Source: Algoriphagus resistens | GTDB lineage: Bacteria > Bacteroidota > Bacteroidia > Cytophagales > Cyclobacteriaceae | DNA: 64,000 nucleotides | NCBI RefSeq assembly: GCF_001442615.1 | Contig: NZ_LMXN01000001.1 | Span: 434,001-498,000 of the forward strand | Direction of reading: 5' to 3' | Shown here: one piece after another, positions 1 to 64,000 of the stretch | Layout: each line of letters starts with the position of its first letter | Numbering within the stretch: position 1 is the first letter of the stretch | Program-made: the position numbers and the translations under genes | Notes under the pieces: generated by a model | Database searches by the model: none | Told to the model about the DNA's origin: nothing | What the model saw: only the letters and a program-made list of their open reading frames with translations

Positions 1-606
1 ATTGCATAGTAAAATGGGTTTGTTGTTAAGTATAAATTTTTACCAAAGTGTGGGTGTATTTTATTTTTTTTACCAAATACACAGATTACCACACTATGAT
101 GAAGTGAATATAGCTTGTTTAAATGCTGTTTTCAAGGGGATGGACGGTTGAGTTACGCAATCGATTGCGCTTTTTTTGTGCAATAAGGATTATTTCCTGT
201 TGGTGTTAAATTTTTAAAGCTTTCCTGATCAGTTCAAATCGGAAGACATGGTGCTCCTTATCCTCTTAAAGGTGGATAAGTTTCTGGTTTTTATCTAAAG
301 AGTACCCTAGGGTTGACTGTTAAAAAATCGAGCCCCAATCGGCATTGATATATGATCACTTATTTACGGGAACACACAGATGCTTTAGTCTATAGGGAGC
401 AGAGTCGCACGCCTTCTCCTAAAAAGCCTATCCGACCAACGGGGAGGAAGGAATGAAGTAGGTAGACTTTTATCGTTCTCAATCTATTTATACTATTTAT
501 ACCTGAATTTGAAGTGTACTTCATGTGAAACAAAAATGGTAAATACTGGTAAAAGCTAATTCATATTACCATATTTGTAATAATATCACAAATAGTTAAT
601 TAAGAC
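1..606. other. AT-rich intergenic leader with operator-like repeats
   Basis: I see no supportable gene. The stretch holds two copies of TTTTTACCAAA 30 bp apart (37-47 and 67-77), a perfect LacI-type palindrome at 156-169 (separate entry), and two inverted repeats just ahead of the ATPase gene: ATGGTAA (536-542) with TTACCAT (566-572), and TATTTGT (572-578) with ACAAATA (588-594). The last two overlap by one base and lie within 70 bp of the ATPase start, so they may be promoter or operator elements of the defence pair. The elements left of 200 probably belong to a gene beyond the left edge. Functions are inferred from position only. Confidence 0.5.
156..169. promoter_or_regulatory. LacI-family operator-like palindrome, copy 1
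   Basis: CGCAATCGATTGCG is a perfect 14-bp palindrome with the central CG step typical of LacI/PurR-family operators. It is preceded by AGTTA, and the 13-base string AGTTACGCAATCG recurs exactly at the second site (5925-5938). The gene it controls is not visible; it is probably left of the window or a leftward promoter at the edge. Confidence 0.6.
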
Positions 607-1890
607 ATGATTGAGGAATTCAGCTTTGGTAACTTTTGGTCCTTCAAGGATGTGCAGACCTTGAATATGACCGCAGCTAAGATCAAATCCAAAAACAGCC
701 GTCTTGATACCGTGAACCTTATTCCTGTAGAGGAAGATTTGAACTTGCTGAAGTCTAAAGCTATCTATGGCGCAAATGCAAGTGGGAAAAGCAATGTCAT
801 CAAGGCTCTGGTAACTTTTATCAGGATTATCAAGGAGTCAGTAAAGGATGAGAAGGTTTTGGAAATGATTGATACTTTTCAACTTTCAACTGAAACTTCA
901 GATAAACCCACTTTTTTTCAGATGACTTTTAGATTGGATAACCTTCGTTATCGATACGGCTTCGAGTCTGATCATAAATCCATTAAAAGTGAATGGCTTT
1001 TTTCTACTCCAAATTTGAGAGAGCAGCCTCTTTTTATTAGAGAAGAAGATCAGATTATTGAAATAAATCTGAAACATTTTGCTGAGGGTCAAAAGGCCAT
1101 AGATCTTTCAGGCGGGGAAGGGCAGATTTTTAGAAGTAATTCCTTATTTCTTTCATCCTTAGCATCCTTTGGATTTGGAAAAGTTTCCAAGCGTATTATT
1201 GAAGTTGTTTCAACCATTTCAGTAATCAGTGGGCTTGGGCATCATGGCATGTATGGTTATGCTGGTGAATCACTGAAAGATTCTTTAAAAAAGAAATTTA
1301 TTTTGGAATTTTTGAAAAAAGCCGATTTGGGTATTGAGGATCTTTTTACTCTTGAATTGAAGGGGGAAGATTTACCAGAAGGAATGGATGAGGAAGCTAA
1401 GGAAGATTTGAAAAAAGGGAAAATGATCATTTCTAGTAGGACCAAATATGACAAAAGCCAAAATGCTGTTGGAAAAAGTGATTTTTCATTCGGATTTCAA
1501 GAATCAGAGGGCACTCAAAAAATGTTTGAGCTTAGCCCTTTTATTTATAATGCAATAAAAGATGGTACTCCATTGGTAATAGATGAATTTGATGCTCGAT
1601 TTCATCCCTTATTGACCAAAAAAATTGTAGAGCTTTTTAATTCGGGAGCCAATGAAGATTCCCAATTAATTTTCACGACACATGATACCAATCTATTGTC
1701 GGCAGATCTGCTGAGAAGAGATCAAATCGATTTCGTTGAAAAGGATAAATTTGGAGCCAGCCATTTATACACCTTGGTTGAGATCAAAGGGGTCAGAAAT
1801 GACGCCTCCTTTCGGAAAGATTACATCCAGGGAAAATATGGGGCTATTCCATTTTTAGGTGACTTTACTAACCTTAATGTCTTGGACTAA
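607..1890 (+). CDS. AAA family ATPase, RloA/AbiLi-like defence ATPase
   Basis: This 427-residue protein is an ATPase of the AAA_15/SMC-like class found in anti-phage pairs. The Walker A motif GANASGKSN sits at about residues 55-63, after the N-terminal FGNFWSF segment usual in this class. The Walker B/signature region TPLVIDEFDARFHP lies near residue 320, followed by an FTTHDTNLL switch segment. Its TAA stop overlaps the ATG of the next gene by one base (TAATG), so the two are almost certainly cotranslated. The RloB-type partner points to the RloA-RloB (AbiL-like) arrangement, in which the ATPase is thought to sense infection and the TOPRIM-like partner to act as effector. No restriction-modification genes lie nearby, so it is free-standing. 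Function is inferred from family and pairing. Confidence 0.85.
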   Translation: MIEEFSFGNFWSFKDVQTLNMTAAKIKSKNSRLDTVNLIPVEEDLNLLKSKAIYGANASGKSNVIKALVTFIRIIKESVKDEKVLEMIDTFQLSTETSDKPTFFQMTFRLDNLRYRYGFESDHKSIKSEWLFSTPNLREQPLFIREEDQIIEINLKHFAEGQKAIDLSGGEGQIFRSNSLFLSSLASFGFGKVSKRIIEVVSTISVISGLGHHGMYGYAGESLKDSLKKKFILEFLKKADLGIEDLFTLELKGEDLPEGMDEEAKEDLKKGKMIISSRTKYDKSQNAVGKSDFSFGFQESEGTQKMFELSPFIYNAIKDGTPLVIDEFDARFHPLLTKKIVELFNSGANEDSQLIFTTHDTNLLSADLLRRDQIDFVEKDKFGASHLYTLVEIKGVRNDASFRKDYIQGKYGAIPFLGDFTNLNVLD

Positions 1891-2576
1891 TGCCTAAAAA
1901 GACCAAATCTATCAAAGTTACGGATAAGGGTAAGGCTTGGAATAAAAAGTCCAGCCCGACTGGGTACCGGGTTGAGAGGATTCCCATGAACAAAACGATT
2001 TTGATTGTTTGTGAAGGTCAGACAGAAAAGCTGTATTTCGAGTCATTTCCGGTACTAGGTGTTAGAGTTGATGCAATTAATTTGCAGGGACAGTCCAAAT
2101 TGAAAATGGTGGAATCTACTCAGGAATTAATAGCTTCCACTGATGTAGCCTATGATGAAACTTGGTGTGTATTTGATATGGATGTCAGAAAAGGCGAAGT
2201 TGAATACAGTGATTTCGATAATGCCATCCTTCAAGCAATTAACCTTGGTTACAAAGTGGCCTATTCCAATGACGCATTTGAACTTTGGTTTTATCTCCAC
2301 TTCAATTATTCGGATGCTGAAAATCTTCGGACCTTCTACTATGATGAGCTTAGCAAGAGATTCGGATTGAACTATCAAAAGGATGGCAAAAGATATGACT
2401 TTTGTTTGAAGATTTATTTTTTATTAAATGAGCATGAGCATTCATCACAGGCCAATGCAATTGAATCGGCAAAATCTCTATTTAAAATAAAAGAGGATTT
2501 GCCTTACCATCAGCAAAATCCGGTTACCAAAGTATTTGAGTTAGTTGAGGAGCTAAATCGTAATTTGAGGAGATAG
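1890..2576 (+). CDS. RloB family protein (TOPRIM-like effector of the defence pair)
   Basis: The 228-residue protein opens with a basic lysine-rich stretch and then has ILIVCEGQTEKLYFE (about residues 35-49), the glutamate motif of TOPRIM-like RloB proteins. WCVFDMDVRKGE near residue 92 supplies the acidic DxD motif, and FELWFYLHF and PVTKVFELVE follow the family pattern. Length and order match RloB. The start is fixed by the TAATG overlap with the ATPase gene. RloB proteins are known from accessory positions in type I restriction loci and as the second component of AbiL-like abortive infection; TOPRIM effectors in the analogous PARIS system are nucleases. Nuclease action here is inference. 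Confidence 0.85.
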   Translation: MPKKTKSIKVTDKGKAWNKKSSPTGYRVERIPMNKTILIVCEGQTEKLYFESFPVLGVRVDAINLQGQSKLKMVESTQELIASTDVAYDETWCVFDMDVRKGEVEYSDFDNAILQAINLGYKVAYSNDAFELWFYLHFNYSDAENLRTFYYDELSKRFGLNYQKDGKRYDFCLKIYFLLNEHEHSSQANAIESAKSLFKIKEDLPYHQQNPVTKVFELVEELNRNLRR

Positions 2577-2958
2577 AATATTAGATTTCAGTAAATCTAT
2601 TGGTTGACAAACCTATAAGCCAGATAAAGCAAGTGTTACTACTCCACAGATAGGGCAGGGGTGCCAAACCGATCAACCGCATTGTAGATCTGGAAAAGGA
2701 TCATGTGCCCCCCCCCTTGTTTTCGTCTGGAAAAGGGCGCAGAGGCAGGTAGATAATTCTGTGGACAGATCTGAAAACACTGCACTTCCATCGTACTTCA
2801 AGGCATTGAAACGGGAACTAATCCCGTTTCTCTTACCCGATAGGAGGATGGTTTTTAATTAAAATGGATCGCTGCTTTTGTGCCATTAATAAAACTAAAA
2901 TAGAATTTGTCTATCTGGTTATAGGGACTGGCTAAATGCGGATTTTTACCTGGTATGT
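2577..2958. other. Intergenic region without gene
   Basis: No coding sequence is supported. There is a run of nine C at 2708-2716 and a hairpin with 8-bp arms AAACGGGA (2809-2816) and TCCCGTTT (2822-2829) around a 5-base loop. The hairpin has no good T-run on either side, so it is at best a weak terminator for the rightward RloB gene or the leftward oxidoreductase gene. Confidence 0.4.
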
Positions 2959-4302
2959 TTATACTTTTGGTGGTTCCCAGCCCTTCTCATATTCTCTGGT
3001 CCAAAGCGCAGCTGCTTTCTTAGAGTTTTTGATATGCCCGTTGGTTGGATCGCAGATTAGATTTTCACCCGTTCTGGAGCTGATATTTGCCAAATGGCAG
3101 AGCAAAGTACTCACAGCGCCTTCCTCTATGTTTGAGTTTTGCTTTTCCAGCCCCCGTACTGCATTGAAGAAATTAACGATGTGCGTGGTGCTCATATCGC
3201 CGCCACCGCCGAGGGCTGTGCCTGCTTCATTGCTCGAAGACATGCTGCTTTTGACCTCTTTCCCAGCTCTGTCAAATTGCTTGTACCCACCTCGGTCTAC
3301 ATAGACGGATCCTTCTGTTCCATAGATAATAGTTCCCCGATCAGATCCATAGGTTTTATAGCTGTTTCTGCTCTTGCCATCCCATTGGATCACTGAACCA
3401 TTCCCAAATTTGAAAGTGGCATCCATCGTGTCATACATCACCCATCCGTCCTCTGGAAAATGTCTTTTCCCGGCAGTAACCAACACTTCACTTGGGTAGT
3501 CCACCTGAAGCGCCCAGCGGGCTACATCTAGCTCATGGGTTGCGTTATTGCCTGTCTCGGCTGTGCCATATTCCCAGCCATACCAGTGCCAGTTGTAATC
3601 CCAGGTATCGTGGGTGTAGGCTCTTCTCGGGGCGGGTCCCTGGAACATTTCCCAGTCTAATCCAGCTGGGGGAGGAGCCTGCGTCGGATTTGGAACCGCA
3701 CCACGGCTGTTGCTGTAAAAAGCCTTTGCCATATATGCTTTGCCTATGGCGCCATTATGAATAGCGGCTATGATTTCGCGGCTTTCGGGAGCTGAGCGTT
3801 GCTGGTTCCCCATCTGCACCACTTTATTGTACTTCTTTTGCAATGCAATCAGCAACTCACCTTCCCGGGGATTATGTGAACATGGTTTTTCTACGTAGAC
3901 ATGTTTGCCTCTTTCCAAGGCCAACCAGGTCCCAGGGGCATGCCAGTGATCGGGTGTCGCGATGATAATGGTGTCAAGATCTTTGTCATCCATCACTTTC
4001 ATGACATTTTGCTCCAGCTTGGGAGCGTAGTCTATGTGCTTGGCAAAATTCTTGGCGGCTTTCGGCATCTGGGATTCCATGGCATCGCATAAGTACATGA
4101 GATTCACATTGCTGGATTTTAGTCCTATCGGCTCATAATATGCTCCCAATCTTCTTCCCAACCCTGCAATCGCCACATTCAGGCGTTCATTTGCCCCTAT
4201 GATTCTTCCGTAAGATTTTGCAGAAAGGGCGGCTGTACCCAATGCTGACAAGCCTATAGTAGCAGCGGCAGATTTCTTGATAAAGTCTCTTCTGTTGTTC
4301 AT
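2959..4302 (-). CDS. Exported Gfo/Idh/MocA family oxidoreductase
   Basis: The 447-residue protein starts with NNRRDFIKKSAAATIGLS, a twin-arginine-type signal common on Bacteroidota members of this family, so it probably acts in the periplasm. The nucleotide-binding fold begins at LNVAIAGLGRRLGAYYEP (residues about 41-58), and YVEKPCSHNPREGE carries the conserved EKP motif of the dinucleotide fold. The C-terminal half matches the Gfo/Idh/MocA bacterial-type substrate domain. It lies 163 bp downstream of a DUF1080 lipoprotein on the same strand. Both families are linked to 3-keto-glycoside metabolism, in which an NAD-dependent oxidoreductase forms or reduces a 3-keto sugar. The exact substrate cannot be read from sequence. 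Confidence 0.88.
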   Translation of the reverse strand: MNNRRDFIKKSAAATIGLSALGTAALSAKSYGRIIGANERLNVAIAGLGRRLGAYYEPIGLKSSNVNLMYLCDAMESQMPKAAKNFAKHIDYAPKLEQNVMKVMDDKDLDTIIIATPDHWHAPGTWLALERGKHVYVEKPCSHNPREGELLIALQKKYNKVVQMGNQQRSAPESREIIAAIHNGAIGKAYMAKAFYSNSRGAVPNPTQAPPPAGLDWEMFQGPAPRRAYTHDTWDYNWHWYGWEYGTAETGNNATHELDVARWALQVDYPSEVLVTAGKRHFPEDGWVMYDTMDATFKFGNGSVIQWDGKSRNSYKTYGSDRGTIIYGTEGSVYVDRGGYKQFDRAGKEVKSSMSSSNEAGTALGGGGDMSTTHIVNFFNAVRGLEKQNSNIEEGAVSTLLCHLANISSRTGENLICDPTNGHIKNSKKAAALWTREYEKGWEPPKV

Positions 4303-4465
4303 GATTGATATTGTTTAACTAATTATCCGCTCATCCATTGATAACCTATTTAAAGCATCAAAAACTTCGGATAACACCAGGATGGAGGCTATCTCGGGCT
4401 TCGCTCATCGGTCTTCAAGCCGATAAAATAAAGAACATCCGACTACTCAGATCCTTTAGATAATA

Positions 4466-5848
4466 TTATTTCAGCTCTTTGATCTTGATGTTTTTGAAAC
4501 TCACTTCATTGCCATGGTCTTGGAGAAGAATGTGTCCCTCTTTAGCCTCGCCGAAGTTTTCCCATTTCGCATATTTACTGATAGCCACCAAATCACGGAA
4601 TTCCTGTGAACCTCGCTCATATTCCACAACTTTCACACCATTGAGGTAGTGGGCAACTTTATTGTCAGGGGTCACGACCACTCGGCCTTTGTTCCATTCC
4701 CCTACAGGCTTGATGAACCTGCCGTTTTTATCAGCTTTGATAAGGTCATACAGAGATGCCATGGTACGGTTTCCATCTTTCCCCATTTTCGCATCTGGGT
4801 GCTTGTCATCATCCAGGACCTGATATTCAAGCCCTATCGCCGAGCCTTTATTCCCTTCAGACAGGGTCACAAAATATTTGACACCGGAATTGGCACCCTC
4901 TGTAAGCCTGAACTCAAAAGCCAGGTCAAATGCTGAAAACTGTTCCTTGGTCACGATATCACCGGCATTGGTGGATTCACCTCCGTCAGAGGCAGCAATA
5001 GTGAGAATTCCATCATTCACCGACCAGCCTGATTCAGGGAATGTTTCCTTGTATGCCCCTTTCCATCCATCAGAATTCTGGCCGTTGAAAAGCAATTTCC
5101 AGCCCTTGTTTTTTTCGTATTCTGTCAAGGTGTTCAAGGTGTTGTTGACTACGAATATATCCTTGTTAAATGCTTTGGGCTCAAGGTTTTCAGTTTGGAT
5201 TTTCACATTTTTAAATGTAGTCTTTCTGCCCGCATCTTCAGGCTTCTGGATACTATGTACCTGTAGGCCGATGAAACCAGTCTTATCCATGTCATCCACC
5301 ACGTAGGCTACTTCCTGTCCATTTATCCAGGTTTTGATTTCATTGCCGATCGCTTCTATTCTGTAATGGTTGAATTCGCCCATCTTAAATGCAGATTTTG
5401 CTTCGGGGTTCAGATCAAGTGGATACAGCCAGCCTCTTCTTGCTTCATCATATACCCCGCCGGACCAGGCTCTTTCTGAAGGATCGGCTTCGATTTGATA
5501 CCCATAAACCAGGCCTTTGCCATCTCTGGCGGCAGGGTCATATTGCCCTCTGGTCATCACACCGGAATTGCTGGAAAGGTGTTCAATTTTAAGATCAAGC
5601 TCCAGGATATAATCCCCATAGGTCTCTTCGGTGATCAGAAAAGTATTGGGTGATCCGGCTACGGCTGATCCTTCGATGGTTCCATCTACTACTTCAAAGG
5701 TGGCCGTTCCGGCTACAGGCTTCCAGCCGGTCAGATCTTTCCCATTGAATAGATTGGTCCAGCCATCATCCGTTTGTTGTCCGCCTGCACAGCTTACAAG
5801 CGCCATAGAAGTGATTAAGGCCGAGAGTATGTTTCGGGTGTATTTCAT
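4466..5848 (-). CDS. DUF1080 (3-keto-disaccharide hydrolase family) lipoprotein, two domains
   Basis: I chose the start at 5848, which gives a normal lipoprotein signal, MKYTRNILSALITS followed by lipobox LVSC; a longer reading frame begins at 5896 but would bury that signal. The mature 440-odd residues hold two copies of the DUF1080 concanavalin-like fold. Each opens with a W-x-x-LFNG motif: WTNLFNGKDLTGWK near the N terminus and WKLLFNGQNSDGWKG in the second half. Single-domain proteins are about half this length. The family includes hydrolases or lyases of 3-keto-glycosides. A LacI-type operator lies 77 bp upstream of the start, suggesting sugar-induced expression together with the oxidoreductase gene downstream. 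Confidence 0.87.
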   Translation of the reverse strand: MKYTRNILSALITSMALVSCAGGQQTDDGWTNLFNGKDLTGWKPVAGTATFEVVDGTIEGSAVAGSPNTFLITEETYGDYILELDLKIEHLSSNSGVMTRGQYDPAARDGKGLVYGYQIEADPSERAWSGGVYDEARRGWLYPLDLNPEAKSAFKMGEFNHYRIEAIGNEIKTWINGQEVAYVVDDMDKTGFIGLQVHSIQKPEDAGRKTTFKNVKIQTENLEPKAFNKDIFVVNNTLNTLTEYEKNKGWKLLFNGQNSDGWKGAYKETFPESGWSVNDGILTIAASDGGESTNAGDIVTKEQFSAFDLAFEFRLTEGANSGVKYFVTLSEGNKGSAIGLEYQVLDDDKHPDAKMGKDGNRTMASLYDLIKADKNGRFIKPVGEWNKGRVVVTPDNKVAHYLNGVKVVEYERGSQEFRDLVAISKYAKWENFGEAKEGHILLQDHGNEVSFKNIKIKELK

Positions 5849-5924
5849 AAAATTGAGGTATTGTTGTTCAATATAAAATTCAAGATTTAGGTGCATTGCA
5901 CCAAGTAGTATCGGTTATAAGTTA

Positions 5925-5938
5925 CGCAATCGTTTGCG
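5925..5938. promoter_or_regulatory. LacI-family operator-like palindrome, copy 2
   Basis: CGCAATCGTTTGCG has 5-bp arms CGCAA/TTGCG and differs at one base from the perfect palindrome at 156-169; the preceding AGTTA is identical. It lies in the divergent space between the DUF1080 gene (leftward) and the methyltransferase gene (rightward), and on function it most likely controls the DUF1080-oxidoreductase pair. Confidence 0.62.
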
Positions 5939-6019
5939 AGTAATCATTGGGAAAATGACCAATCACAACGTCTGGGAGATGAGCGGACAAGAATCCGGTG
6001 ATCTTTGTTACTTTTGCGC

Positions 6020-7183
6020 ATGCTTGATTTTAATCTCAAAGGAAAAGTTTTTGTTACCTGTAAGGACCGTTCGGTTTCTTATCTGGAGAAGGAGGTCCGT
6101 GAACTTGGTTTTGTGCCGGAAGCTGTCACCCGGACCGGAATAGAGTTGAGGGCTACCATGGAAGAATGCATGGATCTCAACCTACATCTACGTACGGCTT
6201 CCCAGGTACTGTACGAGATCAAATCTTTTTACCTGAGGAATGCGGATGATATCTATCGAAGATTCAAGGCCATTCCCTGGGAAGATTACCTGGATGTGGA
6301 CGGTTATTTTTCGGTAAACTCAGTAGCGGAAAATGAAAGCATCACCACCCCGCTAATTGTAAATGTAAAAGTGAAGGATGCAATTGTGGATCGTTTTCGA
6401 GAGTTGAAAGGAAGAAGACCTGATTCGGGATCTGATTTTGACGGGTTGGTTTTTCAGGTGTACTGGAAAGACACCCAATGCTCGGTTTATATCAATACCT
6501 CAGGGGACACACTTGCCAAGCATGGCTATCGCAAGATTCCGGGCAAAGCACCGATGATGGAGGCACTGGCTGCAGCAACTATTTATGCTACTGAGTGGAA
6601 CACACGTGTTCCCTTTATCAATCCAATGTGCGGATCAGGTACCTTGGCTATAGAAGCCGCGCTGATGGCAACCAGGCGTTACCCGGGACTCTATAGAGAC
6701 CATTATTCATTCCAGCATATTTTAGGATATGATAAGGAGGCATTTTTAGCTAAAAAGAAAAAGTTGGAGAGTAAGATCATGGAGCTTCCTGATCTAAAGA
6801 TCATAGCTTCCGATATTTCCTTGCAGGCTATTTCTTTTGCCCAGGAAAATGCGATCACCGCTGGTGTAGACCATATGATCGAATTCCAGGTGTGCGATTT
6901 TGCCGAAACAGAGATCCCTGAAAGACCCCGTGGGGTGATCATGTTCAATCCGGAATATGGCGAGAGGCTAGGAGAGAACGATGAGTTGGAGGTAACTTAC
7001 AAGCGCATGGGTGATTTTCTAAAGCAGAAATGTGCCGGATATAGAGGGTATATTTTTACAGGCAATCTGGAATTGGCAAAGAAAATCGGACTGAAGGCCA
7101 ATCGAAGAATAGAATTCTGGAACGGAACGATTGATTGCCGTTTGCTGAAATATGAGCTATACGAAGGGAAAAAAGAGGAATAG
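6020..7183 (+). CDS. THUMP-domain class I SAM-dependent RNA methyltransferase (RlmL/YcbY-like)
   Basis: The ATG at 6020 is preferred over an in-frame TTG at 6005 because homology to the family begins right after it (LDFNLKGKVFVTCKDR). The 387-residue protein has an N-terminal ferredoxin-like/THUMP region (about residues 1-155) and a methyltransferase domain with the SAM-binding motif FINPMCGSGTLAIEAAL. It corresponds to the N-terminal RlmL half of E. coli RlmKL, which makes m2G2445 in 23S rRNA; the RlmK half is absent. The catalytic motif usually written NPPYG reads FNPEYGERLG here, a substitution I believe recurs in Bacteroidota but cannot confirm. Most likely a 23S rRNA guanine-N2 methyltransferase; the exact site is inferred. 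Confidence 0.85.
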   Translation: MLDFNLKGKVFVTCKDRSVSYLEKEVRELGFVPEAVTRTGIELRATMEECMDLNLHLRTASQVLYEIKSFYLRNADDIYRRFKAIPWEDYLDVDGYFSVNSVAENESITTPLIVNVKVKDAIVDRFRELKGRRPDSGSDFDGLVFQVYWKDTQCSVYINTSGDTLAKHGYRKIPGKAPMMEALAAATIYATEWNTRVPFINPMCGSGTLAIEAALMATRRYPGLYRDHYSFQHILGYDKEAFLAKKKKLESKIMELPDLKIIASDISLQAISFAQENAITAGVDHMIEFQVCDFAETEIPERPRGVIMFNPEYGERLGENDELEVTYKRMGDFLKQKCAGYRGYIFTGNLELAKKIGLKANRRIEFWNGTIDCRLLKYELYEGKKEE

Positions 7184-7347
7184 TGTGACGTAAGGGGAAG
7201 GGATGGTTTTCTTGTAGAGTAGCGCTGAAAGCCTCTGTAGATAAGCTAAGATATAACTTATCTCAACTATAATGTAGTAGCGTGAACTTTACGAGAGGAA
7301 ATTTAGAAGCAATGAACTATAACCTTGTGTGAAGTTATTGGTAATTA

Positions 7348-8127
7348 TTAAAATTTTTCCTTTCGTTTTTTCGATAGAATTAGCTGTCTAAAATACAGCG
7401 TATTTGTCGTGTCTTTTATTTCGGCCGTTTTCCACTCGCTGATTTCATCTTCGCTAAACTGACTTTTATAGCAATCTAGAGTTTTCAAGGCTTCATTTTC
7501 TTCATCTTGAGAATATTTAATTGAAACATTTAAATAGTCAGGATGCACGGTATTTAAACCACCTATCATTTTAAATTTCTCGCTATCCGCTTTGGTCCAT
7601 CCAAGATAGTATAAAGGATAAGTGCTTGCCCATTTATTACTCAAGATGATTTCAGTAGTCATATCGCTTATCATTCTATGGTCGGAATGCCCCGTATCGC
7701 CATCTGGGCCAAAAGTCAAAATAAATTCAGGGTTAATATCCTTAATTTTCTCTGTGATTTTTTCTTTGAGTAGTTTTGAACGTTTGAAATATTCAGGAAT
7801 TCCTAAACTCGAATCAAAACCATCAGTAAATCCTAAAAAGACGGGTGTCTCCAGGCCAAGGATGTTACAGGCACATCTGGTTTCATTTTTTCTTAACTCA
7901 ATTAAGGAATCGACTGAAATAGCCTTTATGGGTTGTCCATATCTGCCGTCTGTAGCAATTAAAAGATGTATTTTATGCGTCTTACTATATTTTTTCAGGA
8001 CGGGTGAGAATGCAGTTTCATCATCTGGGTGTGCTAAAACCACTAAAATGTTTTCTTTTTTAATGTGACTTGCTTTGAATGAAAAAAGAAAAATCATAAA
8101 GAATAAAATTGAGAATAGTCTTTTCAT
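7348..8127 (-). CDS. PIG-L (LmbE) family deacetylase, exported
   Basis: The 259-residue protein has an N-terminal hydrophobic segment (residues about 3-18) and then ILVVLAHPDDE, whose HPDDE (residues 33-37) is the zinc-binding and catalytic motif of LmbE/PIG-L N-acetylglucosaminyl deacetylases. GDTGHSDHRMIS further on supplies the conserved HxDH element. Such enzymes remove acetyl groups from GlcNAc-containing small molecules or glycoconjugates. It stands alone with a 164-bp space on one side and about 200 bp on the other. The substrate is unknown; the signal suggests a periplasmic or membrane-attached enzyme. Confidence 0.88.
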   Translation of the reverse strand: MKRLFSILFFMIFLFSFKASHIKKENILVVLAHPDDETAFSPVLKKYSKTHKIHLLIATDGRYGQPIKAISVDSLIELRKNETRCACNILGLETPVFLGFTDGFDSSLGIPEYFKRSKLLKEKITEKIKDINPEFILTFGPDGDTGHSDHRMISDMTTEIILSNKWASTYPLYYLGWTKADSEKFKMIGGLNTVHPDYLNVSIKYSQDEENEALKTLDCYKSQFSEDEISEWKTAEIKDTTNTLYFRQLILSKKRKEKF

Positions 8128-8330
8128 TTCTAGAATTGTTTTTTCATTTGCACACTACTCCCAGATAAGCGTAGCTTATGTTTACCTAAGAAAATATATG
8201 TGAATTTTGTAGAATAAGTTCATCTTAGATATAGTCAGCTAAAGCCCGCAGAAAGCCGTAGACCTTTTTTGGATAGATCTTCGACAATCAGCGTTTCTTT
8301 TCGGTGGAACCCGAAATCCTCAATCCGGTC

Positions 8331-9842
8331 TTATTGATGTTCGTCTCTCAACAGGTCATTAACCGTTTTTACCGGGTTGAAAGTAATTAGCGGCACTTCT
8401 ACGAATAAAGTATTCCAGCCTGCCATGGCGCCATTCCACAGTCCGGGCAACTCCAGCGCTTTTAAATCCCGCCCACCTTTGGACTTTTCTGTGATGAATC
8501 CGGTCATCATGTCCCGGTACTTGAGGAGGTCAAAATCATTGCCTTCAAAATCTTTTGTACCACAGACCAGATCTACGGGGTTGAAGTGGGTTGAGCCCTT
8601 GAAGTGCTCTCTAGTAGAAGGATCAGCTACGTCAATCTGGGCAGTTTCGGCAATTTGAAGAGAAAGAGAACCATCAGATTCCTTTACCCAAAAAGGCCCG
8701 CCGCCCGGCTCACCGGTATTTTTCACCATCCCGCAAACCCGTATTGGTCTGTTCAATTTTTCTTTCAGGTATTCACCTTTTACAGAATTTGGCTTTTCAG
8801 AGAAACCCTCCGGTAGCTTTGCTCCCAAGTCTTGCGTAAAGACGTGCTCAGCCAGACTGACTGAAGCTTCATCTACTGTGTCGCTGAGTGTTTTCAAGGC
8901 TTCAAAAACTTTCGCCTGAATTTCCAGCAGCAAACCACCGATAGCCATTTTATAATCTTTGGTTTCAGACTTTAGCCTATCGGGCACGACATTATCGATG
9001 TTTTTGATAAAAATGAGATCTGCGGAGATATCATTCAGGTTTTCCAGCAAAGCCCCGTGTCCGGCCGGTCTAAAGAGCAGGCTGCCATCATCTTCCAAAA
9101 AAGGGGTGTTGTCCATGTTTACAGCGATCGTATCGGTGGACTTTTTCTGTTGGGAATAGCTGATTTCGAAATTGATTCCATATTCTTTCTCCAGCTTAGG
9201 GAGAGCGGAAGCTATTTCTGCCCGGAATTTCGATTCGTGCTCAGGAGAGACAGTGAAATGGATTTTAACTGTGTTTCCTTCGCCTGTAGCATATTGTATC
9301 CCCTCGATCAGATGCTCATACGCCGGGGTCCTCCTGCCATCGGGATAGCTATGAAACCGTAATAAACCTTTGGGCAGGCTCCCGTAACCCAGCCCTTCAT
9401 CTAAAAGCAGTGCCGCTAATATTCCCTTGTAGTCTTTGGTGTCCAGCTTCAAATTGATACTGCTTCCATCTGCTACCAGTACTTCATTGAGATCATCGTA
9501 AAAAGCAAATTTCTCGATGTTGTCCATGAATTTTTGCACAAAGGGAGATTTGGTGATATCCCCGTCGCCGTCAAGAAAGGCAAATAAGTCTTTGAACATC
9601 CTGGATGCAGCTCCACTTGCCGGTACAAACTTTACCACTTGTACCTGAGAAGCTTTTTCCGGGTAGGTTTTAGTGAAGTACGCCAGTTCCTTATCGCTCA
9701 GTACTTTAATACCATTCTCAGGTGTGGCAGGAGCTACAATTTGTAAAAAAGGGAAGCCGTTCTTAAAATGGCCAATTTGTTGATTTACAACTTCAGGGTT
9801 CATCCCCTGTGACAAAATCTTTGATTCTAAGCCTGTATCCAT
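8331..9842 (-). CDS. DUF4301 family protein
   Basis: This 503-residue protein matches the Bacteroidota-specific DUF4301 family: VKFVPASGAASRMFKDL (about residues 69-85) is the signature loop, followed by LPKGLLRFHSYPDGRRTPAYEH and FRPAGHGALLENLND. The glycine-rich SGAASRMF loop and the spaced arginine and histidine residues recall sugar-nucleotidyltransferase folds, but no activity has been assigned that I know of. No signal peptide is seen, so it is probably cytoplasmic. It appears monocistronic; the next leftward gene ends about 200 bp away. Confidence 0.85.
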   Translation of the reverse strand: MDTGLESKILSQGMNPEVVNQQIGHFKNGFPFLQIVAPATPENGIKVLSDKELAYFTKTYPEKASQVQVVKFVPASGAASRMFKDLFAFLDGDGDITKSPFVQKFMDNIEKFAFYDDLNEVLVADGSSINLKLDTKDYKGILAALLLDEGLGYGSLPKGLLRFHSYPDGRRTPAYEHLIEGIQYATGEGNTVKIHFTVSPEHESKFRAEIASALPKLEKEYGINFEISYSQQKKSTDTIAVNMDNTPFLEDDGSLLFRPAGHGALLENLNDISADLIFIKNIDNVVPDRLKSETKDYKMAIGGLLLEIQAKVFEALKTLSDTVDEASVSLAEHVFTQDLGAKLPEGFSEKPNSVKGEYLKEKLNRPIRVCGMVKNTGEPGGGPFWVKESDGSLSLQIAETAQIDVADPSTREHFKGSTHFNPVDLVCGTKDFEGNDFDLLKYRDMMTGFITEKSKGGRDLKALELPGLWNGAMAGWNTLFVEVPLITFNPVKTVNDLLRDEHQ

Positions 9843-10104
9843 GTTTTTTGGGTTGCAATAGTAATATGTTAAGATAGCAGGCTATTTGAGTTTGCTCAAA
9901 TTTGAGTTGTACTTTTTGGGATTTATTTTCAAAATATATCTGCTTAACATCTCGAATGTGTTTTGAATCGATTGCCTGGCCTATCATACCTTTTACCAGC
10001 ACAAAAGAATTCATATGTAACACTTTTTTTAGTTTGAAAGAGGAAGGGGCTGCAATAGCGGAGAAGGCTTTATAATGTCTGAAAGGAACACAGGCCTCGG
10101 GAAA

Positions 10105-10980
10105 TCAGAGTTTTTTTAGTTTAAAGACAAGTTGATCTTTTGGGCGTTTTTGGGAAATCAGAGCGATAGATTTTTCATCCAGCTGCAGTATTCGGGGATA
10201 GCCTCCCGTCACCTGGGCATCTTTGAGCAACACTAACAGCTTTCCACCGGATGTCAATTGTACGGTGCCGGGGAAAACCGGTGCTGTAGCCAATTCAGGG
10301 ATGGAATTTGGAAGTAATTCCATAAGTTGAATAGCCATTCTGTTTTTAAGACTGGAAACCGTAAATTTTCCGGTCTCAATAAGGGATTTGTTTTGCTTGT
10401 CCAGCAATCCCCATTCAGGTCCAGGATACGCTTCTATGACCGGCTCCTCCATCCAGTTGAAATCCAATCTGATTTTGGATGCGGTGTAGACGGATTCTTC
10501 CTCATGTGGGAAATAGGAAATACGGTCGTCTTTTTTTAGGTAAGAGGAAGCGGTGATTCCGGGATACCAGCTTCGGGAATTCATGATCTTTTCAGACTGG
10601 AACCCATTTTTGATCCCCAGATAAAGTATAGCACCCTGATGAATCGCTCCGATTTGCAATTGATCATTTTTACGGATTTCCAGTACGCAGTAGCTGGATG
10701 TGGCTTTGCCGTTTAGCTGGACCGCTGCATTTGCTCCTGCAAGGCAAATTAGTGTAGGTGAATCAAAATGAAGGCTTAACCCAGGTTGACTGATCTCCAG
10801 AGCCGCATCAGTTTCCTTGTTTTGTAACAGATGATTAACCCATAAATAAGAGCGCATGTCCAGCGCACCGGATACCGGAACTCCATAGGCAGTGTAGCCA
10901 AACCTTCCTGTATCCTGGATGCAGGTTCCAATTCCGGTTTTCACTAGTTGTAAATTCCCCATAGCCCTGATTATTTGCAT
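10105..10980 (-). CDS. 5-oxoprolinase subunit PxpC (KipA-like)
   Basis: The 291-residue protein has the family opening LQLVKTGIGTCIQDTGRFGY and the downstream EISQPGL and AYPGPEWG motifs of the biotin-dependent carboxyltransferase-like PxpC/KipA family. With PxpA and PxpB it forms the prokaryotic ATP-dependent 5-oxoprolinase, converting pyroglutamate to glutamate. The start overlaps pxpB by 10 bp; an internal ATG at 10962 would remove the overlap and is a fair alternative. The last gene of a tight three-gene operon. Confidence 0.9.
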   Translation of the reverse strand: MQIIRAMGNLQLVKTGIGTCIQDTGRFGYTAYGVPVSGALDMRSYLWVNHLLQNKETDAALEISQPGLSLHFDSPTLICLAGANAAVQLNGKATSSYCVLEIRKNDQLQIGAIHQGAILYLGIKNGFQSEKIMNSRSWYPGITASSYLKKDDRISYFPHEEESVYTASKIRLDFNWMEEPVIEAYPGPEWGLLDKQNKSLIETGKFTVSSLKNRMAIQLMELLPNSIPELATAPVFPGTVQLTSGGKLLVLLKDAQVTGGYPRILQLDEKSIALISQKRPKDQLVFKLKKL

Positions 10981-11666
10981 AGCGGCGGGTGTGGATGTCT
11001 TTGCAAGCGTGTGAATTGCTGAATAGTAATCGGGGTAAACTCAATCCGCTCTCCTGCAGAAGCAAATACAGGAGGAATATGGCCGGGATCGAAAAGCGGA
11101 ACCGGCGTCTGTCCGATCAAATGCCAGCCTCCGGGGCTAACAGAAGGATAGATCCCCGTTTGAGATGCACCAATAGCCACTGAACCAGCGGGAACAACCC
11201 GGTCCGGAACGCTTTTTCTTGCCGTGTACAGCCGGTTCGGCAACCCATTCAAATACATGAACCCGGGTAAAAAGCCATAGAAATGCAGTCTATACTGACC
11301 TTGGGAATGCAGTGAGATCAACTCATCCTGTTCCATGTTTTTTGATTTTGCCAAAGCCTGCAGATCCCTTCCGGTTTCAGGGGAATAGCAGACTGGGATT
11401 TGCCAGATTTTTGAGGGCAGGGGATTGAGTGACCCCTGAGTACTGTTTGATCTCAACCATTGCTTGATTATCCGGGCCTCTAAGGGGGTTGAGAGCACCA
11501 GGGCAAGGGTTTTGAATCCCATTCGTAATTCTGCTAACTCAGTTGTAAATTCTTTTTGGAGCCTGTCTTTGAAAGTCAATTGATGCTGGAGAAGCTCATC
11601 TGATACCTCCGAGATCCATTCGAACTCGAAGAGCAGGGGGGAGATTTGTGTAAGCTTGGGAGTCAT
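10971..11666 (-). CDS. 5-oxoprolinase subunit PxpB (KipI-like)
   Basis: The 231-residue protein carries the allophanate-hydrolase subunit 1 pattern: IPVCYSPETGRDLQAL, then FYGFLPGFMYLNGLP, then VPAGSVAIGASQTGIYP and SPGGWHLIGQTP. These are the most conserved blocks of PxpB/KipI. It overlaps pxpA by 4 bp upstream and pxpC by 10 bp downstream, so translation is probably coupled. It is the ATP-linked partner of PxpC in 5-oxoproline cleavage; a KipI-like role in kinase inhibition is known only in Bacillus. Confidence 0.9.
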   Translation of the reverse strand: MTPKLTQISPLLFEFEWISEVSDELLQHQLTFKDRLQKEFTTELAELRMGFKTLALVLSTPLEARIIKQWLRSNSTQGSLNPLPSKIWQIPVCYSPETGRDLQALAKSKNMEQDELISLHSQGQYRLHFYGFLPGFMYLNGLPNRLYTARKSVPDRVVPAGSVAIGASQTGIYPSVSPGGWHLIGQTPVPLFDPGHIPPVFASAGERIEFTPITIQQFTRLQRHPHPPLCK

Positions 11667-12382
11667 GACCAGAATTTTTCCCGGATGCTGGGCAAAAAGT
11701 CACTGATACCGGGATTGTCACCATGAAAGCAAATTGTATCGGCTTTAAGGTGAAGTTTTTTCCCCGACTCTGAGATTAAGAAACCCTTCTCCAGTAAAGA
11801 CTCGAGTTGGGGCGATATTTCAGCTTCAGAGATCATGTGGGAGCCAAAAACCGATCTGGGAACGAGCTGGAAATTTTCCTGATATCTCCGGTCTCCAAAG
11901 ACTTCGGTTTTGAGCTTCAACCCTTTCTGGATGGCAAATTTTTGAAGTTGGGAATGTGGGGATGTGAACAATGTTGTGTTGTGAAAGTAACTTGCGATAA
12001 AATCGCTGAGGCTGTCTGCCAGTTCAGGATTTGCTGCGGCGTCATTATAAAGGGCTCCATGGAATTTGATGTGATCCATAGGTAACCCTGATTTTTCTGC
12101 CAGTTGCTCAAATTTCAGGATTTGGATCAAAATGGACTTCTGGAGATCCTTTTCAGGAATTTTCATTGATTTTCTCCCAAAATTTTTTAGATCAGGATAG
12201 GAGGGGTGTGCCCCGACTTTTGTCTTGTATTCCAAAGCCAGTGTTAAACTCTCATTTATTGTATTTTCATCTCCGTAATGTCCACCGCAGGCAATACTGG
12301 CTGCATCGATGAGAGGAAAGATGATTTTTTCATGTGGCATGCCTTCACCTAAATCACAATTTATGTCTGGCAGTTTTTTCAT
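11663..12382 (-). CDS. 5-oxoprolinase subunit PxpA (LamB/YcsF family)
   Basis: I chose the ATG at 12382 (MKKLPDINCDLGEG) because the family begins with exactly this (D-x-N-x-D-x-G-E) motif; the longer reading frame from 12418 adds twelve unconserved residues. The 239-residue TIM-barrel-like protein has ASIACGGHYGDENT and KVGAHPSYPD, both family hallmarks. It opens the reaction in ATP-dependent 5-oxoproline hydrolysis. First gene of the pxpA-pxpB-pxpC operon, with a 4-bp overlap into pxpB. Confidence 0.9.
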   Translation of the reverse strand: MKKLPDINCDLGEGMPHEKIIFPLIDAASIACGGHYGDENTINESLTLALEYKTKVGAHPSYPDLKNFGRKSMKIPEKDLQKSILIQILKFEQLAEKSGLPMDHIKFHGALYNDAAANPELADSLSDFIASYFHNTTLFTSPHSQLQKFAIQKGLKLKTEVFGDRRYQENFQLVPRSVFGSHMISEAEISPQLESLLEKGFLISESGKKLHLKADTICFHGDNPGISDFLPSIREKFWS

Positions 12383-12445
12383 TATAAGGGGAAAAAGCGG
12401 ATAAATCCTAAAATACAAAATGTCATCTAAGGCTTCGAATATTTC

Positions 12446-12955
12446 CTATAACTTATTATAATATTTGATCACCTCATTGAGTTGTTTATAATCCAGTTTT
12501 CCTTTTGCTGCTTTGAGGTGGTGGATGATGGCTAGGGCTTTTTTCATCCTGCTATCCGGATTCTTTACTTTGGTTACTGTATAGACCATCATTCTTTGTT
12601 TTCCCGGAGTCAATTCATTAAAAAACCGGGCTCCTTCTTCGTCTTGATCCATAAGGACCTGCAATTCTTCTGGCATTTCATGGCCATATTGGCTAGGATC
12701 TTTTTCCATCCCAATTGTGAAAAGCTGCTTTTGATCCATCCGAAACTTCTTTCTCAATTCCTGATTGATCAACACGTACCAATAATCTTTGGCCTTCATC
12801 AAGGCCATATGAAATGGTCCTTCACCAGCTATCCAGATCAAAACTCTTCGATGATTGCCATCAATCATCTGGGTGGCCATTTCCTCGGGAACTGGAAAGT
12901 GATATTGCCAGTGATTAAATTCGAAGGCAGCTAATTTCCCTTGAAATTCCAGCAT
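12446..12955 (-). CDS. YdeI/OmpD-associated, DUF1905 domain protein
   Basis: The 169-residue protein has an N-terminal DUF1905 region (beta-rich, about residues 1-90, ending in LINQELRKKFRMDQ) and a C-terminal bacteriocin-protection/YdeI-type helical region (FFNELTPGKQRMMVYTVTKVKNPDSRMKK split over about residues 112-145). YdeI-like proteins are small cytoplasmic proteins associated with stress or bacteriocin resistance in enterobacteria; the mechanism is unclear. It sits just upstream of pxpA on the same strand, 63 bp before that gene's start. Confidence 0.8.
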   Translation of the reverse strand: MLEFQGKLAAFEFNHWQYHFPVPEEMATQMIDGNHRRVLIWIAGEGPFHMALMKAKDYWYVLINQELRKKFRMDQKQLFTIGMEKDPSQYGHEMPEELQVLMDQDEEGARFFNELTPGKQRMMVYTVTKVKNPDSRMKKALAIIHHLKAAKGKLDYKQLNEVIKYYNKL

Positions 12956-13074
12956 TTTAAAGATTTGATTGAAGAGGTATAGTTAAAGCTATGAAACGTA
13001 GGATTGAATTCAAAAAAACACAAGCATTCAGTTTTACCATTTGAAGGGCCTGATAATGCAGTTACCTGGGATTG

Positions 13075-14520
13075 CTAGCTCTGTAAATTGAAAGAAATCA
13101 GGAATGAGGTTCCTTTACCTACCTCGCTTTTTACCCGGATAGCACCTCCGTGGCTTAAAATAATGTTCTGGGTATTGGTAAGTCCAAGCCCCGATCCTGT
13201 AGCTTTACTGGTAAAGAATGGCTCAAACAGACGTTCCAGATTCTCTTTGGGTATCCCTTCGCCATTATCTCTGATTTCGATTCTGCATAGATTTCCTTTG
13301 ATAGAAGTTTTTAACAAGAGCCTTCCCGTTTTCTCCGGCATTGCCTCTATTGCATTTACGATCAGGTTAATAAGCGCTATTTTTACCTTTTCACCATCCA
13401 CCTGAATATCGCAGATGTCCTTTTGATATTGTTTTTGGATGGTTATTTCTTTAAGATCTATTCTATCGTTTACCTGCTCCAGCGCTTCATCGAGCAAGGC
13501 ATTAATGGAATGTATTTTGGGATCCAGTTCTGTGAACCTGGTGCTGTCTAACAGCTGAGTAACAAGATGATTGATTCTGTCGCAATTTCTGCGGATTACA
13601 TCTATCAGATCTCCGCTTTCTGAAAGAACTGATTCAGGGAGTTCCATATGTAACTGATCTGCAGATAGCAGAATTGTAGTTAATGGATTTTTTACTTCAT
13701 GTGCCAAAAGCCTGGCTATCCTACCTGTAGAGGAGAATTTTTTGAGATTGAGCTCTTCCTCTTCCTTGGCTTTGATCGCACTGAGATCTTTTATCAAGAC
13801 CTGAAAAATTCCCACCTCCTGTTTTACTATACTCAATAAGCTATTGATCTTATGTTCCTGGTCTACTGTCATCAGGGATTCCATATCATAGATGTCCAGA
13901 TTTTTGAGGAAAAAATCTTCAAGTTCTTGCTGAGAGGAATCTTCTGACAATAGATCTTTAAAGTAGAAATTTTTTGATGAGGCCGGATCGTAGGCCTCCG
14001 GGCCAAACTTCTTAAGAAACGCGGGATTCACTTCCAATATCTTGCCCTCATCGTCCATTAAAAGGAAGGGATCACTTGCCAGCTCAAAAATTGACCGGAA
14101 TTTTACAGCAGCATGGGCCAGTGATTCCATCAACTGGGCATCGCGGATAGCATACCTGAGAGTTCTGTCAAGTGTATGCGCGTCGAATTCGCCTTTAATT
14201 AAGTAATCAGATGCTCCAAGGGTAAGTGCTTCCCGGTCTATATGACCGGTACTCATGCCTGTAAGCATGATTACCGGAGCATGTTTTCTACGTGTTTTTA
14301 TCTCCCGGATCAGTTCTAACCCCGTATCTTTTCCGAGTCTGTAATCAACCAGGAACACATCGAATTTTTTTTCCAGCTTCGGGATGGCTTCTTCGAGGCT
14401 GGCTGCACTCTCTAATTCATAGCTGGTATCAGAAATCCCTTTTAGTAACGTAGAGACTAAGAAAAGATCATCTGGATCATCATCTACATATAATATTTTT
14501 ATTGTCTCTGAAGGTGTCAT
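13075..14520 (-). CDS. Hybrid sensor: receiver-PAS-histidine kinase
   Basis: The 481-residue protein begins with a receiver domain (about residues 6-125; phospho-acceptor D59 in VFLVDYRLG, acidic pocket DDD at 13-15), then a PAS domain (about 138-250, FELASDPFLLMDDEGK), then a HisKA helix with H274 in LLAHEVKNPLTT and an HATPase domain ending in the G-boxes GSGLGLTN and GKGTSFLISF. No membrane segment is present, so it is cytoplasmic. The receiver-first order suggests its kinase is gated by phosphorylation from another kinase, plausibly the CHASE3 kinase at 15072-16511. The single receiver gene lies 8 bp upstream on the same strand. Confidence 0.88.
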   Translation of the reverse strand: MTPSETIKILYVDDDPDDLFLVSTLLKGISDTSYELESAASLEEAIPKLEKKFDVFLVDYRLGKDTGLELIREIKTRRKHAPVIMLTGMSTGHIDREALTLGASDYLIKGEFDAHTLDRTLRYAIRDAQLMESLAHAAVKFRSIFELASDPFLLMDDEGKILEVNPAFLKKFGPEAYDPASSKNFYFKDLLSEDSSQQELEDFFLKNLDIYDMESLMTVDQEHKINSLLSIVKQEVGIFQVLIKDLSAIKAKEEEELNLKKFSSTGRIARLLAHEVKNPLTTILLSADQLHMELPESVLSESGDLIDVIRRNCDRINHLVTQLLDSTRFTELDPKIHSINALLDEALEQVNDRIDLKEITIQKQYQKDICDIQVDGEKVKIALINLIVNAIEAMPEKTGRLLLKTSIKGNLCRIEIRDNGEGIPKENLERLFEPFFTSKATGSGLGLTNTQNIILSHGGAIRVKSEVGKGTSFLISFNLQS

Positions 14521-14528
14521 ATTTTTCT

Positions 14529-14996
14529 CTATGCTGGCAGCAGAACTATTTTTGACCAGTAATTCTCGATTTCTTCTGTGACTTTGACTAATTCCTCAAA
14601 GGATCCCGGCTTTGTTATATAACTGCTGGAGCCCATTTTGTAGGTAACCTTAATATCATCAGCACTGTTTGAAGTTGTAAAGATGATTACCGGAATAGAC
14701 TTGAGGTCTTCACAGCCTTTTATTTCTGCCAAGGCTTCTCTACCATCTTTACGGGGCATATTGAGGTCAAGGAGAATAATGTCCGGTTTAGGGTATTTTT
14801 CCGGATCATCATAGGGAGCGGCATGCTTCAGATATTTCAGAAGTGCCTCACCATCTTCCACGCAGGCAATTTTCTCCTTGGGCAATGTTCTCTCAAAGGC
14901 TTTTAGTATCAGTAATTTGTCATCCTCATCGTCTTCGGCGACTAGGATTTGGATAGGTTTCTCGAAGGACATGAGCATAAGGTCTTTGACGAACAC
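14529..14996 (-). CDS. Single-domain response regulator (Rcp1-like)
   Basis: A receiver domain fills nearly the whole 155 residues: acidic cluster EDDEDD at 21-26, phospho-acceptor D77 in IILLDLNMPRKDG, then FTTSN and ITKPGS for the conserved threonine and lysine. The extended alpha-helical PYDDPEKYPKPD insertion is typical of Rcp1-type regulators that partner phytochrome-like kinases. There is no output domain. Methionines at residues 7 and 9 are alternative starts. It lies between two kinases on the same strand and is likely a phospho-shuttle between them. Confidence 0.88.
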   Translation of the reverse strand: MFVKDLMLMSFEKPIQILVAEDDEDDKLLILKAFERTLPKEKIACVEDGEALLKYLKHAAPYDDPEKYPKPDIILLDLNMPRKDGREALAEIKGCEDLKSIPVIIFTTSNSADDIKVTYKMGSSSYITKPGSFEELVKVTEEIENYWSKIVLLPA

Positions 14997-15071
14997 AGGT
15001 TGATTTTGGACAAAAGGTAAGCACGATTTCGCTAATTACATACTTCCCCAAATTTTTGGAATAAAGGACAA

Positions 15072-16511
15072 TTATCCTTCAATAAATGGCAAAAGTATGT
15101 TAAAAGTAGCTCCTTTTCCGGGATTACTATCAGCAAATATAACCCCGCCGTTTTTTTCAATAATTTTCCGGGTGATAGAAAGGCCTATACCTGTGCCTTC
15201 ATATTCTTTCTTTCCATGTAACCTCTGGAAGATGGAAAAGATTCGGTCAGCATACTCTTTTTCAAACCCTATTCCATTGTCTACCAATTTGATCAAATGG
15301 TAGTTTACTTTTTTATCGAGCGTCGGAAACTCACTGATTAACGCTTGGTCTGCTTTCTGTGAAGTGATGGATATATCGGGATTTATGTCCGATTTGGCGA
15401 ACTTGAGCGAATTTGAAATCAGATTTTGGAATACCTGACGATATTCCGTATCCGTACCTTTTACCTTAGGTAATTTACCTGTGGTGATTTTAGCCGATTT
15501 GTCTTTTATGACGAGTTCGAAGTCTTCAAGTAATTCGGAAATTACTTTGGAAAGCTTCACTGGTTTTACCTGTTCTATACTTACTCTTCCTGCCCTGCTG
15601 TATTCCAAAAGATCTGTGATCAATCTTCTCATCCGAACTGCCGCCGCGGTGATCCTTTCCAGGTAAAGGTTTCCATCGCCTTGCAATTTGTCTGCGTACT
15701 GCTCATTCAGCAAATCTGAAAATGCTGTTATTTTGCGCAAAGGCTCCTGCAAATCATGTGAGGCTACATATGCGAATTGTTCCAGTTCCTTATTGGAGTC
15801 ATCGAGGAGTTTGATCTGATCTCTAAGTTTTTCCTGAAACAGCGTAATCTCCCTATTCGCTGTAATCTGCGCTTTGTTGTATTGATAGATAGAGAAAAAG
15901 GTAACTAAACCTATTGTAATAGAAAAAAGGGAAATGAGAGCGACAATTAAAGGCAAGGCGTTGATATTATTGATCAACACCTGGTTTCTTTCCCGGAACA
16001 GGTCGTTTTCCACCTCGTTGATCCGTAATACGATATCTTTGATCATTTTATAACCTATTAACGCATCGTTGACCTTGGATGGGTTTAAGAAGCCGTTCAA
16101 GTTTCCGTTTTTATCGATATGCTCGATGGCGGCCTCAAAAGTCCTGACTCTTGAATTGATGAGTCCTCTAAGTTCTTCAATGTTGTTTTGCTGGGACTGA
16201 TGGTCCATAGTCAATCCCTGAAGCTGGTTCAACAGCAACTCAGCGTCAACCTTAGATTGTTTATAGAGAGACAGGAAATCCTCGTTTCCCGTCAATACAT
16301 ACCCTCTGATATTGGTTTCTCTTTCGAGAATATTTGCGTACAGTTGATCTGTGCGCTGTAGAACCTCTGAAGTGTGCATTACCGCATGGGTATAGAATTC
16401 TATCCGGTCAGCGGTCCAATAAGAAATCCCACTTCCGATAATAATTAGAATAAGTGTCACAATTGAGTAAATTTTGACCTGACGGATAGATGGATTTTGG
16501 TTGTTTTTCAT
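15072..16511 (-). CDS. CHASE3-domain sensor histidine kinase
   Basis: The 479-residue protein has a membrane segment at about 13-31, a periplasmic helical CHASE3 domain (about 32-185, with ERETNIRGYVLTGNEDFL), a second membrane segment at about 186-210, a coiled linker, and a kinase core with H252 in YVASHDLQEPLRKI, followed by N, G1 and G2 boxes (LVDNGIGFE, GTGIGLSI). This DLQEPLR H-box belongs to the phytochrome-like kinase class that partners Rcp1-type regulators, which fits the next gene 75 bp downstream. The signal sensed is unknown; CHASE3 kinases are generally extracytoplasmic sensors. Confidence 0.9.
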   Translation of the reverse strand: MKNNQNPSIRQVKIYSIVTLILIIIGSGISYWTADRIEFYTHAVMHTSEVLQRTDQLYANILERETNIRGYVLTGNEDFLSLYKQSKVDAELLLNQLQGLTMDHQSQQNNIEELRGLINSRVRTFEAAIEHIDKNGNLNGFLNPSKVNDALIGYKMIKDIVLRINEVENDLFRERNQVLINNINALPLIVALISLFSITIGLVTFFSIYQYNKAQITANREITLFQEKLRDQIKLLDDSNKELEQFAYVASHDLQEPLRKITAFSDLLNEQYADKLQGDGNLYLERITAAAVRMRRLITDLLEYSRAGRVSIEQVKPVKLSKVISELLEDFELVIKDKSAKITTGKLPKVKGTDTEYRQVFQNLISNSLKFAKSDINPDISITSQKADQALISEFPTLDKKVNYHLIKLVDNGIGFEKEYADRIFSIFQRLHGKKEYEGTGIGLSITRKIIEKNGGVIFADSNPGKGATFNILLPFIEG

Positions 16512-16699
16512 TGGAATAGTTCTCTGAATGGGGAATTAATTACTCAATAAGCCTGAGTTAGCTTCAAATGATACGGTGTCAATTCATGGTTTAATGTCTA
16601 AATGACCCATTCAACTTAGTTTTATAGGGTCTTGCAAATTTCAGGCATACCAGTTGAACTGTCATGGATAAATAAATCGATAACCTAAACACCAAAACT

Positions 16700-16852
16700 A
16701 TGAGTTCTTTATTGTATTTCATCGCAGTAATTCTTCTGATCGGCTGGCTAGTCGGAGTATTTGCCTATAGCGCAGGGGGATTGATCCATGTATTGTTGGT
16801 ATTGGCAATTATTGCCGTGTTATTCAGGTTGATTTCAGGCCGGCCCGTATAA
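16700..16852 (+). CDS. Small membrane protein, lmo0937/DUF5670-like
   Basis: This 50-codon frame encodes MSSLLYFIAVILLIGWLVGV and continues through a second hydrophobic segment to the C-terminal SGRPV. The two membrane helices around a FAYSAGGLIH turn match the lmo0937 family of tiny membrane proteins frequently found beside CsbD genes. It lies 67 bp upstream of the csbD-like gene on the same strand and is probably part of the same stress-induced unit. Function is unknown. Confidence 0.85.
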   Translation: MSSLLYFIAVILLIGWLVGVFAYSAGGLIHVLLVLAIIAVLFRLISGRPV

Positions 16853-16919
16853 CTTTTGCTAAGCATAATCTGTTAATATATCTAAGCAACGGAATTTGAA
16901 AATCTAAACCAACCAACCC

Positions 16920-17105
16920 ATGAATTCTACAGAAATTAAAGGAAATTGGAATATCCTAAAAGGTAAACTAAAACAACAATATGGAGATCTTACTGATGAT
17001 GATCTGGCATTCGCTGAAGGTAAGGAAGATGAACTATGGGGACGACTACAAAAAAAGATAGGTAAAACCAAAGAAGAAATTATTGACCAAATCAAAGCAA
17101 TCTGA
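16920..17105 (+). CDS. CsbD family stress protein
   Basis: The 61-residue protein is a full-length CsbD-like protein: [20 protein letters not shown], then [18 protein letters not shown] and KTKEEI. CsbD proteins are small, highly charged and induced by general stress in many bacteria; the molecular role is not settled. It is flanked by a two-helix membrane protein and a YtxH protein in a compact cluster on the same strand. Confidence 0.92.
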
Positions 17106-17148
17106 AAGTCCTAATCAATTATAACTATAACCATTAAAATAAAGCACA

Positions 17149-17400
17149 ATGAACAAATCAACAATAAATAAAACACTTTGGCTAAGCGGACTGATTACCG
17201 GTGCATTTGTAGGAGCCTATCTTTATAAAAACAAGGATGATTTTGGTCCTCAAAAGGAAAAGTTGAATAGCCTACTTGGTGATTTTCAATCCATCATCGG
17301 CGATTTGAAGACCAGACTATTGGAAGCGAAGTCAGAAGGACTGGAGGCTACTAAATCTGCTTTGCAGTCTGCGAAAGATAAAGTAGAAAAAGTGAAGTGA
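17149..17400 (+). CDS. YtxH domain-containing protein
   Basis: The 83-residue protein has a glycine-rich membrane helix near the N terminus (LWLSGLITGAFVGAYLY, residues about 10-26) followed by a charged amphipathic helix rich in K, E and A (KTRLLEAKSEGLEATKSA). This is the YtxH layout, a general-stress family. It follows csbD by 43 bp and ends just before a hairpin terminator. Confidence 0.85.
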   Translation: MNKSTINKTLWLSGLITGAFVGAYLYKNKDDFGPQKEKLNSLLGDFQSIIGDLKTRLLEAKSEGLEATKSALQSAKDKVEKVK

Positions 17401-17417
17401 AATAGGTTTAGAATTTT

Positions 17418-17451
17418 GAAAAGGTGTAGCCAATAGCTTCACCTTTTCTTT
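17418..17451 (+). terminator. Rho-independent terminator after the small stress genes
   Basis: Arms GAAAAGGTG (17418-17426) and CACCTTTTC (17440-17448) pair around a 13-base loop, followed by TTT. It begins 18 bp after the ytxH-like stop. Confidence 0.7.
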
Positions 17452-17529
17452 AAGTTCGCCTATTTTATCAGAAATACTCTAGTAATAGTATGAATGTGCC
17501 CCAGCGTATAGAGAACAGAGCATGATGTA

Positions 17530-17910
17530 ATGAAGAATAAACTAATTCTAGTAATAGATGATGAACCGGAAATCAGAACCCTTTTGATCAGGTTTTTGGT
17601 TAGAAAAGGTTTTTCGGTATTAGCTGCAGGTACGCTTAAAGAAGGAAGACAATTGTTTGATCAATCGAAACCTGAATTGGTTTTTTTGGATGTAAACCTC
17701 CCCGATGGAAATGGGTTAGACGAACTTAAGCATATAAATTCAGGGATGACCCAACACAAAGTAATAATGATGAGTGCCTTTGATCATAATGAAGTAAAAA
17801 CGGAAGCAATCGAGTATGGTGCATTGGACTTCCTTAGTAAACCATTTAATATAGCTCGGCTGGAGCAAGTTGTTCAGAGTCAATTATTTAATACCTATAA
17901 TTCCAAGTAA
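17530..17910 (+). CDS. Single-domain response regulator
   Basis: The 126-residue protein is a lone receiver domain: acidic DDE at 10-12, phospho-acceptor D54 in LVFLDVNLPDGNG, then MMSAF and SKPF for the conserved serine and lysine. It ends without an output domain. The sigma-54 activator gene starts 4 bp after its stop, so the two are cotranscribed and perhaps share a kinase; the two sensor kinases at 13-16.5 kb are candidates. Confidence 0.88.
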   Translation: MKNKLILVIDDEPEIRTLLIRFLVRKGFSVLAAGTLKEGRQLFDQSKPELVFLDVNLPDGNGLDELKHINSGMTQHKVIMMSAFDHNEVKTEAIEYGALDFLSKPFNIARLEQVVQSQLFNTYNSK

Positions 17911-17914
17911 AATC

Positions 17915-19327
17915 ATGGCTAAGATTCTCGTAATTGATGATAATATAGATATCTGTCAACTTTTAGATCGATTTCTCACCAAGAAAGGCTACGACGTAGA
18001 AACTACAATTTCAGGAAAGAACGGGCTGGATATGGTCAAGAAAACATTTTTCGATCTGATTTTCTGTGATTTTAAGCTGCGTGATATGGAAGGACGTGAT
18101 GTGCTGATGAAGGTCAGAGAGATTTCCCCAGGTACACAGGTGGCCATCATTACTGGCTATGCTGATGTGAAAATCGCTGTTGAAGTAATCAAGAATGGCG
18201 CATTTGATTATGTCACCAAGCCATTGATACCGGATGAAATTATCAATTTGATAGAGCGGGCACTAGCAGCTTCTAAAGCCAGCAAATCAAATTCACAAAC
18301 GTTTATCAAAGCCACTGAGCTAAAGAAAGCATCTGAGTCCAAGACCCAGAATCCTGATTCTAAGTTTCTGAAAGGTACCGGGCCAGAATCCAAGAAGTTG
18401 TACAAAGAAGTGGCCTTAGTAGCACCTACTAGTCTTAGTGTGGTGATTTACGGAGAAAGTGGGGCAGGCAAGGAGAACATAGCGCGTACTATTCATGAAC
18501 AAAGCGAACGTGCTGGAAAGCCATTCATCGCTGTAGACTGTGGGGCACTCACCAAAGAACTAGCAGGGAGTGAGCTATGGGGGCATGAAAAAGGAGCCTT
18601 TACAGGCGCATTAGCTGAAAAACCCGGACAATTTGAATTGGCAGATGGAGGGACGATTTTTTTGGATGAGATAGCAAACCTCTCGTATGAAACGCAGGTA
18701 GGGCTGCTTAGATTAGTTCAGGAACGAAAGCTAAGAAGAATAGGGGGGACGAAGGATAAATCTATAGACGTGCGGATTTTGGTGGCTTCCAATGAGGACT
18801 TAAGGAAGTCCGTCTCAGCAGGTAAGTTTAGAGAGGATCTCTATTTTAGGTTCAATGAGTTTAGCATAATAGTGCCGCCGCTACGGAATAGGAAAGCCGA
18901 CATAGAGGCCTTTGCCTACCATTTCTTAGAGCTTTCCAATACTGAGTTAAATAAAAAAGTCTTTGGTTTTGATGAGCAGGTGATGGATGTGTTTAAAGAA
19001 TACCCTTGGCCCGGTAATTTACGGGAGATGCTCAATGTAATCCGCCGGGCTACCTTACTGACAGATGGAGGCAAAATGTCTGTTTCTGCTCTTCCTCCAG
19101 AAATTGTTTATTCCCAGAAATTTAATTTCACAGATTCAGATTCGGACAAAACTGAAAATAATGTCGGCAAAATGCCGCTGAATCTAAAAGATGCTGCTGC
19201 CGAGGCTGAAGCTGAAGTGCTGAAAAGAGTGCTGGAAGAAGTGAAGTACAATAGAACCCAAGCCGCAAAGCAATTGGGGATAGACCGCAAAACGCTTTTC
19301 AATAAAATGAAGCAATACGATTTATAG
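17915..19327 (+). CDS. Sigma-54-dependent NtrC-type response regulator
   Basis: I start at the ATG at 17915 (MAKILVIDDN); a longer frame would run back into the upstream gene. The 470-residue protein has a receiver (about 1-120, D52 in LIFCDFKLRDMEG), a long linker, an AAA+ sigma-54 activator domain with Walker A GESGAGKE (180-187), the sigma-54 contact loop GAFTGA (227-232) and Walker B FLDEI (249-253), and a C-terminal Fis-type helix-turn-helix (NRTQAAKQLGIDRKTLFNKM). All activator motifs are intact, so it should open promoters with sigma-54. No clear -24/-12 site is seen in the window. Confidence 0.92.
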   Translation: MAKILVIDDNIDICQLLDRFLTKKGYDVETTISGKNGLDMVKKTFFDLIFCDFKLRDMEGRDVLMKVREISPGTQVAIITGYADVKIAVEVIKNGAFDYVTKPLIPDEIINLIERALAASKASKSNSQTFIKATELKKASESKTQNPDSKFLKGTGPESKKLYKEVALVAPTSLSVVIYGESGAGKENIARTIHEQSERAGKPFIAVDCGALTKELAGSELWGHEKGAFTGALAEKPGQFELADGGTIFLDEIANLSYETQVGLLRLVQERKLRRIGGTKDKSIDVRILVASNEDLRKSVSAGKFREDLYFRFNEFSIIVPPLRNRKADIEAFAYHFLELSNTELNKKVFGFDEQVMDVFKEYPWPGNLREMLNVIRRATLLTDGGKMSVSALPPEIVYSQKFNFTDSDSDKTENNVGKMPLNLKDAAAEAEAEVLKRVLEEVKYNRTQAAKQLGIDRKTLFNKMKQYDL

Positions 19328-19592
19328 CTAAAGTTGCCCAGCTGGTCCGGAATTAATCCCGGACTTTTTTGTGCCCGTTCTTCAACAGATTGGGGATATT
19401 TTTTCATACCTCTTTCCGCTTCTAAATGCCAATAGAAACCGGATTCTGCTGTTTTATTCCCCCAATATCGCCTAATTCCAAAGTAGTATTGCTCAAAGAG
19501 CTCTTTCTTAACTGATTCTTTTGTAAGCTGCTTCATGGCATAGGCATTGGATATATAAGACTAGTATTCTAAAATTTAAAATTCAAACTACT

Positions 19593-20081
19593 ATGACTAC
19601 CGCTAAAGCAACGCTCGCCAATCATTTGAAACTTGATAACAAGGCAATGAAGAATGTGTCGGATAAGCTCAATGACCTGCTTTCTGATTATCATATTTTC
19701 TATCAAAATGTAAGAGGGTTTCACTGGAATGTGAAAGGAGAGAACTTCTTTGACCTTCACATCAAATTCGAAGAGCTATATACCCAGCTTTACGAAAATA
19801 TAGATGAACTGGCAGAGAGAATCGTAACCATCGGTTTCAAACCATTACACGCTTATTCTGATTATCTCAAAAACACGATCCATAAGGAAATCACCGATGT
19901 TTCCAACGGCGATGAATGCGTGAAGCACGTCATTGATGGGTTGGGTGTTTTAGCCCAGTCCCACCGAAAAGCAGCGAAGGCTGCAGAAGAGGCAGATGAC
20001 ATCGCAACGGCAGACTTGCTTACTAAATTTGTCGGCGATATAGAGAAAAGAATGTGGATGTTCACCATGTTTTCCAAATAA
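19593..20081 (+). CDS. Dps family DNA-protecting ferritin
   Basis: The 162-residue protein has the Dps signature FHWNVKGENFFDLHIKFEEL. The four inter-subunit ferroxidase ligands are present with the canonical spacing: H44, H56, D71 and E75. Dps dodecamers oxidise and store iron with peroxide and coat DNA in stationary phase. Located in the cytoplasm or nucleoid. It has its own strong terminator and sits next to the small stress genes and their regulators, consistent with a general stress response. Confidence 0.93.
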   Translation: MTTAKATLANHLKLDNKAMKNVSDKLNDLLSDYHIFYQNVRGFHWNVKGENFFDLHIKFEELYTQLYENIDELAERIVTIGFKPLHAYSDYLKNTIHKEITDVSNGDECVKHVIDGLGVLAQSHRKAAKAAEEADDIATADLLTKFVGDIEKRMWMFTMFSK

Positions 20082-20104
20082 GCTCAAAACAAAAGCACCT
20101 AAAG

Positions 20105-20133
20105 AAAACCGCAGTGAAAGCTGCGGTTTTTTT
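20105..20133 (+). terminator. Rho-independent terminator of dps
   Basis: Ten-base arms AAAACCGCAG (20105-20114) and CTGCGGTTTT (20121-20130) pair perfectly around TGAAAG and run into TTT. A group II intron 5' end follows at once. Confidence 0.88.
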
Positions 20134-20136
20134 AGT

Positions 20137-20325
20137 GTGTGCCGTGCATGGTAATCAACTAGGCAGTGAAAGTTTACTGTGGAGGTTTGTAAGCGCCAAG
20201 CACTGGCCAAGCGCAGGAGTGTCCACCGCCAGGTGGAATCTGAAGGAAGCCTGCGGCAAATTCTCGGCCTGACGAACAGAAACTGCATATAAGGCCTATG
20301 GAGACTGGATGTGATTTCCCCACAA
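20137..20325 (+). mobile_element. Group II intron fragment (5' part, domain I)
   Basis: The sequence opens with GTGTGCC, fitting the GUGYG 5' splice-site consensus, and continues with blocks typical of bacterial group II intron domain I: GGCAGTGAAAGTTTACTG, TGTAAGCGCCAAGC, GGAATCTGAAGGAAGCCTG, CGGCAAA, CGGCCTGACGAACAGAAAC and CATATAAGGC. After about 20325 the similarity stops. No reverse transcriptase frame and no domain V are found nearby, so this is a 3'-truncated remnant of roughly 190 bp. Its 5' end touches the dps terminator, the insertion habit of class C introns. Boundaries are approximate; the right end is my judgement. Confidence 0.78.
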
Positions 20326-20470
20326 ACTACAGCTTAGTTTTGATTTTCAGGTGAGAATTCCAAAAAATCCCAAATTAAAAGTTTAATACCTAAAAATAGT
20401 CTCTATAGGTGATGCCACTAATGAACATCCCTGCCTAAGCAGGCAAAGGTTCCGGATTTCAACCCTGATT

Positions 20471-20761
20471 CTATTTTTGATTTTTCACAATTACGCGTCC
20501 CTTCATTCTCATAAACCTGTGTGGTTGGCAATAGTAATCAAATTCACCTGTTTTTTTAAAAGGATGTTCATACCTATCACCTTTTGCAAAAAGTATACTT
20601 TCGAAACTCTTATCCTTGGCCATAACATTATGTGACTGATCCTACTCATTTATCCAACGGACCGTATCTCCAATATTGACCTCAACGGTTTCGGGAACAA
20701 ACTTCATCCCATTCATTCTCACAATTTTAATTGTAGGTTCAAAGACCTTTGTTGCTTTCAT
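20471..20761 (-). pseudogene. Cupredoxin (plastocyanin/azurin-like) with in-frame stop
   Basis: Reading leftward from the ATG at 20761 gives a 96-codon cupredoxin interrupted by one TAG at 20642-20644 (codon 40). Before the stop is FVPETVEVNIGDTVRWINE; after it DQSHNVMAKDKSFES, FKKTGEFDYYCQPH and FMRMKGRVIVK. The type 1 copper ligands are all recognisable downstream (His in QSHN, then C-x2-H-x4-M), so only the stop breaks the gene. No signal peptide is visible. It follows the DUF1772 gene by 20 bp on the same strand. Either a recent nonsense mutation or a sequencing error; the preserved frame on both sides argues for recency. Confidence 0.8.
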
Positions 20762-20781
20762 TTTTTTATTGAATTGTTGTT

Positions 20782-21273
20782 TTATGCTTTTAACTTAATG
20801 GATATTATAGTGAGTACAAAACTGATAATGGCTGCTATCGTACGGATCAAATTCAATTTGTTCCAAGGGGTTTCAAACATTTCTCTCAGCGAAAATAGGT
20901 CCTTTGGGGTAGCGGTTTCTATAGGAAAATGCTCAAGCATATTATTTAAAGGAACATTGCCAAAGATGGTTACCCCAAACACACCCACCACATACATCAT
21001 GGTGGCCGACAGTAACAAGTAAAATGAAAAGTACATGTCATACCGGTAGGAAAGCCAGGTGGTCATAGGAAGGACAATAAGGCTGCCCATAAAACCTGCA
21101 AAGAACCAAGCGTTCAATATCACGGTGTTGATTGACTGAAAAGCCATAACATATTCCTTGTCTGGAAGTCTGCCCAATGCGCCAGTGACCGAACAGGCAT
21201 AGCTGTAAAACAGTCCCGCCATCAATCCGGTCAACAACAACGTGATGATTTGAGCACCCTGATAAAAAGCCAT
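20782..21273 (-). CDS. DUF1772 family membrane protein
   Basis: The 163-residue protein has four hydrophobic segments (about 6-26, 50-70, 80-103, 141-160) and the DUF1772 pattern: YSYACSVTGALGRLPDKEYV near the N terminus, FGNVPLNN in the third quarter, and the W in ETPWNKLNLIRT. The family includes anthrone-oxygenase-like proteins of unknown activity. It lies 5 bp downstream of the NmrA-like reductase gene, so the two form one transcription unit with the broken cupredoxin after it. Confidence 0.88.
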   Translation of the reverse strand: MAFYQGAQIITLLLTGLMAGLFYSYACSVTGALGRLPDKEYVMAFQSINTVILNAWFFAGFMGSLIVLPMTTWLSYRYDMYFSFYLLLSATMMYVVGVFGVTIFGNVPLNNMLEHFPIETATPKDLFSLREMFETPWNKLNLIRTIAAIISFVLTIISIKLKA

Positions 21274-21278
21274 ATCCT

Positions 21279-22106
21279 TTAATGTTGAATGTCCCAGACC
21301 CCAGTTCGATTAGCTTTGACCACGTACTCGGCAAAAGTAACCGGTTTGCGGCCGATTACTTTTTCAATATCATTGGTAATCGATTCGTTTCTTCCGTCCA
21401 GTACTTCAGTGAATAAATATTGCATAAGCCAGATAATATCTTCGGGGATTTGATAGTCACCAAGGATTTTTATATAGCCATTCATATCCACTTCTTCATA
21501 CACAATAGGCCTGTTTATGGCTTCCGAAATTAGGCGGGTTGTATCTTTAAAAGATAGTAATTCAGGTCCCGTTAGTTCGTATATTTTTCCATTGTGTCGC
21601 GCATCCGTCAATGCTTCAACTACTACCTCAGCTAGGTCGTCAAGATCGACGAAAGGCTCGAAAGCTTTTGGTTTCGGGATCACGAAATAGCCCTCCAAAA
21701 TATTATCAAGAAAAAAGAATTCGCTGAAATTCTGCATGAACCAACTGGATCTCACAATCGTCCAGCAGAGTCCCGAATCTATCACAATCCTTTCAGCTTC
21801 CTCAGCCTCTTTCTCACCCCTCCCGGAAAGGAATACCAGTTGTTGAACACCGGATTTTTTTGCTGTATTAACAAAGCCTTGGATTTTTTCCAGCGCACCG
21901 GGGGCCATAAAGTCGGGGTAGTAGGTGAGGTAAACTTTTTGGATACCGTCTACCACTGATGCCCAGCCCTCACTTCTATCCCAGTCAAAGGGAGGGGTGC
22001 CATTCCTGGAGCCAGCGCGGACAGGGATTCCCATTTTTTGGAGTTTTTCCATCACCCGTTTCCCTGTTTTCCCGGTTGCTCCCAATACCAAAATTTCGTT
22101 TGTCAT
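21279..22106 (-). CDS. NmrA-like NAD(P)-binding reductase
   Basis: The 275-residue protein starts with ILVLGATGKTGKRV, the GxxGxxG nucleotide-binding loop of atypical short-chain dehydrogenases. QQLVFLSGRGEKEAEEAER and WTIVRSSWFMQNFSEF follow the NmrA/NAD(P)H-binding pattern. Such proteins are quinone reductase-like enzymes or redox sensors; no catalytic YxxxK is evident. An AraC regulator gene lies 88 bp upstream on the same strand and the DUF1772 gene follows by 5 bp; this set recurs in soil and marine bacteria as an oxidative or xenobiotic response unit (inference). Confidence 0.87.
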   Translation of the reverse strand: MTNEILVLGATGKTGKRVMEKLQKMGIPVRAGSRNGTPPFDWDRSEGWASVVDGIQKVYLTYYPDFMAPGALEKIQGFVNTAKKSGVQQLVFLSGRGEKEAEEAERIVIDSGLCWTIVRSSWFMQNFSEFFFLDNILEGYFVIPKPKAFEPFVDLDDLAEVVVEALTDARHNGKIYELTGPELLSFKDTTRLISEAINRPIVYEEVDMNGYIKILGDYQIPEDIIWLMQYLFTEVLDGRNESITNDIEKVIGRKPVTFAEYVVKANRTGVWDIQH

Positions 22107-22194
22107 AATTTTTTCATTTCTTGATTAAAATAATTTCAGACAAAAATAGAGGGGAGGGATAGCCGGAAATTGAACAAATCGGACAAAGAACCTA

Positions 22195-22971
22195 TTACAG
22201 ATTTTTTAGCTGCAAAGGCCTTTTTCCCGTGAATTTCTTGATGTTTCGGATAAAATGCGATTGGTCGGTATATCCGTTATCATAGACCACATCGGTTAGT
22301 TGTGAAAAGCCACCAGTGGAGATCTGATCCAACGAGGTTTGGAACTGTATGATTTTCGCAAACTTTTTAGGAGGTATTCCGATGTAATGGTTGAACTTTC
22401 TTCGTAACGTCCTTTGGGTTGTATCCATGCGTTTTGCAAGCTCATTTACAGTAATCAGGCCCTTATGATCCTGAATAATTTGAATGGCGCGCTGTATTTT
22501 TGGATATTCCGCCATTCCTTTTTCCCGGGCAAGTTTAGAGAGAAAGTTGGCGATGATCTCTGTTTTCAGGTTTATTTCGGAAGGGGAGGCTAATGTCTCC
22601 AAAGTATTCTCAATGGCTACCCCTTTGATCTTTGAGATATCGGCACAATCGTCGTTAAGTTTTTTGGTGTTGACATCAAACAACAATTTGGCAGCGAAAG
22701 GGTATAGCTGAAAGACGATTATTAAATATGGTGTCTGTATAGAAAGCTCGTAAGGTGCGATCATTTGGCCATAAAGGAAAAGAGTGCTAAGCGTTTTCTT
22801 TCGGGGAAGAAGAATCCCTCTTTCCGACTGCAGGTATACGACTCCAGGATAACCATCCGCATAAAACGTCATCGTAGCGCATTGACGGGCATTCTGTTCT
22901 TCCAAAACAAAAATTTCCTTAACAAACAATTCCAAGTTGTTATTGGCTATTATTTTTGTGGTATCTATCAA
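22195..22971 (-). CDS. AraC family transcriptional regulator
   Basis: The 258-residue protein has an N-terminal cupin-like sensor region (about 1-150, DUF6597 type) and a C-terminal double helix-turn-helix (about 160-258). ITVNELAKRMDTTQRTLRRKF is the first reading helix region and DVVYDNGYTDQSHFIRNIKKF the classic AraC second motif. It is encoded upstream of the NmrA-like/DUF1772/cupredoxin genes on the same strand and is their likely regulator. Confidence 0.9.
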   Translation of the reverse strand: MIDTTKIIANNNLELFVKEIFVLEEQNARQCATMTFYADGYPGVVYLQSERGILLPRKKTLSTLFLYGQMIAPYELSIQTPYLIIVFQLYPFAAKLLFDVNTKKLNDDCADISKIKGVAIENTLETLASPSEINLKTEIIANFLSKLAREKGMAEYPKIQRAIQIIQDHKGLITVNELAKRMDTTQRTLRRKFNHYIGIPPKKFAKIIQFQTSLDQISTGGFSQLTDVVYDNGYTDQSHFIRNIKKFTGKRPLQLKNL

Positions 22972-23988
22972 ATTCCAAATCGTTTTGTTTCGTGGGATTT
23001 ATTCCCTGTTTGACTAGTTAAGAGGCTTTATTGTCAAATTTGATCTTTATTTAGGTTTGTTCCTAAAATAGTCCTTTAAACGCTTTCTTTCGGTAATATT
23101 TTCCTTATCCATATAGGCTGCATCCTGAATTGTAGCTACCAAACGGGAATATCCAGCGAAGAAAACTCCTGAAATTTTCAGGAACTTTAATGTTTGCTTA
23201 ACATCTGGATTGTAAACACTAATCGGCGAAAAATTATCATAGTTGCGTCGATTCCCTCAATTGAATTTAACTATAAAACATGCCCGGTCATCGGCAATTT
23301 TTTACCTCTTCAACCATTTGTTCAAAAATGATTGGAGAGGCTACTGTTATCTGACAAGGGGACTCGACTATGCAGCTGATGGCAAGGAAAACCACCAAGC
23401 AGATCCTGGGCAACAAGGGATTGAAGGAATGGAGGACGATTAAATAATTCTTCTGCAAAAATAAGTTTATAGTTGTAAAGACCAACCCCGATGGCTTCCT
23501 ACTAATTCTTTGGAAAATATCCCATTGACTCAATCTGAGGGAGCATATAACCCATCCATCGAAACGTGGATGGGATGTAAGCGCCAACACCAACCTTGTG
23601 AAAAATATATTGACGGATAGTCTCTGGACCTGCTTCATCTATTGATCAGAAGGAATATCCATCGCTCCAACGTTTTTTACGATTCTCCAATTGTTTACAA
23701 AGTATAGCATGAAGTAATAGCCGTGACAGACAAGTAGATTCTTCTTTTTACCTACGTACAATTTGAGTAACCGGCAAACAATCAATGTGAGGGATAAGGA
23801 AATTACATTGGTTTTTTTCAAAATCTGAATGTCCCATAGTGGTATGATATAGGGTATTAATTCCTGAACTGAAGGATATAAATTCAAACAGGAATCCTAT
23901 AAAACCTATAATTCCTATTAAAATGATAGGAAATAAAACAGATGTAAATTATTTTTGGCGCAGATACACAGACTTTAACTTATTCTAA
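22972..23988. other. About 1 kb without a supportable gene
   Basis: Several short frames exist on both strands, but none has family motifs or protein-like composition throughout. Just before the permease gene, TTCCTAT (23912-23918) and ATAGGAA (23926-23932) form an inverted repeat with a 7-base spacer, a possible operator or terminator. The region may hold degraded coding sequence, but I cannot name a source. Confidence 0.45.
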
Positions 23989-24861
23989 ATGCATAAAATC
24001 CTTCTTAGACTTAAGAATGAGCCTTTTTGGGCGATGTTTTTCGGATTTTCTTTGATGATATTTGGTTTGATAGTCACACAGACTTTTTCCCAGGCTATTG
24101 ATAGCTGGGCCTTGGATGTGGAATCTTTCCTATGGTTTTTGCTTGTAGGGTTTGTTGCCCAGAGCATAGATGGGGCATTGGGGATGGCCTATGGGGTAAG
24201 TTGTAATTCGATTTTATTAGGGATTGGAATTCCTCCTGCTGCAGCATCTGCATGGGTTCACTTCGCCCAGGTTTTTACCAGTTTGGCATCAGGGATTTCA
24301 CACTGGAAAATGGGGAATGTAGATTGGAAACTGGCCAAGAAGCTTTTAATTCCGGGTGTATTAGGTTCTATAGCGGGAGCATTCTTACTTTCCAATATTG
24401 ATGGCAATATGGTAAAACCGGTGATTGCTGTTTACCTATTCGTGATGGGCATTGTACTATTGAGTAAGGTCTTCAAGAAGAAAAAACCAAAATTTGACCC
24501 CAATAGCAGAAGTCTGCCTATCCTGGCAACTACAGGAGGTTTTGCTGATGCTGTCGGTGGGGGCGGATGGGGACCTATTGTGAACAGTACGCTGCTTAGC
24601 AAAGGCAAAATCCCAAGATATGCAATCGGTACAGGCAACTTTGTAGAGTTTTTCGTGTCCTTGGCCAGTGCGAGTACCTTTTTGTATTTTGTAAAAGAGC
24701 TGAGTTTGGCACCTGTATTGGGGCTGATTTTAGGTGGAGTGGTAGCCGCGCCCTTTGCAGCCTATATCTGCAAACTTGTTAAACCCAAATACCTGATGAT
24801 CGGGGTCGGACTCCTTATTATTTTTTTAAGCATCCGGACGATGTATCTCACGCTTAGTTAA
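23989..24861 (+). CDS. Sulfite exporter TauE/SafE family permease
   Basis: The 290-residue protein has seven to eight hydrophobic segments. The two TauE half-repeats are seen at GFVAQSIDGALGMAYGVSCNSILLG split around residues 56-80 and at ATTGGFADAVGGGGWGPIVNS around 179-199; both hold the G-x-(I/A)-D-x-x-x-G motif of the family. It probably exports or imports sulfite, organosulfonates or related anions across the inner membrane. There is no sulfur-metabolism neighbour, so the substrate is open. Confidence 0.9.
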   Translation: MHKILLRLKNEPFWAMFFGFSLMIFGLIVTQTFSQAIDSWALDVESFLWFLLVGFVAQSIDGALGMAYGVSCNSILLGIGIPPAAASAWVHFAQVFTSLASGISHWKMGNVDWKLAKKLLIPGVLGSIAGAFLLSNIDGNMVKPVIAVYLFVMGIVLLSKVFKKKKPKFDPNSRSLPILATTGGFADAVGGGGWGPIVNSTLLSKGKIPRYAIGTGNFVEFFVSLASASTFLYFVKELSLAPVLGLILGGVVAAPFAAYICKLVKPKYLMIGVGLLIIFLSIRTMYLTLS

Positions 24862-25032
24862 AGAATACGTACAGTCTATGTAGACCGTGCGGCTAAGGAA
24901 ACATGTGTGCAGGGCAGGAATGGTTTTCCAAGCTTTGAAATGAACACCACCTAATCCGGAAGAATTCGTTTCTACTCTTTCAGTGGATGGGAAGATTTTG
25001 CTGAAAATTCCCCAGCCGGAAAATTCAAAGCT

Positions 25033-25056
25033 CCCACCTCATTTGAGGTGGGTTAT
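25033..25056 (+). terminator. Hairpin terminator downstream of the TauE gene
   Basis: CCCACCTCA (25033-25041) and TGAGGTGGG (25044-25052) pair perfectly around a two-base centre, followed by TTATTCTT. It lies about 170 bp after the permease stop on its strand. Confidence 0.6.
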
Positions 25057-25084
25057 TCTTGAGGTGTACATTAAGAATTGCATA

Positions 25085-25118
25085 AAATCAAAAAGCGGCG
25101 GTTTGTTCGGTTGCCGCT
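25085..25118 (-). terminator. Terminator of the leftward sugar isomerase gene
   Basis: Read leftward, AGCGGC (from 25118) pairs with GCCGCT (to 25094) and is followed by TTTTTGATTTT. It lies 33 bp beyond the stop of the isomerase-like gene. Confidence 0.7.
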
Positions 25119-25151
25119 CAAAAAAACAGAAAAGCTTTACGGTGCATAGTA

Positions 25152-26183
25152 CTAGGAAGCTAAGGCCTTTTGGCAAAACTCAACACATTTTTGTACTTCT
25201 TTTACAGCATCCGAACCTTCAGGTATTTGGTATTCCAACTCTATGGTAGCGGGGAACTTATACTTGTTTTTTGAAATCAGGTTAAGCAGCTCTGGGATTG
25301 GTGTGTCCCCTGTACCCCATGGCAAATTACCTTTTCCGTTTGCCGGTGTCTGGCGGTCCTTGGTGTGCATACTCAGGATGCGGCTATGCTGCTTTTCTAT
25401 CAATGGAATCAGATCGGTATTACCCGCCGCTATGTAATGTCCTGCATCAAGGTTCAGCGCATTTTTCTTGCTTTGTTCCAGCGCAGTATCCCAAAAGGTA
25501 AACGTCTCCTGTTCATGTCCATGATATCCCACGGACATCTTGTATCGCTCCCCAAGCTTACCCAAACGAAGTGTATGGGCATCATTGGAGGGATGCTCTA
25601 GCGTGACATGCGTAGCACCTAGAGCCTTGGCAGCAGTCATTCCATAGGCGATTTCTTCATCAGTAGCATTCCTTCCGAATGCATTGGGTTTGAACGCATA
25701 GATACTTACGCCCGCATCGTTGTACATTTTCCGCATTTTTTCAAATGGGGCAGTGCCCACTTTACTTCGCCAGGCAGCAGCTTCTTTGGCATAGGATTCA
25801 GCCTGTGCACCCATATCCGCCAATTTTGCTTTCTCCTCGGCAGTAAGTTCCTCCCCTTTTCGTTGTTTTGACAAAAGCGAATTCATTTCCCGCATATTAA
25901 CCGGGTTTGATGGTTTTCCTGCAAAAGATTCGGCAGGATCGCCCATGAGTTCTATGGCGGAGAGACCTGAATCCAGCACATATTGTAGTGTGGCTTCGGC
26001 GCTTTGATCAGGCATGGAGCGGAATGAATAGGTAATACATCCAATCTGCACGCCATTGATCAATGAGTTTGGTTTGTCAAGAGACCTGATCAATGCCGGA
26101 GCACCTTGCAGCCAGGAGGGAGTCATAGCAAGTCCGCTCACTCCAAGTGCCGATTTTATAAGGAATTCTCTTCTGTTTTGCAT
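25152..26183 (-). CDS. Exported sugar phosphate isomerase/epimerase-like protein
   Basis: The 343-residue protein begins QNRREFLIKSALGVSGLAMT, a twin-arginine-type signal. The rest is an AP-endonuclease-2/xylose isomerase-like TIM barrel: IGCITYSFRSMPD, then ALGATHVTLEHPSND, then VGYHGHEQET, NLDAGHYIAAGNTD and SMHTKDR. The H and E/D residues in these blocks match metal ligands. A lysine- and glutamate-rich helical insert occupies about residues 95-125. This family, exported in Bacteroidota, occurs with Gfo/Idh/MocA and ThuA genes. Probable role in periplasmic keto-sugar isomerisation or lyase chemistry; the substrate is unknown. Confidence 0.87.
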   Translation of the reverse strand: MQNRREFLIKSALGVSGLAMTPSWLQGAPALIRSLDKPNSLINGVQIGCITYSFRSMPDQSAEATLQYVLDSGLSAIELMGDPAESFAGKPSNPVNMREMNSLLSKQRKGEELTAEEKAKLADMGAQAESYAKEAAAWRSKVGTAPFEKMRKMYNDAGVSIYAFKPNAFGRNATDEEIAYGMTAAKALGATHVTLEHPSNDAHTLRLGKLGERYKMSVGYHGHEQETFTFWDTALEQSKKNALNLDAGHYIAAGNTDLIPLIEKQHSRILSMHTKDRQTPANGKGNLPWGTGDTPIPELLNLISKNKYKFPATIELEYQIPEGSDAVKEVQKCVEFCQKALAS

Positions 26184-26326
26184 GGTCTTTTGGGTTTGGG
26201 TGTTGAGTTAGACTTCAAATTAGTATTTACTTTTTCTTTTTTGCTGAAAAGTTTACCCATAATTTTATTTTCAGGCTGATTGGTCATATACTCGTTTAAG
26301 ATAGGGCACCGATTATAAATAAGGAG

Positions 26327-26758
26327 ATGGGATATCACACTGCACTGATTGAAGAAAGGATAAAAAGAGGAGATTTTCTGGGGGAGCTTCAGTTTATCAC
26401 TTCTAGAAGTGGGGGGGCTGGAGGACAGCATGTCAACAAAGTGGAAACCAAAGTCCAACTAAAGTTTGATATACCGAATTCCCGGTTGTTGGGAGAGGAA
26501 GAAAAGGCATTGCTACTGGAGAAGCTGAGGACAAAAACCGACCAGGACGGTGTATTGCAGCTTCAGTCCCAGGAAAAACGCTCACAAATCCAAAACAAGG
26601 AATTGGTGATCCGGAAGTTTGAGGATTTGCTGCGCAAGGCTTTTCATAAAAAGCGAATCCGCAAAGCTACAAAACCTAAAAAAGGGGCAATTGAAAAGCG
26701 GCTCAAAGCCAAGAAAAACCAGGCTGAAAAGAAGGCAAATAGAAGCTGGAAAGGGTAG
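26327..26758 (+). CDS. ArfB (YaeJ) ribosome-rescue peptidyl-tRNA hydrolase
   Basis: The 143-residue protein contains ITSRSGGAGGQHVNKVETKV with the catalytic GGQ at residues 32-34, and a C-terminal basic tail (KKRIRKATKPKKGAIEKRL) that enters the empty mRNA channel. It lacks the codon-recognition domains of RF1/RF2, as ArfB does. It releases nascent chains from ribosomes stalled on non-stop mRNA. It is divergent from the sugar isomerase gene, with about 140 bp between. Confidence 0.93.
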   Translation: MGYHTALIEERIKRGDFLGELQFITSRSGGAGGQHVNKVETKVQLKFDIPNSRLLGEEEKALLLEKLRTKTDQDGVLQLQSQEKRSQIQNKELVIRKFEDLLRKAFHKKRIRKATKPKKGAIEKRLKAKKNQAEKKANRSWKG

Positions 26759-26853
26759 GGGGCGCTTTTGGGAGCAGACTTAGGCAACAGCCTCAGCGTT
26801 CATATGTACAATGTAGATTGTAGTTGGGAATCACAGGCTTCTTTGTAATGGAT

Positions 26854-27243
26854 TCAGTATTCTTTGATTAGAAGGGTGTAATTTTTAGTGGAGTCAGGCT
26901 CATAGACTTTCATAGGGTAATTACCGCTTGGCTTCATAATCCGCATAGAATAATGCGGTTCCGGATTGGTGATGATTTCCAGGTTGTCCTGATTTTGGAA
27001 GAGGCGGGTTTCTCCCAGATTTAAATCTGGAAATTGATCCAGGCTGTCATATTTTTTCATGTAAACCGTATCGTTCCCAAATCCTTTGAAGGGCATAGTG
27101 TCCAGAAAGTCAAGCTTGCTTTGAGGCTGCCCGACGTTGAATTTCCCGTTTTTCAATTCCTTGTAGCCAGGACTGGTGCTTTGGGGAAATGCCACTAGGC
27201 TCGCTCCAAGGATCGCAAAGGATAATAGGATTAATTTTTTCAT
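26854..27243 (-). CDS. Hypothetical exported protein
   Basis: I do not recognise the family. The 129-residue product has a clear signal peptide (KKLILLSFAILGASLVAFPQ) and a short mature part rich in polar residues, with repeated M-x-K/P-x-G segments: FKGFGNDTVYMKKYDS, then HYSMRIMKPSGNYPMKVYEP. The rest of the signal is typical, so it is probably periplasmic or surface-exposed. No partner is evident: it lies between convergent arfB and a PAS protein gene. Confidence 0.7.
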   Translation of the reverse strand: MKKLILLSFAILGASLVAFPQSTSPGYKELKNGKFNVGQPQSKLDFLDTMPFKGFGNDTVYMKKYDSLDQFPDLNLGETRLFQNQDNLEIITNPEPHYSMRIMKPSGNYPMKVYEPDSTKNYTLLIKEY

Positions 27244-27356
27244 TGCTATGTATCAAAGAGAAAAGGTGACTTTTCTTGGTGGAATGAACTTCAAAGTAAG
27301 TTACGGAAAAGCTGGTTTATAGGTTGCTAGGGGATTGATTTTTAAGTTTTTCTAAC

Positions 27357-28175
27357 TTAGGGGTTCATCTTATGCGACAAGTCTTTCAACGCTTCGTCGA
27401 GTTCCTCACCGGAGGTTTTAAGATGACTGATCAGTTCAGACTTCTCAGAAGGTTCCAGCTCTACATTTTGGAGAAGCTCTATGATGCCAAGGATTCTGGC
27501 CAAAGGAGCCCGTACAAGATGGGATTGGTCAGAAGCCAATTCTCTCAGTTGCTTATTCTTGTTTTCCAGGGACCGCAGGAATGTCTCCTGTTTTGTTATG
27601 TTCTGAAACGCCGCCTGGTATCCTATTATTTTGTCTTTTTTATCTTTTAGTGCAATTCCATACACTTTGATTTGGATTACATTTCCCTGCTTGTCCTGTA
27701 AATATTTTTTGATGACAAAGCCTTTTTTGAATTTGGTCTCAGCTATTTTATCTAATTTCTTCTGGTCCCGCCGTACGTATTTTGACGGCGTGAAGTCAAT
27801 TACATTTTTTCCTATGACCTCTTTGTCAGAGTAGCCTATGATCTGAAGAATATTGGGGCTGATATAGGTGAAATATCCATTTTTATCAACTTTGAAAATC
27901 CCCAGATTAGGATTGGTAAAGAGCAGCTCCAATTCCTGTTTTCTTCGGTTCACCCGGTCATAGAGTCTCTTGATCAGGTAATAAAGCAATAGCCCTGAAA
28001 ATAAAACATAGAGACAGCCTTTTATCATCTGGAACCGGAACATCTCACGGAAATCGTCGCTGAAAAAGCCGGAGACTAGTTTATCACTGAAAAAAATCCA
28101 GGAGAAACCCACTACCAAATAAATGAGTGTGATCGCCCAAGGCTTACTTACGGAAAAAATTCTGGACTTGCTCAT
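27357..28175 (-). CDS. Membrane PAS protein with histidine-kinase dimerisation helix but no ATPase domain
   Basis: The 272-residue protein has two membrane segments (about 12-30 and 47-66), a PAS domain (about 78-200, FTNPNLGIFKVDKNGYFTYIS) and a C-terminal DHp-like helix pair with DQSHLVRAPLARILGIIELL, where SH carries the phospho-acceptor histidine position. It stops at about residue 272 with no N, G1 or G2 box, so it cannot phosphorylate itself. Proteins of this shape occur in Bacteroidota; it may act by heterodimerising with a full kinase. The stop is followed by ordinary intergenic sequence, so I see no frameshifted ATPase remnant. Confidence 0.8.
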   Translation of the reverse strand: MSKSRIFSVSKPWAITLIYLVVGFSWIFFSDKLVSGFFSDDFREMFRFQMIKGCLYVLFSGLLLYYLIKRLYDRVNRRKQELELLFTNPNLGIFKVDKNGYFTYISPNILQIIGYSDKEVIGKNVIDFTPSKYVRRDQKKLDKIAETKFKKGFVIKKYLQDKQGNVIQIKVYGIALKDKKDKIIGYQAAFQNITKQETFLRSLENKNKQLRELASDQSHLVRAPLARILGIIELLQNVELEPSEKSELISHLKTSGEELDEALKDLSHKMNP

Positions 28176-28281
28176 AGTAAGAAATTAAAATGCAGATCTT
28201 TATAGTGCATTAGGTTTGGACTGTTTGAAGTAGAAATACATAGTTGTCTACCTGGCTTTGTCCCTGCTGTCAAATCCCTTA

Positions 28282-28983
28282 TCAATTTGAGCGGCGAAAA
28301 ATAGTCTGCGTAGAATTATCAATGCCTTGGATGATTTGGGAGGTAAGGTCAATAAACAGGCCATGGCACACCAGACCTACAACTTCATCCAGGTGCTGGG
28401 AAAGTGAGCGGGGATCCTTAATGTGGCCAAAGTCAGTGTCCAGAATCCAGTTGCCCTGATCAGTCACAAACGTTTTTCCGGCTAACTGCCGGATACTGGG
28501 AATTCCTCCCATTTCTTTGAGCCGGTTGATCACATAATTGCCGGCAAATGGAATAATTTCTATCGGCACTTTAAAGTTTAAACCGAGTTGCTCCACTTTT
28601 TTACCCGAATCCGCAATAATGATCTGCTTTTTGGTCATGGAAGCCACTATCTTTTCCCTGAGCAGTGCCCCGCCTCCGCCCTTGATGAGCACCATATCTT
28701 CGTTAAACTCATCCGCCCCGTCTATGGTAAGATCGATGTAATCCACACCATTGCTGTCAATTAGAGGGATGTGGAGTGATTCAGCGAGTACTTGGGTTTT
28801 CCTGGAAGTAGCGATCGCCCTTATCTGTAAACCCTGCTGAACAAGCCTGCCTATTTCACGGATGGCGTAATTGGCCGTAGAGCCCGTACCAAGCCCAATC
28901 ACCTGTCCGTCCTGAATATAGGCAACAGCCGCTGAGGCTGCCAATTGCTTTTCTTTTTCTATTGCTGCCAAGACTTTTTCCAT
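28282..28983 (-). CDS. Ribose-5-phosphate isomerase A
   Basis: The 233-residue protein has all the RpiA blocks: VIGLGTGSTANYAIREI (phosphate loop), DYIDLTIDGADEFNEDM (catalytic aspartates), LIKGGGGALLREKIVA (catalytic glutamate and lysine) and FVTDQGNWILD near the C terminus. It interconverts ribose 5-phosphate and ribulose 5-phosphate in the non-oxidative pentose phosphate pathway. It is cytoplasmic and appears monocistronic. Confidence 0.95.
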   Translation of the reverse strand: MEKVLAAIEKEKQLAASAAVAYIQDGQVIGLGTGSTANYAIREIGRLVQQGLQIRAIATSRKTQVLAESLHIPLIDSNGVDYIDLTIDGADEFNEDMVLIKGGGGALLREKIVASMTKKQIIIADSGKKVEQLGLNFKVPIEIIPFAGNYVINRLKEMGGIPSIRQLAGKTFVTDQGNWILDTDFGHIKDPRSLSQHLDEVVGLVCHGLFIDLTSQIIQGIDNSTQTIFRRSN

Positions 28984-29087
28984 GCTGAAGTTGCCATGAT
29001 AATCTGATTCTGAATTTTACGACTTTATAATTAGTTTTAATCTTTGATTCAACTCACCTAGAGTAAGTTACATCAAATTCATAGCAA

Positions 29088-30302
29088 TTACTTCAAACTT
29101 TCCAAAACCAATCTCACCAATTCATTCTTATCTACACCAGGAATCCATCGGGCCACGATTACCAAGTCGTTTTCCTGATCTACATAGATCATATTGGTGC
29201 CTGCCCCGATATGGGAGTAGGCAGTTTTAGGGGCAGCGGGAATGTCTTTTAGATCGTAGTTCAAAAAATAGTTCATAAAGCCGTATCCGGGATTGGCAGG
29301 AGTAGAGGTTTTGGATTTTTCAATCCAGGTAGCAGGAATAAGTTGGGTATCATTCCACTTACCGTTGTTTAGTGTCAAATAGCCAAACCTTGCCTGGTCC
29401 CATGCAGAAAGCATCATACCTCCTCCCCAATGAGATCCTCCGCTTACGGATTGCATAATCTGTCCATCGATAATGACAAAGGAATTTTCATAGCCAGTCC
29501 ACCTCCAAGTATCACTTGCGCCAATGGGATCCATAATTTTCTCTTTTAGTACGGAGGGTAGCGGCTTTCTCCAGATATTCAGCAGCGCAAGGGCAAGGAC
29601 ATTGACACGGGTGTCGTTGTATTCATATACTGAACCCGCAGCATTCTGAGGTCTTGCCCTCTTTTCTTTGGCTCCTTCACGTGGACGGTCTGCCCAGTCC
29701 GGCTTACCCCAAAGGGACCCTTCCCAGTCGGAAGTCTGACGTAGGAGGTGGTCCCAGGTGATTGTGCGGTTGTGAGGTGTATTGAAAAGCTCGAAAGTAT
29801 CATCCTGGCCGAAGTGATCTGATTTATTGATGCTGAGTCGACTGGGATCATAGGGATAAATTGGAGCCATATAGGGATAAACCAGGTCGTTTTCATCTGA
29901 AATCAAACCCGCTTCGACCGCTAATCCTGCCGTAGTGGAAAGAAAGCTTTTTGCCACGGAGAATGTCAGATCTACCCGGTCTGGATCACCCCATTCACCC
30001 ACAACATATCCTTTGTAAATAATCAAACCTGTAGCTGGGCCACGTGTCTTCATAGGACCTACGGGATATCCGAAGGGTTCTCTGCCAAAGCCCCCTTCGT
30101 AATGGGCTATTTTTAGATTTGGATTTTCCTGACTTTCATGGGTGAGCGCAAAATCAATGGCTTTTTGGATTTTTGCAGCATCAAGTCCCATGGATTCCGG
30201 GCTTTTGGTTTCCCAGTTGTTTTTAGCAGGGAAATAGGTTTGGGCCTGTACTGCGGTGACTAATGAAAATAGGAGTAGGAGGGAGTAGACTTGTTTTGCC
30301 AT
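29088..30302 (-). CDS. Serine hydrolase, class C beta-lactamase-like, exported
   Basis: The 404-residue protein has a signal peptide (residues 1-20, ending VQAQ), the SxxK catalytic motif as S115-VA-K118 in LTFSVAKSFLST, and a YxN-type motif in YEYNDTRVN. Family members are esterases, D-aminopeptidases or beta-lactamase-related proteins located in the periplasm. The conserved KTG-like third motif is best matched by SHIGAGTNM near the C terminus. It is divergent from the yjdM gene. The substrate is unknown. Confidence 0.88.
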   Translation of the reverse strand: MAKQVYSLLLLFSLVTAVQAQTYFPAKNNWETKSPESMGLDAAKIQKAIDFALTHESQENPNLKIAHYEGGFGREPFGYPVGPMKTRGPATGLIIYKGYVVGEWGDPDRVDLTFSVAKSFLSTTAGLAVEAGLISDENDLVYPYMAPIYPYDPSRLSINKSDHFGQDDTFELFNTPHNRTITWDHLLRQTSDWEGSLWGKPDWADRPREGAKEKRARPQNAAGSVYEYNDTRVNVLALALLNIWRKPLPSVLKEKIMDPIGASDTWRWTGYENSFVIIDGQIMQSVSGGSHWGGGMMLSAWDQARFGYLTLNNGKWNDTQLIPATWIEKSKTSTPANPGYGFMNYFLNYDLKDIPAAPKTAYSHIGAGTNMIYVDQENDLVIVARWIPGVDKNELVRLVLESLK

Positions 30303-30475
30303 CGGTTAAAAATTTATCTGAGTTTACAAAATAATCGTTTATTCGTACTGCCCATTGTAAATAATTGTAAAGCATCATCCAAAATAGACTACTCATTACA
30401 CCCGGAATTTCCTTTCTCAAAACTTCACAGCTCACGGCCTATCCCAAGTTTTGCATTTTTTCCTAACTTTGCACC

Positions 30476-30817
30476 ATGCAAAATATCCCTCCTTGCCCTG
30501 CCTGCAATTCGCCTTATGGTTATGAAATGGATGAAAAACTGATCTGTCCTGAATGCAGCTTTGAGTGGAAATACGAAGATGTCCAAGAAGAAATAACAGA
30601 TGGGCTGGTAGTCAAAGATGCCAATGGAACTGTGCTGGCTGATGGTGATGCGGTGACCATTGTAAAGGATCTACCGGTGAAAGGTGCTCCCAAACCAATC
30701 AAGGCAGGAACAAAAGTAAAAAGTATCAGATTAGTGGAGGGCGATCATAATATCGACTGCAAGATCGAGGGATTTGGTTCTATGGCGCTGAAGAGTGAGT
30801 TTGTGAAGAAAGCCTGA
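30476..30817 (+). CDS. PhnA/YjdM zinc-ribbon protein
   Basis: The 113-residue protein has an N-terminal zinc ribbon with paired cysteines C7-x2-C10 and C24-x2-C27, followed by the PhnA domain ([20 protein letters not shown], then [14 protein letters not shown] and [14 protein letters not shown]). The family was named for alkylphosphonate uptake loci, but a phosphonate role is not demonstrated for this stand-alone form. It is a small cytoplasmic protein. Confidence 0.92.
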
Positions 30818-30959
30818 GGATAATTGATTTTCGGGAATGTACTTCGTCGCGAAATCAGTGGAGGATTCCGGAACCGTGTATTCCTGGACTGTTTCTCCAT
30901 CTGCTGATTCAAATAAAAAGCCAGGTAAGCAATAGGATGCACTAGTGTGGCCCTACTGC

Positions 30960-31907
30960 TTACCGTAAACTGATCACGGCTTGCTTCCCAATCGGTGTTT
31001 CATCCACCTTCACATCTCCGGCTACATACTGTAGGGCATCCAGGAAGTAGGCAAGTATTGCTGGGTTTTCGAAGCTCTGGGCATTATGGGAAGTAGAGAT
31101 ATACATCGCTCTGCCTTTGCCGTCTTTTCTGATCCACGACACATAGGTTTTGCCTGAGGTTTTCTCCTGTCCTTTTCTCTGCCCTTCGATCTCGGCATTA
31201 TTGAAATAGGTCAGGGGATGGAAATCCAGCTCATCGTACGCGTTCTTATAAAAGTAAGGCTCATCCACATGGTTGTAGCCCTCAGCCGGAAGAGACTGGA
31301 CCAAAGGATGCGCTGGATTTACCAGTCTCACCTGGAAAGCCTGCTGCTTAGTGTGGTAATCAAAGCTTCCACCTGTGAGTCTGGAGAATTCCATAGAATT
31401 ATTCAGCATGGTGTTTCCTCCATGGACGAGCAGGATTCCGCCGCCTTTTTTCACGTACTGGATGATATTGTTTTCCAATTGATTCGCTTTCTGCCAAACG
31501 GCAGCACTGTCAAGGGAAGCATCTTCGCTGAATACATCCACGAATAGATTCCTGTATTTCGGTTTAGAGTTTGTATTGTCAAAAACCACCGCGTCAAATT
31601 CCTTCAGTTTATCTTTTTCCATCATGGCAATATCGGTGCTGGTAGTGACCTCAAAGGTCCCGCTTTTGTCAGAGATGATCTCTATCATTGCCTGAGTATG
31701 TGGATTAACCCAATGCCAGAATCCTGTGTGCAAAGAAAATACAAGGATTTTCTTTTTCTTCTTGAATGGGAAATTGGCTTTTTCTGGTGCCAATTCCCTG
31801 ATTTTGTCTTTCCAGGCCTGATCTAACGGGATCTCTTTAGGGTTTTGGGCAAGGGCAATATTGATGCTGGCTAGGAAAACGATTCCGTAGATAATAATTT
31901 TCTTCAT
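30960..31907 (-). CDS. ThuA-domain protein, exported
   Basis: The 315-residue protein has a signal peptide (residues 1-20) and the class I glutamine-amidotransferase-like ThuA fold: KKILVFSLHTGFWHWVNPHT, then FDAVVFDNTNSKP and KKGGGILLVHGGNTML, then GGSFDYHTKQQAFQV. ThuA was first described in trehalose utilisation and the family is tied to 3-keto-disaccharide metabolism. It is divergently transcribed from the PmoA-like gene, with an 80-bp shared regulatory space, so both are likely induced together. Confidence 0.88.
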   Translation of the reverse strand: MKKIIIYGIVFLASINIALAQNPKEIPLDQAWKDKIRELAPEKANFPFKKKKKILVFSLHTGFWHWVNPHTQAMIEIISDKSGTFEVTTSTDIAMMEKDKLKEFDAVVFDNTNSKPKYRNLFVDVFSEDASLDSAAVWQKANQLENNIIQYVKKGGGILLVHGGNTMLNNSMEFSRLTGGSFDYHTKQQAFQVRLVNPAHPLVQSLPAEGYNHVDEPYFYKNAYDELDFHPLTYFNNAEIEGQRKGQEKTSGKTYVSWIRKDGKGRAMYISTSHNAQSFENPAILAYFLDALQYVAGDVKVDETPIGKQAVISLR

Positions 31908-31987
31908 GGGGTAATTGGATGAATGGGTTAGTCGATAGTTGAGATTTCCATATCTTTAAAATTCGATCCCAATAACCTGAATTTTAT

Positions 31988-32956
31988 ATGATATTCAAAA
32001 GAATTTTCTGCGTACCAGCGATTTACCTATGTTTAATGGTGTCGGTATATGCACAAAAAGTGACCTTGAAAGAGACAGATAACGGAATTGATTTCGTGAT
32101 TGGTAATCAGTCTGTTCTGACTTATCAAACGGCTGTAGAAGATGTGCCAGAAGGTATAAAAAAAGATTTTGCAAAATCCGGATTTATTCATCCGTTAAAA
32201 TCCCCATCGGGGCAAGTACTAACTAGAATCCAACCCAAAGATCATTACCACCACTATGGAATATGGGGCCCTTGGACCCGCGCTACCATCAATGGCAGAG
32301 AGGTTGACTTCTGGAATCTGGGAGATGGAAAGGGAAGGGTTGACTTTGACCACGTGTTATCAAAGAAGGAAGCAGGTGGGGCGGCGGAATTGAATGTGCG
32401 GCAAAATCATATTGATCTCAAAGCTCCGGATTCAGAGCGGATCGCCATAGCAGAGGATCTCCGCATCAAAGTAAAGCCAGCGGACAAAGGCCGCTACATG
32501 GTAGATTACACCAGTACAATTGAGACTGAAATAGCTGGAGGAATCCTTCTCGATGATTATCGCTACGGGGGAGGGATAGGTTATCGTGCCACCGAAAGAT
32601 GGGGAAAAGATAACAGCACCATCCTCACCTCGGAGGGAGATACCCGCAAGACCGCAGACGGGACTAATGCACGTTGGATCATTGTCCAGGGTGAGACCGA
32701 CGATGCTTCAGGGGAGAGCGGCATTCTTTTTTTGAGCCATAATACCAATAAAGCATTTCCGGAACCTCTTCGTGTATGGCCAGAGGATCAGTACAAAGGA
32801 GAAGGAAACGTATTTATTGAATTCACTCCGATCAGACATGAGTCTTGGGAGCTTCTGCCCAATAAGCGGTATACATTAAAATACAGAATGATAGTCTTTG
32901 ACGGTGAGATGAGTATAGAGGAAGCGGAGGCTTATTGGAAGGCTTTTGTCAAATGA
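31988..32956 (+). CDS. PmoA-like (DUF6807) exported protein
   Basis: The 322-residue protein has a signal peptide (about residues 1-22, VYAQ). The mature domain shows the DUF6807/PmoA pattern: IHPLKSPSGQVLTR, then KDHYHHYGIWGPWT with clustered histidines, then DDYRYGGGIGYR and SGILFLSHNTNKAFPEPLRV. Despite the PmoA label, these proteins are not methane monooxygenases; the fold is galactose-mutarotase-like. It is divergent from thuA and followed by two Gfo/Idh/MocA-type genes, a grouping typical of keto-sugar catabolism in Bacteroidota. Confidence 0.86.
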   Translation: MIFKRIFCVPAIYLCLMVSVYAQKVTLKETDNGIDFVIGNQSVLTYQTAVEDVPEGIKKDFAKSGFIHPLKSPSGQVLTRIQPKDHYHHYGIWGPWTRATINGREVDFWNLGDGKGRVDFDHVLSKKEAGGAAELNVRQNHIDLKAPDSERIAIAEDLRIKVKPADKGRYMVDYTSTIETEIAGGILLDDYRYGGGIGYRATERWGKDNSTILTSEGDTRKTADGTNARWIIVQGETDDASGESGILFLSHNTNKAFPEPLRVWPEDQYKGEGNVFIEFTPIRHESWELLPNKRYTLKYRMIVFDGEMSIEEAEAYWKAFVK

Positions 32957-33040
32957 GTGAAAAGCCTTCTCACCGGAGAATGAACATAAAATAGCTTTCG
33001 AATTAAAATAAACCCTGAGTTTACTTAACCCATAGGTACT

Positions 33041-33103
33041 ATGAAATCGAGCATGACGCAGACGACACACACCGGGATGATTATAAGGCATGCGAGATTC
33101 CAT
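33041..33103 (-). repeat. 63-bp interspersed element, copy A
   Basis: On the minus strand it runs from ATGGAATCTCGCATG to CATGCTCGATTTCAT. The two ends are imperfect inverted repeats, 12 of 15 positions matching. It aligns over its full length with copy B at 44477-44539, 52 of 63 bases identical by hand count. It lies between the PmoA-like and Gfo/Idh/MocA genes and contains no frame of its own. Likely a REP- or MITE-like element. Confidence 0.75.
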
Positions 33104-33131
33104 GTGACCTTTAAAAACAAATTATAAACAC

Positions 33132-34502
33132 ATGAAAAGAAGAGAATTTATCAAAAATAGCGCTCTTGCAAGTGCAGCGATAGGATTTCCCACTATTGTG
33201 CCGGCTTCAGTTTTTGGAAAAAATGCACCCAGTAATAAAATCAATGTAGGTCAGATCGGTTGTGGTAGAATTGCACGTGAGCACGATTTGCCCGGGGTTA
33301 TGCGCCATGATATAGCGCGTGTCATTGCAGTATCTGATCTGGATAGCAACCGTATGGCAGATGGCAAAAAGCTAGTGGAAGATTACTACACTGAAAAAAT
33401 GGGCAAAGCCTATCTTGATGTCAGGCAGTATGGAGATTACAAGGATATGCTTGAGAACAAGGATATCGATGCGATAGTCATCAGTACTCCGGATCATTGG
33501 CACTCACAGCCGGCTATGGAGGCGTCGCTGGCAGGCAAGCATGTCTACGTGCAAAAGCCCACCTCCTTGACAATCCGGGAAGGCAGGCAGCTGGTGGATG
33601 CGGTGAAAAAATCCGGGACTGTGCTTCAGCTTGGTACACAACAGAGATCAAGTGAGCAGTTCAGAATTGCGGCCGAATTGGTAAGGAACGGTAGAATCGG
33701 TAAATTGCATACAGTGAAAGTAGGCCTTCCCGGGGATCCGGCTGGGCCTGATGCGCCGGAAATGCCGGTTCCTGCAAACCTCAATTACGACATGTGGCTG
33801 GGATCTACCCCGGAAGTCCCTTACACAGAAATAGGTGTGCATCCTCAGCAGGGGTATGGCCGTCCGGGCTGGTTGAGATTGGAGCAGTTTGGTGCAGGTA
33901 TGATCACGGGCTGGGGGCAGCACCACTACGACTCTGCGGCATGGGGAATGGATACGGAGCTCACCGGTCCACGCTACATCCAGGCAGTGGCTGAGTTTCC
34001 ACAGTCTGGACTTTGGAATGTGCACGGGGATTTCTATGCCAAGGCTGAATATGATAATGGTATCATCATGTACACTGGCGGTGGTTATCCAAATGGTATC
34101 CGCTATGAAGGTACTGAAGGTTGGATTTGGGTATCCCGTGGCAGTTATGTAGCTTCCGCAAGTGATCCTGTAGCTCAGGAAAACAGTTCAAAGGCATTGG
34201 ATGCTTCAGATCCTAAGATCCTGCAATCAGTGATAGGCCCAGACGAAATCCAGCTGATTAAAAGTGATGAGCATCATGGCAACTGGCTGGGAGCAATTCA
34301 GGGAAATAATGAATTGCTTTCTCCCGTAGAAATAGGTCATCGTTCTTGTTCGGTCTGCTTGGTCACCCATATCTCCATGAAGCTTGGAAGAAAACTGGAG
34401 TGGGATGCCAAAGCTGAGAAATTCATTAATGATGCAGAGGCAAATGCCATGCTGGAAAGACCCCAAAGAGCACCTTATGGTACTAATTATGTAAAAGTTT
34501 AA
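33132..34502 (+). CDS. Exported Gfo/Idh/MocA family oxidoreductase
   Basis: The 456-residue protein opens KRREFIKNSALASAAIGFPT, a twin-arginine-type signal. The nucleotide-binding fold follows at INVGQIGCGRIAREHDL; the usual EKP motif reads YVQKPTSLTIREG, with Q replacing E. The large C-terminal domain has WGQHHYDSAAWGMD and GGYPNGIRYEGTEGW. It acts on a keto or hydroxyl group of a sugar or glycoside in the periplasm. It is followed by a related lipoprotein after 12 bp, forming an operon with it, and sits next to the PmoA-like and ThuA genes. Confidence 0.88.
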   Translation: MKRREFIKNSALASAAIGFPTIVPASVFGKNAPSNKINVGQIGCGRIAREHDLPGVMRHDIARVIAVSDLDSNRMADGKKLVEDYYTEKMGKAYLDVRQYGDYKDMLENKDIDAIVISTPDHWHSQPAMEASLAGKHVYVQKPTSLTIREGRQLVDAVKKSGTVLQLGTQQRSSEQFRIAAELVRNGRIGKLHTVKVGLPGDPAGPDAPEMPVPANLNYDMWLGSTPEVPYTEIGVHPQQGYGRPGWLRLEQFGAGMITGWGQHHYDSAAWGMDTELTGPRYIQAVAEFPQSGLWNVHGDFYAKAEYDNGIIMYTGGGYPNGIRYEGTEGWIWVSRGSYVASASDPVAQENSSKALDASDPKILQSVIGPDEIQLIKSDEHHGNWLGAIQGNNELLSPVEIGHRSCSVCLVTHISMKLGRKLEWDAKAEKFINDAEANAMLERPQRAPYGTNYVKV

Positions 34503-34514
34503 TTATCATTTATT

Positions 34515-35885
34515 TTGAAAAATACTGTTTTAGTAGCTATGACGGCAGGCATATTGCTATCCTGCGAAAATAAAGAGACTGTGGATCAAACTCCTGAATC
34601 AAATGCTGAAATCACGATCATGTCCCTTGACCCGGGACATTTTCACGCAGGACTGATTCACAAATCCATGTATCCGCAGGTGGATTCTACAGTCTATGTT
34701 TTTGCTCCTGAAGGACCTGAACTAAAAGACTACATGAACCGTCTGGCAGGCTACAATAGCCGTGAAGAAGATGCTACTGTCTGGGATTTACAGGTAAGCA
34801 CCGGTGATGATTTTCTGGAGAAAATGATCGCTGCCAAACCAGGAAATGTGATGATGGTAGCCGGGAAAAATGACCGCAAGATTGATTACATCTCCACGGC
34901 TATTTCCAATGGGATTAATGTCTATGCAGATAAGCCTTTGGTGATTAATAAAGATGGGTTCAAGAAGCTTGTGAAAGCTTTCGGTGAAGCTGACCAAAAG
35001 GATCTTCTCCTATATGATATCATGACTGAGCGATTTGAGATCAGTACTATCCTGCAAAAAGAGCTTTCGATGGTTCCAGCGGTATTTGGGGAACTTGAAA
35101 AAGGTACGCTGGAAAATCCCGCTATTACCAAGGAGTCGGTGCATCACTTTTTTAAGTATGTGTCCGGCAATCCATTGGTACGGCCCGACTGGTTCTTTGA
35201 TACGGATATAGAAGGTACGGGTATCGTAGATGTCACTACGCACCTGGTGGATTTGGTTCAATGGGAGGCTTTTCCGGGGGTGACGTTAGACACCGCCGAT
35301 GTGGAGATGCTTACAGCGAAACTTTGGCCTACTGTACTGGATTCCTCTCAATTTAATTTGGTGACAGGGAAAGCTGAGTATCCGGATTTCTTGCAGAAAA
35401 ATGTAGCGGACAATAAGCTCAGCGTCAACAGCAACGGAGAGATGAATTACACGCTGAAAGGAGTGCATGCCAAAGTAAGTGTAATCTGGAATTTTCAGGC
35501 ACCGGAAGGAGCTGCTGACACCCATTATAGCATGATGCGGGGGACTAAGGCCAATTTGATCATACAGCAGGGAGAGGAAGAAGGCTACCTCGCTACTTTA
35601 TATGTTGAACTGTTGGATGGACAGGATGAAGCGTTGGCTACACTAATCCAAGAGGAACTACAGGAGCGTTTCCCTGGACTTGGTTTGGAGAAAATAGCCA
35701 CGGGTAAATACAAAGTCATTATCCCCGAAGCGTACCACAATGGACACGAGGCTCATTTTGCACAGGTCACCGAGAAATATTTAGAGTATTTCACCAAGAA
35801 AAATATGCCTTCTTGGGAAGTGCCGAATATGATTGTGAAATATTTTACGACTACTGAAGCTTTGGAAAAAGCAGAAGAAAAGTAA
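34515..35885 (+). CDS. Lipoprotein with oxidoreductase-like and putative oxidoreductase C-terminal domain
   Basis: It starts with TTG at 34515 (12 bp after the previous stop), giving KNTVLVAMTAGILLSCENKE with lipobox LLSC. The 456-residue product resembles Gfo/Idh/MocA proteins: ITIMSLDPGHFHAGLIHKSM, ISNGINVYADKPLVINKDG (DKP in place of EKP) and a C-terminal domain of the putative oxidoreductase C-terminal type (YPDFLQKN, then WNFQAPEGAADTHYSMMRG). A classical glycine-rich dinucleotide loop is not seen at the start, so cofactor binding is uncertain. It is probably a partner or substrate-binding homologue of the oxidoreductase upstream. Confidence 0.82.
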   Translation: MKNTVLVAMTAGILLSCENKETVDQTPESNAEITIMSLDPGHFHAGLIHKSMYPQVDSTVYVFAPEGPELKDYMNRLAGYNSREEDATVWDLQVSTGDDFLEKMIAAKPGNVMMVAGKNDRKIDYISTAISNGINVYADKPLVINKDGFKKLVKAFGEADQKDLLLYDIMTERFEISTILQKELSMVPAVFGELEKGTLENPAITKESVHHFFKYVSGNPLVRPDWFFDTDIEGTGIVDVTTHLVDLVQWEAFPGVTLDTADVEMLTAKLWPTVLDSSQFNLVTGKAEYPDFLQKNVADNKLSVNSNGEMNYTLKGVHAKVSVIWNFQAPEGAADTHYSMMRGTKANLIIQQGEEEGYLATLYVELLDGQDEALATLIQEELQERFPGLGLEKIATGKYKVIIPEAYHNGHEAHFAQVTEKYLEYFTKKNMPSWEVPNMIVKYFTTTEALEKAEEK

Positions 35886-35939
35886 ACTTATTCTAAACAG
35901 GAACATCAATTAATAGGTTGGTTAGTTAAGCTCTTACTT

Positions 35940-37346
35940 ATGGAATTAACTAATCAACCTGTTTCTGTTTCAAAGCCGACTGTAGCCATTGCCGGGGCCG
36001 GAGGATATGTGGGGAGCTGGTTTATTTTTCATTTTCGGCACAAATACAATATCGTAGCGCTTAGCCGCAAGAAGGTAAAGGATAATCCTTATCCCGAAGT
36101 CACTTGGAAGCAGGTAGAGCTGTATTCGATTTCCAGTACAGTCGAGGTCTTGAGGAATGTGGATGTGGCGCTGTACCTGGTACATTCCATGAATTCTTCC
36201 ACCCGCTTGAATCAGGGAAGTTTTGAGGATACCGATTTGTTGCTGGCCGATAATTTCAGCCGGGCAGCACATGTGAACAAGGTAAAGCAGCTGATTTATC
36301 TGGGAGGATTACTGCCGAAGGAAACGGGCGATAGTCTATCCAGGCATCTGAAAAGCCGGCTGGAAGTAGAGCACACCTTGGGATCCCGCTCTGCAAAACT
36401 TACCGCCATCCGTGCCTCGATTATTGTAGGTCCCGGGGGCTCTTCATTTGACATGATCAGAAACCTGGTAAAGAATCTGCCTATTCTGATGTGTCCGAAA
36501 TGGACAGAGTCCTTAACACAGCCAATATCGCTTCGGGATACCTTGGATATCATTGATACCTGCGTGGCAAATGAAAATGTATATGGAGAAGCCATAGAAA
36601 TAGGCAGTCCAGAGGTGATTTCTTACCGGAGGATGCTGGAACTGACAGCAAAAGAGCTGGGAAAAAAGCGATGGATTTTCTCAGTTCCGGTTTTCTCGTT
36701 GGGGCTTTCCAAGTTATGGGTAGGCTTCTTTGGTGAATCTCCGCCTCAACTGGTTTCACCTTTGGTAGAAAGCCTCAAGCATACCCTGACGGTGTCCGGG
36801 GAATTGGAGTTTCGGGAAAAACCTATCCAATACCTAACTTATGAAGAGTCCGTAAGAGAAGCCCTAAATCCAGGAACTGAACTAAAATCCCCCCGGTTTT
36901 TTCCTCTGGATAGAATCGGGAACACGGTACGTAGTATTCAGAGAATGGCCAACCCGCATGGAAATTCTGCTGCTTGGATTGCCCGGCGCTATAATCTTTG
37001 GTTGCCTACTTTTTTGAAGTTTTGGGTCAACGGAGAAATGCTGGAAAGCGGTGAGATCATTTTTTACCTGCTTTGGAGCAAAAAGCCGATGCTTCAATTG
37101 ACTTTGGTTCCTGACCGAAGTGAAGAGCACCGGCAGTTATTCTTTATTTCCGGAGGCTGGCTGGTAAAAAGGTTTGACCACGGATGGCTGGAATTTCGCG
37201 GAGTAATGGACAACCGATACATTCTAACGGCTATCCATGAATTTGTTCCCAGGCTTCCCTGGCTTGTCTATGTGAACACACAGGCTAAAATTCATCTTTG
37301 GGTAATGAACCGTTTTAAGAAATATCTGGAGAATCGGCAGAATTAA
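35940..37346 (+). CDS. SDR/NmrA-like protein with DUF2867 domain
   Basis: The 468-residue protein has an N-terminal Rossmann domain (VAIAGAGGYVGSWFIFHF, then YLVHSMNSSTRLNQGSFEDTD and QLIYLGGLLPK) and a C-terminal DUF2867 domain from about residue 300 (PHGNSAAWIARRYNLWLPTF, then SGEIIFYLLWSKKP). This two-part layout is the common NAD(P)-dependent epimerase-like DUF2867 protein of unknown substrate. It lies 54 bp after the lipoprotein gene and 57 bp before an aldo/keto reductase gene on the same strand. Confidence 0.85.
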   Translation: MELTNQPVSVSKPTVAIAGAGGYVGSWFIFHFRHKYNIVALSRKKVKDNPYPEVTWKQVELYSISSTVEVLRNVDVALYLVHSMNSSTRLNQGSFEDTDLLLADNFSRAAHVNKVKQLIYLGGLLPKETGDSLSRHLKSRLEVEHTLGSRSAKLTAIRASIIVGPGGSSFDMIRNLVKNLPILMCPKWTESLTQPISLRDTLDIIDTCVANENVYGEAIEIGSPEVISYRRMLELTAKELGKKRWIFSVPVFSLGLSKLWVGFFGESPPQLVSPLVESLKHTLTVSGELEFREKPIQYLTYEESVREALNPGTELKSPRFFPLDRIGNTVRSIQRMANPHGNSAAWIARRYNLWLPTFLKFWVNGEMLESGEIIFYLLWSKKPMLQLTLVPDRSEEHRQLFFISGGWLVKRFDHGWLEFRGVMDNRYILTAIHEFVPRLPWLVYVNTQAKIHLWVMNRFKKYLENRQN

Positions 37347-37403
37347 ACAGGTGGATATTTTACATTTATAGATAGCAAATCATTCATAATAATTTTTAAA
37401 TCC

Positions 37404-38357
37404 ATGAAGTATTTAAACTTTAAAAACGGAGACAAACTTCCGATCCTAGGATTGGGAACCTGGAAAAGCAAGCCCGGAGAAGTGAGCCAAGCGGTATATT
37501 GGGCTATTGAGGCTGGCTATCGGCATATTGATTGCGCAGCTATTTACCAGAATGAACATGAGGTAGGAGAAGGGATATCCAAAGCAGTTTCGGAGGGTTT
37601 GGTGACCCGTGAGGAGCTTTTTGTGACCTCTAAGCTTTGGAACAGCTCGCATAAGCAAGATCAGGTACTTCCGGCCTTGGAAAAATCACTTTCGGATCTC
37701 AAACTTGATTACCTGGATTTGTATTTGATTCATTGGCCGATTGCCTTTAAGGGCGGTGTGGGGTTCCCCAGCGGCAGGGAGGACTTTTACACCTACGAGG
37801 AAGTCCCTATTACCGAGACCTGGAAAGCCATGCAGGAATTAAAGCAAAATGGGCTTACAAAACATATTGGTGTTTCTAACTTTAATCAGAATAAATTAAA
37901 AGAGCTACTCGAAGTGGGGGGGCAGTCACCGGAAATGAACCAGGTGGAAATGCAACCCTACCTGCCCCAAGAAAGTCTGGTGGGATTTTGTGAAGAACAT
38001 GGCATAATGATGACGGCTTATTCGCCTTTGGGTTCTCCGGATTCCAGAGCAGAGAAGCATGCAAATGACCCAAAACTGTTGGTGGATCCGGTAGTCAAAG
38101 AGATTGCTCACAAGCATAAAGTAGGAACAGGCCAAATCCTTATTGCCTGGTCCATTGCCAGAGAGATCGCGGTGATCCCGAAGTCTGTCCATAAAGAACG
38201 GATCATCGGTAATTTGGCTGCTGCCAAAATTAATCTGGATGATCACGATATGATGGAGCTTCGGGATATTGGAATTAGTCACCGATTTATAGACGGCTCA
38301 TTTTTTACCGGAGAAAACAGCCCCTATACATCTTCGGATTTATTTGATCAGCCCTAG
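37404..38357 (+). CDS. Aldo/keto reductase
   Basis: The 317-residue protein has the AKR signatures: LPILGLGTWKS at the N terminus, YRHIDCAAIYQNEHEVG with catalytic D and Y, LFVTSKLWNSSHK with the lysine, LDLYLIHWPIAF with the histidine, and VIPKSVHKERIIGN for cofactor binding. It reduces aldehydes or keto sugars with NADPH in the cytoplasm. It has a shared terminator with the convergent receptor gene. Confidence 0.93.
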   Translation: MKYLNFKNGDKLPILGLGTWKSKPGEVSQAVYWAIEAGYRHIDCAAIYQNEHEVGEGISKAVSEGLVTREELFVTSKLWNSSHKQDQVLPALEKSLSDLKLDYLDLYLIHWPIAFKGGVGFPSGREDFYTYEEVPITETWKAMQELKQNGLTKHIGVSNFNQNKLKELLEVGGQSPEMNQVEMQPYLPQESLVGFCEEHGIMMTAYSPLGSPDSRAEKHANDPKLLVDPVVKEIAHKHKVGTGQILIAWSIAREIAVIPKSVHKERIIGNLAAAKINLDDHDMMELRDIGISHRFIDGSFFTGENSPYTSSDLFDQP

Positions 38358-38372
38358 GCAAGACAGCAAGAG

Positions 38373-38416
38373 AAAAAAAGAAGAGGCCGATGGATTCCAT
38401 CAGCCTCTTCTTTTTT
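38373..38416. terminator. Bidirectional terminator between convergent genes
   Basis: AAAAAAAGAAGAGGC pairs with GCCTCTTCTTTTTT, with A-rich and T-rich flanks that serve both the aldo/keto reductase (rightward) and the receptor gene (leftward). The right end overlaps the receptor's stop codon at 38415-38417. Confidence 0.85.
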
Positions 38417-41159
38417 AATTGTTATAAAGCTCATTGTAATCATCCATATCAGTACCTTTGTTGAAACGTCGGATATTATAGGAGAATGAAAGCATGAAGT
38501 AGCGCTGCATCACATTATTTTGACCGTCTTCCACATACGCATCTGTGACATCCCTATAGACACTTCTGTTCTGGCCCAATAAGTCATATACATTCAGGGA
38601 AATTTCCCCGCGCTGACTTCCGAATACTTTTTTGCCTATACTCATATTCATCAGCATGACATTTGCGTCATATCCTTCGGAAAGGCCTGAATTCAGCTGA
38701 TGGTTTACATCCAGCCTGTAAATAAAACCTTCCCAGATAATCCAGCTTAGGTTTAGCCTTGAGCGCTGATTGTAATAGTTATTGTTCAAGCTGGAGTTTA
38801 GTGTGTTTTCAACATCATTATAAGAAAAACGCGTAGAGATATTGAAGTCAATCTGATCTGAAATATTGCTGCTAAGGGAGATTCCGGTACTTATCCTTGA
38901 AGAGTTGTTAAAGCTCAGCTGGTTGTTTACCTGACCTGGTCTTTTGGTGTTGCTGTATCCGCCGTTAATATTGAAATTGGACTTCACAAAACCAAGCGGA
39001 ATGCCATAACTCACCCAGGATCTGAAGTCTTTGGAGCCATCCAGGTTCACAGGCATATAAAGCTGGGATCCCTTTTCCAGGATAATCCCCCCAGGAAGTT
39101 CAGTGGCTTCTTCTGCGGTAAAAGTACTGTTGGATACCGCATCATTGATTAACCGATATTGGGCAAAAACAAACCAGGAGCGATCGTTTTCAGGATTATT
39201 GCTTCGGAACCGAAGCCTCATCCTATTGGAATAAGACTGGTTCAGATTGGGGTTTCCGGTCTTTAACTGCAAAGGATTTGAGTTATCTATCACATTCTGA
39301 AGCTGATCTACCGAGGGGGCATCCACATCTGTATCATAATCCAGCTCGAAATTGGTATTGTCAGATAGGGTATAATCAAATCTGACCGTCGGAAGAAAGC
39401 TCTGAAAGTTTCGGTCTATAGTTCCCGCTGCGGGGAAAAACTGGTCATTTTTAAGGGAGGCATCCTGATATTCCAATTCTGCCTGAAACTTCAGTTTCTC
39501 CAACGTGTATTGATAGCCGATCTCCACTTCCTGACTCAGGTATTTGCTCTCAAAAGAATTACTTAGCGCCGTATCCAATGAAAGCGCAGGGTCGGGCAGT
39601 TCCTCATTTATAATATCAAATGTCAACTGATCGGAATCATTTAATCTGTTGCCTATTTCATATTCCAGTTCCATCTGTCCGTTTTTACCTATGGGTTCGG
39701 TATAAGAGACCCCTGTTTCCCAGTCATATCCTGACCTGTCACGGGTGATGTTCTGATTAATGATTTCTGTACGCTCATCGGGTTGGTAGTAACTATTTGT
39801 GGCGCTACGAAAGGCTTCATCCTTGTTGCCGTGACTTCCTGTATTTGCACTTACAGTCAGGCTTCTCCCTTCTTTGCTGAATTTATGGCTATAGAATAAC
39901 CGATGGAACATGTCATAATCCTGGTTGTCCGCCGTACGGATATTTTCTGTTTGGTTCAGCGGTCCGTCATTATTTACACTTTGGCCGAAGAAGCCCGAAT
40001 TTTCTGTTTCGAAAGTAGCTGAGAGCCTTGGTCTATAGAGAATCCGGTTGTTTTCATTGATCGTGTATTCGAGTCTCATGTCAAATTGATGATCCTGACT
40101 GTTGCGTGTTTCCCTGCTGTCTTCTGTATAGATTTGATCTGAATCAGAGCCTGTCACATATTCACGGATAAGACTGGATTGATTAGTGTTTTTACGGTGA
40201 CTATAAAGGTAGCTTCCACTGACCTCTATTTTTTCTCCCCAATTATCTGAGTAATTCATGCCCAGGATGTTCGTGGTAATTATACCGTTTTGGGGACGAT
40301 TATTACTCTGGGAATTTGCATCGCTGGAATAATCCAGGACGTTTATATTGTTGCTCAATCCGGTGAAAGTAAAACGCTGGTCTTCGTTAAAGGAATTCAC
40401 ACTTGCCCCTGCCAGGTAACGGTCATCCGTTCCGTAGCCTACCGTTGCTTTTCCAAACTGCCCTTTCCTTCTATTTGGTTTGGTGATGATATTGATGGTT
40501 TTCATCCGTTCCCCATCATCAAAACCGCTCAAAAGTGCTTTATCGCTTTTTTGGTCAAAAATTTCAATTCCCTGGATTACTTCAGCAGGAAGATTTTGCA
40601 AAGCTGTATTGACATCCCCGCCGAAGAAGGGCTTGCCATCCACTAAAATCTGCGTGATTGCTTCCCCCTGGGCTTGTAGGCCTCCATCCTGTGAAATGAC
40701 GCCCGGGAGTTTTTCGATTAGCGTCTGGGCGCTGGCATCTTTCATGGTTTTGAAGGCATCGGCATTAAAAAGTGTCGTGTCTCCCTTTTGCTCGCCCTGC
40801 GCCCTTCTGGCACTTATGGTGATTTCATCCAAATCAGTTGATTCTTCCTCTAGCCCAAGGACACCCAAATCCAAATCCTCAGTGACATGGATCGATCTAA
40901 ATAGATTCTTGTAACCCAAGTATTGGATTTTTAGAAGATACTCACCGCTTTTTACATTGGTAATTTCAAATACCCCGTCCAGATCCGAAATCATCCCGTC
41001 TACCTGAACGGAGTCAGGTAGATTCTGAATCAAAATAGTAGCATTGGGAATGGTGATTTCCGTTCCTGCCTGTTTTACTTTTCCCTTGATTGAATAGGTC
41101 TGTGCAGAGGCTTGTGAAATGCTGAAAAAGATAAGTAGAAAATAAATATAGCTCTTCAT
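38415..41159 (-). CDS. TonB-receptor-like outer-membrane beta-barrel protein
   Basis: The 914-residue protein has a signal peptide (residues 1-19), an N-terminal carboxypeptidase-regulatory-like beta domain (about 22-115), a plug-like segment (ITQILVDGKPFFGGDVNTAL, then IEIFDQKSDKALLSGF) and a long barrel with alternating aromatic strands ending in MLSFSYNIRRFN. It matches the OMP_b-brl_3 class of outer-membrane proteins in Bacteroidota. No SusD partner lies beside it, so it is not a classical Sus pair; it may import peptides, siderophores or glycans. A single gene with a 360-bp upstream region. Confidence 0.88.
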   Translation of the reverse strand: MKSYIYFLLIFFSISQASAQTYSIKGKVKQAGTEITIPNATILIQNLPDSVQVDGMISDLDGVFEITNVKSGEYLLKIQYLGYKNLFRSIHVTEDLDLGVLGLEEESTDLDEITISARRAQGEQKGDTTLFNADAFKTMKDASAQTLIEKLPGVISQDGGLQAQGEAITQILVDGKPFFGGDVNTALQNLPAEVIQGIEIFDQKSDKALLSGFDDGERMKTINIITKPNRRKGQFGKATVGYGTDDRYLAGASVNSFNEDQRFTFTGLSNNINVLDYSSDANSQSNNRPQNGIITTNILGMNYSDNWGEKIEVSGSYLYSHRKNTNQSSLIREYVTGSDSDQIYTEDSRETRNSQDHQFDMRLEYTINENNRILYRPRLSATFETENSGFFGQSVNNDGPLNQTENIRTADNQDYDMFHRLFYSHKFSKEGRSLTVSANTGSHGNKDEAFRSATNSYYQPDERTEIINQNITRDRSGYDWETGVSYTEPIGKNGQMELEYEIGNRLNDSDQLTFDIINEELPDPALSLDTALSNSFESKYLSQEVEIGYQYTLEKLKFQAELEYQDASLKNDQFFPAAGTIDRNFQSFLPTVRFDYTLSDNTNFELDYDTDVDAPSVDQLQNVIDNSNPLQLKTGNPNLNQSYSNRMRLRFRSNNPENDRSWFVFAQYRLINDAVSNSTFTAEEATELPGGIILEKGSQLYMPVNLDGSKDFRSWVSYGIPLGFVKSNFNINGGYSNTKRPGQVNNQLSFNNSSRISTGISLSSNISDQIDFNISTRFSYNDVENTLNSSLNNNYYNQRSRLNLSWIIWEGFIYRLDVNHQLNSGLSEGYDANVMLMNMSIGKKVFGSQRGEISLNVYDLLGQNRSVYRDVTDAYVEDGQNNVMQRYFMLSFSYNIRRFNKGTDMDDYNELYNN

Positions 41160-41519
41160 CGAAGTGGGTTAATTTGGTGCATCTGAGAATAAGTGCTTCC
41201 TAGGCGGAGTAACTATCCTACAGGTGACTTTTGCTTTTTTATACTATTTCTAACAAAGAAAAGCACTTAGGGTTCGGATTGGGAGCGATTATTGGGTAAG
41301 CGGTAATATGTTGAATTAAGCAGCAGTTTTCTACAGATCTTTTTAGCCTTAGCAATTACCTGGTAGCTGATGATTCAGTTTAATGCGTTGATTTTTAGTG
41401 TTCTATGGAACTGTATAAGGAAAATGACAATCTACGTCAATGTTATGTTAATTTTGCAAACATTCTTGTGTTTATAAAAACAACAATTTATCTTAGCTGG
41501 TGTTAAAACGAATCAGTTT
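41160..41519. other. Divergent promoter region
   Basis: No gene. It separates the leftward receptor from the rightward repressor pair. Near the right side, AAACA (41458-41462) and TGTTT (41469-41473) form a short inverted repeat with 6-base spacer, 47 bp upstream of the 85-residue gene; it could be an autoregulatory operator of the repressor, but it is too short to be sure. Confidence 0.4.
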
Positions 41520-41777
41520 ATGGAAAATCAGGAAAAGATCAGTATTACTACAAAGACGCTGGCATCGGGCAATTGCCAGGTGAAATTTTTCATCGAAGAC
41601 GAAGTAAAGCCTCAATATGGTTACTTGCTGGTAAATGGGCCAAAATCTGTCGGAGAAATTATCGAGGAAATCAAACTCCGTATGGAGAGAAGGCGTAATT
41701 CAGCCCTGAACATGAATCCATTTTTTCCGCTCCCAGCTGCTCCCGAGGATCATAACTTTTACTTGTACTCAGCATGA
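41520..41777 (+). CDS. Small hypothetical protein, cotranslated with repressor
   Basis: I do not recognise this 85-residue protein. It begins ENQEKISITTKTLASGNCQV, has a basic helix (IEEIKLRMERRRNSAL) and a proline-rich C terminus (PFFPLPAAPED). No membrane segment. Its stop overlaps the start of the LexA/CI-like repressor in ATGA, so they are translated together. It could be a regulator partner or a co-repressor; this is inference from coupling only. Confidence 0.7.
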   Translation: MENQEKISITTKTLASGNCQVKFFIEDEVKPQYGYLLVNGPKSVGEIIEEIKLRMERRRNSALNMNPFFPLPAAPEDHNFYLYSA

Positions 41778-42547
41778 AATTCCTTTCTTCCAATCTACGG
41801 TTTTTGCGCAAGCAAAAGGGAATTACCCAGAATGATCTCGCAGATCAGCTGGATGTGCAACGTACGATGATTTCTGCCTATGAAGACGGTAGATCAGAAC
41901 CTAAGCTTTTGACACTTGGGAAGCTTTGTGATGTGCTGGATGTAGGGATGGAGGAGTTACTGGGCCATGATATCGAAGGAAAGGGAAGAAAGGCCATTCA
42001 AAAAAGAGGAATTAACATTCTTACGATTGCCTGTGATGAAGATGAAAAGGAAAACATCACATTGGTTGGACAAAAAGCCTCAGCTGGATATTTAAACGGA
42101 TTTGCAGATACCGAGTACATGCAAAGTCTTCCTCAATTTCAGATTCCCACGCTTTCCAGGCAGGCTACTTATCGGGCCTTTGAGCTGGCCGGGGATTCTA
42201 TGCTTCCATTGACCTCTGGTACTATTGTCATCGGAGCATATGTAGATCAGCTAAAGGACATCAAAAGCGGCAAAACCTATGTGCTCGTAACCGGGACGGA
42301 AGGTGTGGTGTATAAGAGGGTTTTCAATTACCTGAATGATAACGGTAAACTATTTCTTGTTTCCGACAATGAGCAATACAAGCCTTATGAGGTGAAAGGG
42401 GAGGACGTGGTGGAGGTTTGGGAGGCGAAAGCCTTTATCAGTACCGACTTTCCCAATCCTGGGGACAAGAAAAAGCCCTTGACTTTGGAAGATCTGGGGG
42501 AAATGATTTCTGATATCCGGGCAGATCTGAGGAAGCTTAAGAGTTAG
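41774..42547 (+). CDS. XRE-type repressor with S24 (LexA/CI-like) peptidase domain
   Basis: The 257-residue protein has an N-terminal XRE helix-turn-helix (about 6-62, LRKQKGITQNDLADQLDVQR) and a C-terminal S24 fold. The catalytic dyad is visible as S142 in ELAGDSMLPL and K181 in GVVYKRVF, and an Ala-Gly dipeptide (A104-G105) precedes the domain where LexA/CI cleave. The parts for self-cleavage are therefore present, suggesting stress-induced release of repression. Targets could be its own operon or the TIR gene, whose stop codon overlaps its own by 4 bp in the opposite direction. Confidence 0.87.
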   Translation: MKFLSSNLRFLRKQKGITQNDLADQLDVQRTMISAYEDGRSEPKLLTLGKLCDVLDVGMEELLGHDIEGKGRKAIQKRGINILTIACDEDEKENITLVGQKASAGYLNGFADTEYMQSLPQFQIPTLSRQATYRAFELAGDSMLPLTSGTIVIGAYVDQLKDIKSGKTYVLVTGTEGVVYKRVFNYLNDNGKLFLVSDNEQYKPYEVKGEDVVEVWEAKAFISTDFPNPGDKKKPLTLEDLGEMISDIRADLRKLKS

Positions 42548-43614
42548 TTTCTTCTCAATTCAGCTGAACTTACGAGGCCGTTAGCCTGTGTCTGGCCTAC
42601 CCAGGATTCACCGCTGTTAGCTGACCCAAAAGAAAAGCTGTAGCTTCCTTGATCGTCGTATAGACCAAATGTGGTAGAGTATAGGTAGGTACCATCGTAT
42701 TCCCCGGTTCCCTCACCTACTTTGTTGTCAAAGTAGTAGTAGTCAAATGAATAGTATGCACCATTCTGCTCTAGCAAGAAATAGCCGGCACGGATCCCAT
42801 TTTCATATAACCACCATTTACCCGAATAATCAAAACCGGCTTGAGCAGCAGGGGGGGTAGACGGATTCTCTTCGGGTAGGAGACCCTCATTAAATTCATT
42901 TCCGGCCGGATTATCATCCATTGGCGTATTGCTTTCAGCCAGGTTCTGCTGCCCATCTACCATTTCTTCATTTTGGGTAGTGGGACTGATGTCCGTGAGG
43001 GCCTCATCTTCAGGTATAAGCCCAATAAGCAAGAGAACTACAAATGCAAAAATTACCCACAGATAATTTTTTGCCCACCAGCCTTTAGGTGGCTTGGAGA
43101 TGGGATATGGACGTGGGGTAGGGGCCGGCTCTTTTTTTTTGATTGGAGGGATAACACCCTCTATTGATTTGATCAACATCCCCACATCATATCGCCATCT
43201 GGAAATCGTGATTTCCTTCGAATGTTTTTCAGCCAGGGATTTAATGTTGTCAGGGAGCTGGCTGGTTTTGGGCAGCATTGCTTTTTTGAGCAACACAGGG
43301 ATCACCCGGGTGTCTTCCATAGTCAATGCCATTGCTACTTCTCTTCTCACCCAGTCATTTTCCTGGAAAATGCGCAAGTTCCCTTCCTCGTCTTTTACAT
43401 CTGCCCAATCAGGACCGATCAATACCAACACAACCTTACTCTGCCGTATAGTTTTTTCGATGGCATCGGCAAAATTTAACCCAGGCTCAAGAGTCTCTAT
43501 ATCGAAGAACACATTCTCTTCTCCAAAGACTTCCTCCAAGTCTTCCTTGAGCCTGCTAGCTTCACTCTGGGTGTCGCTTTGGCGGTAGCTGATAAAAATT
43601 TTCCCCTTCTGCAT
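42544..43614 (-). CDS. TIR-domain protein with membrane anchor and extracytoplasmic C-terminal domain
   Basis: The 356-residue protein has a TIR domain of the bacterial TIR_2 type (about 4-150): KIFISYRQSD, DIETLEPGLNF, VVLVLIGPDW, and WVRREVAMAL with E92 at the position of the NAD-cleaving glutamate. Next come a proline-rich linker, one membrane helix (about 183-200), an acidic linker and a 95-residue tyrosine- and glycine-rich domain (SGKWWLYENGIRAGYF, then DYYYFDNKVGEGTG) that I do not recognise. Topology should place TIR in the cytoplasm and the last domain outside. Bacterial TIR domains deplete NAD or make signals in defence. The start is fixed by the motif; a hairpin overlaps its ribosome-binding site. 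Confidence 0.87.
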   Translation of the reverse strand: MQKGKIFISYRQSDTQSEASRLKEDLEEVFGEENVFFDIETLEPGLNFADAIEKTIRQSKVVLVLIGPDWADVKDEEGNLRIFQENDWVRREVAMALTMEDTRVIPVLLKKAMLPKTSQLPDNIKSLAEKHSKEITISRWRYDVGMLIKSIEGVIPPIKKKEPAPTPRPYPISKPPKGWWAKNYLWVIFAFVVLLLIGLIPEDEALTDISPTTQNEEMVDGQQNLAESNTPMDDNPAGNEFNEGLLPEENPSTPPAAQAGFDYSGKWWLYENGIRAGYFLLEQNGAYYSFDYYYFDNKVGEGTGEYDGTYLYSTTFGLYDDQGSYSFSFGSANSGESWVGQTQANGLVSSAELRRN

Positions 43615-43659
43615 AAAAAAACCTGATTTCTTGCTAGTTAAAGTTAAGCGAATCAGGTT
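43615..43659 (-). promoter_or_regulatory. Terminator-like hairpin overlapping the TIR ribosome-binding site
   Basis: On the minus strand, AACCTGATT (43659-43651) pairs with AATCAGGTT (43628-43620) around a 22-base loop, and the T-run leads directly into the TIR ATG at 43614. The AGG 7 bases before that ATG lies in the 3' arm. It would act as a terminator of the upstream gene, or as an attenuator or translational switch for TIR. Confidence 0.7.
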
Positions 43660-43685
43660 CTTAATTGCAATGGGAAAGGGTAATT

Positions 43686-44447
43686 TTATTCTTCAATAAG
43701 ATTTTCAAATCCATCTTTTATTTTTCCAACTGCATCAAAAGAGGTATCAATGTTGATTACGCCCTTTCCCAGTTCATGCCAATAGCCATCCCCGCACTCG
43801 ATGTATGCGCCACGCTTGGTTCCAGGAGTCTCTTTGGCTATTTCGTAATTATAATCCGGTGAAAATACCAATTTCAGGAGTTGGACTGCATATTCCCAGT
43901 TGATGGTCCTTGATAGGTTTCTTGAAGTGAATACGGCTTCCCTGTTAGAGAAATTCATCGTGATGGAGCAGTCTACACTTTCCTCATTTGTTACCTGGCG
44001 GTAATTTACAGTGAGCGGGGCTTCCTTCTTGGAAGTTTCATAAATAGCCTGAATGATATCCTGGGCAAGCAGTTGCCACATTTCTTGTTCCGCCGGAACT
44101 TTTGCATTACCTATTTTGCCACCCTCTATAGCAGAAAGGGTGAGTCCCCCTTCATCCAACTGCTTACCACTCCATTTTACTTTTTCGAATGCTATGGAAA
44201 CTACCTTTTTCCACACCGGATCAAGTTTACCTGTGAAGCTGAAATCATCGTTGGTGGTGAATCCTTCATCGAGAATTTCATCTTCGCTAAGATCTTCTCT
44301 GTCAGTATAATGCAGTTCTAATCCAGCGATTAAATCCGAGTTGCTCCAGTCCAGTGAAAGTCTGTATACATTACTATAAGGAGGAGGGATTATTCCTGAA
44401 TCATAGTCAAATACTACTCCGTTTACGTGATCATTACTCTTATTCAT
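43686..44447 (-). CDS. Unrecognised 253-residue protein upstream of the TIR gene
   Basis: No family is recognised. The protein is acidic, without signal or membrane segment, so probably cytoplasmic. It has an N-terminal beta-rich part (VYRLSLDWSNSDLIAGLELH) and a middle block (VSIAFEKVKWSGKQLDEGGL, then TLSAIEGGKI). The C-terminal half has VDCSITMNFSNREAVFTSRN and INWEYAVQLLKLVFSPDYNY. It is encoded 71 bp upstream of the TIR gene on the same strand, with the attenuator-like hairpin between. It may be a TIR partner or immunity protein, by position only. Confidence 0.7.
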   Translation of the reverse strand: MNKSNDHVNGVVFDYDSGIIPPPYSNVYRLSLDWSNSDLIAGLELHYTDREDLSEDEILDEGFTTNDDFSFTGKLDPVWKKVVSIAFEKVKWSGKQLDEGGLTLSAIEGGKIGNAKVPAEQEMWQLLAQDIIQAIYETSKKEAPLTVNYRQVTNEESVDCSITMNFSNREAVFTSRNLSRTINWEYAVQLLKLVFSPDYNYEIAKETPGTKRGAYIECGDGYWHELGKGVINIDTSFDAVGKIKDGFENLIEE

Positions 44448-44476
44448 CTGTTTATTTTTTGTTTCTCAGCGGTCAT

Positions 44477-44539
44477 ATGGAATCTCGCACAATGAATAAT
44501 CATCCCTGTGTGTGTCGTTTTGGACATGCTCGATTTCAT
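44477..44539 (+). repeat. 63-bp interspersed element, copy B
   Basis: This copy runs from ATGGAATCTCGCA to CATGCTCGATTTCAT and matches copy A (33041-33103, opposite strand) at 52 of 63 positions by hand count, including both ends and the central TAATCATCCC and GTGTGTGTCGT blocks. The preceding GGTCA is also shared. It lies between two leftward genes, so it is not inside a gene. Confidence 0.75.
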
Positions 44540-44573
44540 CGCTGCAAAAGTAGGTCTTTTACCTCAAAACCTT

Positions 44574-45002
44574 TTAGAGCAGGTCAATTTCAAAATGGGT
44601 TGTCGATCCGGTACTGACTTTTTTACTGCACCTGGAGAAGGATGGTACACCGAATAGCAGACTTGGGTTGTTGGAAAACCCAAAATCATCCACAGGATAC
44701 CCAACTTTGTTTTTTCTGATTTCACCATCCTGGTCATGGTCATGAAAAACCGTGATGGCGTAGGTTCCTGCAGGGACGTTCGTAATTGTTTTTCTTGCCA
44801 CGCCATTTTCAATTGGGAGAGTCAGCATTTTCCAGGCGTCATCTAGAGATTCTGGCCAGCCTTTTTTCTGGTCAAAAACAAGGACCTGAATCACCCCATC
44901 ATCTGTGGAAGTCTCTGAAATGGCAAGCTCTATGGTGCCCAGATTACTTTGCGCCTGGGCGATAGTTAAGAGTAGGAACAAGCTAAGTAATGCCAGTCTC
45001 AT
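44574..45002 (-). CDS. DUF2141 exported protein
   Basis: The 142-residue protein has a signal peptide (residues 1-17, ending AQAQ) and the DUF2141 pattern: IQVLVFDQKKGWPES, then VPAGTYAITVFHDHDQDGEIRKN split over about 77-99, then GYPVDDFGFSNNPSLLFGVPSF. The HDxDxDG element resembles a calcium-binding loop. Its start overlaps the end of menE by 4 bp, which makes cotranscription with menE likely, though a functional link is not obvious. Confidence 0.88.
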   Translation of the reverse strand: MRLALLSLFLLLTIAQAQSNLGTIELAISETSTDDGVIQVLVFDQKKGWPESLDDAWKMLTLPIENGVARKTITNVPAGTYAITVFHDHDQDGEIRKNKVGYPVDDFGFSNNPSLLFGVPSFSRCSKKVSTGSTTHFEIDLL

Positions 45003-46063
45003 AGGCTTTCAGTGGTTTTCAGACGGTTTATTTTTCCCGATTCTGTTCTTAAAAACCCAGGAACAATGAAAATGTTTTTTGGGACCTCGTATGTATCCAA
45101 AACATCTTTTAAAGCACTTAAGAGGTTATCAACTCCCTTATATCCTCCTTTTGATTCTATAATCAGACACAATTTCTCTCCAAGTATTTCATCTTTCTGG
45201 CTAAAAAAGAAAAAGGATGAATTCGGATAGAATCTCTGGATTACATGCTCAGCCTTTGTTTCCAGAAGTTCGGGATGAAGTTTTACACCGCCTGAATTGA
45301 TGACAAAGTCTGCTCTTCCAAGCCATCGAAAGGAATTTTCTCCGACTAACTCTACCAAATCATTTGTCTGTATTACTTCATCTTCGCTGGAGGCCGACTT
45401 TATCCACAACGCACCCCTGCTGTCCAACCCAAATTCTATTCCGGGCAATACGCTGTAATGCAATTCTGCACTATCGATTTTAGCCAACGCAACATGGGAT
45501 ACGGTCTCTGTCATGCCGTAGGTTTGATGGGCTACAATACCATTTTGTATGAGCTGGTCTTTCAGCCTGGAGGAAATAGGTGCTCCACCAATGATGAGAT
45601 GTTTTATTTTCTTCAGTTTCTCTAAAGAGGGTTTATCCTGCATGCAGGCTTCCACCTGAAGGGGGACCATCGCGGCAAAATCCGGGATACGTTTAATTCC
45701 CAGAAGTGGATTTGACTTTGGTTCAATTAGCTCAATCGGGCTATTCCAGACCATGGCCCGGACCAACATCATTTTACCGGCGATGTACCTGGGGTCAAGG
45801 CAGCAAAGCAATTGTGCATCTTCATCCATCTGAAAAAAGGCCTGGGTTGCTTTTGCACTGGCAATCATTTGTGCCCGGGAAATCTGGATTTCCTTGGGGT
45901 TGCCTGTAGATCCTGAAGTATGCTGTGTAAAGGTGGATCCGCCCGAAAGCCATTCCTGACAGAACTGGAAAGCTGCTTTTGCAAAGTCCGGAAAATCAAG
46001 GTTTTCCAGATCAGCATGGGCTTTTGTCTGAAATGTATAATTGCCGAAAGTGAGTTGAAACAT
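44999..46063 (-). CDS. o-Succinylbenzoate-CoA ligase MenE
   Basis: I use the ATG at 46063 (MFQLTFGNYTF), because a longer frame to 46186 would overlap the divergent menB start and has no family match. The 354-residue product is a short acyl-adenylate ligase: HTSGSTGNPKEI (P-loop), AHQTYGMTETVSH, DLVELVGENSFRWLGRADF and the C-terminal KINRLKT. Next to menB, the function is O-succinylbenzoate activation in menaquinone synthesis, in the cytoplasm. The 109-bp gap to menB holds both promoters. Confidence 0.87.
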   Translation of the reverse strand: MFQLTFGNYTFQTKAHADLENLDFPDFAKAAFQFCQEWLSGGSTFTQHTSGSTGNPKEIQISRAQMIASAKATQAFFQMDEDAQLLCCLDPRYIAGKMMLVRAMVWNSPIELIEPKSNPLLGIKRIPDFAAMVPLQVEACMQDKPSLEKLKKIKHLIIGGAPISSRLKDQLIQNGIVAHQTYGMTETVSHVALAKIDSAELHYSVLPGIEFGLDSRGALWIKSASSEDEVIQTNDLVELVGENSFRWLGRADFVINSGGVKLHPELLETKAEHVIQRFYPNSSFFFFSQKDEILGEKLCLIIESKGGYKGVDNLLSALKDVLDTYEVPKNIFIVPGFLRTESGKINRLKTTESL

Positions 46064-46172
46064 TTGCTTTTCGCTTTTTAGATCCCTTTTCCGAAGGTAA
46101 ATATGCTCCTTCAAAATTCGGGGAAGGCTGTTATCTTGCAAAAGAATTAGATTTTTACCCAAATCGAAAGAT

Positions 46173-47006
46173 ATGAACTGGATCACTGCAAAAGAATACG
46201 AAGATATTACCTACAAAAAATGTGATGGCGTAGCACGAATCGCCTTCAATAGACCCGAAGTCAGAAATGCTTTCCGTCCAAAAACTACGGCTGAACTCTA
46301 CGATGCTTTCTACGATGCGCAGGAAGACACTTCCATAGGAGTTGTTTTGTTGAGCGGGGAAGGACCTTCGACAAAAGACGGAGGCTGGGCGTTTTGTTCC
46401 GGTGGCGACCAAAAGGCACGGGGAAACCAGGGTTATGTGGGCGAAGATGGGTATCACCGGTTGAATATTCTGGAAGTGCAGCGTTTGATCCGCTTCATGC
46501 CAAAGGTTGTCATCGCGGTAGTTCCCGGCTGGGCAGTCGGTGGCGGACACAGCTTGCATGTGGTCTGTGACCTGACGTTGGCCAGTAAGGAGCATGCGAT
46601 CTTCAAGCAGACAGATGCGGACGTGACCAGCTTTGATGGGGGTTATGGGTCAGCTTATTTGGCGAAGATGGTCGGCCAGAAGAAAGCGCGTGAGATCTTC
46701 TTTTTGGGGAGAAATTATTCCGCTCAGGAAGCCTACGAAATGGGAATGGTGAATGCAGTAATTCCTCACGCTGAACTTGAGTCAACGGCTTATGACTGGG
46801 CTCAGGAAATATTGGCCAAATCCCCGACCTCGATTAAAATGCTGAAGTTTGCCATGAACCTGACTGATGACGGAATGGTCGGTCAGCAGGTGTTCGCCGG
46901 AGAAGCAACCCGATTGGCCTATGGAACGGAAGAGGCTAAAGAAGGTAGAAATGCCTTTTTGGAGAAAAGAAAACCTGATTTCGGGAAAAATAAATGGATA
47001 CCTTAA
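46173..47006 (+). CDS. 1,4-Dihydroxy-2-naphthoyl-CoA synthase MenB
   Basis: The 277-residue crotonase-fold protein has the MenB signature CSGGDQKARGNQGY, the oxyanion residues in VVPGWAVGGGHSLHVVCDL, and TSFDGGYGSAYLAKMVGQKK with the conserved aspartate. It closes the naphthoquinone ring of menaquinone from O-succinylbenzoyl-CoA, the product of the divergent menE. It is followed by an unusually long palindromic terminator. Confidence 0.95.
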   Translation: MNWITAKEYEDITYKKCDGVARIAFNRPEVRNAFRPKTTAELYDAFYDAQEDTSIGVVLLSGEGPSTKDGGWAFCSGGDQKARGNQGYVGEDGYHRLNILEVQRLIRFMPKVVIAVVPGWAVGGGHSLHVVCDLTLASKEHAIFKQTDADVTSFDGGYGSAYLAKMVGQKKAREIFFLGRNYSAQEAYEMGMVNAVIPHAELESTAYDWAQEILAKSPTSIKMLKFAMNLTDDGMVGQQVFAGEATRLAYGTEEAKEGRNAFLEKRKPDFGKNKWIP

Positions 47007-47050
47007 GGAGACTCAGCTAGTAAGCCCCAAGAGGTAAGTGTCAAAAAACT

Positions 47051-47094
47051 AAAACCTAGAGTCAAGGCTTTTAAAAGCCTTGACTCTAGGTTTT
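47051..47094. terminator. 44-bp perfect palindrome, terminator of menB
   Basis: Positions 47051-47072 and 47073-47094 are exact reverse complements with no spacer, starting AAAACCTAGAGTC and ending GACTCTAGGTTTT. The right end runs into TTTTATC. It begins 44 bp after the menB stop. The stem is much longer than usual terminators here. Confidence 0.82.
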
Positions 47095-47399
47095 ATCAGG
47101 TAAGTTAGTTTTTAAGAAATAAATTCTCTTATCAATAAGCTTCCCCCAAATCTTTCAGGTGAATTCCTCCGCCATAAATCCCCGGTTAGTTAATTCTGCT
47201 ACAGAGGCATTTTAAAGGGATGGAAACCATTTCAATGGAAAGCTGATCTCACGCCCATCCTCCCTGATAATTCCTATTTTGTTATTTGAAATTAAAAAGT
47301 TACAATTTATGGATGTACCAGTTTTTACCAGATAAGTTAAAGTCAAAAGGCCTGTCAGGATATTCCAAAAGGCCTTTTGTTTTTCATATAGTTGGGAAA
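47095..47399. other. Intergenic region, with second hairpin
   Basis: No gene. CAAAAGGCC (47344-47352) pairs with GGCCTTTTG (47371-47379), followed rightward by TTTTT; this probably terminates transcription near the convergent DJ-1/PfpI gene. The remaining 250 bp show nothing I can support. Confidence 0.5.
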
Positions 47400-47975
47400 T
47401 CAAATCTCGATTTTTGCTCCAAGCACTTTAAGAAATTCGCGGATCCAGGCAGGGTGTCCCGGCCAGGCGGGAGATGTGACCAGATTTCCATCAACATAAG
47501 CATCAGTTGCGGGGATATCCTGATATTCGCCGCCTGCTATAGTCACTTCCGGACCCACGGCAGGGTATGCAGTAAGCTTTCTTCCCTTTACCACTCCTGC
47601 AGCTGTCAGAATCTGTATCCCATGGCATACGGCAGCAACAGGCTTGTTTGTATCAAAGAAGTGCTTGACAATTTCCAATAACTTTTTGTTCAATCTCAGA
47701 TATTCCGGTGCCCGGCCACCTGCAATTGCCAAACCGACATAATCATCCACATCGATCTGGTCAAAGGAATAGCTCAGCATAAAATTATGCCCCGGCTTCT
47801 CAGTGTATGTCAGATCCCCTTCAAAATCATGGATTGCAGTTTTAACGGTTTCCCCTTTTTTCTTTCCGGGACAGACCGAATGGACTTCATAGCCCACCAT
47901 TTCCAGCATCTGAACCGGGACCATGGTTTCGTAATCTTCTGCGAAATCTCCGGTGAGAAATAATATCTTTTTCAT
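47400..47975 (-). CDS. DJ-1/PfpI family protein
   Basis: The 191-residue protein has the DJ-1/PfpI fold: [20 protein letters not shown], then [17 protein letters not shown] and [17 protein letters not shown], where C117-H118 form the nucleophilic elbow. [17 protein letters not shown] closes the domain. Family members are glyoxalases, proteases or chaperones; which applies is open. It is divergent from the alpha/beta hydrolase gene with about 300 bp between. Confidence 0.9.
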
Positions 47976-48058
47976 AATTCTGTATTTAGTTGGTTCGAAA
48001 AATAGGTAGGTGCTACCTTTTGTTTAGTTTTTCCAATTTAAGAAAATGCCGGCGCATT

Positions 48059-48070
48059 AGGATTAATCCT
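48059..48070. promoter_or_regulatory. 12-bp palindrome in the divergent promoter region
   Basis: AGGATTAATCCT is a perfect palindrome in the 297-bp space between the DJ-1/PfpI gene and the alpha/beta hydrolase gene. AGGTAG (48004-48009) and CTACCT (48013-48018) form a second inverted repeat nearby. Either may be an operator; no regulator is identified. Confidence 0.4.
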
Positions 48071-48272
48071 TAGTTAAGTTTTGCTAATCTTAGCTAGAAA
48101 TAGGGATTCGGCTTTCTTCCTGCAGCAGGCTGGCGCTAAGGGTCTCAACCAGGCAATTATCAATAGATCATGACTGTCAGTGCCGAGTTGAAACCAGAAT
48201 TGTTAAAACAGCTGGCATTGCAGAAAATTCTATGCAACTTATTATTTTATTGAAACCCAAATTTAATTCCCC

Positions 48273-49112
48273 ATGAAGCACCTCGAAACTTCCTATAAGA
48301 CTCACGATGATCTTGAACTTTACCTGCAAGCCTGGATGCCTGAACTTCCTAAGGCGGCTTTGCTGCTAGTTCATGGACTGGGTGAGCATAGTTCCCGGTA
48401 CCTTCATCTGGTAGAAAGGCTGACTGGGATCGGGGTTTCGGTTTTCACCTTTGATGGGAGAGGGCACGGGAAATCCGCAAAAGGAAAACCGGATGCATAT
48501 TTTGAATCTTCAGAAGATTATCTTAAAGATATTGATGCCTTGTTTGGTAAGGTCAGGTCATACGCTCCCGGCCTTCCTGTATTTATATATGGGCATAGCA
48601 TGGGTGGGGGAATGGTAGCGGCCTACGCTTTGAAATATCAACCAGGAGCTTCTGGGGTAATTTTAAGTTCGCCTGCGATCATGGAAGACGAAGGAACCCC
48701 CAAATTCTTAAAAGCCATAGCAGGCTTGGTCAGCAATTATTTCCCAAGACTGAAAGCCTTAAAGTTGGATGCTGCTAAGATTTCCAGAATTCCGCAGGAG
48801 GTGTCCAGCTATCTGAATGACCCCTTGATTTATACCGAGCCGGTTCCTGCGAGGACAGGTTATGAGTTAATGCAAACCATGAAATACATCCAGAAAAATG
48901 CTAAGGAGTTTACCTTGCCATTGCTGGTGATCCACGGCTCCGCAGATGAGCTTACCAATCCAAAAGGTTCTGAACTGCTTTTCGAAAAAGCAGCTTCAAG
49001 TGACAAAACGCTCAGAATTTTTCCGGGAGGTTATCATGAGTTGATCAATGATCTGGATAGGGAGGAGGTAATTGAATTGATAGTGAGTTGGATGGAAGAT
49101 CGGCTTTTTTAG
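48273..49112 (+). CDS. Alpha/beta hydrolase, monoacylglycerol-lipase-like
   Basis: The 279-residue protein has the serine hydrolase triad blocks: LLVHGLGEHSSRY (oxyanion region), FIYGHSMGGGMVA with nucleophile S109, LVIHGSADELTNP with the aspartate and FPGGYHELIND with the histidine. The pattern is that of monoglyceride lipase-like hydrolases (Hydrolase_4). No signal peptide. Cytoplasmic esterase or lipase acting on small acyl esters, by family. Confidence 0.9.
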   Translation: MKHLETSYKTHDDLELYLQAWMPELPKAALLLVHGLGEHSSRYLHLVERLTGIGVSVFTFDGRGHGKSAKGKPDAYFESSEDYLKDIDALFGKVRSYAPGLPVFIYGHSMGGGMVAAYALKYQPGASGVILSSPAIMEDEGTPKFLKAIAGLVSNYFPRLKALKLDAAKISRIPQEVSSYLNDPLIYTEPVPARTGYELMQTMKYIQKNAKEFTLPLLVIHGSADELTNPKGSELLFEKAASSDKTLRIFPGGYHELINDLDREEVIELIVSWMEDRLF

Positions 49113-49281
49113 GATTTCAGAGGTAAGCAAGGGTTATTATGTTTCTAGGCTTAAGAACTAAGTTATACTACTATTGTGTTTTCTATTAATGGTTCCACAG
49201 TGCAGCATATTCATTAGATTTGCATGAATTTTTAATAAAAATATTGACAAAAAGTTATAACTGTTTCTTATTTGGTAATAC

Positions 49282-49866
49282 ATGGAAACCTTAAGGAATT
49301 TAAAGCGCCATTTACGCCGTGGAAGTGTGTATCGGAGATCTGCCTTGGAGCGATGGTCAAATTCCGTGGATAGGCATTTGAAACAGCTTTTAACTGAGGG
49401 GACTTTGCAAAAATTATATCAAGGGGTTTACTACTATCCAAGGGAAACGGTATTCGGAGTTGCACCTCCGGAAGAGTCTGCTTTGGTTCGATCCTTCTTA
49501 AAAGATGATGAGTTTTTGATCACTTCCCCCAATGCCTATAATTCTTTAGAGGTGGGAACTACCCAGCTTTACAATAAGCGAGTGGTCTATAATCACAAGC
49601 GTCATGGCGAATTTGATCTTGGCGGTCGGAAGTTCTTTTTCCACGTGAAGCCTAAGTTTCCCAAGAATCTCAGTCTTGAATTTCTGCTGGTTGATTTGGT
49701 CAATAATCTAGACTCATTGGGCGAGGACAAGGCGATGATTCTATCAAAGGCTAAAGAGAAAGCCAGAAAGCTTGACCTTGTTAAATTGAAGCGTACTGTC
49801 TCAGCCTATGGCGGAGCAAAAGCCAAAAAAGTGTTTTCATCGATCCTAGAGACTCAGCATGTCTGA
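49282..49866 (+). CDS. AbiEi-like antitoxin (DUF6088 type)
   Basis: The 194-residue protein has an N-terminal winged-helix region (RRGSVYRRSALERWSNSVDR, then HLKQLLTEGTLQKLYQGVYY) and a C-terminal AbiEi-like part (FLITSPNAYNSLEVGTTQLY, then FFFHVKPKFPKNLSLEFLLV). This is the antitoxin and repressor of type IV toxin-antitoxin systems. It appears full-length. Its last 8 bp overlap the broken toxin gene downstream, the normal AbiE arrangement. Since the toxin has lost its middle, this antitoxin is now orphaned, at least at this locus. Confidence 0.85.
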   Translation: METLRNLKRHLRRGSVYRRSALERWSNSVDRHLKQLLTEGTLQKLYQGVYYYPRETVFGVAPPEESALVRSFLKDDEFLITSPNAYNSLEVGTTQLYNKRVVYNHKRHGEFDLGGRKFFFHVKPKFPKNLSLEFLLVDLVNNLDSLGEDKAMILSKAKEKARKLDLVKLKRTVSAYGGAKAKKVFSSILETQHV

Positions 49867-50340
49867 TCAATACCTGCATGAACGGAAAGATTTCATTGAT
49901 CTTCTTAGAATCCTAGAACAGGAAACAGGTATTCAAATTCAGCTGATAGAAAAGGATTATTGGATCATGCACGTACTGTATGGATTAAAAAAGCAGGGAT
50001 TCGAATTTGAGCTTAAGGGTGGAACGTCCTTGAAAAGGAAACAGGCGAGAAGAAAGCCAATTTGATGCGTCAGTATTATGATCTTTACTGCCTTTTGAAT
50101 GAGACGGAGGTTAAGAATTTCATCGGCACTGAAGCTTATTTTAGGCATAAAAAAGCCCGCTTTCCAAAGAAAGACTTTGAAATTCCCATAAGAGAAAACC
50201 AAGCGTTTCTACTCAGCGAGCCTGAACAAAGGTCTGATTTTGAGGCAAGATATAAAGCGACTTCTGCCTTATATTATGACAGACAACCTGAGTTTGGTGA
50301 ATTGCTGGAAAGATTAAAATCGAATATAATAGATTTATGA
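49859..50340 (+). pseudogene. AbiEii/AbiGii nucleotidyltransferase toxin, internal deletion
   Basis: The 5' part codes for about 58 residues of AbiEii (DFIDLLRILEQETGIQI, then LIEKDYWIMHVLYGLKKQGF and ELKGGTSL), and then diverges at about 50033. The C-terminal part resumes in another frame: ANLMRQYYDLYCLLNETEV, then RFPKKDFEIPIRENQAFLLS to the usual end. Full-length toxins are roughly 300 residues; the missing segment would include the S-x-D-x-D nucleotidyltransferase site just after GGTS. A deletion with frame change is the simplest reading. It is probably inactive. Confidence 0.85.
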
Positions 50341-50676
50341 AGGAGTAACATGGAAGGGAAGTTAACTAAAAGATTTAATCAACAATGAGTTTGAAGGTCT
50401 ACCTTTAAGTTAGTGAAAAGCAAATATCCTGGATGGGTTTAAATTCAACGGTACAAATATTTATTGGCGTTTAAAGGGCGAATAGGAGGCTACCAATTTG
50501 TTCTCTCAAGTTTTGGACACTTTACTTGGCCCATGTTTCCATTAAATTCGTGGTAGAACCAATAATTTCAGTTCATCAGATAGCAATGGCATAATTTTTT
50601 TATCAGCCGATAAGGTTTTTCATTGCTAAACAAGTATTGATATTGGATGTGGTATTCATGTGATTACAAAAAATGA
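50341..50676. other. Intergenic region without gene
   Basis: A 336-bp AT-rich stretch after the toxin remnant. No frame has recognisable motifs, and no repeat or hairpin stands out. Nothing supportable is seen. Confidence 0.5.
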
Positions 50677-51162
50677 TTAAATCTCAGCCAAAAGACCGTT
50701 CATATCCAATTGTCTAGTGTACATCATAATACTACCGTCAGGATTCAGTGGCCATTTCTCTCTGGGTCTATCCCAATACAATTCTACACCATTTTCATCA
50801 GGATCATCCAGGTATAATGCCTCAGAAACTCCATGGTCCGCAGCTCCTGTAAGGGGATAGTTTGCATCCACCAATCTTTGCAATAGCACAGCCAAATCAC
50901 GTCTGGAAGGAAGTAAAATGGCGGTATGAAAAAGACCGGCGGTGTTTTTCGGAGCTGGTTTACCTCCCTTGCTTTGCCAGGTATTCAACCCAATATGATG
51001 ATGGTATCCTCCTGCGGAAATAAAAGCCGCTTCTTGACCATACATTGTGACTAGCTCAAAGCCGAGCAATCCCTGATAGAAATCCAATGATCTTTGAAGG
51101 TCTGAAACTTTCAGGTGGATGTGGCCAATCCGGGTGGCAGGGGGGATAGTGTAGTTATTCAT
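50677..51162 (-). CDS. VOC family protein (catechol 2,3-dioxygenase-like)
   Basis: The 161-residue protein has the VOC fold: IGHIHLKVSDLQRSLDFYQ with the first metal histidine, then FISAGGYHHHIGLNTWQS and AGLFHTAILLPSRRDL, then YLDDPDENGVELYWDRP with the metal glutamate. The pairing of two half-domains resembles CatE-type extradiol dioxygenases and glyoxalase-like enzymes. It lies 96 bp downstream of the alpha-glucuronidase gene on the same strand. The substrate is unknown. Confidence 0.9.
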   Translation of the reverse strand: MNNYTIPPATRIGHIHLKVSDLQRSLDFYQGLLGFELVTMYGQEAAFISAGGYHHHIGLNTWQSKGGKPAPKNTAGLFHTAILLPSRRDLAVLLQRLVDANYPLTGAADHGVSEALYLDDPDENGVELYWDRPREKWPLNPDGSIMMYTRQLDMNGLLAEI

Positions 51163-51258
51163 TAATTTGAAGTTTGAGATTTGAAATTAACCGAACCGAT
51201 AACTGAATAGTGCCTAAGTCCGATAAAAATTCAAATCCCAATTAAGCTAGTTCGAATT

Positions 51259-53412
51259 TTAAATTCCCGGAGCATTGGGAAACATCAGGCTTTTATAGTA
51301 CTCCAAATCTCCTTCTGGCTGCTCGATATCAGTAGGGAAAGGACGTTTTGAGAAAGTTTGAAAATAGAGCAAACAGGCATTTCTCCACCACTCGGCCTCC
51401 TCTTGCTGGATATTTAAAAGCTGTCTGACATGGTCGAATTCTTCAGGATCGATTTTCGGTTCCAAAGAAGCCCAGGTTTCCTGCATTTCTCGGACTTCTT
51501 TGACTCCACGGTCATAATGATAGGCGATTTCTTCCCACAGTGTATCTCCGTTTTTCAGTTTAAAATCCCAGGGTAAATGATGAAACCAAAGCAGGTATTT
51601 CTCCGGAATCTGATTGGGATCTGACCATTGCTTTGCAATTTCCGGTGCGTACTGGTCCAATGCCCCACTACCTGCATCGGTTCTGTCAAAACCAATTCCC
51701 AGACTGTCTGCCTGATGGTAATAAGGAGCTGTCCAATCTGCCCTTCCTCCGGTTACCCAAGGCCCGGGACCGTAGTGGTGACTCCTTCCCATAATATGAT
51801 GAAGTCCCAGTGGAGTCATGTAATCCACGGCTGCCTCATGCGATCCCATTAGAATCTCTCCAATAGCTGACACTACTTCAGGATCTTGACCGAAAGTCAA
51901 TTTAATCCATTCTTCGGCTATTTCTTCTGAGGGAGCTTCCGGGTCCCAAGCAAGTTTCCCAAAAGCAAACCAATTCGACTGGGCGAAAAGATGACCGGTC
52001 CAGTTACGGTCGGTCCCGATATTGGAGACTCCGGCGATCAAGGTCTTTTTCTGTCCGGTTTCATCCCCTTCCAGAATACTTCCTACTGTGGAAGTTGGGC
52101 TTGGTTTGTAGGTGTTGCTTTTCAGGACTTCCTCCCACATAGGTGCGAGGTAAACCAAATTTGTCGCCTGTCCTAAGTACTCCTGCGTGATCTGAAACTC
52201 CATTCCCACGTTCGTTTGGTTGATGGCACCATAGAGTGGATGAAAGGGTTCACGGGGCTGAAAATCTATCGCGCCGTTTTTGATCTGTATGATTACGTTG
52301 TCTTTGAACTTACCATCCAGCGGTACAAATTCATTATTCGCCTGCATGTGCCGATCCACGTCGTCTTCATGGGAATAGACGAAAGCACGCCAGATCAAAA
52401 CTCCTCCATGTGGTGCCAATGCATCTGCAAGCATGTTTGCTCCTTCGGCATGATTGCGTCCATATTCATGTGGGCCAGGTTGTCCCTCGGAATTGGCTTT
52501 TACCAGAAATCCTCCAAAATCAGGAATGAAAGAATAGATTTCATCCGCCTTTTTTTTCCAGAAACTAATCACCTCCGGATCCAGTGGATCCGCAGTCTTC
52601 AATCCTTCCAATTGAATGGGAGCAGAGAAGCGGGCGGTAAGGAAAACCTTGATTCCATAAGGTCTGAAAACATCAGCCAAAACCTTCGCCTTCTTCATGA
52701 AATCTTTCGTCAAAATCAAGGCATTTGCATTTACATTTGTCAGCGAAACAGCATTGATTCCTAAAGAGGCGTTTGCTCTTGCGTAGTCTATATACCTGGG
52801 ATCTATGTAGCCAGGGAGCCGATGCCAATCCCAGATCGAGAACCCCGCATAACCTCTTTCCACCGTTCTGTCGAGGTTATCCCAATGGTTTAACATTCTT
52901 AGGTTAATTTTCGGAGCATCAGATAATTCTGTTGACTTATCGAAAGTGTTACTTTGGATAGAATTCAACCAATTAAACACACCATAAAGTACGCCAACGG
53001 GCTGGTTTCCTACAATCGCATAAAATGCTTTTCCATCCAATTCTACGGTCCCTCTCCAATAGCCATCAGTTCCGAGCGCTTTGATTTCTGTTTGTTTGGT
53101 GAGTGAAAGTACCTGGGAAAGCTGCGCTCTGGTTCCAATCCAAAGCCGGGTGTTTTGTAGTCGGTCTTCCGTGTAAGTGGGAGCTTTTTCAAGCATACTT
53201 TTTGATGCCAGACCCAACTCATTTTTGATGGCTTCAAAAGTTGGATTTTCACCGAAAAAGTAAACACCTCCCAGTAGCAATTCGATTTCGGATTTTAATT
53301 CTGCTTCTTGGATTGGCTGGTAATCCAGCCAGAGCTTGTAGCCGTCATCGGCAAGGGAATTCAGGGAAATGCAGAACCAAAGGACTGCTGCCAGAAAGAT
53401 AGGTTTGTACAT
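51259..53412 (-). CDS. Alpha-glucuronidase, GH67
   Basis: The 717-residue protein has a signal peptide (residues 1-21) and the full GH67 layout: an N-terminal beta domain (LWIGTRAQLSQ), the TIM barrel with LRMLNHWDNLDRTVERGYAG and FLVKANSEGQPGPHEYGRNH split over two blocks, GAIDFQPREPFHPL, and a C-terminal helical domain (HHIMGRSHHYGPGPW). It removes 4-O-methyl-glucuronic acid from xylo-oligosaccharides. It is located in the periplasm and appears without other xylan genes in the window. Confidence 0.93.
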   Translation of the reverse strand: MYKPIFLAAVLWFCISLNSLADDGYKLWLDYQPIQEAELKSEIELLLGGVYFFGENPTFEAIKNELGLASKSMLEKAPTYTEDRLQNTRLWIGTRAQLSQVLSLTKQTEIKALGTDGYWRGTVELDGKAFYAIVGNQPVGVLYGVFNWLNSIQSNTFDKSTELSDAPKINLRMLNHWDNLDRTVERGYAGFSIWDWHRLPGYIDPRYIDYARANASLGINAVSLTNVNANALILTKDFMKKAKVLADVFRPYGIKVFLTARFSAPIQLEGLKTADPLDPEVISFWKKKADEIYSFIPDFGGFLVKANSEGQPGPHEYGRNHAEGANMLADALAPHGGVLIWRAFVYSHEDDVDRHMQANNEFVPLDGKFKDNVIIQIKNGAIDFQPREPFHPLYGAINQTNVGMEFQITQEYLGQATNLVYLAPMWEEVLKSNTYKPSPTSTVGSILEGDETGQKKTLIAGVSNIGTDRNWTGHLFAQSNWFAFGKLAWDPEAPSEEIAEEWIKLTFGQDPEVVSAIGEILMGSHEAAVDYMTPLGLHHIMGRSHHYGPGPWVTGGRADWTAPYYHQADSLGIGFDRTDAGSGALDQYAPEIAKQWSDPNQIPEKYLLWFHHLPWDFKLKNGDTLWEEIAYHYDRGVKEVREMQETWASLEPKIDPEEFDHVRQLLNIQQEEAEWWRNACLLYFQTFSKRPFPTDIEQPEGDLEYYKSLMFPNAPGI

Positions 53413-53576
53413 AGGTTTTGGGTTTGAGCTTCAAAATATCGAAAAATCGATGGGAATTGCAATGCATAGCGGAAAAGTTGCCTTCCGGAATTATTATGAC
53501 ATTTTGCGTCAAAATTGATTTTATAAACGGCGATTTCCTTTGCCCTTCCTTATCTTAGTTGCCTTACTTTTCCCCC

Positions 53577-56500
53577 ATGGAACAAAAACCTTTCATTATC
53601 TACAAATCCTCCGCCGGCTCTGGGAAGACCTATACGCTTACCTTGGAGTACCTCAAACTGGCCTTACAAAGTCCGCATGCTTTCAAGCAGATTCTCGCGG
53701 TGACCTTTACCAATAAGGCTACCCAGGAGATGAAGGAGCGGATAATAGAAGAGCTGAAAAGGCTAAGGAATCAGGTGAACCCGCTGGAGAAGATGGACGC
53801 AGAATTGATGGGCTCGCTGAAAGTCGATGAGGCAGGGCTGAACGTATTGGCGAAGCAGACGCTGACAGCGATTTTACATGATTACGGAAGATTTTCAGTC
53901 AGCACCATTGATAGTTTCTTTCAGAAAGTAGTTCGTGCTTTCGCCAGGGAGATAGATCTGAATGCCAAATTTGATGTGGAATTGGACCAGCTGGCTGTGC
54001 TGGAGCGCGTCGTGGACCGGGTGGTGATGCTTGTGATGGAAGATGAATTCCTTCACAAATGGTTGGTGGATTATGCCTATGAGCAGATCCAAAACGGAAA
54101 ATCCTGGGACATCAGACGTAATATCCGCGGTCTTGGTCAACAGATTTTCCAGGAAGATTTCAAGAAATATGCTCCTGAAATCAAGCAGTTTCTCAAGGAT
54201 AAGGAAAATATTACTTTACTACAGTCCTTCGTCAGGGAGCGCAAAAATGAGATAGTTGAAATTTCAAAGGATCTGGGAAAGCAGGCAGAATTGATCCGCA
54301 TTTCAACGGGTCTGGAATGGACCGATTTTGCCGGGGGCTCAAGGTCGTTTGCAAGACTGTTTGAAAAATTAGGGGATCGAAATCAGCCGGTACCCATTCT
54401 TACTGACTCCCAACTCGGAAAAATTGATAATCCCGATACCTGGTTTTCAAAGTCCAGCAAGCAGATTGATGCGATTTTAGCTGCCTATGACCAGGGGCTG
54501 AACCAGATTTTACATCAAATTGTGGCTTTGGCTTCCAAATGGAATACGCTGCAGGCAATTGCAAAGAACAGTTATGTCTATGGTGTTTTCCGAAATCTTC
54601 TCGATGAACTTACCCTGATCAAAGACGAAGAAAACATTCTCCTGATTTCGGATGCCAACGAATTTCTGAAGGAAATAACCAAAGGAAATGACACACCTTT
54701 TATCTATGAGAAAGTAGGGAATCAGTACAAAAACTACCTCATTGATGAGTTTCAGGATACTTCAGGCTTCCAGTGGGACAGTTTTAAACCGCTTTTGGAA
54801 AACTCACTTGGAAATGGCCAGACCAATTTGCTGGTCGGGGATGTGAAGCAGTCCATCTATCGTTGGCGGGGAGGAGAGATGAAATTACTGCTTTCCCAGG
54901 TGGAAGATGAACTGGGAAAGGAAACGGTTCAATTGGAGAACCTGGATACGAATTTTCGCAGTCTTCCAAATATTATCAATTTCAATAATGCGGTTTTCAA
55001 GGCTTTGCCAGCTTCTATGGAGCAGGCATTAAGTACGGCCTACGGTGTAGGGAATCCACAGATTCTTTCCCAGGCCTATTCAGATTCCTTTCAAAAGGTT
55101 TCCCCAAAAAAGGCAAAATCTGCATTCAAAGGTAAAGTGAAACTGGAGTTTGTAGATCCAAAAGATGAGGAAGAAGAGGGCAATTTCGATGAGTTGGTTC
55201 TGTCCAGGTTACCGGTATTGGTCATGGAACTGCAGGATCATGGGTATGAACTGGAAGACATCGCCTTTCTGGTCAGAAGAAAGTCGGAGGGAGAGGCTAT
55301 AGCAGATCACCTGATGAGGTATGGGGCAGATAATCCGGATCCCCGGTATAGCTTCGATGTGCTCTCGGATGAGTCTATGTACCTGGGTAAAGCAGCCTCG
55401 GTGAAAGCCCTGGTTTCCGGCTTCAATTACTTGCACAATCCAGCTGACAAAGTGCAGTATAAAACCATGTGGTATTACCTGGCGGTGCTGATGGACGCGC
55501 CGGTCAACCATGAACTTTTTGCCTTGGATAAAATGCCTTCATACCTGGAAAACAAGGTCAAAGCTTTTCAGGAAAAAGAGATATTGATGCTTCAGTTGCC
55601 TTTAATGGAAGCTTTGGAAGAGCTGATCAAAGTGCTCGGCTTGATGGAACTGGATTTGGAGAAAGCTTATATCTCGGGATTTAAGGAGGCTGTTTATGAC
55701 TTCACCGCAAACAACCGGGCTGATTTGAGCGGATTTCTGGAATGGTGGGAAATCAATAAGTCGAAGCGTACTGTGAAAATTCCCGACGGGCATAATGCGA
55801 TGAGGATCCTGACCATACATAAATCTAAAGGTCTGCAATTTAAAGTTGTTGTAATGCCTTTTCTGAAGTGGACGATCTTCGATACAACTAAGGGAAATGT
55901 AGTCTGGTCGCCTTTTGAGGATAGGGAAAAAGGACTTTCAGCTATCATTCCTTTGACCCTTAACGGTGGGCTGGCGAATTCGGATTTCAGGGAAACCTAT
56001 GCCGAAGAAGCGACTATGGCATACCTGGACAGTTTGAATATGCTATATGTCGCCCTCACCAGGGCAGAGGACGTGTTTATAGGTTATGTCCCTTATAAAG
56101 AGAAAATAGGATCGCAGAATTCTATGGAGGTTCAGCTACAGCAATTGGTCCAGTCACACATAGATCCGGATGCAAGTCTGCGTTTGATTTCATATTATGA
56201 CCCGTGGTCAAAAATATTCGAATTTGGAAATTGGCCGGATAATCAGGTGAAAAACTTACTTCCAAATCAGTCTCCCGAGCTTCGTTGGACCTATAAAAAC
56301 TGGTCTGAAGTCCTGACTTTAAAGAAGTATGCGGTGGATTTTTCTGCCGAAGGAATGGAGCATCGGAAGAAGCAGAAGTTTGGTTTGATAGTGCATGAGA
56401 TATTGGAGCTTTCTTCGGATAAACCGGCTGCTTTGCAGAATTTGCAGACATTTTACTTTGAAGGAAGATTGAATGAGACCGAAAAGCAACTTGTACAAAG

Positions 56501-56795
56501 CCAGCTGGAACATCTTTTCAAGGACCCGGTTTTTGCATCTTGGTTTGGGACAGAAGGAGTTTTATTGTCCGAGCAAGGGATTCTTCTTCCCGGAGGAAAG
56601 CAAAAAAGACCGGACCGCATTGTATTGAATGAAACAGAAGCGGTGGTTGTGGATTTTAAAACAGGGGAAGCCCAAGGCCGCTATGCTACCCAGGTTCGGG
56701 AGTACATGTCGCTTGTCTCAACCCTCTCTAAAAAGCCCACCAAAGGCTATTTATGTTATTTAGAAACAGGATTAATCGAGGAGGTTTATGCATAG
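53577..56795 (+). CDS. UvrD-type helicase/nuclease, AddA-like
   Basis: I start at the ATG at 53577 (MEQKPFIIY); an upstream TTG adds only six residues. The 1072-residue protein has the superfamily 1 helicase motifs: SSAGSGKTYTL (Walker A), FTNKATQEMKERI, YLIDEFQDTSGFQW (Walker B), LLVGDVKQSIYRWRGG and ILTIHKSKGLQFKVV. A C-terminal PD-(D/E)XK nuclease follows: RPDRIVLNETEAVVVDFKTG and QVREYM. With the next gene it should form an AddAB-like double-strand break resection enzyme. The two genes overlap by 8 bp. Confidence 0.9.
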   Translation: MEQKPFIIYKSSAGSGKTYTLTLEYLKLALQSPHAFKQILAVTFTNKATQEMKERIIEELKRLRNQVNPLEKMDAELMGSLKVDEAGLNVLAKQTLTAILHDYGRFSVSTIDSFFQKVVRAFAREIDLNAKFDVELDQLAVLERVVDRVVMLVMEDEFLHKWLVDYAYEQIQNGKSWDIRRNIRGLGQQIFQEDFKKYAPEIKQFLKDKENITLLQSFVRERKNEIVEISKDLGKQAELIRISTGLEWTDFAGGSRSFARLFEKLGDRNQPVPILTDSQLGKIDNPDTWFSKSSKQIDAILAAYDQGLNQILHQIVALASKWNTLQAIAKNSYVYGVFRNLLDELTLIKDEENILLISDANEFLKEITKGNDTPFIYEKVGNQYKNYLIDEFQDTSGFQWDSFKPLLENSLGNGQTNLLVGDVKQSIYRWRGGEMKLLLSQVEDELGKETVQLENLDTNFRSLPNIINFNNAVFKALPASMEQALSTAYGVGNPQILSQAYSDSFQKVSPKKAKSAFKGKVKLEFVDPKDEEEEGNFDELVLSRLPVLVMELQDHGYELEDIAFLVRRKSEGEAIADHLMRYGADNPDPRYSFDVLSDESMYLGKAASVKALVSGFNYLHNPADKVQYKTMWYYLAVLMDAPVNHELFALDKMPSYLENKVKAFQEKEILMLQLPLMEALEELIKVLGLMELDLEKAYISGFKEAVYDFTANNRADLSGFLEWWEINKSKRTVKIPDGHNAMRILTIHKSKGLQFKVVVMPFLKWTIFDTTKGNVVWSPFEDREKGLSAIIPLTLNGGLANSDFRETYAEEATMAYLDSLNMLYVALTRAEDVFIGYVPYKEKIGSQNSMEVQLQQLVQSHIDPDASLRLISYYDPWSKIFEFGNWPDNQVKNLLPNQSPELRWTYKNWSEVLTLKKYAVDFSAEGMEHRKKQKFGLIVHEILELSSDKPAALQNLQTFYFEGRLNETEKQLVQSQLEHLFKDPVFASWFGTEGVLLSEQGILLPGGKQKRPDRIVLNETEAVVVDFKTGEAQGRYATQVREYMSLVSTLSKKPTKGYLCYLETGLIEEVYA

Positions 56796-59652
56796 TTTTT
56801 TAAGAAATACAGCAAAGGAAATTCTTGAAAGCGGGGCAGATCTGCAGAAACTTACGGTCGTGTTGCCCAATAGACGTGCAGGATTGTTTTTTATCCAGCA
56901 TCTCGGAAGCCTGATTTCAGAACCTTCCTGGATGCCGGAAGTGAAAACGATCGAGGAGATCTTCTATGAATTGGCAGGAAACCGGCCGGCAGATGAGCTG
57001 ACCTTAATTTTTGAACTGTTTCGTGTATATCAGGATCTCAACCCGGAGGCTGAGACCTTTGATCGGTTTTATTTCTGGGGGGAAATGATCCTCAAGGATT
57101 TCAATGATGTAGACCAGTTTATGGCTGATGCCGGCAAGCTCTACCATCACTTGTCCGAAATCAAGGAACTGGAGTCGGATCTGAGCTTTCTGAACGAAAG
57201 TCAAGTCGAGTTGATCAGGCAATTCTGGTCTTCTTTCGTTCGTCAGGACAGGGAACACCAGGAGAAATTTTTGAAGTTCTGGCAGTTGCTCAGTCCGCTG
57301 TATACCAGTTTTCAAGGTTCTTTGGCTGTATCCGGCCTGGCATATCCGGGAATGCTTTATAGAAAAGTGGCAGAATCTCTGCATACAATCTCCCGCCCGG
57401 AAAAGATCCATCATTTTATAGGATTTAATGCTTTCACGAAGACCGAAGAGGTATTGTTGAAGCATTACCTGGCTGAATTTGATGCCCGGATCTATTGGGA
57501 TGTGGATGCCTATTATCTGGAAGATAAAGTACAGGAAGCAGGTCTGTTTTTCCGTGATTATCAAAAAGACAAGATATTTGGGCCTACTTTTCCAGAGCAC
57601 ATCCCATCTCAGATTGAAGACAGAAAGGCCAGCATAAAAACTTATGCTACTCCGCTGAAGACCAACCAGGCGAATCTGGTAGGCTCCATTTTAGAGAAAA
57701 TACCTTCAGGAGAAGCCTGGGAGGAAACCGTGGTGATATTGCCGGATGAACAGATGCTGTTCCCGGTATTGCACACCTTGCCCGAGCAAGTGGATAAGGT
57801 AAACGTGACTATGGGCTATCCTGTGAAAAATGCTCCGGTCTATTCTTTTTTGGAGGCAGTTCTGGAAATGCAGCGGTTCATCAAGGAAGAGGATGGAAAG
57901 GTTTTATTTTATCATACTGCTGTCAAAAACCTGTTGAGTTCAATTTACCTAAAAAGCATAAATCCTGGCTTTGCTGAGAGACTATTGGAGGAAATGCAGC
58001 GTTTGAACCAAATTCATGTTTCTGCGGAAAAGCTGCATCAGGGCGGTTTGCTTTATCAGCTGATTTTCCAAAAGTTGGAGAACACTTCTCTTTTCTCCTA
58101 TTTGGCTGTTTTGATGGAAGCTCTTGCTGATCGCCTGAAAGAGGAGCCGTTACAGCGTTCCTATCTTTATCAGTGCTTTAAGCAGTTGACGCGTTTGAGG
58201 GAGATTTTTGAGGGCCAGGATATCCTTAGTATTAACAGGGAGTTTTTTATCCGGCTTTTTCGCCAGGTTTTCCGGGAGGTAAAACTGCCATTTGAGGGGG
58301 AGCCACTCCAAGGGTTGCAGATCATGGGTGTGCTGGAATCCCGGAACCTTGATTTTAAACGGGTGATCATCTGCACTATGAATGAGGATAGTTTCCCCCC
58401 TTCGGCGGGTTTGAACTCGATGATTCCATTCAATATCCGCAAGGCATTCGGTCTGCCGGTACAGGAGCAGAATGACTCGATTTATGCCTATACATTTTAT
58501 CGGCTTTTGCATAGCGCGGAGGAAGTCCACATGATTTACACCACGGCTTCTGATCAGGGAAAAGCCGGCGAGAAGAGCCGGTACATCCAGCAAATGGCAG
58601 TGGAGTTAGGAAGAGAAATGGAAGATGAAGTACTTTTTATTCCTATTGATCAGAAGGCACCGAAAGCTATCACCATTCAAAAGGACAATGAAGTTTTAGG
58701 CTTGCTGGACAAGTACCTCATGGATGAAAACGGATTTTCCCAAACTTCCTTTTCACCTTCGGCACTGAGTGTTTTCCTGGATTGCCGATTGAAATTTTAT
58801 CTGCAGTATCTGGCGAATATCCAGGAGAAACAGGAAGTAAGCGAAGAGATTGATGCAGCTGTTTTTGGGAATCTGGCCCACCTGAGTATGGAGATATTGT
58901 ATCAGGATTTTGCAAAACGAAAGGGTAGAGCTTTGGTGGAAAAGGGGGATTTTGATGAATTGAATAAGAATTGGGTTTTTCCGGCAATTGAAAAAGCCAT
59001 TCGTCAGTTCTATCATCTGGAAGGGGAGGCAGATACCAAACTGAACGGTCAGATGGCGATAGCCCGGGATGTACTTCAGAAATACCTGCATCAGATTTTG
59101 AACATTGATAGGGAATCTGCGCCATTTCGATTGATTTCTCTTGAAAAAGAGAAAAAATACACTGCAGGGATAGCGATAGAAACAGATAATGGAAAGCAGA
59201 CAGTTTCATTAAAGGGGATTATTGACCGGGTGGATGAGCACAATGGATCCGTAAGGTTGATAGACTATAAATCCGGGCAGGACAACAAGACCTTTCCTGA
59301 TATCCCTTCACTTTTTGATCGGGAAAATAAATCACGCAATAAGGCGGCGATGCAGACGATGTTTTATGGGTTGATCTATCAGGCGACACATCCTGAGAAC
59401 CTACTGCCCCTAAAACCTGCCATCTTCAACCTCAGGGAAATGTTTGGTGATGATTTCAATCCTTACCTGCAACAGAAACTGCCCAGAAAGGAAGGGGTTG
59501 AAGTCAATGATTACCGACAGTTTGAGCAGGAATACATCGCCGGATTAAAGGAACTGCTGGAGGATATCTACAATCCGGAAATCCCTTTTGACCAGACGGA
59601 GGACTTGAAGAAATGTGAATATTGTCCGTATAGGGAGCTATGCGGAAGGTAA
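56788..59652 (+). CDS. PD-(D/E)XK nuclease protein, AddB-like
   Basis: The 954-residue protein begins KLTVVLPNRRAGLFFIQHLG, an inactivated helicase-like N-terminal domain without a GxGKT loop. The C-terminal third carries a RecB-type nuclease (VFGNLAHLSMEILY, then GIIDRVDEHNGSVRLIDYKSG). It also has four cysteines placed as in AddB iron-sulfur clusters: one in FLDCRLKF and three in KKCEYCPYRELCGR at the C terminus. It is translationally coupled to the helicase gene. Expected role: partner in recombinational repair end processing. Confidence 0.9.
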   Translation: MHSFLRNTAKEILESGADLQKLTVVLPNRRAGLFFIQHLGSLISEPSWMPEVKTIEEIFYELAGNRPADELTLIFELFRVYQDLNPEAETFDRFYFWGEMILKDFNDVDQFMADAGKLYHHLSEIKELESDLSFLNESQVELIRQFWSSFVRQDREHQEKFLKFWQLLSPLYTSFQGSLAVSGLAYPGMLYRKVAESLHTISRPEKIHHFIGFNAFTKTEEVLLKHYLAEFDARIYWDVDAYYLEDKVQEAGLFFRDYQKDKIFGPTFPEHIPSQIEDRKASIKTYATPLKTNQANLVGSILEKIPSGEAWEETVVILPDEQMLFPVLHTLPEQVDKVNVTMGYPVKNAPVYSFLEAVLEMQRFIKEEDGKVLFYHTAVKNLLSSIYLKSINPGFAERLLEEMQRLNQIHVSAEKLHQGGLLYQLIFQKLENTSLFSYLAVLMEALADRLKEEPLQRSYLYQCFKQLTRLREIFEGQDILSINREFFIRLFRQVFREVKLPFEGEPLQGLQIMGVLESRNLDFKRVIICTMNEDSFPPSAGLNSMIPFNIRKAFGLPVQEQNDSIYAYTFYRLLHSAEEVHMIYTTASDQGKAGEKSRYIQQMAVELGREMEDEVLFIPIDQKAPKAITIQKDNEVLGLLDKYLMDENGFSQTSFSPSALSVFLDCRLKFYLQYLANIQEKQEVSEEIDAAVFGNLAHLSMEILYQDFAKRKGRALVEKGDFDELNKNWVFPAIEKAIRQFYHLEGEADTKLNGQMAIARDVLQKYLHQILNIDRESAPFRLISLEKEKKYTAGIAIETDNGKQTVSLKGIIDRVDEHNGSVRLIDYKSGQDNKTFPDIPSLFDRENKSRNKAAMQTMFYGLIYQATHPENLLPLKPAIFNLREMFGDDFNPYLQQKLPRKEGVEVNDYRQFEQEYIAGLKELLEDIYNPEIPFDQTEDLKKCEYCPYRELCGR

Positions 59653-59757
59653 CCATTCCTCTGTTTAAACATGGGTTTCAACTGTCAGATAGCCTGCGGC
59701 GAACTGAGTTGGGAAGCATAGCGCAATTAACTGATCAAGCAACCGTGTAGCGCTTGG

Positions 59758-59810
59758 GTCATGCTCGATTTCAACAGTGGAAACCGGACGATGAGCTCAT
59801 GGAGCTCATC
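59758..59810. repeat. Half-copy of the 63-bp element and a perfect hairpin
   Basis: GTCATGCTCGATTTCA at 59758-59773 is identical to 16 bases at the end of copy A, and the preceding 15 or so bases align loosely. Just after it, GATGAGCTC (59790-59798) and GAGCTCATC (59802-59810) form a 9-bp hairpin with a 3-base loop between the convergent addB and barrel genes; it lacks a T-run. Confidence 0.55.
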
Positions 59811-59819
59811 CATACACGT

Positions 59820-60443
59820 TCAATACATAATTCCCAACCGGAGTACAAGACTGCGGAACAGAAAGCTGTTTTCTGTCATAGAACTATACCCTGGAGGCAG
59901 TTTGTCTGAAGCGATTGTTTGTATTCCGGGACTTGACAAGCTTCCCCGAAAATGAGTGATTTCCTGCCTTTTGTAGGCAAGACTGAATGAAAAGGCGGTT
60001 TTGCTTTTTAAAGAAGGAAAGCTGATGCCCACAGAGGGACTGACTAAAAATCCACCTTTATACCAGCTTTTGCTCCATTCATCACTCACTTTTTTCTCCA
60101 ATACCGCAGTGCCACCCCCCAGATCCAGGCCCCCAAAAAAGTTAGGTTTTCCATCTTTTCCCAGAAATCCCCGCCATCCCAGTGCGATTGGAATAATCGA
60201 GATATCGTTGTATTGATCAAATCCGACAGAAAATCCCACCACCTGGTTTTTGGAGACACGCACACCATGGAAACTCATGAGACTGACATCAACCCGCCTT
60301 TTATAATTCCCGTCCCATTGCTCTTCGCTGCGGCCCACCAAGGCACCGATTTCAGTCTGTCCAAAGTATAATTTATCCTGGGCAGTACCTTTGAGACTGA
60401 ACAGAAGAATCCCTGAGAAGAAAAGTACTAAAATTCTATTCAT
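59820..60443 (-). CDS. Hypothetical exported, barrel-like protein
   Basis: I choose the ATG at 60443 (MNRILVLFFSGILLF), which gives a good signal peptide; a longer frame adds 37 unconvincing residues inside the upstream gene. The mature 190 residues show alternating hydrophobic strands (VVGFSVGFDQYNDISIIPIA, then GWRGFLGKDGKPNFFGGLDL and FSFSLAYKRQEITHFRG) ending in VLRLGIMY, which suggests a small outer-membrane barrel. It starts 7 bp after the LVIVD gene's stop, so the two form one unit. Confidence 0.7.
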   Translation of the reverse strand: MNRILVLFFSGILLFSLKGTAQDKLYFGQTEIGALVGRSEEQWDGNYKRRVDVSLMSFHGVRVSKNQVVGFSVGFDQYNDISIIPIALGWRGFLGKDGKPNFFGGLDLGGGTAVLEKKVSDEWSKSWYKGGFLVSPSVGISFPSLKSKTAFSFSLAYKRQEITHFRGSLSSPGIQTIASDKLPPGYSSMTENSFLFRSLVLRLGIMY

Positions 60444-60450
60444 TGGTAGA

Positions 60451-61701
60451 TTAATAAAAATTAATTGGGTTTTTAACCTGGATACAGCTGAGTTTTTTAA
60501 GTTGGGATGGATTACTATAATCAAATTGGCATACCCCATCCGGGCCAATGACAATTAGGGATTTGGGTCCGGGGATAAGGTCTACTGACTTTTGATCGGT
60601 TAGAAACTCAAGTTGGTTTTGGTCAATGGCCATCACATCGCCTACATTAAAGCTTTTCAGCCCATGGGTTCCCTCGGCTATAAAGAGGTATTCTCCTGCC
60701 AGTCCCAATCCGTGGGGGTTGAGCATAGGGTAGGACTTCTTAAGGGTTGGGTTATAGAGGTCTTTGATGTCGATCACCTGAAGTTCATTTGCGCCATTCC
60801 AACATGTATTGCCATTCCTCAGCGTCACAAAGGCATAATCGTCATTGACTACCACCGGGTCACAAGCCTGGACATGCTCGTACACGGCCATGCGGGTAGG
60901 GGAATTCGGAGTGCTGGCATCATAGATGTGCATACCGACATTGGATCCGATAAATAGCTTGTCCCCAAAAGGAAAGATTGTTTCGATTCCCCAGCCCAGG
61001 TCAATGGGTTTGACAAAAGAAGGGTCTGCCGGCTGTGCTACATCAAATACACGCAAGGTAGATTGATCTACCGCATATAAGTGTTCATTTGAAAGTGTAA
61101 ATCTAGCCATAGATCCACCTGTGCCATAGTTTTGGGAAGCGGCTGATAAATTGGCAGAAAAACTCATGCTAGCATCCATCATCCATCCACCCTCCATCAG
61201 CCAATCAGGGTTTTCTGTAGTGATAACCGTGTCTTTAAATGTGATGATTTCTCCGGTCTGGTGATAATACATATGGGTAAAGACATCTTCTACCCGTTTG
61301 ATAAGCTGGATGTTGGCAATTTTACTGATGTCAAAAGCCAATAGATCAACATAATTGTCCGCGTAAAGGATGTTTCCATTGACAGCCATGTCTACATTAC
61401 CCGCAATGGGTATAAAGCTTAAATTGATGGGGTTGGCAGGATCTTCATTGTCCAGGATGTGAATTCCCTTAGTAGGCTCATTGATAAAAAGATAATCCCC
61501 GTAAATGTAAATTTTACCCGGATTATCTAGCGGTTTAGCAGGCTCAGTAGTGATGGTTCTTGCCCTGATGTCACTCATTTCATAGTAAACAGGCATCATC
61601 GTGTGATAGGTGTATGAGGTCGTGACTTCATCATGGCAGGAAGAAAATACCAAAACCGACAGCAAGAAGAGTAGGGAGTAGTGCGTAAAGATGGATTTCA
61701 T
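60451..61701 (-). CDS. LVIVD-repeat lipoprotein
   Basis: The 416-residue protein has a lipoprotein signal (LLFLLSVLVFSSC). It is then built of LVIVD/beta-propeller repeats of about 45 residues: KIYIYGDYLFINEPTKGIHI, LDNEDPANPINLSFIP, LYAVDQSTLRVFDVAQPADP, LFIGSNVGMHIYDASTPNSP and LQVIDIKDLYNPTLKKSYP. Such proteins are surface or periplasmic propellers of unknown binding partner. The barrel-like gene follows by 7 bp, and the product is likely delivered to the same envelope site. Confidence 0.87.
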   Translation of the reverse strand: MKSIFTHYSLLFLLSVLVFSSCHDEVTTSYTYHTMMPVYYEMSDIRARTITTEPAKPLDNPGKIYIYGDYLFINEPTKGIHILDNEDPANPINLSFIPIAGNVDMAVNGNILYADNYVDLLAFDISKIANIQLIKRVEDVFTHMYYHQTGEIITFKDTVITTENPDWLMEGGWMMDASMSFSANLSAASQNYGTGGSMARFTLSNEHLYAVDQSTLRVFDVAQPADPSFVKPIDLGWGIETIFPFGDKLFIGSNVGMHIYDASTPNSPTRMAVYEHVQACDPVVVNDDYAFVTLRNGNTCWNGANELQVIDIKDLYNPTLKKSYPMLNPHGLGLAGEYLFIAEGTHGLKSFNVGDVMAIDQNQLEFLTDQKSVDLIPGPKSLIVIGPDGVCQFDYSNPSQLKKLSCIQVKNPINFY

Positions 61702-61967
61702 GTAGATCGAGTTTAGCGGTAGAAATGTATATATTCTTTATACGAAACCGAACAATAATATGCTACACAGGAAGTTAGGGAAATTTGATTTTATATTAAT
61801 CTTCTCTGTAAGCCCCGGAATCAGCTTAGGTTTGCGCTAAAGATTCCTGAGCTATTTTTTTATTAGAAGGAAATTTACTAGGCTGAAATTAAAGCCACTG
61901 ATCAAAATCATACCCCTGGATTTTCAATTTTCTTTACCTTCAAGGCCTGAAATAACCAGTCATTCAA
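61702..61967. promoter_or_regulatory. Divergent intergenic region with hairpin
   Basis: GGAATC (61817-61822) pairs with GATTCC (61842-61847), with TTAG/CTAA inside, and a run of seven T begins at 61855. It lies between the divergent LVIVD and PQQ-dehydrogenase genes and may be an attenuator in the leader of the rightward gene. Confidence 0.4.
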
Positions 61968-64000
61968 ATGAGAAAGTACCTGCTTCTGTTTGCAGTATGT
62001 TGTGTAAGTGCGTTGGGTTGTAATACAAAAGAAGAAGATCCCTTTGCTACTGTGAAACCGGATGAATCGAGGTTCACAAAGATTCCACTGGCCGGAAATT
62101 TCAATGAACCCATGGAAATAGAGGTGCTGGATAACGGCGATGTACTGATTATAGAGAGACACGGTACGCTGAAGCTTTTTCAGCAAGAATCAGGAGCAAC
62201 TTCTGTGGTTGGGGAATTGGAGGTGTTCCCGGAGCGGGAAGACGGTTTGATGGGAATGGCCAAGGATCCGGATTTTGAAACTAATCACTGGTTGTATCTT
62301 TATTATGCTCCGGTTTCAGAGCCAGCTCTGAACAGGATTTCGCGGTTTGACTTTGTGGACAATAAGCTGGACCTGGCTTCCGAGGTTGTGATTTTGGATG
62401 TGGATATTTATCGGGGATGCTGCCATTCCGGTGGAGGGCTGGAATTCGATGCCCAGGGAAATCTCTACCTGGGAATAGGGGATGATTCTACTCCTTTTGA
62501 GTCGGGTAATTTTAGTCCTATAGACGAGCGCCAGGATCAGCCCAGGAATGTGGATGCCCAGAGAAGTTCGGGAAACACCAACGATTTGCGCGGAGCGATT
62601 CTTCGGATCAAACCAAACCCGGAGGGCGGTTATTCAATTCCAGAAGGAAATTTATTTCCCGTTGGCACGCCTAAAAGCCGTCCGGAAATCTATGTGAAGG
62701 GCAACAGAAATCCATTTAGATTTTCGATCGACAGCCATAACGGGAATTTGTACTGGGGTGAAGTAGGACCTGACGGATCTGAAGATAAAGAAGGCCGCGG
62801 ACCCAGGGGGTATGATGAAATCAATGTGGCCACAGGCCCTGGATATTATGGCTGGCCATATTTTGTCGGAAAGAATTACGCCTATTGGAAGTATGATTTT
62901 GCTACAGGTGAAAGCCTGTTTCAATTTGATCCCACCGCTCCAAAAAATACCTCGCCAAACAATACGGGAATGGAAATCCTTCCCGAAGCCCGGCCGGCCC
63001 TGATTTACTATCCCTATGCGGAGTCAGAAGAATTCCCGATGCTGGGTCAAGGTGGCAGAAATGCCATGGCCGGGCAGGTGTATTATCGGGAAGATTATGA
63101 GGATTCTGAGGTGAGATTTCCAGGATACTACCATGGTAAGCTGTTCATCTATGACTGGATGCGAAACTGGATTTTTACCGTTCGTCTGACGGAGAATTTT
63201 GAATACGATACCATGGAGCGGTTTATGCCGGAGACACATTTTGAGAAGCCTATGGATATGCAGTTTGCAAAAGACGGTTCCTTGTATGTATTGGAATACG
63301 GTACTTTTTGGCGCGCGAACAATGACGATTCGGGTTTGTACAGAATTGTTTTTTCCGAAGGAAACAGAAAACCTGAAGTGAAAATCTCAGCTGACCAAAT
63401 TCAAGGGGCAGCGCCCCTCACAGTTGCATTTTCCTCAAGGGGAACATCGGATCCAGACCTGGATGATCAGGTGACCTACCTATGGGAATTTGGGGAAAAC
63501 GGATCATCTTCCACAGAAGAAAACCCTACCTATACCTTTGACTCTGCGGGAATTTACAAGGTTACACTGACTGCCACTGACCAGAATGTGGAGTCGGCCA
63601 GCTCCTTTTTGGAAGTAAAAGTAGGGAATGAGGCGCCTATAGTTTCAATTGATTGGAAAGGAAACCGGAGCTTTTATTTCGGAAAGGAGAGCGTTGGGTA
63701 CAGCGTATCTGCTACAGATAAGGAAGATGGGGAAATTGAAACTTCCCAGATCAGCTTGACAGTCGATTACCTGGAAGGTGGATATGATCTGATAGAAACC
63801 GGACATCAGCAAGAAGTGCTGAGCATTGGAGAAACTTACATTAATGAAGCAGGCTGCAAAGCCTGCCACGGAATCAACAACGCTTCAGTGGGGCCGGATT
63901 ACAGGTCAGTATCGGAGAAATACAAAAATGATCCGAACGCAAAATCCTACCTGGTTGATAAGGTAAAAAATGGTGGGTCTGGTGTCTGGGGAGAGCAGGT
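61968..64000 (+). CDS. PQQ-dependent sugar dehydrogenase/PKD/cytochrome c lipoprotein (partial)
   Basis: The frame is open from the ATG at 61968 to the right edge, 677 codons so far. It begins with a lipoprotein signal (LLLFAVCCVSALGC). Residues about 35-460 form a glucose/sorbosone dehydrogenase propeller: PMEIEVLDNGDVLIIER, then RGCCHSGGGLEFDAQGNLYL and GNRNPFRFSIDSHNGNLYWG. A PKD domain follows near residues 480-555 (TSDPDLDDQVTYLWEFGENG). The heme motif CKACH at residues 630-634 starts a cytochrome c domain. It should oxidise sugars and pass electrons to its own heme. The C terminus, perhaps with carbohydrate-binding or ThuA domains, lies outside the window. Confidence 0.88.
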   Translation, partial: MRKYLLLFAVCCVSALGCNTKEEDPFATVKPDESRFTKIPLAGNFNEPMEIEVLDNGDVLIIERHGTLKLFQQESGATSVVGELEVFPEREDGLMGMAKDPDFETNHWLYLYYAPVSEPALNRISRFDFVDNKLDLASEVVILDVDIYRGCCHSGGGLEFDAQGNLYLGIGDDSTPFESGNFSPIDERQDQPRNVDAQRSSGNTNDLRGAILRIKPNPEGGYSIPEGNLFPVGTPKSRPEIYVKGNRNPFRFSIDSHNGNLYWGEVGPDGSEDKEGRGPRGYDEINVATGPGYYGWPYFVGKNYAYWKYDFATGESLFQFDPTAPKNTSPNNTGMEILPEARPALIYYPYAESEEFPMLGQGGRNAMAGQVYYREDYEDSEVRFPGYYHGKLFIYDWMRNWIFTVRLTENFEYDTMERFMPETHFEKPMDMQFAKDGSLYVLEYGTFWRANNDDSGLYRIVFSEGNRKPEVKISADQIQGAAPLTVAFSSRGTSDPDLDDQVTYLWEFGENGSSSTEENPTYTFDSAGIYKVTLTATDQNVESASSFLEVKVGNEAPIVSIDWKGNRSFYFGKESVGYSVSATDKEDGEIETSQISLTVDYLEGGYDLIETGHQQEVLSIGETYINEAGCKACHGINNASVGPDYRSVSEKYKNDPNAKSYLVDKVKNGGSGVWGEQ

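Follow-up and report, generated by a model that had tools for sequence, protein, structure and literature searches.

An Algoriphagus membrane TIR protein with an outer domain exchanged between alleles at a fixed locus

Layout and distribution of the locus

The window, a stretch of 64,000 nucleotides from a genome of the genus Algoriphagus, carries the gene of a TIR protein and, upstream of it, that of a 253-residue neighbour called its partner in the first-pass annotation; both open reading frames were recovered where that annotation had placed them (Table 1). The TIR gene converges with the gene of an XRE/S24 regulator, and the stops of the two genes overlap by 4 nt. Among the 72 genomes of the genus, the TIR gene was found at one fixed chromosomal spot in 42, of which 38 have a single copy at the locus. 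It is absent from 12 of the 50 high-quality genomes, its presence and absence imply at least seven changes on the partner tree, and the alleles fall into four TIR classes. Matches to the TIR part were found in five plasmid records, all of which cover less than 80% of the protein. The TIR gene follows the neighbour gene on the same strand at a spacing of 63-74 nt in all 42 TIR-carrying genomes, and gene order is kept in the same 42, so the arrangement is not due to chance. Neighbourhoods were read in these 42 genomes and in 23 of the 28 TIR-less ones having the neighbour gene. An AbiEi-type gene lies 5 kb from the TIR locus, and in one of the 23 TIR-less neighbourhoods (G027) a 96-residue frame lies between the neighbour gene and the XRE gene.

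Table 1. Features of the TIR locus (positions in the window)
Feature	Position	Strand	Basis
XRE/S24 regulator, convergent with the TIR gene	41774..42547	(+)	HTH_3 + Peptidase_S24
TIR-TM-outer domain gene, 356 aa	42544..43614	(-)	ORF; 46 copies in 42/72 genus genomes
Outer domain, residues 265-355, eight strands; exchanged part	42550..42822	(-)	AF2 model
Acidic low-confidence linker, residues 199-262	42829..43020	(-)	AF2 model
Membrane helix, residues 179-198	43021..43080	(-)	AF2 model; sequence
Cytoplasmic TIR domain, residues 3-154, E92 catalytic position	43153..43608	(-)	TIR_2; SARM1 fold; E92 = SARM1 E642
Conserved spacer between neighbour and TIR genes	43615..43685	(-)	Single match in own genome
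Inverted-repeat arms	43620-43628 / 43651-43659	(-)	Conserved spacer
TAACTTTA -7-like box	43639-43646	(-)	Conserved spacer
Spacer TTG	43668-43670	(-)	Conserved spacer
253-aa neighbour ("partner") gene	43686..44447	(-)	ORF; occurs with or without the TIR gene
N-terminal half of neighbour, residues 6-147, Mago nashi-like fold	44007..44432	(-)	AF2 mean pLDDT 93.2; 1p27_A

The spacer has a conserved terminator/promoter-like hairpin, and a T-run abuts the TIR start codon. The hairpin alignment (A6) comprises 34 of the 42 spacers. Those left out are G001, G018, G327 and G332, in which a different hairpin of TCCCTGA and TCAGGGA stands ahead of the T-run, G035, G326 and G333, with a variant of the hairpin, and G014, where it is weak. 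The presumed XRE operator, a TGTTTATAAAAACA-like sequence upstream of an 85-residue gene, occurs with and without the TIR gene and was not seen in the neighbour-TIR spacers; control of the TIR gene by the XRE/S24 regulator therefore has no support. The neighbours searched against Pfam comprise enoyl-CoA-hydratase and AMP-binding enzymes, a DUF2141 protein, an outer-membrane protein and the regulator, which puts the locus outside any obvious defence island.

The TIR protein and its neighbour

The TIR_2 domain (PF13676) of the first-pass annotation was detected at residues 6-115 with 56.9 bits against a cut-off of 28 (E 3.6e-15). Structural comparison upheld the catalytic TIR fold, the model matching SARM1 (6o0q_A) over 137 residues with Z 19.4 and rmsd 1.7. 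In the alignment, the proposed catalytic position E92 does correspond to SARM1 E642, and D38, E43, G45 and F48 correspond to D594, E599, G601 and F603; all five residues are invariant in the 46 TIR copies. W88 (SARM1 W638) is replaced by F in the class C copies (15/46). NADase activity is predicted for this domain.

The single membrane helix and the acidic linker were also borne out by the AF2 model: the helix follows the TIR domain on its C-terminal side, and pLDDT is under 50 at residues 203-254 of the linker. Lys before and Asp/Glu after the helix suggest an N-in, C-out orientation. The proposed C-terminal outer domain stands apart in the model and is predicted with confidence. It has no family in Pfam searches and is a small beta domain, probably a barrel as read from its eight successive modelled strands. 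The 47th Foldseek match is a structure of the lipocalin/fatty-acid-binding type (1cbr_A, E 1.1e-4, TMt 0.42, rmsd 6.4, the aligned part being unstated). The matches listed in a second fold search (VIA) were taken up by the TIR domain, and Lipocalin_4 was matched by one of 32 outer-domain members (E 0.097). Five residues of the outer domain are invariant in all 32 aligned sequences, and its profile (A5) was built from 30 of 41 domains and two outsiders. Outside the genus, only the TIR-membrane protein L197 matches both the TIR and the outer-domain profile; L238 (Methylomonas) and L278 (from a gammaproteobacterium) resemble the outer domain by eye only. A phage origin of the outer domain was rejected: the domain encoded in the window had no tblastn match among phages, and a PHROGs search with the outer domains matched only five families, each by one member (best E 0.015). 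In BFVD the second-ranked match is A0A6J5MD96, the model of a 108-residue phage protein (TMt 0.71, rmsd 2.9, aligned part unstated); the part matched is presumably the outer domain.

The neighbour, read from its sequence as cytoplasmic, belongs to no recognised family, in agreement with the first reading, as searches of Pfam, NCBIfam and PADLOC gave no meaningful score. A Pfam scan of 36 members of its family gave scattered weak matches (best E 0.0034, in one member), and the partner alignment (A2) uses 36 of 41 sequences. The modelled N-terminal half matches Mago (1p27_A) with Z 10.1 and rmsd 3.3 over 116 of 144 residues. The eight top matches of this fold search are all Mago entries (Z 8.2-10.1), followed by a trypanosomatid protein (Z 7.2) and then a match at Z 3.9. 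Foldseek alone gave no match for the neighbour at E <= 0.001, and the profile of its family found nothing in PDB by hmmsearch at E <= 10. PF02792 did not match the neighbour; in the own genome it has a single match, at another place and below the cut-off (18.6 of 27 bits), as in three of 14 controls. No report of a Mago fold in bacteria was found among the literature matches listed, and a protein of this kind would extend the fold beyond the eukaryotes.

Exchange of the outer domain between alleles

The TIR locus is an allelic mosaic in which the outer domain is exchanged. Partner identity reaches at least 93% in seven pairs; five of these (four independent sets) share just 21-53% identity in the outer domain, while two keep 95%. 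The five swapped pairs are 94-99% identical in the TIR domain, 93-99% in the partner and 70-100% in the other neighbours compared. Synonymous divergence jumps as well, which argues for exchange and not mere mutation: the proportions of synonymous sites differing in the TIR and outer parts are 0.17 and 0.75 for G016/G023, 0.21 and 0.68 for G030/G026, and 0.14 and 0.69 for G035/G333. The pair G028/G324 has the reverse pattern (0.54 and 0.19). Along G016/G023, 120-base segments starting at 120 to 2760 have nucleotide identities of 90-100%, the three outer-domain segments 39-52%, and the next three, in the XRE gene, 97-100%. The right edge of the exchanged stretch is the 3' end of the XRE/S24 gene, and the drop in identity among close relatives starts at about residue 200-260, varying by pair.

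In addition, the TIR and outer-domain trees conflict: on the TIR tree the outer type changes at least 13 times. Shared clades are rejected by AU tests, with p-values that are too small since the groups were picked after the trees were seen. Mean identity is lowest in the outer domain among the parts compared (34%). The G350 copy, which has an unrelated tail in place of the outer domain, was left out of the identities and of the second outer-domain tree, and forms a very long branch in the first; four short tandem copies have no outer domain. Wherever dN/dS could be computed within an outer-domain type it is well below 1, and there is thus no direct sign of site-level positive selection. Sampling was of one genome per species, and polymorphism within populations shows only in comparisons of near-identical species and of two genomes named A. 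marincola.

DGR diversification of the outer domain was rejected, as the own genome has no RVT_1 match at E <= 0.001 (three of 14 controls did match) and the locus has no direct repeats of at least 30 bases. Silent outer-domain cassettes were also rejected; of 12 genus genomes sampled, the seven that matched had one match each. The earlier proposal of a sensor fused to the TIR domain beyond the membrane gained support from the separate modelling of the outer domain, its exchange among near-identical alleles and the matching domain on L197. We infer that the outer domain is a ligand-binding sensor.

Interpretation and comparison with known systems

We give an even chance to the reading that this protein is a TIR NADase receptor in the membrane, that the swapping of alleles diversifies its periplasmic sensor, and that it serves to recognise phages or neighbouring cells. 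A SARM1-like cytoplasmic TIR domain would be followed by a single membrane helix, a flexible acidic linker and, in the periplasm, a small beta domain. An external ligand bound by the outer domain would cluster the TIR domains, which would then cleave NAD+, and the cell would be stopped or killed. The fixed address holds alternative alleles, varying in presence, in TIR class and in outer-domain type, and the outer-domain types are exchanged by recombination between two conserved flanks, the TIR-TM part and the end of the XRE gene. A ligand that varies, as phage components and the surface molecules of neighbouring cells do, would be expected to bring about such diversity. Against this reading count the setting outside any obvious defence island, the weak PADLOC matches, the F in class C copies, the low dN/dS within outer-domain types and the two close pairs whose outer domains stay 95% identical. 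The same alarm with an exchanged sensor among close relatives suggests either an arms race or a means of self-recognition, and a role in defence or recognition would be the presumed function. More tentatively, the locus may encode a strain-polymorphic, single-gene surveillance receptor of Toll-like layout, with a repertoire kept and shuffled by homologous recombination at one address, as a bacterial counterpart of immune receptors or allorecognition. An outer sensor swapped between near-identical genomes hints at what a membrane TIR protein senses, and natural allele pairs (such as G016/G023 or the two genomes named A. marincola) already offer the means to test specificity.

It is rather unlikely that the system serves self-recognition or kin discrimination proper, the outer domain reading a molecule of neighbouring cells, a match or mismatch triggering the TIR domain and frequency-dependent selection keeping the alleles. 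Allelic exchange at a fixed locus, the repeated changes in presence and absence, and near-identical genomes with different outer domains all fit this reading, but with an anchor in the inner membrane and a linker of about 60 residues the domain would lie in the periplasm and not reach the surface, no gene for a cognate ligand was recognised beside the TIR gene, and phage sensing fits the same data. A housekeeping sensor of envelope stress or of a ligand, which signals without killing, through a TIR scaffold or a nucleotide product, and whose outer domains differ by niche, is an unlikely explanation. The stable, mostly single-copy chromosomal address, the lack of a plasmid record covering 80% of the protein and the purifying selection within outer-domain types are consistent with it; against it stand the absence of the gene from 12 of the 50 high-quality genomes and the retained SARM1-like catalytic residues, and divergent replacement of the outer domain between near-identical loci would be unusual for such a sensor.

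A two-gene system, with the 253-residue protein as sensor or, as the first-pass annotation had proposed, as modulator or immunity protein for the TIR protein, we regard as improbable. The genes are adjacent and closely spaced on one strand, and in the genus the TIR gene never occurs without its neighbour; this half of the expected co-occurrence was seen, whereas the other was not, since of the 72 genomes 70 have the neighbour gene and 42 the TIR gene, and 28 of the 70 (12 of the 50 high-quality genomes) have only the former. Adjacency says little here, as other genes of the stretch are equally constant neighbours. The neighbour also occurs in seven of 22 genomes of the order's other genera, none of which matched this TIR protein, and in six other-genera genomes no match to the TIR protein adjoins the neighbour gene. 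A menE-like frame lies near the neighbour gene at five of nine loci outside the genus (three directly upstream on the same strand), a count that is a lower bound since three of the nine loci extend only about 1.5 kb per side, and that points to no function. This distribution and the promoter-like hairpin between the genes speak against a modulator or immunity protein; a dedicated partner is rejected on the presence/absence data and the loci of other genera, and the neighbour is probably an independent gene. Finally, neutral drift of an unconstrained, decaying outer domain is hardly credible, for although that domain has the lowest mean identity and is replaced or missing in the G350 and short tandem copies, dN/dS is well below 1 within types, five residues are invariant, and the jump in synonymous divergence requires replacement and not drift.

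To our knowledge, bacterial TIR effectors have mostly been studied with intracellular sensors. The membrane receptor proposed here shares a TIR domain with the effectors of Thoeris (ThsB, ThcB4), TIR-SAVED CBASS and TIR-APAZ (SPARTA), and the fold search with the TIR model matched several SPARTA structures. Sequence matches to defence TIR families concern the TIR part only and lie under the cut-offs where these exist (ThsB_TIR 18.5 against 21.2, ThcB4 31 against 220), the PADLOC matches being weak. Among nine window proteins searched with Pfam there is no SAVED, Macro, SIR2, SLOG or Ago protein, and thus no linked ThsA. The TIR-SAVED match in PADLOC spans residues 3-72 and profile positions 13-79 of 404; where TIR-SAVED CBASS has SAVED C-terminal to TIR, the Algoriphagus protein has its eight-strand domain. 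Putative antigen sensors diversified by DGRs use a reverse transcriptase and C-terminal lectin domains, with TIR among the domains depicted on the targets (Dore et al. 2024, PMC10907252). They share with our protein the idea of an effector with a diversifying sensor domain, but the Algoriphagus diversity arises by domain exchange in a protein whose own genome has no RVT_1 match. The neighbour is like Mago nashi of the exon junction complex in the fold of residues 6-147, and differs in being bacterial, 7% identical and without a sequence link, with an additional C-terminal half. The fold and aligned active-site residues of the TIR domain are those of the NAD+ hydrolase SARM1, which has cytoplasmic ARM-SAM regulators, unlike the Algoriphagus protein with its membrane helix and outer domain. 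Toll-like receptors combine an outer sensor of leucine-rich repeats, one membrane helix and an inner TIR domain. The Algoriphagus protein is like them in this layout only, without a claim of membership, and departs from them in its N-terminal TIR domain (a reversed chain order), in a small beta domain in place of leucine-rich repeats and in a TIR domain of the catalytic type.

Architecture of the TIR protein and its locus

A profile search assigned residues 6-115 of the TIR protein to TIR_2 (56.9 bits, cut-off 28), and human SARM1 (6o0q_A) superposes on this part with a Z of 19.4 and an rmsd of 1.7 over 137 residues. In the alignment, E92, D38, E43, G45, F48 and W88 correspond to SARM1 E642, D594, E599, G601, F603 and W638, respectively. 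The first five are invariant in all 46 copies from the genus Algoriphagus; the W88 position is F in 15 of the 46, all class C (classes defined below). The structure model places one predicted helix at residues 179-198, followed by a low-confidence acidic stretch, and an outer domain of eight strands at residues 265-355 (pLDDT about 91-97 per ten residues). The TIR_2 domain with E92, the single helix and the acidic stretch listed in the first-pass annotation are therefore borne out. Because Lys precedes the helix and Asp/Glu follow it, the sequence suggests that the TIR domain lies on the inner side of the membrane and the outer domain on the outer side. The same genome encodes a second TIR_2 protein elsewhere.

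The TIR gene was found in 42 of the 72 genus genomes (38 of the 50 high-quality ones). In all 42, it lies immediately downstream of the 253-aa gene, with the XRE/S24 gene opposing it on the other side. Over a longer stretch come, in order, genes of enoyl-CoA-hydratase-like and AMP-binding type, which we take to be menB- and menE-like from their ECH_1 and AMP-binding matches, DUF2141, in some genomes a 203-aa gene (oxygenase-like, in our impression, by appearance), the 253-aa gene, TIR, XRE/S24 and an 85-aa gene. At the TIR-less loci (23 read of 28), the XRE gene comes after the 253-aa gene with no TIR gene between; the exception in layout is a 96-aa frame between the two in genome G027. Shorter tandem TIR-membrane copies adjoin the full-length gene in G295, G331, G335 and G342. 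TGTTTATAAAAACA precedes the 85-aa and XRE/S24 genes here; of the 57 loci listed, most have a similar sequence at that place, TIR present or absent, and it is probably the operator of the XRE/S24 regulator itself.

Coordinates of the features discussed (window positions unless a locus is named)
Feature	Position	Strand	Remark
TGTTTATAAAAACA	41469-41482		putative operator
XRE/S24 gene	41774-42547	+	convergent with TIR gene
TIR-membrane helix-outer domain gene	42544-43614	-	356 aa; downstream of 253-aa gene
253-aa gene	43686-44447	-	
AbiEi-type gene	49282-49866		PADLOC AbiEi, E 1.2e-86
68-aa frame	49859-50065		after AbiEi-type gene; by eye resembles AbiEii start; stops early
Shorter tandem TIR-membrane copies	loci L172, L177, L178, L184		without outer domain; adjoin full-length gene
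Second TIR_2 protein	locus L282 (G000:C34:305443-305775)		open frame of 565 aa

The 253-aa neighbour and the spacer

The 253-aa gene had been proposed as a dedicated partner of the TIR gene, a modulator or immunity protein. Its distribution speaks against this: it is present in 70/72 genus genomes (counting G003, where only a fragment stands at the end of a contig) and in 50/50 high-quality ones, versus 42/72 for TIR. It also occurs in 7 of 22 genomes from other genera of the order, none of which has a match to the TIR protein; the sole weak TIR match in that sample is in G055, which lacks the 253-aa gene. All eight carriers among the 395 genomes of the phylum sample belong to the order. The neighbour is probably independent of the TIR gene.

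For its model (mean pLDDT 93.2), Foldseek returned nothing at E <= 0.001. The top eight VIA-align rows were Mago nashi entries (Z 8.2-10.1), the best being 1p27_A (7% identity, Z 10.1, rmsd 3.3 over 116 of 144 residues); next came a protein from a trypanosomatid (Z 7.2), followed by other folds at Z 3.9 and below. Residues 6-147 are thus predicted to share the fold of Mago nashi, with no function implied. A sequence link between the two proteins was looked for and none was found. To our knowledge, this fold is known from eukaryotes only.

Between the two genes lies a conserved stem, AACCTGATT..AATCAGGTT, with a T-run reaching the TIR start codon. Four of its ten pairs have changes on both sides among the 34 spacers aligned (of 42). 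The loop holds TAnnTTTA, with TTG about 20 bases upstream. The Bacteroidota consensus (PMC6847099, PMC9723704) is TANNTTTG at -7 and TTTG at -33, the latter much less evident in the data of PMC6847099 itself. We therefore read the spacer as a terminator-like hairpin carrying a putative TIR promoter in its loop. The final letter of the box is mostly A, not G, among the aligned spacers, and the motif occurs once in this genome.

Exchange of the outer domain

The outer domain has been swapped between alleles of the TIR gene, and the close pairs are decisive. In five of the seven pairs with neighbour identity >= 93%, the outer domains are 21-53% identical, with TIR at 94-99% and the remaining neighbours compared at 70-100%; in the other two, the outer domain is still 95% identical. 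The five pairs form four independent sets: G016/G023, G030/G026, G024/G336, and G333 versus G035 and G326 (G035 and G333 taken as A. marincola HL-49 and DSM 16067). In 120-base windows, G016 and G023 are 90-100% identical upstream; identity falls to 39-52% in three outer-domain windows, rises to 97-100% over the following three, in the XRE gene, is 76-99% deeper in that gene, and is low once more where the aligned stretch ends. The proportion of differing synonymous sites jumps from TIR to outer domain (0.17 to 0.75, 0.21 to 0.68 and 0.14 to 0.69) and, in the opposite direction, falls from 0.54 to 0.19 in G028/G324, so the two halves have different histories. Mean identities over 820 pairs (41 full-length copies) are 57% for TIR, 34% for the outer domain and 62% for the neighbour, against 82% (XRE), 72% (85-aa), 55% (menE-like) and 43% (DUF2141) for controls; since DUF2141 varies too, the low outer-domain mean is weak evidence alone.

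The trees agree with exchange. TIRs fall into four classes on their tree (A1, A2, B and C), and the biggest clade of outer domains (14 rows, support 100/99) draws its TIRs from all four. AU tests rejected uniting these 14 rows on the TIR tree (p 8e-79), and class A2 (seven of its rows; p 4e-11) or class C (p 6e-4) on the outer tree, p-values that are over-sharp because the groups were chosen with the trees already in view. By parsimony, outer type changes at least 13 times on the TIR tree; on a quick neighbour tree of 65 genomes, the minimum changes are 12 for outer type, 10 for TIR class and 7 for TIR presence. The copy of G350 (taken as A. winogradskyi) has an unrelated outer part.

The outer-domain profile matches 9/291 order genomes (seven in the genus) and 8/395 phylum genomes (three in the genus). 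We read four of the seven matching proteins outside the genus. In other families, the domain sits on TIR-less proteins with a single predicted membrane segment (L101:1498-2133, L102:1483-2373 and L194), and L197 is the only TIR-membrane protein among those read. We infer a module attached to various membrane anchors.

Possible function and related systems

In the proposed mechanism, a ligand would bind the periplasmic outer domain and cluster the TIR domains, which would then cleave NAD+ and arrest the cell. Sensor exchange with conserved sequence on either side is consistent with a ligand that changes, of phage or neighbour origin. Against this mechanism, a clear defence-island context was not seen at the locus, and site-level positive selection was not detected. 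Among the matches listed (titles and abstract starts), no description of this protein family was found in the literature; PMC7159879 and PMC13142454 deal with TIR in other contexts. Among these matches, the nearest published idea is that of DGR-diversified sensors (PMC10907252).
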